DNA of 38,767 nucleotides from a bacterium (GTDB lineage: Bacteria; Patescibacteriota; Dojkabacteria; SC72), in the NCBI GenBank assembly GCA_021108295.1, contig JAIORF010000102.1:71260-110026 (forward strand). Direction: 5' to 3'. Each line of letters starts with the position of its first letter. Position 1 is the first letter of the stretch. Below are positions 1 to 38,767 of the stretch, piece after piece. A program made the position numbers and the translations under genes. The notes under the pieces are model-generated. The model made no database searches, was not told the origin of the DNA, and saw only the letters and a list, made by a program, of their open reading frames with translations.

Positions 1-850
1 AGAAGGTGGTGGTTGCAGAGAGTATACAAAAGCCAGGGTCCGTGTGTCTGTAAAGAAAGATTGCTTCTGCAGTGATTGGTCCGAGTATTAATTGGCCATC
101 GTTGATGTATTTTTCCATATCCCAAGGGCTTTCATATATCCCACTGTTTTCTCTTAGTATGCTTTGACTTGATTCGTTGAAGCTGATAGTACCTACTTCT
201 TTGTTGAATATGTTCGTAAGTACAATGTCTCCCTTTGGTGTAATGTGGGTATCTCCTAGGTTCTGGATTCGAGTTATAAGTGTAGTGAGGTTGGGCTTTT
301 CATATATCTTTTTTGTGGAGTAGAAATCTAGGAATTCAGCACTTTCTGTCCATTCGTCCCCTATGGTGATTAATATTGGAATGCCAGAGTTTAGTAGGTT
401 GTAGGTTGCCGTTGTATCTTGTAGGTCGGCTGCTTCTGAAGAGAAGAAGATTTCGACATTGTATTCCCCGAGTGCTGTTTCTTTAGGTACTGTTATTGTA
501 TATCCAACAGTCACATTGTGATGGGGGACTAGTTCTAAGACGTCTTGTTCTACAGTAACCCATTCTTTAGCAGAGTAGGGGTTCTTGGCGTCTTCTTCAG
601 GGGGCAGATATATGGCTGTGCCAGGTTGATCTTGTATCTGTCTAAAACTGCTAACATTTACATAGTAGAGTATTGTCGATTCTTCCAAATTCCAGACGGT
701 GAACTCTCCTTCATATGTGTCACCCGGCTGTAACTGAAGTTTCTCATGAGTAGGGGCAGTACCAATGGAGAGTGCTTTAGCCTCTATGTCGGTTGTACAC
801 AATATTGTAAAGAGTAACGCGGTACTCAGTAGGTATCCTAAGTTTTTCAT
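1..850 (-). CDS. secreted beta-rich protein, C-terminus cut by window edge
   Basis: Reading the minus strand from the ATG at 850, an open frame of 283 codons runs off the window start without a stop. The protein starts MKNLGYLLSTALLFTILCTT, a signal peptide. It continues as a polar, beta-rich extracellular domain with a stretch like the immunoglobulin-like domains of DUF916-type cell-wall proteins (LQPGDTYEGEFTVWNLEES, then TVPKETALGEYNVEIFF). I infer a surface or cell-wall-associated protein; no catalytic motif is visible. It lies 22 bases downstream of the stop of the secreted protein at 873-1979, so the two are probably cotranscribed. The missing C-terminus may hold a membrane anchor. The coding call is firm, the function unknown. 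Confidence 0.75.
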   Translation of the reverse strand, partial: MKNLGYLLSTALLFTILCTTDIEAKALSIGTAPTHEKLQLQPGDTYEGEFTVWNLEESTILYYVNVSSFRQIQDQPGTAIYLPPEEDAKNPYSAKEWVTVEQDVLELVPHHNVTVGYTITVPKETALGEYNVEIFFSSEAADLQDTTATYNLLNSGIPILITIGDEWTESAEFLDFYSTKKIYEKPNLTTLITRIQNLGDTHITPKGDIVLTNIFNKEVGTISFNESSQSILRENSGIYESPWDMEKYINDGQLILGPITAEAIFLYRHTDPGFCILSATTTF

Positions 851-872
851 ATTTTGTTAGTTAAGTCTGTCT

Positions 873-1979
873 CTAGTAGTAACCACCACATACAAAGGTA
901 ACTGTTTCTGCATATGATCCAGCTTCTGCAGCTGATCCAGCTCTAGCACCATATGTTATTGTTGAATCTTCACTTCCGACTTGTGCACCTATTTGGTAAA
1001 GAACGGTTTCTGCTTCACCAGATCTTAATCCTAGTGATCCAAATACTCCTGCACCGTTACCTGAGAATCCTGTACCTCCAGTTGCACCAGAAGGGACTGT
1101 TACATTCATACCAAATCCTTCTGAACCACTAGCAGATATGTCAACTGTATTTGAACTGTTGTCTGAAGCAAGGAGGTCGGTAGTTGCAACACTTTTGTAA
1201 AGACCAGCATCTACTGTTCCATCTCCTTCACCGTATGCAATCCAGTAATATCCTTGAGCTGAGGAAGATGTTGAGGTTGATATGGTGTGTGTCCCTGTTA
1301 CATATGAACCACCTTTATAGAGGTCTCCAAGAGCAACAGAGTTTGTACTAATTGAACATGTAACTGTTTCTACATCTCTAACTGTAGCTGTAATATCTAC
1401 TTCATCGTCTGCTACTATGTAAACTCCAAAGGATTTTGTTTCAACTGTAGTACCTTGGGTTATAGTTAAGGTGGTAATATGGTTTCCTGCTGTAGATGTA
1501 CCTAATTGACCTGTAGTTCCATCTGAGACCTTTACGGCGTATGTTTGACCAGCTGTAAGTCCGGTTAGACCAGTAATGGTAATGGTATCTACAGAAGATG
1601 CACCACTTCCTTGTGTACATGATGCGACTAGAGTTCCTGGTAGGGCTGCGTCTACAATGTAATCACCTGATGAGTCTGCTGGTGTTGAGGTTTCTCCTGA
1701 TACGGTTAAATCAGTTGCGGTATCACACCAATGGGTGTCATCTGCATCTGGGAATTCTAAAGTTAACGTTCCACCTGTTGCAACAGCACCAGAGGTTTCG
1801 AAAGCAATAAAGATTTCTATATCATCAGTAGCTGTAAGACTTGCATGCATCCTATTAAACATGAGATATGCAGCAGTAAGTGTCGCTGCCTCAGAACGAA
1901 ATACTGGGAGAAGGATGATGGTAAGTACAACTAGGGGAGCAATGAACAGGTATCCAAACCTTGTTAATGACTTTTTCAT
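873..1979 (-). CDS. secreted surface protein, Ser/Thr/Gly-rich
   Basis: This 368-residue protein has a basic start (MKKSLTRFGY), a hydrophobic signal segment at about residues 10-28 and a cleavage-like site near SEAAT. The mature part is rich in Ser, Thr, Gly, Ala and acidic residues, poor in Lys, and predicted mainly beta. Four cysteines (CDTA, SCTQ, TCSI, FVCGGYY) could form two disulfides, fitting an extracellular place. No anchor follows and it ends in CGGYY. Proteins opening with this kind of AYLMFNRM segment are common uncharacterised CPR surface proteins (from memory). It has its own candidate promoter at 2041-2070 and probably forms a two-gene unit with the gene ending at the window edge. 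Structural role inferred. Confidence 0.8.
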   Translation of the reverse strand: MKKSLTRFGYLFIAPLVVLTIILLPVFRSEAATLTAAYLMFNRMHASLTATDDIEIFIAFETSGAVATGGTLTLEFPDADDTHWCDTATDLTVSGETSTPADSSGDYIVDAALPGTLVASCTQGSGASSVDTITITGLTGLTAGQTYAVKVSDGTTGQLGTSTAGNHITTLTITQGTTVETKSFGVYIVADDEVDITATVRDVETVTCSISTNSVALGDLYKGGSYVTGTHTISTSTSSSAQGYYWIAYGEGDGTVDAGLYKSVATTDLLASDNSSNTVDISASGSEGFGMNVTVPSGATGGTGFSGNGAGVFGSLGLRSGEAETVLYQIGAQVGSEDSTITYGARAGSAAEAGSYAETVTFVCGGYY

Positions 1980-2040
1980 TAGTGGCAGTTTATAAATTAT
2001 TATATTCGTCAGAGGACAAAGTCCCTAAACGTTATAAGAT

Positions 2041-2070
2041 ATATTATCTGTTCTTTATGGAAAATGTCAA
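2041..2070 (-). promoter_or_regulatory. sigma-70-type promoter of the surface-protein gene
   Basis: On the minus strand a perfect -35 TTGACA (2065-2070) is followed after 18 bp by TAATAT (2041-2046); a 17-bp reading gives ATAATA. Transcription would start near 2034, leaving about a 55-base leader before the ATG at 1979. The leader has a small GGAC/GTCC hairpin around 2013-2026 and no Shine-Dalgarno sequence. Confidence 0.6.
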
Positions 2071-2081
2071 GTCTTTTTTAA

Positions 2082-2099
2082 AAGATATTTTAATATCTT
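2082..2099 (-). terminator. weak hairpin at the end of the fibronectin-like gene
   Basis: A perfect 7-bp inverted repeat (AAGATAT, 4-base loop, ATATCTT) spans the stop codon of the gene at 2090-3292. On the minus strand it is followed by only about four U before an A-run. The stem has one G-C pair, so this is at best a weak intrinsic terminator. It sits just upstream of the next gene's promoter. Confidence 0.35.
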
Positions 2100-3292
2100 G
2101 GGACAAATACAAAAGTGATAGTTTCGTTGTAGTCTGTGGCACCCTGTTTGTCCGCTGCAGCTCTAGCTTTTAGGTATAGTGCCATTCTTCCATCTACTAT
2201 TGCTCCATCTCCGTCATATACCTTGTTCCAACCAGTAGCTACTATCCCAACGTTACTAATACTTCCACTGTAGTTAGCCATTGCAGTTATATCACCCAAT
2301 TCTGAAGAGGCATTACTGTTGTCTATATAGAAACTTTGTAGTCCAAAACCTTCAGTAGTAGTGTCAAGATTCCCTGTGATGGAGTTTATCTGTGCAGAGT
2401 GTGTTGAACTGTATAGTCCTCCGTTCTCTCCATGTTGTACTATCGCAAAGCCTCCTATACCATTGGTTGCTCCATCAAACCATATTAAATCGTCTGCAGT
2501 TACTGTCCCTGCACCAGCGAGTAAGGAAGTGCTACCAGTGAAAGATATTGTATATGGGGGGCTTGTCTCTGTGGTTGTTCCAGTAGATATTGCAATATCA
2601 ATATCAAAGCTTGAAGCTGCTTCTGTGGTTGTAGCCGTATCAGAAGGACCTTCCTCTGTTTGGGTAAGGTCTCCGTGTAATGCAATGATTCTAAGGTAAT
2701 ATTGTGTACTGCTTGCTAGTCCTAAGACATTAAAGGTGTCAGTTTCCCATTGTGTCTGTGTACGGAAATCATTGAGGTTGTGTGTACTGTAGGATTCCAT
2801 TTCGTATGTGGAGCCATCTATGTAGTTTGTGTCCGAAGCGAAGTCGTCTGTGGAGATTTGTATAGCGTAGAGTGTATCAGTAGGGTTGTTATTGGTATCT
2901 ATCTCAAATCTTGCTCTGTTGTAGCATCCATTGCCTCCACACAGTACTACCATACCTCCAGCGGGAAGTTCGACTGGTCCAGTAGTACAGTTACTAGTTC
3001 CGTTCGTTGTTGTCTCAAAACAGCTTACCTCTGGTACAGCGGGTCTAAATGCGTATACTGGGTCTCCTAGGGATCTGTAATTAGTAGAGTAGGTGGTAGG
3101 GTCTGTAATTGCTTCATTGATAGTGAGTAGTGAGGAGTAGTTTGTACTTTCTACACTGTCTCCTCCTTGAGTAGTGACTCCTACTAGTTTGTAGTTTGTA
3201 GAGTCAAGTTCCTCAGCGAATGTAGTAAATACGGGAAAGAGTATTGCGAATATGCAGAACCATGTAATTGTAAGGACAGTTTTGTTATTCAT
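2090..3292 (-). CDS. secreted surface protein with fibronectin-III-like region
   Basis: This 400-residue protein has an N-terminal signal peptide (hydrophobic residues 6-24, then FAEELDS). The N-terminal part repeats a Thr-Asn-Tyr pattern (STNYKL, STNYSS, STNYRS). A Cys-containing segment (SCFETT, SNCTTG, LCGGNGCYNRA) follows, then a stretch around residues 140-215 reading like a fibronectin type III module (YAIQISTDDF, then LASSTQYYLRIIALHGD). The C-terminal half is Gly/Ser/Thr-rich and ends FVFVPRY, much as the neighbouring surface protein ends in a short aromatic tail. No membrane anchor is seen. It lies 15 bases after the permease gene on the same strand and is probably cotranscribed with it. 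I infer an extracellular structural or adhesive role. Confidence 0.8.
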   Translation of the reverse strand: MNNKTVLTITWFCIFAILFPVFTTFAEELDSTNYKLVGVTTQGGDSVESTNYSSLLTINEAITDPTTYSTNYRSLGDPVYAFRPAVPEVSCFETTTNGTSNCTTGPVELPAGGMVVLCGGNGCYNRARFEIDTNNNPTDTLYAIQISTDDFASDTNYIDGSTYEMESYSTHNLNDFRTQTQWETDTFNVLGLASSTQYYLRIIALHGDLTQTEEGPSDTATTTEAASSFDIDIAISTGTTTETSPPYTISFTGSTSLLAGAGTVTADDLIWFDGATNGIGGFAIVQHGENGGLYSSTHSAQINSITGNLDTTTEGFGLQSFYIDNSNASSELGDITAMANYSGSISNVGIVATGWNKVYDGDGAIVDGRMALYLKARAAADKQGATDYNETITFVFVPRY

Positions 3293-3307
3293 ATGTACAA
3301 GTATATA

Positions 3308-4399
3308 CTATTTTATTCCTCTACTGGGAAAGTAGTATTTGTTTATTACCTCTATTGTAGTGAGTAGTAGCATGAAGATGACGGGGCCGTATATTAGTCC
3401 CCAGATTCCCCATATGGAAAGTCCACCGAATATGGCGATAAAGCTGACGAATATAGACATTCTTACATCTTTTGGAATGAGTTTGACTCTAAGGACTGTA
3501 TCAATATTTCCGATAAGGATAATCTGAAATATTGCAAGTATAAGACCCTTTAATATTTGTCCACTGAGTATATATACTCCTGCGATTGGTAATATTACTA
3601 TTCCAGTTCCAAGTAGTGGGATAAAGGAGAATAGAGCCACTAATAGCATGATTAGTAGTATGTATGGAGTGCCTAAGGAGTAGAGTACGAGACCGGCTAG
3701 GACACTTTGTGCTAGTGCTATTATCAACATTCCCCAGACCATTGCTTTAGCAGTTTCGAGAGATCTTTTAATGTAGAGTGTTGTAATTTCCTCCTCAAAA
3801 GGAAGGGCCTTTTTAACAAAAGCAACTATTTCATCGAAATTAGGTATGATGACGAATGTGAGGCCATAAAAGATCATTAAATTAAAGAAGGCATCTACTG
3901 AAAAGCTACTAATAGAGGTAACTGTAGCAAGTACATTGTCTAAGAGTCCTGTCAAAGAAGACCTGAGATTGTCTATTACTTCTCGTATTGTAATTACAAT
4001 TGGTATATTTAATTTGTACATTTGCAGGTTTATCCAATCAATTCCATCTTGCAGGTAAGCTGTTGTGGTACTGTTGTCTAATTGGAGATTGTTAACCTGT
4101 TCTGATATTAATAATACGATATTGACAGCTGCAATGCCTAGAGCAATTCCAATTATGAGTGTAAGCAGTATTATTAATGCGGTGGATAGTAAACTTGCAT
4201 TTACTTTCTTTGTTTTTAATCTTTGTGTTAGGAATTTGTATATTGGTTGTACAATGTAGGCTACTATTACGGCAAGTATTATTGCGTTGAGGTAGGGCTT
4301 TGCTATTACTAACACAAAGCCTAGTGTTATTAGTGCGAGGATTGTAAATATTAGTGTGGAATGTTTTTGCTGAAAAAATTTCTTACTTTTTGCTACCAT
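3308..4399 (-). CDS. AI-2E family transporter (PerM/YtvI-type permease)
   Basis: This 363-residue membrane protein has the AI-2E/UPF0118 layout. A basic N-terminus precedes a pair of helices (residues about 15-55). A third hydrophobic segment at about 62-90 leads into an amphipathic extracytoplasmic-loop region around 90-150, and the C-terminal half has four to five hydrophobic helices with the Pro/Gly-rich family signature (LLVALFSFIPLLGTGIVILP). Members are ion/solute exporters; only a few have a tested substrate, so the autoinducer name should not be taken literally. It heads a minus-strand group with two or more secreted proteins. A -10-like TATAAT on the minus strand (4428-4433) lies about 28 bases before the start and nearly abuts the tRNA-Ser promoter on the other strand. 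Confidence 0.88.
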   Translation of the reverse strand: MVAKSKKFFQQKHSTLIFTILALITLGFVLVIAKPYLNAIILAVIVAYIVQPIYKFLTQRLKTKKVNASLLSTALIILLTLIIGIALGIAAVNIVLLISEQVNNLQLDNSTTTAYLQDGIDWINLQMYKLNIPIVITIREVIDNLRSSLTGLLDNVLATVTSISSFSVDAFFNLMIFYGLTFVIIPNFDEIVAFVKKALPFEEEITTLYIKRSLETAKAMVWGMLIIALAQSVLAGLVLYSLGTPYILLIMLLVALFSFIPLLGTGIVILPIAGVYILSGQILKGLILAIFQIILIGNIDTVLRVKLIPKDVRMSIFVSFIAIFGGLSIWGIWGLIYGPVIFMLLLTTIEVINKYYFPSRGIK

Positions 4400-4447
4400 A
4401 TGTATGTCTTTTTATATTAGATATTAGATTATACTATATATTTAAGA

Positions 4448-4453
4448 TATAAT
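4448..4453 (+). promoter_or_regulatory. -10 box of the tRNA-Ser transcript
   Basis: A perfect TATAAT lies 12 bases before the first base of tRNA-Ser. No good -35 is seen 16-18 bp upstream. The divergent permease gene has its own TATAAT on the other strand at 4428-4433, so the two promoters lie back to back. Confidence 0.45.
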
Positions 4454-4465
4454 ACTGGAGATTTA

Positions 4466-4555
4466 GGAGAGATGCCAGAGTGGTCGAATGGGACGGTCTT
4501 GAAAACCGTAGTACAGGTTTCTGTACCGGGGGTTCGAATCCCTCTCTCTCCGCCA
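4466..4555 (+). tRNA. tRNA-Ser (UGA anticodon), CCA encoded
   Basis: The acceptor stem GGAGAGA (4466-4472) pairs with TCTCTCC (4545-4551), followed by a G discriminator and an encoded CCA (4553-4555). The anticodon stem ACGGT/ACCGT encloses the loop CTTGAAA with anticodon TGA at 4500-4502. A long variable arm (GTACAG-GTTT-CTGTAC) marks a class II tRNA, and the T-loop reads GGTTCGAATCC. It reads UCA and other UCN codons. A small membrane-protein gene starts 28 bases downstream on the same strand. Confidence 0.97.
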
Positions 4556-4583
4556 ATTACAAATTAAGTTTTCTCTAAATTAT

Positions 4584-4820
4584 ATGAAAACTAAACTCAA
4601 AATCATCATTGTTTCTATCATTCTCTTCATCCTAGCAATTGCCCCATGGATTACTGATGAGTATGCAGTTAGTAAAGTTAAGACATATCCCAATTTCCAA
4701 TACCAACATAGATTGGATAATAAGGATGATTTAGAAATATATGTTACAAAGACACCTTTTTGTAGATGGGTGACTACATACGAAGGTGGGTGGTTTGTAT
4801 GTTTTTGGCACATATTCTAA
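4584..4820 (+). CDS. small single-pass membrane/secreted protein
   Basis: This 78-residue protein starts with a Lys-rich stretch and a strongly hydrophobic helix (IIIVSIILFILAIAPW, residues 8-23), a signal anchor or uncleaved signal. The remaining 55 residues are polar to aromatic, with two cysteines (FCRW, FVCFW) about 14 residues apart that could pair outside the cell. I do not recognise a family. It starts 28 bases after the encoded CCA of tRNA-Ser with no obvious promoter between, so it is probably carried on the tRNA transcript. It has no clear Shine-Dalgarno. A real gene is likely but not certain at this length. Confidence 0.6.
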   Translation: MKTKLKIIIVSIILFILAIAPWITDEYAVSKVKTYPNFQYQHRLDNKDDLEIYVTKTPFCRWVTTYEGGWFVCFWHIF

Positions 4821-4914
4821 GGAATAGAGATATATCTATCTTGACTCTCATAATAAATACAATTAAAATAATGCTAGTTATAGACAAATAATATAAGTTA
4901 TTAGGAGAATAGTT

Positions 4915-5619
4915 ATGAAAGTTATGAAAGGGAGCATACTAGTTATAATTCTGGCAGTACTAGCGGTAGGAGGCTTAATATTTGCAGGACTATCAGTTAC
5001 TGGTGTCTTGGAGAGTGAGACTTTTGATAAGATTAAGGAAAAGATAGAGATACTTCCTACAGAGGAAGAGACTTTAGTTGGTTCAATACAAGAAGTGTTA
5101 GATATGAAGACCTCACTTAAATGTACATATGTACAAAATGTGGATGGAGAAGATGTCGAGGGTACTGTCTATGTAGCTAAAGATCAGGTAAGGACAGAAA
5201 TCTTGATCATTAGGAATAATGGTGATTCAGATGCAACAATGGATATGATAGTTACAGGAGATTGGGTATATGTTTGGACAAGTGTTCAAGGCAGTGCTAT
5301 GAAGGCAGAGCTTTCAGCATTCGAGGGAGGAGAGGACTTTGATGCTCTTGAAGATATTGGGGGTCTTGAAGAGGAATTAGATATGTCATGTACGCCATGG
5401 ATTACAGATAGTTCCAAATTTGATGTACCAGATATGGAGTTTATGGATATAACCGAGATGATGGAAGGCTTTGGAGAGTATAGCGTAGAAGAGTTAAAGG
5501 AGATGGCAGAGGAAGACGCTGAAGCAAACAGGGAGCTTATATGTAACTTTTGTCTTTCAGCACCTACTCAAGCGGAAATAGATGAGTGTCGTGTCGATGC
5601 TGAGTGTGATAAGTTGTAA
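4915..5619 (+). CDS. membrane-anchored extracytoplasmic protein, possibly LolA/LppX-like
   Basis: This 234-residue protein has one N-terminal membrane segment (ILVIILAVLAVGGLIFAGL, residues 8-26) and no lipobox cysteine. The outer domain (about 50-170) has alternating strands with a pattern seen in LolA/LppX-type folds (SLKCTYVQNVDGEDVEGTVY, then GDWVYVWTS); I offer this as a fold guess only. The C-terminal third is very acidic and helical, and ends with three Cys (ICNFC, DECR, AECDKL) that could form disulfides. It is one of the few genes here with a good ribosome-binding site, AGGAGA seven bases before the ATG. Function unknown. Confidence 0.78.
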   Translation: MKVMKGSILVIILAVLAVGGLIFAGLSVTGVLESETFDKIKEKIEILPTEEETLVGSIQEVLDMKTSLKCTYVQNVDGEDVEGTVYVAKDQVRTEILIIRNNGDSDATMDMIVTGDWVYVWTSVQGSAMKAELSAFEGGEDFDALEDIGGLEEELDMSCTPWITDSSKFDVPDMEFMDITEMMEGFGEYSVEELKEMAEEDAEANRELICNFCLSAPTQAEIDECRVDAECDKL

Positions 5620-5659
5620 ATTAGTCTGTTTCTTACAATTATTGTAGTATACTTGTCTC

Positions 5660-6271
5660 ATGGATTTTTTTACGCTTGTTACAGAACTTGCACAACAATC
5701 TAAATACACATTACTATTCATTGTTTACCTTCTTGAAGGTCCCGTTGCAGGATTTATATCTGCTTTTATAGCGACTACGGGTCAGTTAGATATATCTATA
5801 GCATTCCCACTTCTTATTCTTGCAGAAATCATTGCGGATCTGTTCTTTTACTATCTAGGGAGACGGTTATCTAACGGAGGGCTTAATAAAAAGGTTAAGA
5901 AATATGAGCAAAATAATCTCTTACGGGTGATTAAAGAGATTCTTCTTACTCATCCAATTCGAGCTTTAATAGCAATAAAGGTAATCAGTGTGATTGCAAT
6001 ACCAGGGTTAATCCTAATTGGAAAGTATAAATCATTAAAGGTACAAACATACCTTCTATGGGTGTCTATCATATGCCTCATAAAGAATTCTGTGGTAAGT
6101 TTAATGGGATATGGTTTGGGTATAGGTGTTGGAGACTTCCTAGCAATATATGATATTTATATGAGAGTTGTAATAGTAGCAGGAGTTGTTGTAGTAGGAT
6201 ATGTTTTGGTACGAGCTTATCAAGACAAAATTGAGAAAGGTCTTCTTACTGTATTAAGAAAGATGAAATAG
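5660..6271 (+). CDS. DedA-family (SNARE-associated/VTT domain) membrane protein
   Basis: This 203-residue polytopic protein has the DedA layout. An N-terminal re-entrant helix region contains the family-typical acidic/Gly segment (LEGPVAGFISAFIATTG). A helix with AEIIADLFFYYLGRRL follows, where DedA proteins usually have a Gly-Asp-...-Tyr-x-Gly-Arg pattern, and then a Lys-rich cytoplasmic loop. Next comes IKVISVIAIPGLILIG, replacing the usual R-F-x-P-G-x-R, and C-terminal helices. DedA/VTT proteins are implicated in moving phospholipid or undecaprenyl-phosphate across membranes. The second arginine of the conserved motif is absent, so activity is uncertain. A -10-like TATACT (5648-5653) lies only 6 bases before the ATG, and no Shine-Dalgarno is present. 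It converges on a glycosyltransferase gene 6 bases away. Confidence 0.8.
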   Translation: MDFFTLVTELAQQSKYTLLFIVYLLEGPVAGFISAFIATTGQLDISIAFPLLILAEIIADLFFYYLGRRLSNGGLNKKVKKYEQNNLLRVIKEILLTHPIRALIAIKVISVIAIPGLILIGKYKSLKVQTYLLWVSIICLIKNSVVSLMGYGLGIGVGDFLAIYDIYMRVVIVAGVVVVGYVLVRAYQDKIEKGLLTVLRKMK

Positions 6272-6277
6272 AAGAGT

Positions 6278-7555
6278 TTAACTCTTACGTTGTTTTCTCT
6301 TAGCAGAGGACTTCGTGGTCCAATATACAAGAGGGTAGAGTGGAATAAGCAATGAGAGAAGTAGTATAAGGGAGGGAAAGCTTCTCTTATGAGATTTCTT
6401 AGATTCAAGTTTTAGGATTTCCTCATAGGTCTCCACTGTTCTTGTCTGTATATTACTCCAGTCCAACTCTGAGACTCTCTCAAGGCAAGACTTTGATATA
6501 TTTTCATAATCAGAGTCCTTTTCTTGTGTGAAATGCTCAACTGATTTAGCAAATTCTTTTGGAGAACTATTAGCATTAAGCCATATGCCAGTATCCTTAT
6601 TGACAAACTCATCTACGGTTTCGTTGCTTAATCCTACTATTGGTGTACCAGAGGCCAAGGTTTCAAGTATTGCAAGACTCTGCACTTCCTTTGTAGAAGC
6701 TGACACAAAAAGATAGCTTTGATTAAGGATATCAATAACTTCTGTGTGAGGAAGATTTCCATGTAGAGTAACTCTTTCATATAGTTTAAGTTTATGAATA
6801 AGGGTTTTAATCTTTTGCACATATTCTTTGTTATCTGAAGTACCAATTAGATGCAAATGATATTTCTTAGGCAAATACTGGAGAGCATCTACTAAGTAGT
6901 GTTGATTTTTCCTCCGGTCTAGATATCCGACAAATGTCAAATGAATAATCTTGTCTTCTAAGCTTATGTCTTTTGGTTTGTAATATCTCTTTAAATCTCT
7001 ACCATTAGGGATTGTATATATTGGTCCTTTATATCCTGTCTTGATTAATTCATCTCTTGCGGCTTGGTTTAAGCAAATTAAAGCATTACAATTGTTGTAG
7101 AAGACTTTTGCATAAGTATCTATTATAGAGGAGACCATTTTGAGAAAACGGATCTTGCTTTGTATAACGAAACTTGTCAATTGATTTGGTAAAGCATGTG
7201 TTGTGTATATGAATGGAACCTTATTAATATTTGCCCAAGCCTGGATGAATAACACGAAAGGTATTATTGTATGACAATGTATGACATCAGGTTGAAATTC
7301 CCGAAGAAAGGTTCTAAGTTTTAATAGATCTATGCCGGAAAATCTTGATATGGATATAAAATTGTCATTATATGCCTTAAAAGAAAAAACTTTCAAAGCT
7401 CCCTCATTGGGACTTATCTCTGTTTCCTCTCCAGATCTAATTAATCCAACATCAAGAGTATTGTCTTGAGAGAAATAGTGGGAGATTTCTTCTGCAACTT
7501 TACTCTCTCCGCCTACTTGATTTTTGCTAAAACCATTTATAAAGAGGATTTTCAT
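6278..7555 (-). CDS. glycosyltransferase family 4 (GT-B) with C-terminal membrane helix
   Basis: I start the protein at MKILFINGFSKNQVGG (ATG at 7555), because the frame's longer extension encodes no family sequence and would run into the divergent gene. The product is about 425 residues. The N-terminal Rossmann half has the donor/acceptor cleft Gly-Gly (QVGGESK) and PDVIHCHTIIP. The C-terminal GT4 half has LTFVGYLDRRKN, a GNLPHTEV segment and the E-x7-E motif in KEVQSLAILETLASGTP. A hydrophobic helix near the C-terminus (about residues 396-415) is followed by a basic tail, suggesting membrane association. Members move sugar from a nucleotide donor to a lipid or polysaccharide; here cell-surface glycan synthesis is likely. 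Its divergent neighbour is a membrane GT2 enzyme. Confidence 0.88.
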   Translation of the reverse strand: MKILFINGFSKNQVGGESKVAEEISHYFSQDNTLDVGLIRSGEETEISPNEGALKVFSFKAYNDNFISISRFSGIDLLKLRTFLREFQPDVIHCHTIIPFVLFIQAWANINKVPFIYTTHALPNQLTSFVIQSKIRFLKMVSSIIDTYAKVFYNNCNALICLNQAARDELIKTGYKGPIYTIPNGRDLKRYYKPKDISLEDKIIHLTFVGYLDRRKNQHYLVDALQYLPKKYHLHLIGTSDNKEYVQKIKTLIHKLKLYERVTLHGNLPHTEVIDILNQSYLFVSASTKEVQSLAILETLASGTPIVGLSNETVDEFVNKDTGIWLNANSSPKEFAKSVEHFTQEKDSDYENISKSCLERVSELDWSNIQTRTVETYEEILKLESKKSHKRSFPSLILLLSLLIPLYPLVYWTTKSSAKRKQRKS

Positions 7556-7644
7556 AACCTTTTTGTTATTAATAAAAATAAAATGTATAATCATCATAGC
7601 ATAGATACAAATACAGATATAGATAAGTTGTTTGATTCCCAAAT

Positions 7645-9234
7645 TTGAAACAAGACAAGTTTAAACCAACAGATAGGCAATATGGTTTTCCTACAAATAC
7701 TCCCAAGTCAACAAGAAGATTCTTAGAAATAACTCCAGGTTTAATAGTGTGGTTATTAATATTGTCACCAATCTTGATGGCTCTAATGGGTTGGAATACA
7801 GCATTTGTCATTTATGTTGCATATTTAGTAGCATACTGGACAGTAAGAAGTGCGAAATTTGTATATGGAATTCTGGTTGGCTTGAAACGTGTGAGACGTG
7901 AGACAGCAATTGATTGGAGGCAAAAGATTAAGAATGAGAAAGAAGAAGAGTTTAAGAAGCTTAAGTTTGTCTATATCTTCCCAGTGTATGCAGAGAACTT
8001 AGATATCTGGGAACCATCGTTTGGAGCTTGGGCAAATAGTGATGTTGGGGCAGATAAGATAGATGTAGTAGTAGCAATGGAGGAGGGGAAGCAAGAATTA
8101 CAGGAGAAGAATTTCAGAATTATTCAGGAGAAATATGGAGAGAGGTTTAATAGTATGCAGTATTATGTACATCCAGCAGGTATTCCAGGGGAGATAGCTG
8201 GAGTTAAAGGAGGGAATATCAATTGGGCAACAAGGAGCTATGTAGAAGAATTAGAGGAAAAAGGAGAAGATTTAGGAGAGTATCTATTAATTACCTGTGA
8301 TTCTGACTTAAGGCCTCACCCAAAGTATCTTTCTGCAGTAACATATAAATATTTAACAGTGGAAGAACCAAAGATGAGGTTCTATACTTCAGCGCTTCAT
8401 ACATTTAATAATAATATTTGGAGAGTTGCACCTATTATTAGATCCCAATCCGCGATGCTTACTCTTGTTATTTTGCATGATTGGGTTATAGAAAAGACTA
8501 AAAGATTTTTTTGGTCTGATGAAGAGGTGTATGTAAGAGATTCATTCTCTTCATATATTGTGAATTTACAAACGCTAAAAGATCTTCAGTTTTGGGATCC
8601 TGAGATTGCTAATGACGACACTGCTTTTTTCTGGAATGCTTTGGCTAGGACAAAAGGTAAGTTTAAGAGTCAAGAGGTGTATATCCCTACATATAATGAT
8701 GCTGTTGAGAATAAAAACCTTTGGGAGTCACACAAATCATTCTATAAGCAACAACATAGATGGGGTTGGGGAATTATCACTCTTCCAATTAGTGCTGCTG
8801 CAATGATAGAGGATAAAGAATTTCCACTTAAGAGAAAGTTTATGCTTTTCCAGAGAATGTTTGAAACTCAAATCTGGTATCTTACTATTGTTTTTGTTTT
8901 AACTTTTGGCTTGAAAATAATGGGGTGGTTAAATCCTGAATATCAATTTAGTGCAATTTCACATAATCTGCCAAAGCTACTTAGCTATATCTTTACCTTT
9001 ATTACACTAACCAATATCCCTATAGTGTTTGCAAGGAGACAAATTACGAAAGTCCCAGAAGGCTGGAAGTGGTGGAGACACCTCTTAGACTTTGCAGAAA
9101 CTGTTCTAATTACAGTAAACATGCTCACCTTTGGATTTATTCCATATTTGCAAGCTATGACAGAAATGATGTTGGGTAGGACAGACTCGAATCGCAATTT
9201 CTACATCACTGAGAAAGTTAAGATGAAAAAGTAG
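7645..9234 (+). CDS. processive membrane glycosyltransferase family 2
   Basis: This 529-residue protein has two N-terminal membrane helices (about residues 30-70), a cytoplasmic GT-A domain (about 100-390) and three or more C-terminal helices. The GT2 signatures are a CDSDLRP segment near residue 220 (the D-x-D metal/UDP site), NDDTAFFW as the probable catalytic-base region, and QQHRWGWG near 370, matching the Q-x-x-R-W motif of cellulose-synthase-like enzymes. It probably builds or exports a surface polysaccharide. Translation must begin at a TTG at 7645 or later, because a TGA lies four codons upstream in frame. No Shine-Dalgarno is visible. The stop codon TAG overlaps the first base of the tandem-heptamer promoter at 9233. 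Confidence 0.87.
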   Translation: MKQDKFKPTDRQYGFPTNTPKSTRRFLEITPGLIVWLLILSPILMALMGWNTAFVIYVAYLVAYWTVRSAKFVYGILVGLKRVRRETAIDWRQKIKNEKEEEFKKLKFVYIFPVYAENLDIWEPSFGAWANSDVGADKIDVVVAMEEGKQELQEKNFRIIQEKYGERFNSMQYYVHPAGIPGEIAGVKGGNINWATRSYVEELEEKGEDLGEYLLITCDSDLRPHPKYLSAVTYKYLTVEEPKMRFYTSALHTFNNNIWRVAPIIRSQSAMLTLVILHDWVIEKTKRFFWSDEEVYVRDSFSSYIVNLQTLKDLQFWDPEIANDDTAFFWNALARTKGKFKSQEVYIPTYNDAVENKNLWESHKSFYKQQHRWGWGIITLPISAAAMIEDKEFPLKRKFMLFQRMFETQIWYLTIVFVLTFGLKIMGWLNPEYQFSAISHNLPKLLSYIFTFITLTNIPIVFARRQITKVPEGWKWWRHLLDFAETVLITVNMLTFGFIPYLQAMTEMMLGRTDSNRNFYITEKVKMKK

Positions 9235-9266
9235 TTCATCGAAAGTTCATAACTGTTTAGTAAAAT
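9233..9266 (+). promoter_or_regulatory. tandem-heptamer promoter, copy 1
   Basis: Two identical heptamers AGTTCAT (9233-9239 and 9244-9250) are separated by CGAA, giving an 11-bp period. Ten bases later comes a -10-like TAAAAT (9261-9266), about 22 bases before transcription would reach the ATG at 9295. The hexamer expected at -35 (ATCGAA) is poor, so an activator binding the repeats could replace it, as in PhoB/OmpR-class promoters. The 21 bases starting at the TAG stop (9232-9252) recur exactly at 20643-20663. Confidence 0.5.
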
Positions 9267-9294
9267 ATAGGTACTAATCTTAGTATCTAAAGTT

Positions 9295-10428
9295 ATGAAA
9301 ATGTTAAAAATCTTTCTCCTTTCCATCTTCTTTTTCTCAATACCATCAGTTGGTTGTATATATGCTCTAGAGGAGGGTTTCTACAGTACAATATCATTTA
9401 CGATAGGGGAAGTAGCTCCACGAGAAGAGGTATCACATGAGCCTACTCATATAGAAGGTGAATATACCTCTGAAGTGCTCTCTCATACTAAGATTCTCGC
9501 TCATCTTACGATGGATAGTCACAGAAGTAGGATATTCGATAGGTTGACTATGTTGGCATTACCTCCATTCTCACAAGTAGATATTGGATATTACTGGTAT
9601 AACTATACCCCAGACGAAGTAAATGTCGAAACTATAAGGATTCCCCTAAGTAGGGAACATATTCCTAGAGGAGATATGACCCAATTACTCTACGAAAATC
9701 CTAACCAGGAGTTTAAATGGGGCATAACACACTCGGACGGTCCTTCTAAAGGAGGAAAGTATGTAGACATTGAAGGAGTTGGTCTAGTGCAGTCTGATAT
9801 AGATACAGGGATGGACACAGGTGTGATTATAGAGTCCTTTACAACAAAACCCTCAGTTGTATTAGACAAGTGGGAGATAGAAGTGTTGAATGAAAGGCTC
9901 TCTAAAGTCACTCTCTATGTAAAAAATATTACAGGTGAATATTTACAAGATATATGGATAAACTACAAAGATTCTGTATGTAAATCAATAGACCTCGAAG
10001 GGTATAGCGGGTATAAACAGGAGGTATATAAGAAGTGTGTAGTAAGTGAAGATAGTGTGAATTGTGGAACCATTAAAATTATCGATAGAAATACCAAAGC
10101 ACACTGTATAGCATATGGGTCAGATTGGGACAACTACCTTAAACCAGACTCTATATCTGTATGGAACAAAATAGAAGGAGAGTGGACTATTGGAGCTCAA
10201 TTTCAGCCTGGCAGAGAAAGTCTTTGTCTTCGAAGACTTCCATATGCATATAGGACAGAAGAATTAATCGCCGAGTACAATCCACCAGAACCCCCACCTA
10301 CACAAGAAGAATATTGGAAAGACATACTAGGATTAGAACTTTTACCCATCACAAGCTATCAAAGTGGTATGAAGAGTTTTTTAAGATTGATAAAACCATT
10401 GTTTACTGATAATCTTAATACAATATGA
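9295..10428 (+). CDS. secreted protein of unknown function, first gene of cca operon
   Basis: This 377-residue protein has a clear signal peptide (MKMLKIFLLSIFFFSIPSVG, then CIYALEEG). The mature part is mostly beta, with aromatic-rich segments (DIGYYWYNYTP, EFKWGITH) and Cys near the middle (DSVCKS, KKCVV, NCGTI, AHCIAY), consistent with disulfides outside the cell. The C-terminal part is Pro-rich (PPEPPPTQEEYW) and ends in a weakly amphipathic helix. I do not recognise a family. Its TGA stop is the only UGA stop in the window and overlaps the ATG of cca as ATGA, so the two are translationally coupled despite unrelated roles. The gene uses many A/C-ending codons, unlike the G/T-rich plus-strand genes elsewhere. 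Confidence 0.75.
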   Translation: MKMLKIFLLSIFFFSIPSVGCIYALEEGFYSTISFTIGEVAPREEVSHEPTHIEGEYTSEVLSHTKILAHLTMDSHRSRIFDRLTMLALPPFSQVDIGYYWYNYTPDEVNVETIRIPLSREHIPRGDMTQLLYENPNQEFKWGITHSDGPSKGGKYVDIEGVGLVQSDIDTGMDTGVIIESFTTKPSVVLDKWEIEVLNERLSKVTLYVKNITGEYLQDIWINYKDSVCKSIDLEGYSGYKQEVYKKCVVSEDSVNCGTIKIIDRNTKAHCIAYGSDWDNYLKPDSISVWNKIEGEWTIGAQFQPGRESLCLRRLPYAYRTEELIAEYNPPEPPPTQEEYWKDILGLELLPITSYQSGMKSFLRLIKPLFTDNLNTI

Positions 10429-11843
10429 AACTGTCGATATTAATACCAGACTATGTACAAAGTACTGCGAAAATACTCGTAGACGAGGGCTTTGATTGCT
10501 ACTTAGTAGGAGGTGCAATTAGGGACCTTGTCATAGGGAAAGTCCCCAATGACTACGATTTAGCGACGGATGCACTACCCGATGAAATGTTAAATATGTT
10601 TCCCAAATCGGTAGCGACTGGTGCGAAATTTGGAACAGTACTCTCTCTGACACAGGATAGTAAAGGAGAGGTACATGAAGTAGAAGTCACTACATTTAGG
10701 AGTGAAGCAGAATATGTGGATGGTAGATGGCCAAGCAGTGTGGAGTTTGTAGTAGAGATAGATAAAGATTTAGGTCGGAGAGATTTTACATTCAACGCTA
10801 TGGCTATCGATCTGTCTTCTGCAAACCTTGATGGTACTACAGAGGAACAACGTTTAGATATATATGATCCATTTAATGGAATTACGGACCTTAATTTGAA
10901 GATAGTGAAGGCAGTAGGTACTCCAACTGAAAGATTTAAGGAAGATGGACTACGTGCATTTAAAGCATGTAGATTAGCTAGCCAATTAGAATTCGATATA
11001 GAAGAGGAAACCCTTAAAGCTATAGCAAGGGCTCTACCTGTTGCAGAAATGGTATCCCTAGAGCGTATAAGGGATGAATTTATGAAAATGCTTTTACTCT
11101 CGTCTAAGCCTTCAATAGGGATTAATCTAATGAAAGATACTGGACTCCTAGCAATCTTCCTACCAGAGCTACTAGAAGCGGTAGGTATGGAACAAAAACT
11201 TTTTCATAAATACGATGTATATGTACACTCTCTTCGTACATGCGATATTGCTCACGACTCTGTCAAATTAGCGGCACTCTTACACGACATTGGAAAGGTA
11301 AGAACAGATATGGGTAATGGCCACTTCTATGGACATGACACAGTAGGTGCTCAAATGACAGAAGAAATACTAAGAAGATTAAAATTCCCTAAACAGGAGA
11401 TAGAGAAAGTGTGTAAGTTGGTTAGAAACCATATGTTCTTTTACCCATACGTGACCTCTGAGATGGCTAAGAACGAAAAAGAGAGAATTGTGCTAAATGA
11501 GTGGGGAGATAGTGCAGTACGAAGATTCCTACAAAGAGTAGGGGAAGAAAATATTGAGGATCTCTTTAGATTAAGAATAGCTGATGCCACATCGAACCCA
11601 GCCTCAGAATTTCAGCCAGAAGAAATAGCGCAACTACAGACACACATATCTAAGGTATTACAAGAAGATATGGCTTTAAAGATATCAGACCTAAGAATTG
11701 ATGGAAAAGATCTAGGACAGATTGGTGTTGAAAGCGGTCCTAAAATGGGTGAGATATTAAGAAAACTACTCGATATTGTTGTAGAAGACCCTCTCCAAAA
11801 CAGTAAAGAGATATTACTGGAAGAGGCTAGAAAGATGATGTAA
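10425..11843 (+). CDS. cca: CCA-adding tRNA nucleotidyltransferase with HD domain
   Basis: This 472-residue class II nucleotidyltransferase adds or repairs the 3' CCA of tRNA using CTP and ATP. The N-terminal head has YLVGGAIRDLVIGK and the metal-binding PNDYDLATDA (Asp 43 and 45), followed by the RRDFTFNAMA motif typical of the family. The tRNA-binding body and an HD phosphohydrolase-type domain follow (LLHDIGK around residue 288, then HFYGHD). The enzyme is needed here, since tRNA-Leu at 31322-31405 lacks an encoded CCA. It overlaps the upstream gene by 4 bases and leads into the beta-CASP RNase gene 31 bases downstream. Confidence 0.95.
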   Translation: MKLSILIPDYVQSTAKILVDEGFDCYLVGGAIRDLVIGKVPNDYDLATDALPDEMLNMFPKSVATGAKFGTVLSLTQDSKGEVHEVEVTTFRSEAEYVDGRWPSSVEFVVEIDKDLGRRDFTFNAMAIDLSSANLDGTTEEQRLDIYDPFNGITDLNLKIVKAVGTPTERFKEDGLRAFKACRLASQLEFDIEEETLKAIARALPVAEMVSLERIRDEFMKMLLLSSKPSIGINLMKDTGLLAIFLPELLEAVGMEQKLFHKYDVYVHSLRTCDIAHDSVKLAALLHDIGKVRTDMGNGHFYGHDTVGAQMTEEILRRLKFPKQEIEKVCKLVRNHMFFYPYVTSEMAKNEKERIVLNEWGDSAVRRFLQRVGEENIEDLFRLRIADATSNPASEFQPEEIAQLQTHISKVLQEDMALKISDLRIDGKDLGQIGVESGPKMGEILRKLLDIVVEDPLQNSKEILLEEARKMM

Positions 11844-11874
11844 GATGTACTAACTAATATTAAAATCTGCCTAA

Positions 11875-13299
11875 ATGAAAATCCAATTCTGTGGTGCGGC
11901 TCGTATGGTTACGGGGTCTTGCTACTATATAGACACAGGTTCTGCAAAGTTTCTTGTAGATTGTGGAGCTTTTCAGGGTAGTAAAGAAGCAAATTCCTTG
12001 AATAGGGCACAATTCCCTTTCAATCCTGCAACACTTGATTACATATTTCTCACACATGCACATTTTGATCATTGCGGAAGATTGCCTCGTCTTATAAAAC
12101 AAGGTTTTAAGGGGAGGATAATATCAACTCAACCCACAAGAGATCTTACAAATGTAGTACTTATGGACTCAGCTAAAATACAAAGAGAAGACTTCGAAAG
12201 GTGGGAAGCTAGAGCTACAAGGAAAAATGGTAGTGAGATAGATCCTCAAAGTGAGGACTATATTAGCCACAGACCAATGTATTCAGAAGAAGAGGTAGAA
12301 GACACTATGACAAGGTTTGAAATATATCCATATGGTAATTCTGTCAAACTAGGCAAGGATCTTGAGTTTAGGATGAGAGACGCAGGGCACATTATCGGTT
12401 CTGCGATGCTTGAGTTTTGGCTTAAGACCAAAGCAGGTCGAGACAGAAAAGTGGTGTTCTCAGGGGATCTAGGACAGCCAGGTGCAAGGATAATTAAGGA
12501 TCCAGATATGATTAGTAAGGCGGACTACGTTATTTGTGAGTCTACATATGGTAATAGATTACATAAAAGTAGGGATGAGACAGTGCTGGAGTTCCTTGCG
12601 ATAATAAAACAAGCTCAGAAAGAAGGTGGTAATATTCTAATCCCGTCATTTGCAATAGAGCGTACACAGGAAATTCTCTATGAGATAAATCTGTTTGTTG
12701 AAAATAAGCTACTTGAAGGCTTAGAGGTATTCCTTGATAGTCCAATGGCATCAAAGGCTACTGCAATATTTAAGATGTATCCGGGTTTTTACGATGAAGA
12801 TGCTAGAAGACTTCTTCAGAAAGGGGATAATCCATTTGAGTTTGATGGTTTAAAGATTGTTGAGTCTGCCGAGGAGTCTAAAAGGTTGATAGATAAACAT
12901 GGAATATTGATAATTGCTGGTAGTGGAATGTGTACAGGGGGGAGAATAGTTCACCATCTGAAAAACAATTTAGCCAAACCTAGCACACATGTCATCATTG
13001 TAGGCTATCAAGTAGAAGGAACGCTTGGTAGGAGATTAGTAGAAGGGGAGTCCTCAGTGCGTATCTTTGGTGAACAGATAGAGGTTAATGCTCAGGTTCA
13101 TACTCTTGGAGGATTTTCTGCCCATGGAGATCAAAGAGACTTAAGATATTGGTTAAGAAGTTTTGGACATACTCCTAAGAAAGTATTTATCACACACGGA
13201 GATAAAGAAATCTCAATTGGTTTTGCTAGTAATATTAAGTCAGAATTAGGATTAGACGCATGTGTCCCAGAATTATATGAAGAATTTGAATTAAAGTAG
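11875..13299 (+). CDS. metallo-beta-lactamase/beta-CASP RNase (CPSF73/YSH1-like)
   Basis: This 474-residue protein has the full MBL core: THAHFDHCGRL (His 61, His 63, Asp 65, His 66), DAGHIIGSA, and FSGDLGQPG. The beta-CASP part follows (ICESTYGNRLH, LIPSFAIERTQE, SGMCTGGRIVHHL), then GGFSAHGDQRDL and VFITHGDKE for the last metal ligands. Members of COG1236 are zinc-dependent RNA endo/exonucleases; no KH domains precede the core, unlike archaeal CPSF1. A role in mRNA or tRNA 3' processing or decay is inferred. A -10-like TAAAAT (11861-11866) lies 8 bases before the ATG, so it may also be expressed as a leaderless mRNA. The next gene begins one base after its stop. Confidence 0.93.
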   Translation: MKIQFCGAARMVTGSCYYIDTGSAKFLVDCGAFQGSKEANSLNRAQFPFNPATLDYIFLTHAHFDHCGRLPRLIKQGFKGRIISTQPTRDLTNVVLMDSAKIQREDFERWEARATRKNGSEIDPQSEDYISHRPMYSEEEVEDTMTRFEIYPYGNSVKLGKDLEFRMRDAGHIIGSAMLEFWLKTKAGRDRKVVFSGDLGQPGARIIKDPDMISKADYVICESTYGNRLHKSRDETVLEFLAIIKQAQKEGGNILIPSFAIERTQEILYEINLFVENKLLEGLEVFLDSPMASKATAIFKMYPGFYDEDARRLLQKGDNPFEFDGLKIVESAEESKRLIDKHGILIIAGSGMCTGGRIVHHLKNNLAKPSTHVIIVGYQVEGTLGRRLVEGESSVRIFGEQIEVNAQVHTLGGFSAHGDQRDLRYWLRSFGHTPKKVFITHGDKEISIGFASNIKSELGLDACVPELYEEFELK

Positions 13300-13300
13300 C

Positions 13301-14260
13301 ATGAAATATCCTGTAGAAATAGAAAAAATATATAAAGACATTGTAGATTTAAATATACAAGGTGCAACTAATGTTGCAATATCCACTCTCGAAGGTATGA
13401 AAGTGGCAGTAAGAAGTGAAGTTGTAAAAGACGATCATTTACTCGAAAGGATTATAAATATTGGTAATTACTTGGCATATGCAAGACCAAATGAGCCTTT
13501 AGCACAGAATGGTGTGCTGTATATTAAACAGTTCTTTCTTGAGAAGGATGGTATGAAGCTAGATCTTTCTAAAGAAAAGAATCTACTGGAGGACCTTTGT
13601 GAGGAGTATTTACAGATAATTGCTAATGCTAAGAGTAAGATAATTGAACACAACGCTCCAAAGCTCACAAATATTGATCATATTCTCACGCATTGCCACT
13701 CTTCAACAGCAGGTGCAATTATCAAAGCTATTGCTAAGGGAGATGATGATTTTACTGCAGTATGTACAGAAACTCGGCCAAGATATCAGGGTAGAATTAC
13801 AGCAAAGAATCTATTAGATGCTAGAATTAAAACTACATTAATTGCAGATAGTGCAGCAGAATCTTTCGTAATCGGAAGAGGTAGTAGACATGTATCTGCT
13901 GTCTTTATCGGTGCAGACGTAATTACCATGAAAGGTTTCTGTGTTAACAAAATAGGTAGTTGGGGTATAGCTATGGCTGCCAAACAAGCAGACAAACCAC
14001 TATATGTGATTACTCCGTTGTTAAAGATTGATCATGATACTGTATACAATGAGATAGAAATAGAGGTTAGAGAAGACAAAGAATTGTGGGACAGTGCTCC
14101 TAAGGGGTTAGAGATGTATAATCCTGCTTTTGAGATTGTAGATGCGGGATTGATAACAGGCTTTGTCACAGAATATGGTATCCTTAAACCAAGTGAAATA
14201 GAGGAGGTTATAAGAAGAGAGTACTCTTGGCTTTTTAAGCACAAACTTGATGACAAATAA
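13301..14260 (+). CDS. ribose-1,5-bisphosphate isomerase (archaeal eIF2B-related type)
   Basis: This 319-residue protein belongs to the eIF2B alpha/beta/delta family and has the features of archaeal R15P isomerase rather than of methylthioribose-1-phosphate isomerase. These are HCHSSTAGAI with the expected catalytic Cys 132, RPRYQGRITAKNL, ADSAAESFVIGRG, FIGADVITMKG with the expected catalytic Asp 206, and GSWGIAMAAKQ. The enzyme converts ribose 1,5-bisphosphate to ribulose 1,5-bisphosphate, the RuBisCO substrate in the archaeal AMP pathway. AMP phosphorylase, the preceding enzyme, is encoded 17 bases downstream, which strongly supports the call. RuBisCO itself is not in this window. Confidence 0.93.
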   Translation: MKYPVEIEKIYKDIVDLNIQGATNVAISTLEGMKVAVRSEVVKDDHLLERIINIGNYLAYARPNEPLAQNGVLYIKQFFLEKDGMKLDLSKEKNLLEDLCEEYLQIIANAKSKIIEHNAPKLTNIDHILTHCHSSTAGAIIKAIAKGDDDFTAVCTETRPRYQGRITAKNLLDARIKTTLIADSAAESFVIGRGSRHVSAVFIGADVITMKGFCVNKIGSWGIAMAAKQADKPLYVITPLLKIDHDTVYNEIEIEVREDKELWDSAPKGLEMYNPAFEIVDAGLITGFVTEYGILKPSEIEEVIRREYSWLFKHKLDDK

Positions 14261-14277
14261 TATTAGAAATAACAAAT

Positions 14278-15783
14278 ATGGGGCTGTATCTTAAATCAAG
14301 GGAGTTGGATTTTGAAGGAGGAAAAGACCTTTTTGTTGTACTTAATAGGGCTGACGCAGAGAGAATAGGGATTAAAGATGGAGGAACTGCACTCTTAGGG
14401 TATAGGGATGTTGAAATGTATGTGAAGGTAATCATCACAGATACGAAGGTTGAGGAGGGAGAGATAGGTTTGTATGAAGAGCTTGTGGATGAAAGGTTTG
14501 CTCCTGTAAATCAGAAAGTCTTTTTAGATATTCCTAAACCTACTAAGGCTTTAGACGCTATTAGAAAGAAAATGAAGGGAGAGAAACTTACTGAGGAGGA
14601 ACTTCTCTGCATTATGGAGGATATTGGTAGTAGGAAGTTAAGAGAAACAGAGGTTGCTTTCTTTGTAAGTACATTCTTTAATCCAGGTTTTGAAGATGAT
14701 GAGATATATTGGATGACTAAGGGTATGGCCAATTCTGGAGAGAAGTTGAGTTTTAAGGATATTAAGGATAATGGGGATCTTGTTGTAGACAAACACTCTA
14801 TTGGTGGCACTGCAGGAAAGGGTATTACTCCTATCCTTGTATCTATACTTGCTGCAAATAATTTGGTATGTCCAAATACCTCTACTCGCGCTATTACCTC
14901 TCCAGCAGGTACAAGTGATATCCTAGAAGTTGTAATGCCAGTAGCTGTTTCTAAAGATGATGTGTATAGGGTTGTAAAAGAAACTGGTGCTTGTCTAATA
15001 TGGGGAGGTTCTTTGTATCTAGCTCCTGCTGATGACGAGATTATCAACGTAGAGAGATCTCTTAGAATACAGGAGTTCCAGAAGGTCTTAGTAAGTATTG
15101 TGGCTAAGAAGGTTGCTATGGGTTCTACATGTGTATTAATTGATCTTCCATATGGTAAGAATACAAAGTTGGATAGGCCTGATGATTTAGCGTTTTTGGA
15201 GAAGGGGTTTATAAAATTATTTGCGAAATTCGGTATTAATTGCCTCATTATTAAACGACAGATCAAAGGTCCAGATGGTAATGGTGTGGGCCCTGCCTTA
15301 GAGATTAGGGAGGCATTAAGGGTGCTTGAGCAGACGGATAATAGGTCGAAGGATTTGGAGAATACAGTATTGGATATGGCAGAGATACTACTTGAGGAGT
15401 CTGGTAAGGCTAAGAAGGGAGAGGGTAGGGATTTAGCTATAGAGACACTGTCTAGTAAGAGGGCATTGAGTACATTCTGGAGAATTGCAGTTAGCCAAGG
15501 GAAGAAGGGAGTGATGCTTTCTCAAGAGATTGAGGTGGGTAAGCTTACTTATGAGCTTAAAGCTACTAAGAGTGGTACAATCATGAGGATTGATACTAGA
15601 ACTATTGTAGATATAGCTAGGTCTTTAGGAACTCCTAAGATAAAAGAAGCAGGAATATTCTTTGAAAAGAATGTGGGAGATCGTGTAGAGAAGGGGGAGG
15701 TTGTAGCGATATTATATGCACAAACAGAGGGTAGATTAGAGCAGGGTAAAGAGGCTGTAGAGGGTTTATTAGATATTAAATAG
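14278..15783 (+). CDS. deoA: AMP phosphorylase (archaeal-type, thymidine-phosphorylase family)
   Basis: This 501-residue protein has an N-terminal domain of about 85 residues before the pyrimidine-phosphorylase core; that extension and length mark AMP phosphorylase rather than bacterial thymidine phosphorylase of about 440 residues. The core has DKHSIGGTAGKGITPI (from residue 171), the phosphate/substrate-binding signature, then STRAITSPAGTSDILEVV, and a C-terminal lipoyl-like segment (ATKSGTIMRIDT and NVGDRVEKGEVVAILYA). It phosphorolyses AMP (also CMP/UMP in archaeal enzymes) to base plus ribose 1,5-bisphosphate, feeding the isomerase just upstream. Its stop overlaps that of the convergent transglutaminase gene by 8 bases. 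Confidence 0.93.
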   Translation: MGLYLKSRELDFEGGKDLFVVLNRADAERIGIKDGGTALLGYRDVEMYVKVIITDTKVEEGEIGLYEELVDERFAPVNQKVFLDIPKPTKALDAIRKKMKGEKLTEEELLCIMEDIGSRKLRETEVAFFVSTFFNPGFEDDEIYWMTKGMANSGEKLSFKDIKDNGDLVVDKHSIGGTAGKGITPILVSILAANNLVCPNTSTRAITSPAGTSDILEVVMPVAVSKDDVYRVVKETGACLIWGGSLYLAPADDEIINVERSLRIQEFQKVLVSIVAKKVAMGSTCVLIDLPYGKNTKLDRPDDLAFLEKGFIKLFAKFGINCLIIKRQIKGPDGNGVGPALEIREALRVLEQTDNRSKDLENTVLDMAEILLEESGKAKKGEGRDLAIETLSSKRALSTFWRIAVSQGKKGVMLSQEIEVGKLTYELKATKSGTIMRIDTRTIVDIARSLGTPKIKEAGIFFEKNVGDRVEKGEVVAILYAQTEGRLEQGKEAVEGLLDIK

Positions 15784-17614
15784 GTTTATTCTTATTTCTA
15801 CTTCTTATCTTTTTAATAGTCCATCTTATAGATGATAGAAAGATTACTAATACGATAAGTACTAGTAATATAGGGGCAACAACGGCTGTACTTCTTCCAA
15901 TACTGCTTGCTTTGAAGAACCTATTTAATGTATCTCCGATATTTTCTTCAGACAAATCTTCTATTGGAGAGATTTCCTCATAGGTTTGTAAACCCTCTAT
16001 ATCTGCAATATCATTTTCTGTAATAGCATATATTGATATATTAAATTCTAATTCATCAATATTGTCCAAAGAGTCTGCAGAATATACCTTTGTATTAGAT
16101 AAATCATTACCACTAAAGGTCTCCCAAAGTATTCTATCAATATTTTGTCCGATATCCATATTCTCACTCTCAAGTGTAGGATCTATAGAAAGCCAACCGT
16201 AATCAGGTAGCCATACCTGTACCCATTGGTGTCTAACTTGGGAGTCTAAAGTATGAGCTATATCTTTCAAGTTCACATACCCTAATGCTGCCCTTGCAGG
16301 TATCCCCTGTGCCCGTAGTATTGTAATCATTGTATCTGCATACTCCATACATACAGAACCTCCTCCTTCTAGTGCTTCTTTTGCTCCGATTCTTTCATTG
16401 CTAGAATCTGCCTTGGTCTGGTCATAATCTAGATTTTCGTTGATATAGGTATAGTCTGCTTTAATTAAATCAAGAAAATCCCCTATATCTTTCTTTAACG
16501 CTTCAGCCTCTTGTTGAATATATTCATCATTTACTTGCCAGTACTTTGTTGAAGTAAGATATTGTGATAAGTTGGAGTCCTTTGATATGGTTTCTGTGTA
16601 TAGAGAAAGTTCTGGATTTGGAATTATCTTCGGATCACTAAGATCATTTTGTGTTACCCAGATATATCCAATTACTGATATTGTGCTTGTGTCATTTGCA
16701 TCTACTTCAAATGTCGCTATTATATTCCCTTCCGTGTCCCTCCCAATCTTGCTCGGAGTAGGAGAGATACTCTCAATCTTGACTGTCTGCATATTCTCAT
16801 CAAAGTGTCTTGGTAGAGATATTTCAAAAATATTTTTGGACAAACTTCCGAATATGTCCGAATACTGTTCTGGTATTAGTGTGTCTGTCTGTGGAGTGTT
16901 GTATTCCAATTCAAACCTATATATCTGGGATGTCCCAAATTCTAAGTAAGGGTTTTTACTGAGTCTAGATTCTGCAGAGAAGGTGTAAGTGTCTTGGGTT
17001 TTAGTACTGTCTAGTGTGTATGTTGTAGGCCATATTTTAGTTAGTTTACCAACCTCTTTGTCCACAACCATATTTAAATTGTAATCTAGGTGGGTTTTAG
17101 TGTTTGTTTCCTTATGTAAGATACTAAATTCTGTGTCTTGAGGAAGGGAAGGAGCTTGTAGGGTGATGTGTTGGTTTACAGCTTGTACATAGTCATGTGT
17201 CCTGTATGTAAGATATATCTTGTACGGTGAATTCTTTGTTGTTTGTTTGTAATTTGGTATTAGTACATGTATTCCTTCGTTCTCTTTCTCTGTAGTAAAG
17301 TAGGTGAGACTTTTGCCGTTAGAATCCTTCACTGTGATGGATTCCGTTTTGTAGTTTCTTTCAGTAGCTATTTGGGAATCAGTATGGGTAAGGATATCGG
17401 GTATTACAAATGTCTTCTCTCCACTTGCTGGGAAGAAGTAGTTACTATCTTTCACCTCTCTTAGATATTCAATTGTGATTGTGACATAGTCGTTGTTTTT
17501 GGAGTATTGTATCTCCATATTGTGTTCAATGTGGAAGTCGTAGGAGGATGCGTGTACTAAATTGGGTGTAATGAGGAGTGTGAGGAGAAGAATTGCGTTG
17601 AGAAGTTTTTGCAT
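15776..17614 (-). CDS. exported transglutaminase-like protein, membrane anchored
   Basis: This 612-residue protein has a signal peptide (MQKLLNAILLLTLLITPNLV), a long beta-rich extracellular part (about 25-370) and a transglutaminase-like core. Cys 422 (GGGSVCMEYAD), His 462 (QVRHQWVQVW) and Asp 478 (SIDPTLE) form the expected Cys-His-Asp triad with normal spacing. One membrane helix at about 575-597 is followed by a short basic tail (KKIRSRNKNKP), so the domain faces outside. Bacterial members may act as cysteine proteases or cross-linkers of surface proteins; the substrate is unknown, though the secreted proteins at 1-3292 are candidates. A TATGAT at 17621-17626 on this strand lies 6 bases before the ATG. 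Confidence 0.88.
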   Translation of the reverse strand: MQKLLNAILLLTLLITPNLVHASSYDFHIEHNMEIQYSKNNDYVTITIEYLREVKDSNYFFPASGEKTFVIPDILTHTDSQIATERNYKTESITVKDSNGKSLTYFTTEKENEGIHVLIPNYKQTTKNSPYKIYLTYRTHDYVQAVNQHITLQAPSLPQDTEFSILHKETNTKTHLDYNLNMVVDKEVGKLTKIWPTTYTLDSTKTQDTYTFSAESRLSKNPYLEFGTSQIYRFELEYNTPQTDTLIPEQYSDIFGSLSKNIFEISLPRHFDENMQTVKIESISPTPSKIGRDTEGNIIATFEVDANDTSTISVIGYIWVTQNDLSDPKIIPNPELSLYTETISKDSNLSQYLTSTKYWQVNDEYIQQEAEALKKDIGDFLDLIKADYTYINENLDYDQTKADSSNERIGAKEALEGGGSVCMEYADTMITILRAQGIPARAALGYVNLKDIAHTLDSQVRHQWVQVWLPDYGWLSIDPTLESENMDIGQNIDRILWETFSGNDLSNTKVYSADSLDNIDELEFNISIYAITENDIADIEGLQTYEEISPIEDLSEENIGDTLNRFFKASSIGRSTAVVAPILLVLIVLVIFLSSIRWTIKKIRSRNKNKPI

Positions 17615-17673
17615 AAGTAAATCATATCATGTTTGTAAACAACATATTGGTTTTGTGATATTATAGGCACATT

Positions 17674-18771
17674 ATGATAACTAAATCGCATACATTGTCA
17701 GTTGGTATTGTTGGTTTGCCCAATGCAGGTAAATCTACGATTTTTAATGCACTTACAAAAAAGAGTGTGGCTGCAGAGAATTTCCCTTTTTGTACGATAG
17801 ATAAGAATGTTGGGGTAATACAGATACCTGATGTACGGCTGGATAGGATGAGTGAGTTTTTTAAGGCTCAGAAGGTAGTTCCTTCTGCTATGACTTTTGT
17901 GGATATAGCGGGTCTTGTTAAAGGTGCATCTCAGGGGGAGGGTTTGGGTAATCAATTCCTTTCACATATTCGTGAGGTTGATGTAATTATGTATGTTCTT
18001 AGAGCTTTCCCAAGTACAGAGATTGTACATGTCTATGATAGGGTAGATCCTGTTGAGGATTTTGAGATTGTACAGTCAGAATTGATACTCAAGGATATAG
18101 AGGTGGTAGAGAAGAGGATGGTTAGTGTAAGTAAAATGGCAAGGATAGGGAAGGAGGGTGCAGTTGAGGAAAGTGAGGTACTTAAGGAAATTTTAGAGGG
18201 GTTAAACAAGGGAGTTCCTGTGATAGATATGGAGTTTGGTGATGAAGAGTCTAAGGTTGTGTATGAGCTTTTCTTACTTACTTCTAAGCCTCGTATGTTT
18301 GTACTTAATTGTAAAGAGGGTGTTGCAGAGGAAGATTTAGAAAAGTGGGAGGATGGTCTTAAGGAGTTTGTAGGTGGTAAGAAGGAGTATATCTTGAGAG
18401 TGGATGTGAAGTTGATAGGAGAGATGGATGATGTGAAGGAGTATGAGGAGCTTTTGGGCTATCATCCTAGTACCATTAATGATGTGATGGATATTGCTTA
18501 CAAGAGATTAAATCTTCTTACCTTCTATACTGGCTCAGAGAAGGAGTGTAATGCTTGGACTATACAAAAGGGAGCTACAGTGAAAGAATCTGCTGGCGTT
18601 ATTCATACAGATTTAGAGCAGGGTTTCATCACAGCAGATGTTGTTAATGTAGATGATTTGATAGAGGAGGGTGGTTGGAATGGAGCTAAGGAGAAGGGTT
18701 TGGTAAAGAATATGGGGAAGGAGTATGTTACTAAAGATGGTGATTACGTTGTTATTTTAGCGAACAAGTAG
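17674..18771 (+). CDS. ychF: YchF, Obg-family P-loop ATPase
   Basis: This 365-residue protein is the universally conserved YchF/Ola1. The P-loop GLPNAGKST (residues 14-22) has Ala where the family usually has Val. It is followed by NFPFCTIDKNVG, the switch II region FVDIAGLVKGASQGEGLGNQFL, and a C-terminal TGS-like domain (LLTFYTGSEKECNAWTIQKG, VIHTDLEQGFITADV). YchF binds ribosomes and hydrolyses ATP in preference to GTP. It acts in translation and stress, exact job unsettled. The N-terminus is about ten residues longer than usual before GIVGLP, but no better start is evident. A perfect AT-rich 8-bp inverted repeat (18776-18794) lies just past the stop. Confidence 0.95.
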   Translation: MITKSHTLSVGIVGLPNAGKSTIFNALTKKSVAAENFPFCTIDKNVGVIQIPDVRLDRMSEFFKAQKVVPSAMTFVDIAGLVKGASQGEGLGNQFLSHIREVDVIMYVLRAFPSTEIVHVYDRVDPVEDFEIVQSELILKDIEVVEKRMVSVSKMARIGKEGAVEESEVLKEILEGLNKGVPVIDMEFGDEESKVVYELFLLTSKPRMFVLNCKEGVAEEDLEKWEDGLKEFVGGKKEYILRVDVKLIGEMDDVKEYEELLGYHPSTINDVMDIAYKRLNLLTFYTGSEKECNAWTIQKGATVKESAGVIHTDLEQGFITADVVNVDDLIEEGGWNGAKEKGLVKNMGKEYVTKDGDYVVILANK

Positions 18772-18845
18772 GGGTTAGTATATAACATATACTAGAAATC
18801 CTCATTATGAAGAAAAAACATTTTAATGCTTAGAATATCGGTAAG

Positions 18846-18874
18846 TTGCTTATGAATAAGAATATTGCTATAAA
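18846..18874 (+). promoter_or_regulatory. extended -10 promoter placed at a start codon
   Basis: TTGCTT (18846-18851) and TATAAA (18869-18874) are 17 bp apart, and TG at 18866-18867 makes an extended -10 (TGCTATAAA). Only five bases separate the -10 box from the ATG at 18880, so the transcript would begin at or within a base or two of the start codon, that is, leaderless. Confidence 0.5.
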
Positions 18875-18879
18875 TAATA

Positions 18880-20187
18880 ATGAAGGAAGACTATCAAGAA
18901 GAACTTATAGGAGTTAAAACACCACTTAATGTTGTAGAGATACAAGCACCTGGAATAGAAATGGAATCTATTCTTACAAGGATAGAGCCAATAAATGGAG
19001 TATTTAATCCTGAAGAAGAAATGGAAAAGCTTCGATTTATGATGTCTAGAATAGAAGACAGGAAAGAAGTAATAGGATTATTCAAAAGTAAATTATCTCG
19101 CCAAAGAGAAGCGTGGGCAGTATGTAGAAATACTATTGAAGAACAAATAATGTTCAAACCTGATTTGTCTAGAGAAGAGATGGTAGGGATAATTGGAATA
19201 TTTGCTTCTAATTATGGATTTCCTCCTGCTCAAATTGAAGTCGCAGAATCATTAGTAGATGAATATATTGATGTACATAGACGAGTTATAGAATTTCGTG
19301 AGAAATTTCCTAAGAATCGAGACTTATTGGAGAAGTTAAGTAGCGTAAGAATCAGCAAAGCCGAAGCAGAAGGAGTTGAGATTTCAGTAGGACCAGTAGC
19401 AATTGAAATATTTTGTCCCGAAAATGTTTTTTTAAAAATGGGAACTAATACTACGAGTTCTTGGGATATGGGATATGCTACACAGAGCATAGCTAGAAAC
19501 CCAATTCCATATTTAGTATTGAATGAAGACTCTCCTTGGCATGAAATATATTCAATGTCTTCGACACTTGTACATGAACGAGAGCATCAAAAAAACAAGA
19601 TTTTAGGGCCGAGGTTGTATAGTACAAAAGAAATTGAAACTGATGTCTTGAAGGGTATGGAAAAGGATATTCTGGGATCCTTAGTAATGAAGGCTAGTGA
19701 TAAATTGTTGAGGAGTACAAAATTGTTAGGGGCTAAAGAAACATTGGAGACAGTAGCGTTATTCAGGAGATATAAAAGGGCACGAGATTTTGATGAAAGA
19801 AGCCTTTTTGTTAAAGCATGTATGCAAAGGGCGAGGGAAGTTGCACTTAATTATGTCAAAGATGAAATTATTGCGATGAAGGCAGAAGCGGACGTGTCCC
19901 CTCATGGTGGTGAATATAATATTTTTTCAAATCAAGATGGTAGTTTCTATGATTATCTCCAGTTTTTCCGGGAAAAGTTACATAAAGACAAAGGTGATAA
20001 ACTTTGGCAAGAAGCTTCACAAAGAATACTAGTTGATGAATATAAGGAGATTATAGACAATTCAATTATGGCTTTTGATGATCTGAAAGACAGGGGGTAT
20101 TCAAGAAAAGAAGTAATTGCTTTGCTTTTTGATAAACGATTGCAGGAATGGCCAAAAACAGCTAAGAGATTATTAGAACAAAGATAA
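18880..20187 (+). CDS. unknown cytoplasmic protein with HExxH metalloprotease-like motif
   Basis: This 435-residue protein has no signal peptide or membrane helix. The N-terminal 160 residues are charged and helical. A central beta segment (about 165-215) leads into STLVHEREHQKN, an HExxH motif at 232-236 as in zincin metallopeptidases. Glu 251 and Asp 255 in an E-x3-D arrangement, about 15 residues after the second His, could supply the third zinc ligand as in gluzincins, though the spacing is shorter than usual. The C-terminal half is helical and charged. Uncharacterised CPR proteins with similar HER-H motifs are familiar to me, but I cannot name a family. Codons are A-rich compared with ychF upstream. 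The start is supported by a promoter ending 5 bases before it. Confidence 0.72.
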   Translation: MKEDYQEELIGVKTPLNVVEIQAPGIEMESILTRIEPINGVFNPEEEMEKLRFMMSRIEDRKEVIGLFKSKLSRQREAWAVCRNTIEEQIMFKPDLSREEMVGIIGIFASNYGFPPAQIEVAESLVDEYIDVHRRVIEFREKFPKNRDLLEKLSSVRISKAEAEGVEISVGPVAIEIFCPENVFLKMGTNTTSSWDMGYATQSIARNPIPYLVLNEDSPWHEIYSMSSTLVHEREHQKNKILGPRLYSTKEIETDVLKGMEKDILGSLVMKASDKLLRSTKLLGAKETLETVALFRRYKRARDFDERSLFVKACMQRAREVALNYVKDEIIAMKAEADVSPHGGEYNIFSNQDGSFYDYLQFFREKLHKDKGDKLWQEASQRILVDEYKEIIDNSIMAFDDLKDRGYSRKEVIALLFDKRLQEWPKTAKRLLEQR

Positions 20188-20226
20188 GTTTGTTCGTAAA
20201 GGGTAAAACTTACTACTACAAAACTC

Positions 20227-20255
20227 TTCCCATCTGTGTTGTTTTCTGCTAAAAT
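20227..20255 (+). promoter_or_regulatory. candidate promoter of rpsF
   Basis: TTCCCA (20227-20232) and TAAAAT (20250-20255) are 17 bp apart, with TG at 20247-20248 giving an extended -10 (TGCTAAAAT). The leader would be about 30 bases and include the AAGGAAG ribosome-binding site. An alternative TATAAT at 20268-20273 would start transcription inside that site. Confidence 0.33.
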
Positions 20256-20291
20256 CCAATCGCTAAATATAATTTAAGGAAGATATAGTTA

Positions 20292-20645
20292 ATGGCTAAG
20301 AAGAACGAGAACCAAAAGGTATATGAATTAATGATTATACTTAAACCTCTGCTACCAGATGAGGTAAGAAAAGAACTACACAAGGAGATTATTGGTCTTG
20401 TAGAATCTAAAAAGGGCAAGATCTTGGATATAGATGTATGGGGTAAAAGATATCTTACTTACAAAATATTAGGACACAATGAAGGATATTACATCATTTA
20501 CAACTATGAAATTGAACCAAAGCATATTGGAGAGATAAATAGACAATTGAAATTGAAACAAGAAATACTTAGAAGTCTAATAACAGAGGTTACACATCCT
20601 GAGGATATAGGAACAGGAATTAAGAAAAAAGAGATAAGTATCTAG
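20292..20645 (+). CDS. rpsF: 30S ribosomal protein bS6
   Basis: This 117-residue protein matches bS6 over its length: YELMIILKPLLPDEVRKEL, then DIDVWGKRYLTYKI and NEGYYIIYNYEIEP. bS6 binds 16S rRNA on the small-subunit platform as a heterodimer with bS18, encoded two genes downstream. A clear ribosome-binding site AAGGAAG precedes the start, unlike most genes in the window. The stop codon TAG is shared with the first bases of the repeated promoter element that precedes ssb. Confidence 0.95.
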   Translation: MAKKNENQKVYELMIILKPLLPDEVRKELHKEIIGLVESKKGKILDIDVWGKRYLTYKILGHNEGYYIIYNYEIEPKHIGEINRQLKLKQEILRSLITEVTHPEDIGTGIKKKEISI

Positions 20646-20677
20646 TTCATCGAAAGTTCATAATTGTATTGTATGAT
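20644..20677 (+). promoter_or_regulatory. tandem-heptamer promoter, copy 2
   Basis: AGTTCAT occurs at 20644-20650 and 20655-20661 around a CGAA spacer, then exactly 10 bp later TATGAT (20672-20677). Position, spacing and most flanking bases match the copy at 9233-9266. The predicted start near 20684 leaves a 25-base AT-rich leader with no Shine-Dalgarno before ssb at 20709, giving ssb-rpsR a promoter separate from rpsF. Confidence 0.5.
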
Positions 20678-20708
20678 TAGATATAGTTAAATTAAATAAA
20701 TAATATAT

Positions 20709-21176
20709 ATGGCAGCAAGATCTTTAAATAAAGTTCAGCTAATAGGGAATCTCACAAGAGATCCAGAATTACGATATACAAACTCTGGTGCAGCTGTAGC
20801 AACCTTTGGGATGGCTACCAATAAGTCTTGGAAAGATGATAAAGGAGAGTTAAAGGAATTAGCAGAGTTCCACAATATAGTAGCATGGAGTAAGATGGCA
20901 GAAATATGTCAGCAACTTCTAGCTAAAGGTATGAAGGTATACATCGAAGGATCCCTCAATACAAGGAATTGGGAAGCTGACGACGGAAGTAAGAGGTATA
21001 AGACAGAGGTAAGAGTAAACGATATGATTCTGTTGGATAATAAAGGGAAACAGGGAGTTGGTTTCACTGAACAGCCTACAGATGATAAGAAGGAAGAAGT
21101 AAAGAAAGACTCCGAGCCTGTTAAAGATACCCCCTCTAAGGATGAAGATCCACTAGAAGAGGATTTACCATTTTAA
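20709..21176 (+). CDS. ssb: single-stranded DNA-binding protein
   Basis: This 155-residue SSB has an N-terminal OB fold (LNKVQLIGNLTRDPELRYT, FHNIVAWSKMAEICQQLL, GMKVYIEGSLNTRNWE) of about 110 residues. A charged, disordered linker follows, and then the acidic tip DPLEEDLPF that recruits DNA-processing partners. It coats single-stranded DNA in replication and repair. It sits between rpsF and rpsR as in most bacteria, but here a separate promoter with tandem AGTTCAT repeats lies between rpsF and ssb. Confidence 0.96.
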   Translation: MAARSLNKVQLIGNLTRDPELRYTNSGAAVATFGMATNKSWKDDKGELKELAEFHNIVAWSKMAEICQQLLAKGMKVYIEGSLNTRNWEADDGSKRYKTEVRVNDMILLDNKGKQGVGFTEQPTDDKKEEVKKDSEPVKDTPSKDEDPLEEDLPF

Positions 21177-21196
21177 TTTAGTAAAGTTAGGAAGTA

Positions 21197-21496
21197 ATGA
21201 GTGAAGAAGTAAAAAACACAACAACAGCGACTACTACAACGACACAAAGTAGTCCTCCAAAGAAGAGAAGGAGAAAGAGAAAGATTATTCAAAATCTGAA
21301 GTGTCCTCTTTGTGAGTCTGGTACTAAGTACCTATCTTACAAAGATGTATACCAATTAAAAAAGTTTACATCTGTAAGAGGTAAGATCATATCTACAGAG
21401 AAATCTGGAGTATGTCACAAACATCAGAGACAGCTTACAAAAGCTATCAAAAGAGCTAGAGTCATGGCATTACTTCCATATGTAGCAAAAGAGTAG
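21197..21496 (+). CDS. rpsR: 30S ribosomal protein bS18
   Basis: This 99-residue protein has a low-complexity Thr-rich then Lys/Arg-rich N-terminal extension (about 30 residues) before the bS18 core: YKDVYQLKKFTSVRGKI and KRARVMALLPY. It keeps possible zinc ligands, CPLC at 36-39 and CHKH at 73-76, so it is a zinc-ribbon (C+) form. A ribosome-binding site AGGAAG lies just before the ATG. A strong terminator follows. The L9 gene (rplI), which follows rpsR in many bacteria, is not here. Confidence 0.94.
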   Translation: MSEEVKNTTTATTTTTQSSPPKKRRRKRKIIQNLKCPLCESGTKYLSYKDVYQLKKFTSVRGKIISTEKSGVCHKHQRQLTKAIKRARVMALLPYVAKE

Positions 21497-21515
21497 TCCT
21501 CTTGGATTAGAATGT

Positions 21516-21543
21516 AAAAGGGAGTTTTAATACTCCCTTTTTT
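21516..21543 (+). terminator. intrinsic terminator of rpsF-ssb-rpsR
   Basis: A perfect 10-bp stem (AAAAGGGAGT / ACTCCCTTTT) with the 6-base loop TTTAAT is followed by a further run of T, 19 bases after the rpsR stop. This is the only clear Rho-independent terminator in the window. Confidence 0.87.
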
Positions 21544-21544
21544 G

Positions 21545-21573
21545 TTGTAAAAAAACATAGATTTAAGTAAACT
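21545..21573 (+). promoter_or_regulatory. candidate promoter of the GlmL-like gene
   Basis: TTGTAA (21545-21550) and TAAACT (21568-21573) are 17 bp apart, seven bases before the ATG at 21581. Transcription would start at or next to the start codon. It begins directly after the rpsR terminator, the only place a promoter could be. Confidence 0.4.
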
Positions 21574-21580
21574 AATATAT

Positions 21581-22951
21581 ATGAGTAAACTGTCCTTACT
21601 TAAAAAGAATGCCTACCTTACGATTGTAGTGAAAGATGATGCTATATGGTCGCATTTAGCCTATGTGGATTACAACAACGATGTACAATACATACTCTCT
21701 GATTACACAGACATATCCCATTTCCACAAACGCTTAGACGATCACCTATTCATGGGAACTTTCTGGAGTGAATATTTTAGACTCTTAGAAAAACTCTTTG
21801 GTTGGGAATTAATACAAAATACAGAAGGAGGGTTAAGTAGGATGGTGGATTTTAAAGATGAAAACCATGGAGTAAACGGTATTAAGATATTAGTTGATGA
21901 CAACCAACAATTCCTTACAAACATCTTCCATTCCATATCCCATTACTCCCATGATATAGCGGTGAGAGTAATTGATACACCCAATATGAGAAAACTAATA
22001 GGAAAGCTCTCTGAAAAATTGGGGTATGAAGACATGATATACATAGATCTAGATATCAACTCATTCCAAATATACAGAGTACAAAGAGAGGGAAAGCAAA
22101 CGGATGATACCAAACTACCAAACAAATACAAATATAGTGAGGCACAACAATATTGGAGTAATAGAATAGGGATTATAGACGCAATCAAAGATAGGAGACT
22201 ACACGCATTCATGGCCTCAGATATCAACAATGCACAATTAGAGAACAGCTGGGCTAATCTCATTATGCATCCAGTAGATGTATTACTTGATCAAAACTTA
22301 AAAGATATCTTAAGAAGCTTTACTACTGTACAACTCTTCTCACTACTTTCAGACAATAGAAGAAAGTTGGAAGGAATAGGGAGTGGAGAAACTAAAACCC
22401 TCATAGCCATTGGTGGTAAAATACCAAGACTTCTGGGTAAGAAGGCAACCCTCCTCTCTATCATTGATGGACTTGAACTCTACGGCACCTTTGATGTCAT
22501 CTGGGACAACGAATGTAAAATACAAGCCTATGGGATGAGTACTGCAATGGGGAGTCAATCAAGCGATATTATAATAGGCAGAAACGATGTGATATCTGCA
22601 ATAACGAAAGTATTGATACCAGAACTTAAATCCAAGAAAGCAATCGATAAAGTGATATTCTCTGCAACATACAAATCACAAGACTTTGAGCCAGAAACTG
22701 TCATTGTACTAGGAGATACCTTTGAGATGATTAAGATAAAGAATAAAGTAAACAAAGTTGTCTTCGAAGGTAAGCTGGAAGACAATGTATATCTACCAGC
22801 TCTTGAGGATAGGGCAGTAAACTTCATATCCTCACCACTAGGAGTGAGGTATGAGAATATTCTAATTGATTCTAGACTAAGACCAATTGTATATGGAATG
22901 GATAGCTATAGTAATAAATTAAAGATTAATAAATGGATAAATGATAATTAA
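21581..22951 (+). CDS. GlmL/MutL-like actin-fold protein, conserved but uncharacterised
   Basis: This 456-residue cytoplasmic protein shows actin-fold features: IYIDLDINSFQIYRV (about residues 152-166) as a phosphate-1-like strand-turn and KTLIAIGGKIPRL (about 268-280) where the adenosine/phosphate-2 glycines would be. The end, NILIDSRLRPIVYG then KINKWI, matches from memory the tail of GlmL/MutL proteins of Chloroflexi (LGLIIDARGRP, then a Leu/Trp end). GlmL was named as a chaperone for glutamate mutase, yet no such mutase is here, so the name does not give the role. The next gene overlaps by 11 bases and looks like the second partner of the same conserved pair. Third codon positions are A/C-rich, unlike nearby genes. 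Confidence 0.7.
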   Translation: MSKLSLLKKNAYLTIVVKDDAIWSHLAYVDYNNDVQYILSDYTDISHFHKRLDDHLFMGTFWSEYFRLLEKLFGWELIQNTEGGLSRMVDFKDENHGVNGIKILVDDNQQFLTNIFHSISHYSHDIAVRVIDTPNMRKLIGKLSEKLGYEDMIYIDLDINSFQIYRVQREGKQTDDTKLPNKYKYSEAQQYWSNRIGIIDAIKDRRLHAFMASDINNAQLENSWANLIMHPVDVLLDQNLKDILRSFTTVQLFSLLSDNRRKLEGIGSGETKTLIAIGGKIPRLLGKKATLLSIIDGLELYGTFDVIWDNECKIQAYGMSTAMGSQSSDIIIGRNDVISAITKVLIPELKSKKAIDKVIFSATYKSQDFEPETVIVLGDTFEMIKIKNKVNKVVFEGKLEDNVYLPALEDRAVNFISSPLGVRYENILIDSRLRPIVYGMDSYSNKLKINKWINDN

Positions 22952-23951
22952 AGCCAAAGTGTTTGAACACTACGACAATTACCAGTTTAATATTCCACTA
23001 ATAGGTGGGGAAAGAATATGTGTTAAAAATAAGCAGAAGATAAAAGTAGGGGATAAACTATTTGCAAAAACAGATAATAATATTAAAGAGTCCTACTATT
23101 TAGTAGATGAACTGGGTTGTAAAACTTCTGAGTGTCTTAAGTACATCACATGTATAGATGGTGTATATGTAGAGAAGGGTGAAATACTTGCACAAAAGGT
23201 TGGGAGGAACAAATTAACTATTAAACAAATTGTTGCAGGGACTTCAGGTATTGTAGAACTAGATAGGATCACTAAAGGGTTTATAGATATATTGGGGGAA
23301 GAAGAGGAGATAGATGTAAAGAGTAACTTTATTGGAGTAGTATCACAAGTACTTCCTGGTAGTGCTATTACAATAAATTCTCCTGCTTCAGCACTAGACT
23401 TGGTAGCTACTACTATTTTTCAACAAAAACTGCTTGGAAATCTCATATTCCTTACAGATGGAGTAGAAGTGCTTACCAAAATACCCGATATTGATGTAAA
23501 GGGTAAGATTGTATGGGCAGGTTCATACCTACCTCTTAATCTAGCCCTCAAGCTCTTTGAAAGGGGTGTTAAGGCAGTACTTACATACTGTATGGAGTAT
23601 GAGGACTTCAAGAATCTAGGACTACCTGTAGGTGTAATAGAGGGGTTTGGAAAGATACATTGTGATGAGCAGTTCTTTAAACAATTTTATAAATTTAATA
23701 ATAAATTTGTAGTAATAGATGGAGAGGAAAGACAAATGTTTGTTGCAAAAGATTCCCAACTTGAGAAATCAGATACACAATACTTTGTGAGAGAGTTGCT
23801 AGGATCAAAGGTTATCTCTAGGCATAGTTCTCATTATGGACATATTGGTACTATAGTTGCAATGCATGATTTAGACTATGTGACTGTGAATTTTGGTTCT
23901 ACTGGAAGAGTAATAGTGGATATTGGATTGTTGGATTTCATAACAATGTAA
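22941..23951 (+). CDS. barrel-sandwich/KOW-like partner of the GlmL-like protein
   Basis: This 336-residue protein lacks signal or membrane segments. Residues about 25-130 hold repeated hybrid-motif-like turns (KIKVGDKLFAKTD, YVEKGEILAQKVG, VAGTSGIVELDRITKGFI), as in lipoyl/barrel-sandwich folds but without a lipoyl-lysine context. The middle part, from VSQVLPGSAITINSPA to GVIEGFGKIHCDEQF, is an alpha/beta region with an IEGFG motif. The C-terminus (SHYGHIGTIVAMHDLDYVTVNFG) reads like a KOW/SH3 barrel. From memory a gene of the same order of motifs follows glmL-type genes in Chloroflexi. It overlaps the upstream gene by 11 bases, implying coupled translation and equal dosage. Function unknown. 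Confidence 0.7.
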   Translation: MIIKAKVFEHYDNYQFNIPLIGGERICVKNKQKIKVGDKLFAKTDNNIKESYYLVDELGCKTSECLKYITCIDGVYVEKGEILAQKVGRNKLTIKQIVAGTSGIVELDRITKGFIDILGEEEEIDVKSNFIGVVSQVLPGSAITINSPASALDLVATTIFQQKLLGNLIFLTDGVEVLTKIPDIDVKGKIVWAGSYLPLNLALKLFERGVKAVLTYCMEYEDFKNLGLPVGVIEGFGKIHCDEQFFKQFYKFNNKFVVIDGEERQMFVAKDSQLEKSDTQYFVRELLGSKVISRHSSHYGHIGTIVAMHDLDYVTVNFGSTGRVIVDIGLLDFITM

Positions 23952-23965
23952 GAATATAATCAAAA

Positions 23966-23974
23966 TGCTATACT
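23966..23974 (+). promoter_or_regulatory. extended -10 promoter of the S41 protease gene
   Basis: TGCTATACT is an extended -10 element with the hexamer TATACT at 23969-23974. The predicted start near 23981 gives a leader of about 24 bases before the ATG at 24005. There is no good -35, which extended -10 promoters can do without. Confidence 0.4.
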
Positions 23975-24004
23975 CTATTTACTTTACTTTTAACTGTCTA
24001 GAAT

Positions 24005-25216
24005 ATGAATAAGAAAGAGAACAATATGAATATAAGAAGCTTTGGTGTAGTAATACTTGCCGTATGTATGTTGGCAATTGGATACACTGCTGGGAAATTA
24101 ACCAAAGGGGATCCTATGCAGTCTCTCAAAACATTGGTCTCAGATCAGCCAGACCTATCTCTGTTTTGGAGTGTATGGGATACAATGCAATCAGAGTTTG
24201 TAAACCCAGAGGGTATCACTGTAGAAGATATGCAATATGGTGCTATCAAAGGACTTGTAGACGCATATGATGACCCAGCTACTATATTTCTCACACCAGA
24301 AGAGACGGAGCTGTTTAATAGTTCCAACGAAGGGAAATATTTCGAAGGAATAGGGGCTGAACTTGGGTATGAGGATAAGAATATAATCGTAGTATCCCCA
24401 ATTGATGGATCTCCCGCAAAAGCAGCAGGTATTAGACCAGGTGACTATATTCTTGCTGTCGATGGAGAAGAAATTTATAGGGGAGATAATATCTATGGGG
24501 TTGTAAACCTCATTAGAGGAGAAGCTGGTACAGTTGTTACTCTGACAGTCCTTCACAAAGGTGATATGCAAAGTGTAGATATTGAAATTACAAGAGGGGA
24601 GATTACTGTGCCTAGTATGAGTTTCGAGTACAAGGATGATATCGCATATATCGACATCGCAAGATTTACAGACAATTCCTACGTGTCTTGGTTAAAGGCT
24701 TGGGACAAGATAGTGGATGAAATAACGGAGAATGGTACTAAGAAGGTAATAATAGACCTAAGAGGTAACCCAGGTGGGTACTTTGATGCAGCGGTATATG
24801 TAGCTGACGATTTCCTTTCAGGTACGCAGACGATATCTTTTCAAGAGGATGGTAATGGTAAGAAGCATACCTTTAGTTCAACAAAAGGAGGGGATCTTAC
24901 AGAGGTTGAATTGGTAATCTTAGTAGATGCAGGTAGTGCTTCAGCATCAGAGATTCTCTCAGGTGCTTTGAGTCAGAATGATAGAGCCATAGTAGTTGGA
25001 GAGAGTACATATGGTAAGGGTACTGCACAAGCGATTGAGAATTTCACAGATGGTTCGTCTTTGCATATTACTGTTTTTAAATGGTTACTTCCAGATGAGT
25101 CATGGATAAATAGGGAGAACCCAATTGTTCCAGACTTTGAGGTGGAGTTTACTACAGAGGATTTTACTAATGGAGAGGATCCTCAATTGGAGAAAGCTTT
25201 GGAGTTATTAAAATAA
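24005..25216 (+). CDS. ctpA: S41 carboxy-terminal processing protease (CtpA/Prc-like)
   Basis: This 403-residue protein has an N-terminal signal anchor (about residues 10-30), a PDZ domain (about 115-195: GIGAELGYEDKNIIVVS, AAGIRPGDYILAVDGEEI) and the S41 protease core. The core has IIDLRGNPGGYF, the catalytic Ser 313 in DAGSASASEILSG, and Lys 338 in STYGKGTAQ exactly 25 residues later, the Ser/Lys dyad of the family. It cleaves exported or membrane proteins near their C-termini. A second in-frame ATG at 24026 would shorten it by seven residues; I keep the first. The HtrA-type protease follows 18 bases later, so two extracytoplasmic proteases are probably coexpressed. Confidence 0.93.
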   Translation: MNKKENNMNIRSFGVVILAVCMLAIGYTAGKLTKGDPMQSLKTLVSDQPDLSLFWSVWDTMQSEFVNPEGITVEDMQYGAIKGLVDAYDDPATIFLTPEETELFNSSNEGKYFEGIGAELGYEDKNIIVVSPIDGSPAKAAGIRPGDYILAVDGEEIYRGDNIYGVVNLIRGEAGTVVTLTVLHKGDMQSVDIEITRGEITVPSMSFEYKDDIAYIDIARFTDNSYVSWLKAWDKIVDEITENGTKKVIIDLRGNPGGYFDAAVYVADDFLSGTQTISFQEDGNGKKHTFSSTKGGDLTEVELVILVDAGSASASEILSGALSQNDRAIVVGESTYGKGTAQAIENFTDGSSLHITVFKWLLPDESWINRENPIVPDFEVEFTTEDFTNGEDPQLEKALELLK

Positions 25217-25234
25217 ATTTAGATTTAATATAGT

Positions 25235-26392
25235 ATGGAGAAGAAAAAGAAAAGTGTAGCTAAGCAAAAGAAGGGTGTCTTTAAATGTAAAGATCCTAAA
25301 AAAGCTGGGATAATTGCATTCTTAGTGATGTTTTTAGTTAGTGCAATACTATTTGGGGTAATACTGGCAATGTTGTTCTTCTCTAATCCCTGGAAGGACT
25401 TCTTAGGAGATAATGCAAATTCGGATAGTGATGATGTAAATATTACTGTTACCCAAGAGGAGAATGTCATAATTAATGTAGTGAAAGAGTCTCAAAACTC
25501 AGTAGTGAGTATTGCGGTTAGTAAGCTCTCTTTTTCGCATGAGCAAGGACTGACAGATGAGAGTAATAATATTGGTACAGGTTTTGTAGTAGATAGTAAT
25601 GGGATAATTGTCACCAATCAGCATGTAGTATCTAACCTTGACTCTGATTATAAGGTAATCACACCAAATGGTGATGAATATGATGTTGTAGAGATAGAAA
25701 GAGATGATAGTAATGATATTGCTGTACTCAAAATAGATGCAACGGACCTAGTACCACTTAAGTTTGGGGATTCTAGCACTATAGTTGTGGGTCAGACAGT
25801 AATAGCAATAGGTACACCACTTGGTGAATATATGGGTAGTGTGACCACAGGTATTGTGAGTGGTTTAGATAGGGATGTAACTGCTTCTAGTAGTTGGTTT
25901 GGTAGTATGAAGATATATGAAGATGTAATACAAACAGATGCAGCTGTGAATCCAGGGAACTCTGGTGGTCCATTACTAAATACTGCAGGTGAAGTAATTG
26001 GTATTAATTTTGCTACTACAGCTGGAGCTGATAATATAGCTTTTGCATTACCAATCAATATTGTAGAGAGTAGGGTAGATGAGTATCGGACATATGGTAA
26101 GTTTATAAAGCCATACTTAGGAATTTCTTATCAAATGATATCTACTTACCAAGCACTATACTACGAAGATGTGGTGGCAGGGGCTTTGGTTGTAAGGACA
26201 GATCCGTATGGTCCTGCGTACTCTGTTGGTATAGTGAGAGGGGATATCGTGATAGAGTTTGGTGGAGAGAAAGTCGAGGGATCACTGAGTACAATGATCT
26301 CAGAGCATAAAGTGGGTGAGGAGGTAGAAATAAAACTTTGGAATGATGAAGTAGAAAGAGAGGTTAGTGTAATACTGGAGGAGTTAGAGTAA
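25235..26392 (+). CDS. htrA: HtrA/DegP-type serine protease with PDZ domain
   Basis: This 385-residue protein has a Lys-rich cytoplasmic start, a membrane anchor (about 24-50), a trypsin-like domain and one C-terminal PDZ domain (about 285-385). The catalytic triad is intact: His 130 (VTNQHVVSN), Asp 161 (SNDIAVLKID) and Ser 243 (NPGNSGGPLL). HtrA proteins degrade misfolded extracytoplasmic proteins. With the S41 protease upstream it forms an envelope quality-control pair, suiting a cell that exports many proteins. Its stop codon abuts the stop codon of prmC on the other strand with no base between. Confidence 0.94.
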   Translation: MEKKKKSVAKQKKGVFKCKDPKKAGIIAFLVMFLVSAILFGVILAMLFFSNPWKDFLGDNANSDSDDVNITVTQEENVIINVVKESQNSVVSIAVSKLSFSHEQGLTDESNNIGTGFVVDSNGIIVTNQHVVSNLDSDYKVITPNGDEYDVVEIERDDSNDIAVLKIDATDLVPLKFGDSSTIVVGQTVIAIGTPLGEYMGSVTTGIVSGLDRDVTASSSWFGSMKIYEDVIQTDAAVNPGNSGGPLLNTAGEVIGINFATTAGADNIAFALPINIVESRVDEYRTYGKFIKPYLGISYQMISTYQALYYEDVVAGALVVRTDPYGPAYSVGIVRGDIVIEFGGEKVEGSLSTMISEHKVGEEVEIKLWNDEVEREVSVILEELE

Positions 26393-27205
26393 TTATCCTT
26401 TTACAATTATAAATCTCTTCTTATCGTTAATATCTTTAACAATTGCAGTTGTGTATTCTTTAAATATCTCTTGAGTATCTTTTATAATCCCTGTTTCTGT
26501 CTCTAGGATAAGGGTGAAGTTCTTACACTTTCGCTCTTTAATCTGCTTAAACAGTTCCCTGTAATACTTATTACCATCCTTACCACCATCTAGTGCGGAC
26601 TTAGGTTCAAAGTTTTTAACGCTGGGCTCTAACACCTTATATTGTTCAGTAGGTATATATGGGAGGTTGGCTAGTATGAGTACAGACTCTTTCTTTACAT
26701 TAATCCCTTTAATTAGATTGCCCTTGGTGAGGGTAACAACTTTTTTTAATTTATGATTTTTTATATTAGTAGTTGCAATATTAATTGCTTTCTGGCTACT
26801 CTCAGTTGCAAGAAACCGTGTATTAGAAATATCTCCAGAGAAGATAGAGGGGAGTTGTAAACTATTCACTAAACTGACTATTATACAGCTACTTCCCGTA
26901 CCAACATCTATAACGGTATCAAATTTGTTCTTTTTGTATTCCTTTATCGCAAGACTGACGAGCTTTTCTGTCTCAATACGAGGTATCAATACTCCTCGGT
27001 TAATTTTAAAGGTGAGAGTGTAGAAGTCTGTTTGACCGTGAACATATTCCCATGGTTTACCATTTTCTATTTCGTTTAGTATCTTATCAAGCTTCTTTCC
27101 TCCTTTAACGTGAGCAGCTATCTCTTTCGAGATCCTTTGGTAATCAGGGTAGTTAAGTTTCTTAAGGGTTCTTTGTATTCTAAAGAGTTGTTTGAGGTTA
27201 TACAT
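26393..27205 (-). CDS. prmC: release-factor glutamine methyltransferase PrmC/HemK
   Basis: I start the protein at MYNLKQLFRIQ (ATG at 27205), giving 270 residues; the longer frame would add 12 residues and overlap prfA by 44 bases. An in-frame GGAAGAA about 9 bases upstream can serve as ribosome-binding site. Conserved parts are KPWEYVHGQTDFYTLTF and the nearby RGVLIPRIETEKL, the SAM-binding IDVGTGSSCIIVSL, and ANLPYIPTEQY. The last holds the catalytic N-x-P-Y tetrapeptide as NLPY in place of the usual NPPY. It methylates the Gln of the GGQ motif in release factors. It overlaps the end of prfA by 8 bases, a classical functional pair. Confidence 0.92.
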   Translation of the reverse strand: MYNLKQLFRIQRTLKKLNYPDYQRISKEIAAHVKGGKKLDKILNEIENGKPWEYVHGQTDFYTLTFKINRGVLIPRIETEKLVSLAIKEYKKNKFDTVIDVGTGSSCIIVSLVNSLQLPSIFSGDISNTRFLATESSQKAINIATTNIKNHKLKKVVTLTKGNLIKGINVKKESVLILANLPYIPTEQYKVLEPSVKNFEPKSALDGGKDGNKYYRELFKQIKERKCKNFTLILETETGIIKDTQEIFKEYTTAIVKDINDKKRFIIVKG

Positions 27206-28286
27206 TTTGTGTTTCTTCCAGTATTTTAAGTTGAATACCATCTCTTACTTCGTCCAAGACTTCTTGTATGTCTCCACTCAAAATATTTTCAAGGTTGTGC
27301 CAAGATTTTTTTATCCTATGGTCTGTAACTCGGTTTTGTGGGAAATTGTAAGTTCTAATCTTTTCTGCTCTCATAGCGGTTCCAATCTGAGAGACTCTCA
27401 TATCAGATCTTTGAGCTGCTTGATCAGATTTGTTCTTTTCGTAGAGTCTAGTTCTGAGTAGGTTCATGGCTTTTTCTTTGTTTTGCGCTTGATATTTTGT
27501 TTCTTGGCAACTTACTACAATACCGGTTGGAATATGGGTGATACGTACTGCAGAGTCTGTCTTGTTAACACACTGTCCACCAGCACCAGAGGCTCTCATA
27601 ACTTCTAGGTTGATGTCTTCTTGCCTTATCTCTATATCTATATTCTTGGCTTCGGGTAGTATGGCAACAGATGCTGTAGAGGTGTGTATTCTGCCGGCGG
27701 ATTCAGTTACTGGTACTCTTTGTACTCTGTGTACACCACTTTCGTACTTTAGGGCTTTGTAAGCTCCTTTCCCATTGATTTGTGCAATTACTTCTTTGTA
27801 TCCACCACCTTCCGTTAGATTTTCGTTTACAATGGAGATAGTCCAGTTTTTACTAGTGGCATATGCTTTATACATTCTAAAGAGTTTTGCACCAAAGAGT
27901 GCAGCTTCATCTCCTCCTGCTCCTGCCCTTATTTCAACTATTACAGATTTATCATCGTCTTCGTCTGCAAATTCCCTATCTGTTTGTATTTTCACTATCT
28001 CTTCGGTTAATTTCTTAACTATTTCCTCATTCTTCGCAATTTCAATTTTAGCGAGCTCTACCATGTCGGTGTCTTGCATTAATTCGTTGGCTTGTTTCCA
28101 ATCAGAGAGGGCTTTTTGTACTTGTGTAATCTTTGTTGCTAGAGTGGAGTAGTAGGAGAGTTCTGTGCTTAATTTAGACATGTTTTCTCCTGTAGTATGG
28201 GCATTAGCCATGCTTTTTTCAAGAGACTTCTGTTTATCTAGGGCTGTATTTGTCTTGTATTTTTCTTCGTATGTTTGAAGATCCAT
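27198..28286 (-). CDS. prfA: peptide chain release factor 1
   Basis: This 362-residue protein is RF1. It has the GGQ motif (ASGAGGQCVNKTDSAVRITH, near residue 235) that triggers peptide release and the codon-reading tripeptide PVT in RVPVTESAGRIHTS. That is the P-x-T form of RF1 that reads UAA and UAG, not the SPF form of RF2. The N-terminal helical domain (about residues 1-110) is complete. This fits the window's stop usage, in which 34 of 35 complete genes end in UAA or UAG. It lies between rpmE and prmC, a common bacterial order. Confidence 0.96.
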   Translation of the reverse strand: MDLQTYEEKYKTNTALDKQKSLEKSMANAHTTGENMSKLSTELSYYSTLATKITQVQKALSDWKQANELMQDTDMVELAKIEIAKNEEIVKKLTEEIVKIQTDREFADEDDDKSVIVEIRAGAGGDEAALFGAKLFRMYKAYATSKNWTISIVNENLTEGGGYKEVIAQINGKGAYKALKYESGVHRVQRVPVTESAGRIHTSTASVAILPEAKNIDIEIRQEDINLEVMRASGAGGQCVNKTDSAVRITHIPTGIVVSCQETKYQAQNKEKAMNLLRTRLYEKNKSDQAAQRSDMRVSQIGTAMRAEKIRTYNFPQNRVTDHRIKKSWHNLENILSGDIQEVLDEVRDGIQLKILEETQNV

Positions 28287-28324
28287 GTTTGGATGATATC
28301 ATTTTAGAAATGTTTTGTGAATCG

Positions 28325-28657
28325 TTACTTAGAGATGTCTGCGTTTGCTAGCATATCTTTGAGTGTTAGTGTTGAGGATGGTTGTGTAATGCCTTCTTTC
28401 TTAGATTTTCTGGCTTCCATCTTAGCTTTCTTGGATCTAAAGGACATTGTTTTAGCTTTTTTCATCTTTTCTTCATATTTCTGAACAAGGTTGTCTGCGT
28501 CTACGATTTTTTGTTCACCTGTGTAGAAGGGGTGGCATTTAGAGCATAGCTCAACATTTATTTCTTCTGAGTCAAGGGTAGATCCTACTTGGAATGTGTT
28601 TCCGCATGAGCATGTTACTTTTATTGTGTTGTATTTTGGATGGATGTCTTTTTTCAT
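28325..28657 (-). CDS. rpmE: 50S ribosomal protein bL31 with C-terminal extension
   Basis: This 110-residue protein starts with a bL31 core ([20 protein letters not shown], then [18 protein letters not shown]). It is the zinc-binding C+ form, with Cys 16, 18, 38 and 41. The last 45 residues extend beyond the usual length of about 70 and are Lys/Arg-rich ([15 protein letters not shown]), probably contacting rRNA or another subunit protein. It heads the rpmE-prfA-prmC group and has the best promoter in the window 11 bases upstream, apparently giving an almost leaderless mRNA. Confidence 0.95.
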
Positions 28658-28667
28658 AACGGTTAGG

Positions 28668-28696
28668 ATTATATCAGAAGGTAGGGGAGGTGTCTA
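28668..28696 (-). promoter_or_regulatory. promoter of rpmE-prfA-prmC
   Basis: On the minus strand TAGACA (28691-28696) and TATAAT (28668-28673) are 17 bp apart, with TGA directly before the -10 giving TGATATAAT, an extended -10. Only 10 bases separate the -10 box from the ATG at 28657, so the mRNA leader is at most about 3-4 bases and has no room for a Shine-Dalgarno. Confidence 0.62.
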
Positions 28697-28700
28697 GAAT

Positions 28701-28748
28701 ATGGGGGATAGTGCTAAAGGAGTTGCAGTAGAGGTGGGGAAAGTGTAG
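28701..28748 (+). other. possible 15-codon leader ORF
   Basis: An ATG at 28701 opens a frame encoding MGDSAKGVAVEVGKV and ends at TAG. It is preceded by GGGGAGG, a strong ribosome-binding-like sequence in a genome where these are rare. It lies between the divergent rpmE promoter and the gene at 28780. It could be a leader peptide or mere chance. Confidence 0.2.
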
Positions 28749-28779
28749 ACTCATAGTAATAACTTTAGTGGTTGGTGGT

Positions 28780-29247
28780 ATGGAAGAATATGGGGATTGT
28801 CTTGAAAGGGAATTAAGATATGGTGGTACAGATCTTGAATCTCCGCGGCTTCTGTTGGAAGAAAGGTTTCTTTCTCAAATACAAAATGTTGTTGAGTGGG
28901 AGAAGCATCAACCTAGACCTGTGCTTCTAGCAAAGATTTGTATGCGTGATGCAGTGAAGAAGATGACGATACATGCAGAGGAACTGTCAGATTACTATGT
29001 TAGAAATAGGGATATGCAAAACTTAAGTGAAATGATAGGAGTAATAGAGGAGGGACTTTTAAAGTGTACGGGAGTCAACCTTTGGACACTGGTTGAAGGG
29101 ACTATACATTATCAATGTGATAAATACTATGAATTAGAAGGGGAAGAGAGTGCGAAGAGATATTTAGTGTTTTTGATGGAAACTAATCCACGATGGGAGG
29201 AAATCCTTGTAAAGAGGTGGGCTTTCTATAGGAATTTGCTCTCTTAG
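28780..29247 (+). CDS. small soluble helical protein of unknown function
   Basis: I take the ATG at 28780 (155 residues, MEEYGDCLEREL); a GTG four codons earlier is possible, and neither has a clear ribosome-binding site. The protein is acidic, helical and lacks signal or membrane segments. It has alternating amphipathic stretches (LLLEERFLSQIQNVVEWEKH, then AKICMRDAVKKMTIHAEEL) and a few Trp/Tyr near the end. I recognise no family. It is divergent from rpmE and is followed 48 bases later by the MBL-fold gene. A weak promoter TTGCAG-17-TAGACT (28723-28751) may drive it. Confidence 0.6.
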   Translation: MEEYGDCLERELRYGGTDLESPRLLLEERFLSQIQNVVEWEKHQPRPVLLAKICMRDAVKKMTIHAEELSDYYVRNRDMQNLSEMIGVIEEGLLKCTGVNLWTLVEGTIHYQCDKYYELEGEESAKRYLVFLMETNPRWEEILVKRWAFYRNLLS

Positions 29248-29295
29248 GTAAAAAACTATAAAATTGAAGACTAATAATCTTACTATCCAAGACAT

Positions 29296-29943
29296 ATGAA
29301 AATCAAAAAACACAGTTGGACAACCTTTCTAATCACAGGAGACAACACCTCCCTACTCACTGATCCACAAGAAGTGAATAAATCGGGATTAAGCCTCTCT
29401 AAAGTGAAAACAGACGTTGTACTCTTCTCTGAAACTAGGCTAATATTCAAAGACAATATTCTTAAAAGTGAAGGGATAGAGAAAAAGGTGGTGGCTGATA
29501 AAAGGGAAAAGATTATGGAAATATGCAGTCCAGGAGAATTTGAAATAGGGGGATTAATGATAAGGAGAGAGATAGGGAGTAATATATATATCATTGATGA
29601 ACAAAACCTTCGTATAGTCTACCTAGGAGTCCTAGATCAGGAATTTAATGTAGACTCTACAAAAGATTTGGGAGATGTAGACGTACTAATTGTACCAATA
29701 GGAGATGGGAACCAATTTATATGCTACGATAAGCTAGAAAAAGTATTCTCTAATATAGATCCTCAAATACTACTACCATGTGGATATAAGGAAAAAGGTG
29801 TTAAATTAGACAAAGAAATAAAGACTAAAGAAGACTTTATCAAACACTTCGGTTTTACCAATATATCCGATGAAAACTATTTAAATATCAAATCAAAGAA
29901 AAGCGAAAGAGAAGGAGTCCCTATGGAAGTAATCTTTCTTTAA
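29296..29943 (+). CDS. MBL-fold (COG2220-like) protein lacking the metal site
   Basis: This 215-residue protein follows the strand order of UPF0173/COG2220 metallo-hydrolases: KKHSWTTFLITGDNTSLLTDP at the start, SPGEFEIGGLMI, IYIIDEQNLRIVYLGVLDQ, VDVLIVPIGDGNQ and PQILLPCGYKEK. In the place where the active family has T-H-x-H-x-D-H it reads DVVLFSETRL (about 40-49), and the later metal-binding His residues are also absent. So it is probably a non-catalytic relative. It lies 14 bases before dnaB and is probably in the same operon. Coding is A/C-rich at third positions. Confidence 0.75.
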   Translation: MKIKKHSWTTFLITGDNTSLLTDPQEVNKSGLSLSKVKTDVVLFSETRLIFKDNILKSEGIEKKVVADKREKIMEICSPGEFEIGGLMIRREIGSNIYIIDEQNLRIVYLGVLDQEFNVDSTKDLGDVDVLIVPIGDGNQFICYDKLEKVFSNIDPQILLPCGYKEKGVKLDKEIKTKEDFIKHFGFTNISDENYLNIKSKKSEREGVPMEVIFL

Positions 29944-29957
29944 ATCTTAAATGTAAT

Positions 29958-31277
29958 ATGGAGAAAATACCACCACAAAATGTAGATGCCGAAAGATCAG
30001 TACTAGGATCCATGCTTTTGGATAAGGATGCAGTAATAAATATTTCTGGTTGGTTAAGCCCGCTACACTTCTACGACGACAGACATAGACTGATATATGA
30101 AAATATCCTCTATTTGTTTGAGAATGGTTTACCCATTGATGTAGTTACAATATCGGATCAATTAAAGAAGAAGAAAGTTCTTAAAAAGATAGGAGGTAGA
30201 GCATACCTAGCGGAACTCTCAAGCAGTGTACCAACCGCAGCACACGCTGAAGAGTATGCCAATATTGTAAAAGAAGGAGCTACTAGAAGAGGACTCATAT
30301 CCTCTGCTACAAAGATGATACAGATGGCTTATGACGAGAAGCAAGTAATGCATGAAGTAGTAGATCGATCAGAAAAATTACTCTATGATATTGCTCAAGA
30401 AGGAGTGAAGGCAAATTTTGTACATATTAAAGAATTGCTTAAAGATGCCTACGAAAGAGCTGCAAGTGCTCAGGATTCTGATGAACTAAGAGGAGTATCA
30501 ACTGGATTTAAAGAATTAGATTCATTACTTGGAGGATTTCAGAAGTCAGATTTGATTATTGTAGCTGCTAGACCATCAGTTGGTAAAACTGCTATGGCTC
30601 TTGATATGATAAGACATGCGGCAATACATGAGAAGAAGAATGTAGCATTCTTTTCTCTTGAAATGTCCCAAGTACAGATTATGGATAGGCTGTTAGGTAT
30701 GCAATCTGGAGTACCATTTTGGAAGATTAGAACCAATCAAGTGGGTGATGATGAGGTACTTAAACTCTCTAATACAATGGGGATTATGGCTGACGCAAAC
30801 ATCTTTATAGATGATCAAGCAGGGCAACATATTAATCAAGTACGAACAAAAGCAAGAAGGCTTGCAATGGAAAGGGGAGTAGATATTATCTTCTTAGACT
30901 ACCTTCAACTTATGCGTGGTAATAGTAAAGAGAGTAGAACACTAGAAGTTGCTGAGATATCTCAAGGTCTTAAAAATCTATCCAAGGAGTTGGAGATACC
31001 AATAGTGGCACTGTCTCAGCTATCTCGTGCTATTGAGCAAAGACAGAGTAGGAGACCACAGCTCTCTGATCTTCGAGAATCAGGCTCTATTGAACAAGAT
31101 GCAGATGTAGTGATGTTTATCGATCGAGAAGAAACTTGGAACCCAGACACAGAAAAGAAGGGCCTTGGTGAATTGGTAGTATCCAAGCATAGGAATGGTC
31201 CTACTGGAGTAATAGAACTTGCCTTTGTAAAAGAAATTGCAAGTTTTAGGAATTTGTATAGAGAGAAGAGAAAGTAA
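29958..31277 (+). CDS. dnaB: replicative DNA helicase DnaB
   Basis: This 439-residue protein is a full DnaB. The N-terminal domain (PPQNVDAERSVLGSMLLD, DRHRLIYENILYLFENGLP) recruits primase. The RecA-like domain follows, with STGFKELDSLLGGFQKSD, Walker A AARPSVGKTAMAL (around residue 200) and Walker B DIIFLDYLQLM. Then come ALSQLSRAIEQR, LSDLRESGSIEQDADVVMFI, and the arginine-finger region KHRNGPTG. No intein or insertion is seen. It unwinds the replication fork as a hexamer. tRNA-Leu starts 44 bases downstream under its own -10 box. Confidence 0.97.
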   Translation: MEKIPPQNVDAERSVLGSMLLDKDAVINISGWLSPLHFYDDRHRLIYENILYLFENGLPIDVVTISDQLKKKKVLKKIGGRAYLAELSSSVPTAAHAEEYANIVKEGATRRGLISSATKMIQMAYDEKQVMHEVVDRSEKLLYDIAQEGVKANFVHIKELLKDAYERAASAQDSDELRGVSTGFKELDSLLGGFQKSDLIIVAARPSVGKTAMALDMIRHAAIHEKKNVAFFSLEMSQVQIMDRLLGMQSGVPFWKIRTNQVGDDEVLKLSNTMGIMADANIFIDDQAGQHINQVRTKARRLAMERGVDIIFLDYLQLMRGNSKESRTLEVAEISQGLKNLSKELEIPIVALSQLSRAIEQRQSRRPQLSDLRESGSIEQDADVVMFIDREETWNPDTEKKGLGELVVSKHRNGPTGVIELAFVKEIASFRNLYREKRK

Positions 31278-31307
31278 AACAGTATTCTCTTTGTATCAAC
31301 TTTTTTG

Positions 31308-31313
31308 TATAAT
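31308..31313 (+). promoter_or_regulatory. -10 box of the tRNA-Leu transcript
   Basis: A perfect TATAAT lies eight bases before the mature tRNA 5' end, so the primary transcript would start almost at the tRNA. The best -35 at normal spacing is poor (TTCTCT, 31285-31290). Confidence 0.5.
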
Positions 31314-31321
31314 GACTTGCA

Positions 31322-31405
31322 GGTCGAGTGGTGGAACTGGCAGACACGCGGGACTCAAAATCCCGTGCTAGCAATAGCATGAGGGTTCAACTCCCTCCTC
31401 GACCA
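31322..31405 (+). tRNA. tRNA-Leu (CAA anticodon), no encoded CCA
   Basis: The acceptor stem GGTCGAG (31322-31328) pairs with CTCGACC (31398-31404), followed by an A discriminator and then TATAT, so the CCA must be added after transcription. The anticodon stem CGGGA/TCCCG encloses CTCAAAA with anticodon CAA at 31356-31358. A class II long variable arm (TGCTA-GCAA-TAGCA) and the T arm GAGGGTTCAACTCCCTC complete it. It reads UUG. Confidence 0.96.
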
Positions 31406-31435
31406 TATATTTATAATAATTTAGTACAAAGAAAT

Positions 31436-32227
31436 ATGAATTTTGAAGAGTTTGTCTTAGGAGCTGTAGAAGGTATTGCAAATGCTGACTACAATCTGCT
31501 TGGTACTGGCTTAGGTATAGTGTCTTTAATCTTTTGGATAGTAGTGATTAGCTGGATATGGGTAGACTCAGGAGAACGAACTACTAGCAAATGGATGAGA
31601 GCCTTCTATGCTTTTATGGGTATAATCCCTATACTAGGGTGGATTATTTATCTAATAGTAAGGCCAGCCGAAACTATAGATGAGATATATTGGGGAGATC
31701 TTGAGAGAAGATATCTTAAATATGAGACATCTGAATTAAGTGATTGTCCAAAGTGTGCAACACAGCTCTATCCAGGCTTCATATATTGTCCTAATTGTAA
31801 GTATGAACTTAAGGTTAAATGTCCTCAATGTGAGGTGTATGTTAATGAAAATCATAAATATTGTACAATTTGTGGCTATCAGATGAAGGAGAAAGTAGTA
31901 AAAGAAGAGATTCCGGATGTAGAGACTATGCAAAGGCAGATAGATGCTACCAAACAAGAGGCTCATCAGCGCGTGAAAGCTAAGAGAAGCCGATACAAGA
32001 TAGAAATGAACTTTGTAAGTAGAATAGGGGGATCTGTGATAAAGGGGTATAAGTTACTCGGTAAGAAAACTAAAAGGCTCTTTGTGAAGAAAAAAGAAAT
32101 TAAGAAACCTGAAGTTAAGCAAGAAGAGAAAAAGGTAGAGCAGAAGCAGGTAAGTCCAGCAGATCAGAGTAAAGCTAAGAAGAAAAAGAGGAGAAAGAAA
32201 AAGTTAAAGAAAAAGAAGAAGAAATAA
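31436..32227 (+). CDS. double-zinc-ribbon membrane protein with Lys-rich tail
   Basis: Translation should start at the ATG at 31436 (263 residues); a longer frame exists only because it reads into tRNA-Leu. Two membrane helices (about 22-43 and 52-74) are followed by a cytoplasmic region with four CxxC knuckles (CPKC, CPNC, CPQC, CTIC; about residues 104-145), a double zinc ribbon. A charged helix and an extremely basic end, nearly all Lys/Arg over the last 20 residues, follow; it may bind RNA or DNA at the membrane. It begins 30 bases after tRNA-Leu with no promoter visible between, so it is probably on the tRNA transcript. No known family beyond the ribbon. Confidence 0.78.
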   Translation: MNFEEFVLGAVEGIANADYNLLGTGLGIVSLIFWIVVISWIWVDSGERTTSKWMRAFYAFMGIIPILGWIIYLIVRPAETIDEIYWGDLERRYLKYETSELSDCPKCATQLYPGFIYCPNCKYELKVKCPQCEVYVNENHKYCTICGYQMKEKVVKEEIPDVETMQRQIDATKQEAHQRVKAKRSRYKIEMNFVSRIGGSVIKGYKLLGKKTKRLFVKKKEIKKPEVKQEEKKVEQKQVSPADQSKAKKKKRRKKKLKKKKKK

Positions 32228-32244
32228 GTATATAATAAAAAAGA

Positions 32245-33072
32245 ATGCAGGATGTAATTATTACAATCCGAGAGTCTCTAGTGAATACAAATCCTCTTTG
32301 GGTGTACTTTGTAATCTCAATAGTTGGACTATTCGTATATTGGAGAGGGTGTACTGAAACAAGGAAGGATAGATCCTCAATATTTGACACTTTTTCTATT
32401 TCCATAATAGTTGGATTGATAATAGGTAGAGTATCTTACCTTGTCATTAATTGGTCGCAATACTCTAGGTACTCATGGTATTTTCTACCATATGAGAAAT
32501 ATGGTGACGCTATGTACTTTTTCAGACTACTACCATGGAGATTAATCAGGGTTTGGGACGGTGGACTTACTATCTTTGTTGCTATGGTAGCATTCTTACT
32601 CTTTATCACAATATTAGTAGTCCTTGTTAAAAAATGGAGATGGTATCAGGTGTATTTCCCAATATTCTTCTCTATGATAGCTATGCTAGGTATATCCTTC
32701 GTATATATGGGTATTCTAAATGAAAATACCCTATGGATGATTCAGGGTGGAATTCTTTTTGTAATACCAATACTGTTTTGGTTGGTGTCTAAATTCCTCT
32801 TGGTAAGTATTAAGAATGGGATTAAGAGAAGAAGAGTGTTGGTATATATAGGAGTATTGGTTGTTACACTTACCTCTATGTATATATCGTATAGCTATCT
32901 TTTAGACGATGTCTCCCAGTTTGAGTTTATAGCGGTGATTGCCCTTATCTTTTGGGTAGCCATTATGGACATCTTGTTGATAGTGGATATTAATCGTCCT
33001 AATGTAACTATCGAAAGAGTATCAAGTGTAAGAGCTGTAGATATTGAGATTAACCAACCTATCAAGTTTTAA
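32245..33072 (+). CDS. Lgt-like polytopic membrane protein, probably non-catalytic
   Basis: This 275-residue protein has about seven membrane helices. The N-terminal half resembles prolipoprotein diacylglyceryl transferase: IFDTFSISIIVGLIIGRVSYL fits the Lgt helix-2 pattern, and RVWDGGLTIFVAMVAFLL fits the IWEGGLSIHGG segment with the glycines kept. The essential Lgt motif G-R-x-G-N-F-x-N-x-E in the second half is not present, so diacylglyceryl transfer is unlikely; the family link is an inference from pattern. A TATAAT (32231-32236) lies 8 bases before its ATG inside the gap after the zinc-ribbon gene. It is followed one base later by the pseudouridine synthase. Confidence 0.65.
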   Translation: MQDVIITIRESLVNTNPLWVYFVISIVGLFVYWRGCTETRKDRSSIFDTFSISIIVGLIIGRVSYLVINWSQYSRYSWYFLPYEKYGDAMYFFRLLPWRLIRVWDGGLTIFVAMVAFLLFITILVVLVKKWRWYQVYFPIFFSMIAMLGISFVYMGILNENTLWMIQGGILFVIPILFWLVSKFLLVSIKNGIKRRRVLVYIGVLVVTLTSMYISYSYLLDDVSQFEFIAVIALIFWVAIMDILLIVDINRPNVTIERVSSVRAVDIEINQPIKF

Positions 33073-33073
33073 A

Positions 33074-34045
33074 ATGGAGATTAATATCGATTCACAAAAC
33101 AAAGGAGAAAGAGTAGATAAGTTAGTAATGGAGAGTCTAGAAGGATTAGGGTTTAGACAGGTCAGTAGGAATATGATTAAGGATGATATCTCTTCGGGTG
33201 CTACAGTCAATATGGGGAAGACAAAACCCTCCTACAGACTTAAGGTTGGGGATATCTTAAGTATAGATGAAGAATTTTGGAAGGATTTTTTTCTTGACAA
33301 AGACCTAAGTGAAGGAATTGTGGCACAAAAGGGAGATTTAGACATTCTGTATGAAGATGAATACCTTGTTGTATTATTCAAACCAAAAGGTCTAGTAGTA
33401 CATCCCGGTGTGGGTAACAAAGATGGGACATTAGCTAACCATCTTAAATACTACTTTCAGAGTAAGGAAGAGTTTGATATCAATATGGATAGGGCAGGTA
33501 TTGTACATAGGTTGGATAGAGGGGTGTCTGGGATAATGGTTGTAGCTAAGACCAAAGAAGCACAAGATATACTAAAGGAGCAATTTGCACATAGGGAGGT
33601 AGACAAGCTCTATCTAGCTACAGTAAAGAAGTTTAAAGAAACATCACTTGAATCAATAGAGGATATGAGTCTTGAAGAAATAGTAGAATGTATGAAGTGT
33701 GGGGATGTAAAATACTCGGCATGGTTTGATGCTCAAGGGTATATCGGAAGAGGCAGGACAAATAGGAAGAGAATGGAGTTTAAACTATACGAATTTGCCG
33801 GTTCTAAGAAAGCACAAAGCTATATATTACCAATTAGCAAAGATAAGATATTGATTAAGATAGTAACTGGTCGTATGCACCAAATTAGGGCCACTCTTTT
33901 CTACTACGGTTACCACATTCTAGGGGATGTTCTGTACAATCCTGGAAGTAGGGAGGTTTCTTCTCCAGAGATTATGTTACAATCTATCTATCTAGCCTTT
34001 ACACATCCAATTACCAAAGAGAGGTTACACTTTAGCAAGTTTTAA
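33074..34045 (+). CDS. rluD: RluD-family rRNA pseudouridine synthase with S4 domain
   Basis: I take the ATG at 33074 (323 residues, MEINIDSQNKGERVDKLV), because the S4 domain begins there; a longer frame of ten residues overlaps the upstream gene and adds nothing conserved. The S4 RNA-binding domain spans about 10-75. The catalytic domain has YLVVLFKPKGLVVHPG, the active-site Asp 148 in GIVHRLDRGVSGIMVVAK, and VTGRMHQIRATLFYYGYHILGD. Between them is an insertion of about 40 residues (from ETSLESIEDMSLEE) absent from standard RluD. It isomerises uridines in 23S rRNA; the exact sites, and so the paralogue name, are uncertain. The next gene starts after a 3-base gap. Confidence 0.9.
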   Translation: MEINIDSQNKGERVDKLVMESLEGLGFRQVSRNMIKDDISSGATVNMGKTKPSYRLKVGDILSIDEEFWKDFFLDKDLSEGIVAQKGDLDILYEDEYLVVLFKPKGLVVHPGVGNKDGTLANHLKYYFQSKEEFDINMDRAGIVHRLDRGVSGIMVVAKTKEAQDILKEQFAHREVDKLYLATVKKFKETSLESIEDMSLEEIVECMKCGDVKYSAWFDAQGYIGRGRTNRKRMEFKLYEFAGSKKAQSYILPISKDKILIKIVTGRMHQIRATLFYYGYHILGDVLYNPGSREVSSPEIMLQSIYLAFTHPITKERLHFSKF

Positions 34046-34048
34046 AAT

Positions 34049-35101
34049 ATGTCTACTGCCAAAAAAAGAAAAACGAAGAAACAGACGAAGGGTGATATTA
34101 CAAAAAGGTTGTTAAAAGTCTGGCCATATATATTTCTTGCGTTTGCTATCCTTTTCTTAATATATCGTACAATCATCCTAGTTAGTTTCAAGGTAGATTG
34201 TTCTAATATTCCAACAGATATGCTCTCTAAGGATAGAGGGATGATATCGAATCTCTTTGTCTTTGAGCATGATGGGAGAATAAGTAATATCGAAATACTT
34301 GTTTACAGTAGTGACAAGAAGAATATGTTGGAATTAACCATACCAACTTGGATATATGTGTCCGAAAAAGGAGTTGATGAATTTCCCATATCTTCCTTGG
34401 AGTCAGTAGGGGAATTTCTAAGTTATGGTCTTGGAAAAGAGTATACGGTTAAGTATCTAAGTGATCTACTTGGTATTAAGTTTGATAGCTATGTGTGGTT
34501 AGTAGATAGTAGTGAGAATGTAGAGGAGTTCCAGAAGGATCTTTCGGTATGGAGTATCCTTTTTGATTTTAAATATAATGAGGAACTAAAAGGACATATA
34601 TATTCCAACTTACCTATCATCAATCTAATTACCCAAGTTAATTACATAAATAGTGTAGTGGGAGAGTATGATTATGAACAGTTGGATATGTCAGTCTGTT
34701 GTCTTAAAGAGGTAGTTATTTCAGAGAGTGATAAGCAATTACATTTCGATAAAAGATCTTTTGATAGTGAATTTAGTAAATATATAGACGATTTGGTCAG
34801 TAGAGATGCAGAACGAGAGAGAGTGAATGTAGAAGTTTACAATGCAAGTGATATATCAGGTTTGGCGAGTAAGTATGCCAGAAAGATTAGACATACGGGA
34901 TGTAGGATTCTTAGGTATGATAATGCACCTAAACTTTATGAAAGTACAGTAATATTTGTACCAGAGTTAGAGGGCTATGAGAACTCTTTAGGATTGGTAC
35001 GAGATGTTATGGGAGAGGGAGTAAAACTTAGGTATGAGAGGCCCCAATTTATTACAACAGGTGATATTGTAGTAGTATTGGGTAAGGATCTTTCAGAGTA
35101 G
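34049..35101 (+). CDS. membrane protein with LytR_C domain and LCP-like remnant
   Basis: This 350-residue protein has a Lys-rich cytoplasmic start, one membrane helix (about 28-48), a central extracytoplasmic region (about 55-240) and a C-terminal LytR_C-type domain (about 262-348). The latter starts RVNVEVYNASDISGLASKYA and ends FITTGDIVVVLGKD. The middle resembles a LytR-CpsA-Psr fold in outline, but the Arg/Asp residues that bind polyprenyl pyrophosphate are not evident, so transfer of glycopolymers to the wall is doubtful. It probably has an envelope role. It lies 3 bases after the pseudouridine synthase gene, though the functions seem unrelated. Confidence 0.75.
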   Translation: MSTAKKRKTKKQTKGDITKRLLKVWPYIFLAFAILFLIYRTIILVSFKVDCSNIPTDMLSKDRGMISNLFVFEHDGRISNIEILVYSSDKKNMLELTIPTWIYVSEKGVDEFPISSLESVGEFLSYGLGKEYTVKYLSDLLGIKFDSYVWLVDSSENVEEFQKDLSVWSILFDFKYNEELKGHIYSNLPIINLITQVNYINSVVGEYDYEQLDMSVCCLKEVVISESDKQLHFDKRSFDSEFSKYIDDLVSRDAERERVNVEVYNASDISGLASKYARKIRHTGCRILRYDNAPKLYESTVIFVPELEGYENSLGLVRDVMGEGVKLRYERPQFITTGDIVVVLGKDLSE

Positions 35102-35136
35102 TTTCAATTTATACTAATTAAATGTAAAATGTATTT

Positions 35137-37665
35137 ATGATAGGAGCAATACTTACGTTATTACTGTTCTCGTTCTGCTTTATAGCCTTTATCTTTGTTT
35201 ACAAACAGAAGTTCATGTCAGATGATATGGTGGATGTGTATGAAGAGCTTAGGAATCCTGTTGTTATGCAAGTACTTGTCCCAAGAGAAAATGACAAAAC
35301 TCCATTAGCTGCTGAACAAATGTTTGCTTCTTTGCACGGACTATTAGGAGACTTAAGGAAATGCCAGGATGTAGTTAGTTTTGAAGTCATCTCTACTGGG
35401 GAGAAGGGCATTAGATTCTTTATCATTTCTCCGAAGTCTTTGGCCAAGTTTGTGGAGGGGCAGGTATATGCGCAGTATCCCAATGCTGATATTAGGGATG
35501 TACAGGATTATACCTCTGAGAATGGTAAAGAGGGCTCATTTATCACGACTGGTGAAGTGGAATATATTAAAGATTACATATTCCCAATTAAGACATTTAG
35601 GGATTTCGAAGTAGATCCCTTGGCTGCAATTACTGGTGCAATATCGGATCTTAAGGTAGGGGAGAGTGCTTGGATACAGTTTCTAGTAAGGCCTGTGGGG
35701 AATTTCTGGCAGGAGGATTCTAAGAAATATATCTCTGCAATTAGAGAAGGGAAGGATTTGGAGAGTAATTTCTTTAAGAAGCTAGCTAAACTGTTTGAGA
35801 GTCTCGGAAAGGCGCTAGCTAGTGGTGAGGGAGAATCTTCTGGTAAGAAGGAAGTTGTACGGTTAGCTCCGGGTCAGGAGGAAGAGTTGTCCCAGATTGA
35901 GACTAAGATGCTTAAGGTGGGTTTCGAGTTTGTAATTAGGATTGTAACTAAGGCAGATACACAGATTCGTTCAGAGCAGATACTGAGAGATGCTGTTGCT
36001 AGTTTTAAACAGTTTACAACAGCTCATTTAAACAGTTTGTCCTATTCTTTGGAAGAAAGGGAGGCTAAGGTAATATATCAGGATTTCCTTAGTAGAAAGT
36101 TGTCTACTGATATTGTAGATATTATCAATATTGAGGAATTGGCCTCTCTTTTCCATATGCCAAATATCTCTGTAGAGACTCCCAATATTGCATGGAGTAG
36201 ATCGAAGAAGTTGGAACCTCCTATGGATTTGCCGGTAGCTACTGATTATGGTGTCTCAATATTCGGGGAGACTGATTACAGGGAGCAGAAAATAGAGTTT
36301 GGTATTAAGCCACAGGATAGGCAGCGTCATTTCTATCTTCTTGGTAAGACTGGTGTAGGTAAATCTACGCTTTTTAAGAATATGTTTATCGCAGATGTTT
36401 TGCGTGGGGACGGTGCCTGTTTTGTAGATCCTCACGGTGAGGTAGTAGAGGAGCTTTTAGATCATATCCCCCCAGAGAGAATAGATGATGTTGTATATTT
36501 CGATCCTACAGATATTGATCATCCTGTTGGTTTTAATTTACTAGAACTTAAGGATAAGTCGCAGAGGGATTTAATAGCGGATGGTGTAGTAGAGGTGTTT
36601 AAGAAGCACTTTGGTGACTCTTGGGGTCCTAGATTACAATATCTTCTTACTAATGCTGTAGCCACTCTTCTAGAGGCACAGAATACTACACTTCTCGCCG
36701 TTATTAGAATCCTTATAGATAAGAATTTTAGGAAGTTCATATTGAAGCAGGTAAGTGATCCAATTCTTCTTAAGTTTTGGGAGGAAGAATATACTCAGAT
36801 GTCTACTAATCAGAGATTGATTACTGAGTCTGTTGCTCCTATTCAAAATAAGGTTGGTAGATTTATATCATCTTCTGTCATTAGAAATATCATTGGTCAG
36901 GTTAAATCTACTATAGATTTAAGGGAGATTATGGATAACAAGAAGATTTTACTGGTTAATTTAGCGCAGGGTAAGTTGGGTGAAGAGACTGCTTCTTTGT
37001 TGGGAGGTATGATTATCACTCGTTTACAGTCTACCGCTATGGAAAGAGGAGATATCCCTTTTGAAGAGAGGGTTGATTTTTACCTTTATGTAGACGAGTT
37101 CCAGAACTTTGCTACAGACTCTTTTGCCAAGATACTGTCTGAGGCGAGGAAGTATAAGTTGAACTTGACTATGACTAATCAATATATTGATCAATTACCG
37201 TTAACAGTTAGGCAGGCTATTTTTGGTAATGTTGGTACTTTGGGTTCATATGTAGTGAGTCAGTCAGATGCGAGTATTTTGGAGCAGGAGTTTGCTCCTA
37301 GTGTTACTTCTGATGATTTAGTATCTCTAGATTCTCATGCTATGTATATGAAGGTGTGTATAGATGGTATGACTTCTGTACCTTTTAGTGCTAAGTCTCT
37401 TCCTCCTAGGTATGAGCCTTTTGGTCTTAAGGATGAGGTTATAGCTGCTTCTAGAGAGAAGTATAGTATGGAGAGGGAAGTTATCGAAGAGAAGATTATG
37501 AGATGGAGTAAACAGAAGTATAGTGAGCAGGGTAATAGGTCGATAAATAAGAAGGTGGTTAGTAAGAAGAATGTGCCGAAAAAGAGGGTGAAGAGAAAGG
37601 AGAAGGTTGTTTTAGAGGAGAAGAAGGAGAGGGTTAAGAGTTCGGCATACAAGATAAAGGTTTAG
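35137..37665 (+). CDS. TraG/VirB4-like membrane-bound ATPase of CPR type
   Basis: This 842-residue protein has one N-terminal membrane helix (residues 2-22), a long N-terminal domain (about 40-370) and a P-loop motor domain. Walker A is LGKTGVGKSTLFKNM (about residue 402), and CFVDPHGEVVEELLDHIP follows it. Walker B is VDFYLYVDEFQNFA (about 650), then LSEARKYKLNLTMTNQYIDQL, typical of TraG/VirD4 and VirB4-type ATPases. The C-terminus is disordered and Lys-rich. Such proteins power DNA or protein transfer, or pilus assembly. No other type IV secretion gene is nearby, and a related standalone gene is widespread in CPR (from memory), so a housekeeping export role is possible. Confidence 0.85.
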   Translation: MIGAILTLLLFSFCFIAFIFVYKQKFMSDDMVDVYEELRNPVVMQVLVPRENDKTPLAAEQMFASLHGLLGDLRKCQDVVSFEVISTGEKGIRFFIISPKSLAKFVEGQVYAQYPNADIRDVQDYTSENGKEGSFITTGEVEYIKDYIFPIKTFRDFEVDPLAAITGAISDLKVGESAWIQFLVRPVGNFWQEDSKKYISAIREGKDLESNFFKKLAKLFESLGKALASGEGESSGKKEVVRLAPGQEEELSQIETKMLKVGFEFVIRIVTKADTQIRSEQILRDAVASFKQFTTAHLNSLSYSLEEREAKVIYQDFLSRKLSTDIVDIINIEELASLFHMPNISVETPNIAWSRSKKLEPPMDLPVATDYGVSIFGETDYREQKIEFGIKPQDRQRHFYLLGKTGVGKSTLFKNMFIADVLRGDGACFVDPHGEVVEELLDHIPPERIDDVVYFDPTDIDHPVGFNLLELKDKSQRDLIADGVVEVFKKHFGDSWGPRLQYLLTNAVATLLEAQNTTLLAVIRILIDKNFRKFILKQVSDPILLKFWEEEYTQMSTNQRLITESVAPIQNKVGRFISSSVIRNIIGQVKSTIDLREIMDNKKILLVNLAQGKLGEETASLLGGMIITRLQSTAMERGDIPFEERVDFYLYVDEFQNFATDSFAKILSEARKYKLNLTMTNQYIDQLPLTVRQAIFGNVGTLGSYVVSQSDASILEQEFAPSVTSDDLVSLDSHAMYMKVCIDGMTSVPFSAKSLPPRYEPFGLKDEVIAASREKYSMEREVIEEKIMRWSKQKYSEQGNRSINKKVVSKKNVPKKRVKRKEKVVLEEKKERVKSSAYKIKV

Positions 37666-37674
37666 TGGTACAAT
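37666..37674 (+). promoter_or_regulatory. candidate extended -10 promoter of yebC-ruvC
   Basis: TGGTACAAT starts right after the stop codon of the TraG/VirB4-like gene; the hexamer TACAAT is at 37669-37674. The predicted leader to the ATG at 37702 is about 20 bases. No -35 is clear. Confidence 0.33.
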
Positions 37675-37701
37675 AGCCTATATAAGTTTATTACTTTATA
37701 T

Positions 37702-38487
37702 ATGTCAGGACATTCCAAATGGTCAACTATTAAGCATAAGAAGGAGGCTAATGATGCTAAGAAGGGTAAGATTTTTTCTAAGGTTTCTACATTAATTACA
37801 CATGCTGCTAAGCAGGGTGGCGGGGATCCTGAAATGAATCCTAGTTTGAGGATGCATATAGAGAAGGCTAAGAGTGTGGGTTTTTCAATAGATAAGATAG
37901 AGAAGGCTATTGCTAAGGGTACTGGAGAGGGAGGTGAGGGTATAGATTTCACAGAGGCTACTTATGAGGGTTTTGGTCCTTGTGGTATAGCCATTATAGT
38001 TGATTGTTTGACAGATAATACAAATAGGACAGTGTCAGAGTTGAGGAAGTTGTTTGAGGAGGTGGGTGGTAGTATGGGGGAGAGTGGTTCTGTATCATGG
38101 AATTTTGATGTGAAGGGTTATATCATTGTTAAGTGTGGTCATATGGAGAAGGGTGAGAAGTATGGTGATGAGGATAGGTTTGTAAAGGATGATAGGGATA
38201 CCATTATGATGGAGTTGATGGATGTAGATGGTGTTGTGGATATCAAAAGGATAGCATTAGAGGGTGTTGAGGTGTTGGAGGTGTTCACAGAGTTTGCAGA
38301 TATGGCTAAGGTTAGGGATATTCTTTCTTCTCAATTTCCATATGTTGTTGATAGTGCTTCCATTATCAAAGTAGCTAAGTTGCCTAAACCTTTGTCGGGT
38401 AAGGATTTAGAGAAGGCTAACGGTGCTTTGGAGAGGTTGGAGGATAATGGGGATGTTCAGGATGTTTGGAGTGATTTAGTAGTTTAA
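37702..38487 (+). CDS. yebC: YebC/PmpR-family protein
   Basis: This 261-residue protein begins with the family signature MSGHSKWSTIKHKKEANDAK and continues with KGKIFSKVSTLITHAAKQGG, the IEKAIAKGTGEG motif and YEGFGPCGIAIIVDCLTDN. YebC proteins were described as transcription regulators; recent work shows roles in translation, easing ribosome stalling at proline-rich stretches. It is followed by ruvC 9 bases later, the classical yebC-ruvC order. Third codon positions here are strongly G/T-rich. Confidence 0.96.
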   Translation: MSGHSKWSTIKHKKEANDAKKGKIFSKVSTLITHAAKQGGGDPEMNPSLRMHIEKAKSVGFSIDKIEKAIAKGTGEGGEGIDFTEATYEGFGPCGIAIIVDCLTDNTNRTVSELRKLFEEVGGSMGESGSVSWNFDVKGYIIVKCGHMEKGEKYGDEDRFVKDDRDTIMMELMDVDGVVDIKRIALEGVEVLEVFTEFADMAKVRDILSSQFPYVVDSASIIKVAKLPKPLSGKDLEKANGALERLEDNGDVQDVWSDLVV

Positions 38488-38496
38488 ATAAAAGAT

Positions 38497-38767
38497 ATGC
38501 GTATATTAGGTATAGATCCGGGTTTAGCAATAGTGGGGTGGGCTGTTATAGATTTCGATAGGGATCTTAATCCTACTCCTGTAGATTATGGTGCTATCGT
38601 TACTGATAAGGGGTTGAGTGTTTCTGCTAGGTTAAAGATCATTTATGATGATTTGCATTCTATATTGAAGGAGTTTAAGCCTGAGGTTTGTGGTGTAGAG
38701 ACTTTGCTTTTTTACAATAATGCGAAGTCAGCTATAGTTGTGGGGGAGGCTAGGGGGGTTGTTTTAC
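38497..38767 (+). CDS. ruvC: Holliday junction resolvase RuvC, cut by window edge
   Basis: The first 90 codons are present. The protein starts MRILGIDPGLAIVGWAVID, with the catalytic Asp 7 of the RNase H-like fold. It has GVETLLFYNN with Glu 68, matching the second catalytic acid, and AKSAIVVGEARGVV, matching the family's NxxSAxxLGxARG segment. It cuts Holliday junctions with RuvAB in recombination. The gene follows yebC by 9 bases and would continue past the window end. Confidence 0.95.
   Translation, partial: MRILGIDPGLAIVGWAVIDFDRDLNPTPVDYGAIVTDKGLSVSARLKIIYDDLHSILKEFKPEVCGVETLLFYNNAKSAIVVGEARGVVL

Follow-up and report, generated by a model that had tools for sequence, protein, structure and literature searches.

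The two promoters analyzed here, which lie in a window of 38,767 nucleotides (the whole stretch of DNA that was analyzed) from a Dojkabacteria genome (G000), are very probably part of a regulon for competence (DNA uptake) in a Dojkabacteria family, which an activator of the OmpR/PhoB type would control. The comparison was based on a family set of 31 Dojkabacteria genomes, all of them MAGs, in which the taxonomic placement rests on two DprA relatives, one of which has, as judged by eye, the same sequence as G014 ahead of dprA.

The two sites of the window and the genes behind them

The tandem AGTTCAT repeat that had been described in an earlier note on this DNA (AGTTCATCGAAAGTTCAT) is found on the + strand at positions 9233-9250 and 20644-20661. 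As claimed there, the two copies agree in all 21 bases counted from the TAG (9232-9252 and 20643-20663), the very next base being different, and exactly 10 bp separate the second heptamer from the -10 hexamer, which is TAAAAT (9261..9266, +) in the first copy and TATGAT (20672..20677, +) in the second, with predicted transcript starts at about 9273 and about 20684, respectively. The consensus -35 is absent at the first site, where atcgaa is found at 9238-9243 (single site, by eye). The two direct repeats follow an 11-bp period, which was the period covered by the search; the proposed PhoB/OmpR-class geometry (direct repeats, 11-bp period, ten bp to the -10 and no consensus -35) and the existence of an operator common to both promoters are in agreement with these data. 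The window does not contain a third exact copy, as had been stated, and five further GTTCATC-N4-GTTCAT sites occur in the genome outside it, so that the exact sites of G000 are seven, both window sites included. The leading A is variable among the seven (A in four, and G, T and C in one each), and the conserved unit is thus GTTCATC-N4-GTTCAT. In this form, the first site (com-box 1, GTTCATC-GAAA-GTTCAT) spans 9234..9250 on the + strand, beginning with the last base of the TAG (9232-9234) that ends an upstream 529-aa ORF, and it occupies the same place in the same-genus genomes G001 and G002; the second (com-box 2, GTTCATC-GAAA-GTTCAT) spans 20645..20661 on the + strand, beginning with the last base of the TAG that ends an upstream rpsF-like ORF (20292-20645). 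The names rpsF, hisS, mutS, dus, def, PBP, RelE and XRE were assigned by eye from translations.

The gene following com-box 1 codes for a probably secreted protein of 377 aa (9295..10428, +; N-terminal signal by eye), which matches no Pfam family at E 0.001, whose AlphaFold2 model from a single sequence reaches a mean pLDDT of only 38.7, and whose relatives are found under the box in 11 genomes, G000 counted. Behind it stands cca, coding for a CCA-adding enzyme (10425..11843, +; PolyA_pol, PolyA_pol_RNAbd and HD), whose first 4 nt are shared with the end of the secreted ORF, and the two genes are probably co-transcribed. Genes for beta-CASP RNase-like, IF-2B family and nucleoside phosphorylase-like proteins (11875..15783, +) might be further members of this operon, whose extent is presumptive; the gene after cca is beta-CASP-like in G012, as in the window, and a different one in G022 (by eye). 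The link of AMP-salvage genes to the box is not borne out, the gene order after cca being different in G022. Com-box 2 and its -10 precede ssb (single-strand DNA-binding protein; 20709..21176, +; PF00436, 2.3e-35), with rpsR downstream (21197..21496, +; PF01084), which agrees with the idea of a predicted ssb promoter separate from that of rpsF. The box stands ahead of ssb in six genomes, G000 counted.

Sites across the source genome and the family

The TAnnnT hexamer is found exactly 10 bp downstream of all the seven exact sites of G000, versus none of the 24 inexact sites read (out of 25; C54:2064 had no locus). One inexact site (C2:117395) carries AACAAT in the TAnnnT position and is hence counted in the relaxed pattern. 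Loose matches occur at chance level, both in the window (seven with up to three mismatches, versus 8.6 expected) and in the genome (32 with up to two mismatches, versus 26 for the reversed pattern), and the exact reversed pattern has no match in G000, either without the -10 (AGTTCAT form) or with it. What carries the signal are the exact sites, with their -10 at a constant distance, and not the loose matches. A matrix scan of the 115 ATG ORFs of at least 100 aa from the window and 99 kb of G000 scored the seven sites, which were part of the training set of the matrix, at 27.0-28.7 and the next one at 4.7.

Five of the seven sites, those outside the window, precede comEA-comEC, dprA, radC, comFC and a Y1 transposase-like gene, whereas the two window sites precede the secreted ORF-cca pair and ssb-rpsR. 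The families recognized among the targets are DprA (PF02481), RadC (PF04002), ComEC (PF03772), ComEA (HHH and SLBB), SSB and Y1_Tnp, and the ComFC-like target shows a zinc ribbon and a phosphoribosyltransferase, both under the Pfam cut-off. Within this single genome, one operator thus fronts comEA/comEC, comF, dprA and ssb; no recognized type IV pilus gene stands behind the seven sites. The targets are therefore DNA uptake/transformation genes, rather than the combination of tRNA maturation, AMP salvage and ssb that had been envisaged at first.

The same-genus genomes G001 and G002 harbor three and six exact sites, respectively, ahead of the corresponding genes, and one of the six fronts an NYN-like gene. 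In the 31 genomes of the family, the relaxed form gave 130 matches versus 11 for the reversed pattern. The earlier note had made its own proposal depend on whether relatives carry the motif ahead of the corresponding genes, and this was found in G001, in G002 and in the family. Nine recurrent target classes lie behind 79 of the 104 distinct sites in the loci fetched, which were picked partly for holding the motif and with several reference proteins that are themselves box targets: dprA (15 genomes), comEA (11), secreted-cca (11), RAYT-like (10), radC (7), comFC (7), ssb (6), NYN (4) and a second secreted protein (4). The other sites either lack a nearby ATG ORF (13, including one of G021 that is in fact ssb cut by the end of locus L139) or precede other ORFs (12), and some of these 25 are due to chance. 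The Y1/RAYT-like transposase gene stands under the same, mostly leaderless switch in six genera. The sites, their geometry, their targets and their conservation can be read directly from the genomes compared.

One might think that the two window sites, with their 21 identical bases, derive from the recent duplication of a promoter piece devoid of regulatory meaning. However, the similarity fades past the motif, the spacers differ among the seven sites, and the genes that follow the site remain the same from genus to genus even as the motif drifts, which makes this explanation extremely improbable.

In the genus g1, GTTCATCGAAAGTTC matches GTTC-N7-GTTC, the operator that LexA recognizes in alphaproteobacteria, and ssb often forms part of the SOS response; the box might then be an SOS box. 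However, most of the sister-genus sites are of the TTAATC/TTTAAT type and lack GTTC, ssb is the sole overlap with the SOS response (recA, lexA and uvr occur neither among the seven G000 targets nor in the nine classes), and the constant distance of 10 bp to the -10 suits an activator. The LexA DNA-binding domain PF01726 has no match in G000; such searches can miss divergent proteins, and the control was positive in 10 of 14 genomes, in nine of them above the cut-off. On the basis of the PF01726 absence and the target list, the SOS reading was rejected as very unlikely.

The position of the box with respect to the coding sequence was analyzed at the comEA promoters of 15 genomes that had not contributed to the training set (the locus of G006 was the one chosen on account of its motif; comEA could not be located in three of 18 loci, G020, G003 and G025). 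Taking the first Met as start, the -10 of the best site lies 11-14 nt before the first ATG in 14 of the 15, with p values of 0.0005-0.024 versus sequence obtained by first-order Markov resampling; the remaining promoter (G008) fails using the first Met and scores 19.0 with a later one. The comEA boxes are weak in three of the four g3/g6 genomes (scores 3.3-5.8, p 0.011-0.023), and that of the fourth, G007, scores 10.3 (p 0.004). Most core targets appear to be transcribed as leaderless mRNAs, and ssb and secreted-cca with short leaders. Such a strict leaderless geometry permits start-site predictions almost to the single base.

Of the 130 relaxed matches, 115 fall in the 19 genomes where DprA was matched, absence being defined as no match at E 0.001 to a single query protein. 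The idea that the box tracks DprA, from which a DprA-linked regulator would be expected, was discarded, in that a comEA box is also found in genera without a DprA match.

The putative activator and its candidates

According to the model that we favor, a dimeric activator of the OmpR/PhoB type would bind the two direct repeats of 6-7 bp, one helical turn apart, which would stand in for the -35 element 10 bp upstream of a normal -10, and would recruit the housekeeping RNA polymerase. In this way comEA-comEC, comFC, dprA, ssb, radC and the secreted protein-cca operon would be switched on jointly, with the Y1/RAYT-like transposases and the NYN-domain proteins as accessory genes of the same program. 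That the binder activates rather than represses, its OmpR/PhoB nature and its identity are what we infer from these arrangements. The targets also resemble late com genes, and a single short element per promoter at a fixed distance is what a promoter element for an alternative sigma factor, similar to the ComX/SigX of streptococci, would look like; but a pair of copies separated by one turn, the second of them 10 bp ahead of an ordinary -10, is more readily explained by a dimeric activator than by sigma region 4, and the occurrence of TAnnnT at all the seven sites speaks against a dedicated-sigma promoter, so that we regard this possibility as unlikely.

As for the protein that would bind the operator, our best candidate, put forward tentatively, is a fast-evolving orphan response regulator encoded between hisS and mutS (C1:171738-172397, minus strand, in G000). 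A response regulator match was found at this locus in 24 of the 31 genomes (neighbors by eye in 22). The search with PF00486 missed the regulator of G000, which otherwise scores 29.8 bits (cut-off 26.2).

With a probability approaching an even chance, the competence regulon is the same and its binder is instead one of three others: the core orphan response regulator that neighbors dnaN/dnaA (group A), the def-locus regulator, or a DNA-binding protein with a different fold. Group A is the sole PF00486 match in the whole-genome search of G000, and its members, which come from 24 of the 31 genomes, make up a single clade, but none was found in G009, a 99% complete genome with seven relaxed sites, which weakens the case for group A as the obvious binder without leading to its rejection. 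The def-locus type has matches in 10 genomes, which all belong to genera g8-g11, and a kinase-like gene adjoins it in G012, G022 and G025, but the box-bearing genera g1 and g5 gave no match. The response-regulator tree was used for group identities only, long-branch joins being flagged. Both core groups (hisS-mutS and group A) are also present in genera with few boxes. In G028 and G029 none of the three regulator types was found; these genomes gave no PF00486 match and only a receiver-length match to the regulator alignment. G028 (96% complete) carries boxes at dprA and comEA, whereas the dprA box of G029 was seen by eye only, with no relaxed match. The binder could thus be something else, but this absence is weak evidence, given that the PF00486 search overlooked a regulator that is present, the hisS-mutS one of G000. 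The alternative DNA-binding fold looked for was that of LexA.

Comparison with known systems and wider distribution

The pho box bound by PhoB also consists of direct repeats with an 11-bp period, which overlap the -35 region and leave ten bp to the -10, its sequence and target genes being unlike those of the Dojkabacteria box. The regulons of Streptococcus ComX, Bacillus ComK and Haemophilus/Vibrio Sxy-CRP include comEA/comEC, comF, dprA, ssb and radC; they have core targets in common with the Dojkabacteria set, which differs from them in its operator and adds RAYT-like, NYN and secreted protein-cca genes. As far as the consulted part of the source goes, the CiaR operator is TTTAAG-N5-TTTAAG located ten bases from the -10, and 15 promoters of S. 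pneumoniae, some of them for small-RNA genes, are under the control of CiaR, CiaRH being connected with genetic competence (PMC3091779), whose inhibition by CiaRH is named in a cited title. The arrangement is the same, with two hexamers that repeat every 11 bp, 5 bp lying between them, and with a -10 ten bases further on (PMC3091779), and there is also a likeness in sequence, some box variants here being TTTAAT-N5-TTTAAT; the difference is that here the box stands directly on com genes and the consensus is TTMATC, not TTTAAG. Similarly, the excerpts consulted on HP1043/HsrA of Helicobacter pylori report direct TTTAAG repeats with centers 11 bp apart, abutting the -10 and without a -35 (PMC5253667), bound by an orphan OmpR/PhoB-type regulator with a degenerate receiver, independent of phosphorylation (PMC8345958), which is essential and serves many crucial processes (PMC5253667, PMC8345958). 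Repeat spacing, -10 proximity and the missing -35 are similar in the two systems, to the extent described in those excerpts, whereas the Dojkabacteria box is concentrated on DNA uptake genes.

Saccharibacteria, another Patescibacteria group, are naturally transformable, and com genes are conserved across CPR phyla, as stated in the portion consulted of PMC10633639; the literature searched, as far as its accessible text extends, contained no competence operator from Patescibacteria and nothing on com-gene regulation in CPR. A defined operator with a list of targets makes this regulation testable and predicts genes acting with ComEC/DprA, pointing to RAYT-like, NYN and two secreted proteins as candidate transformation partners in reduced cells; if the activator is confirmed, an inducible promoter element is also conceivable. 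The position of the box ahead of these genes suggests that the reduced cells of this family, tiny uncultured bacteria, run their DNA-uptake/processing genes as a coordinated set. A more speculative extension, which we consider rather doubtful, is that this family placed natural transformation under a core, fast-evolving, phosphorylation-independent orphan response regulator and that a domesticated transposase for single-strand DNA (Y1/RAYT-like), NYN-domain proteins and the CCA-adding enzyme were absorbed into it for the handling of incoming DNA.

Finally, in 54 genomes from outside the family the relaxed pattern gave 32 matches versus 8 for the reversed one, an excess weaker than in the family. 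Part of these matches fall in family f9 (four in G081 and three each in G059, G056 and G070, the last with 2 in the control). No com gene was recognized behind the 15 of the 32 sites that were read, seven of which lack a nearby ATG ORF, while four have an ATG 12-14 nt after the start of the -10. A related box may therefore be distributed beyond the family.

A direct repeat upstream of competence-like genes

The earlier note had proposed that two promoters in the window share a tandem AGTTCAT operator, and the window sequence bears this out: AGTTCATCGAAAGTTCAT is present at 9233-9250 and 20644-20661, both copies start within the TAG stop of the preceding gene, and exactly 10 bp lie, as claimed, between the motif and a hexamer (TAAAAT, 9261-9266; TATGAT, 20672-20677). 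In the assembly holding the window (G000; 1.21 Mb, 142 contigs; window at C1:71260-110026), AGTTCAT-N4-AGTTCAT occurs twice and its reversed control never; allowing for a variable first base, the exact repeat GTTCATC-N4-GTTCAT (the box) is found seven times. Loose matches were no more frequent than chance in the window and, at up to two mismatches, close to chance level in G000 (32 versus 26 reversed), so that it is the exact form, taken in context, that makes the case. Indeed, all seven exact sites carry TAnnnT ten bp downstream, versus none of 24 inexact sites read (of 25 with one or two mismatches), and this gap between the perfect sites and the rest is the pattern expected from a real regulon.

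The seven boxes precede comEA-comEC (C1:9905), dprA (C1:44945), radC (C1:48083), a gene for a secreted 377-aa protein plus cca (C1:80493, window 9234), ssb-rpsR (C1:91904, window 20645), comFC (C2:126525) and a Y1_Tnp (RAYT-like) gene (C2:163243). We take these targets to resemble classic late-competence genes; the name comFC reflects a zinc-ribbon/phosphoribosyltransferase layout whose two Pfam scores both fall under the cut-off. In a weight-matrix scan of 115 ATG-initiated ORFs with 100 aa or more (window plus 99 kb of G000), the seven targets, which belonged to the training set, scored 27.0-28.7 and the next-best ORF 4.7.

Conservation of the box in the family

Named relatives of the G000 DprA were found in MAG SMBSF33 (81%) and Candidatus Dojkabacteria bacterium WOFB23 (56%), the latter being identical by eye, upstream of dprA, to the family member G014; the family is thus placed in the Dojkabacteria, in the candidate phyla radiation. 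G000 measures 1.21 Mb versus 0.6-0.7 Mb for both same-genus assemblies, and stretches of its small contigs deviate in GC content (0.52 in C20 and 0.46 in C5 and C8, versus 0.36-0.38 in C1/C2), so that some of the bin is possibly of foreign origin despite a stated contamination of 0.28.

The strict pattern, including TAnnnT, matched only in the three same-genus genomes among 114 searched (7, 3 and 6 sites), with zero control matches. The idea of a shared operator also held in these relatives, where the same genes carry the box; G002 adds an NYN-like gene, and Pfam NYN was confirmed for a different box-driven gene of that genome. A drifting form was read by eye upstream of dprA across the family, in which 19 of the 31 genomes have a DprA match. 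The relaxed pattern DTTMATC-N4-DTTMAT-N10-NANNNT gave 130 matches versus 11 reversed in the 31 genomes (115 versus 7 in the 19 genomes that have a DprA match, 15 versus 4 in the other 12), while its TANNNT version gave 97 versus 6 in the family and 32 versus 8 in 54 other genomes of the class. The fetched loci contain 104 distinct sites, of which 79 lie upstream of nine target classes that recur, 12 upstream of other ORFs (a RelE-like/XRE-like pair among them) and 13 upstream of none; the classes are dprA (15 genomes), comEA and secreted-cca (11 each), RAYT-like (10), radC and comFC (7 each), ssb (6), and NYN and a second secreted protein (4 each).

A matrix trained on 41 sites in seven genomes was used to score the 100 bases upstream of comEA in 15 further genomes, leaving out three of 18 loci where the search did not locate comEA. 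In 14 of the 15, the first ATG follows the start of the best site's -10 by 11-14 nt, with p 0.0005-0.024 versus Markov-resampled sequence. G008 has no significant site with the first Met as start (p 0.62); GATCATC-taga-TTTCAT-N10-TATCAT (score 19.0) lies there 12 nt before a later comEA Met. This held-out result extends the comEA box to four genera without a DprA match (g3, g6, g7 and g12); of the four g3/g6 genomes, three show a weak box (scores 3.3-5.8). ComEC was found in 27 of the 31 genomes.

An ATG-initiated ORF of 90 aa or more begins within 60 nt of 58 of the 59 distinct strict sites. At 41 of them the ATG lies 11-15 nt from the first -10 base, a spacing from which the transcripts are predicted to be leaderless or nearly so; at 17 it lies at 33-42 nt, this class comprising mainly ssb and secreted-cca among the ORFs examined. 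Neither competence regulons nor OmpR-type boxes are new in kind. The open-licence literature matches listed contained neither a Patescibacteria competence operator, its consensus or its leaderless layout, nor RAYT-like, NYN or cca genes as competence passengers, and the available excerpts of PMC10633639 and PMC11665869 contain none of these.

Candidate regulators

The box has the geometry of the CiaR site (TTTAAG-N5-TTTAAG, ten bases to the -10; PMC3091779): its two repeats are spaced by one helical turn and end ten bp short of an ordinary -10. The HP1043 sites, which lack a -35, are similar (PMC5253667). From this likeness we infer an OmpR/PhoB-type activator as the predicted binder, for which there are three candidates.

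The first is a degenerate, fast-evolving orphan regulator in the hisS-mutS interval (in some genomes hisS-RR-dus or PBP-RR-mutS), matched in 24 of the 31 genomes; for 22 of these the gene was read together with its two neighbours. The G000 protein has Trans_reg_C at 6.6e-7 and a sub-threshold receiver; the solved chains nearest to its G002 counterpart are BasR, CpxR, BaeR and PhoB. No box was found at the G000 gene (best matrix score -10.4). Several of these genes (L275, L285, L279, L218, L220, L287, L277) bear, by eye, a direct repeat of their own, approximately GTAAY-N6-TGTAAY, about 10 bp before the -10 and near the ATG; in G025 the repeat resembles the box (score 7.4, ATG 12 nt past the -10 start). 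Such repeats might reflect autoregulation or a cascade.

The second candidate is a conserved core orphan response regulator adjoining dnaN/dnaA (G000 C2:69315-69974; L165:9319-9987), represented in the tree by 24 of the 31 genomes and not found in G009. By eye, the G000 protein has N in place of the expected phosphate-accepting D, and a housekeeping role like that of HP1043 is possible. The third, located at def, is a divergent regulator matched in 10 genomes of g8-g11, with an adjoining kinase-like gene in G012, G022 and G025. None of the three was detected in G028 and G029, which have the dprA box; this is weak evidence against all three, since the hisS-mutS protein of G000 likewise escaped the PF00486 search.

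Accessory genes under the box

The box precedes Y1/RAYT-like transposase genes in 10 genomes from six genera, including two genomes without a DprA match (G000 C2:163243; L123, L124, L138, L116, L148, L152, L175, L193, L199); the ATG of these genes lies mostly 12-14 nt past the -10 start. This arrangement suggests a domesticated single-strand-DNA enzyme that would be used in competence. Strong boxes at L289:1616 (G008) and L118:1501 (G017), from two genera without a DprA match, precede small coiled-coil-like proteins whose layout is similar. The box at L155 (G012, minus strand) precedes a RelE-like toxin/XRE-like antitoxin pair, and that at L177:1052 (G030) an XRE-like gene 60 nt away, these genes being named by eye. 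Two genomes from other families, G079 (L253:1501, minus strand) and G033 (L268:1501), also have box-like sites, again with an ATG 12 nt past the -10 start; a large secreted-looking protein and one other ORF lie downstream of them.
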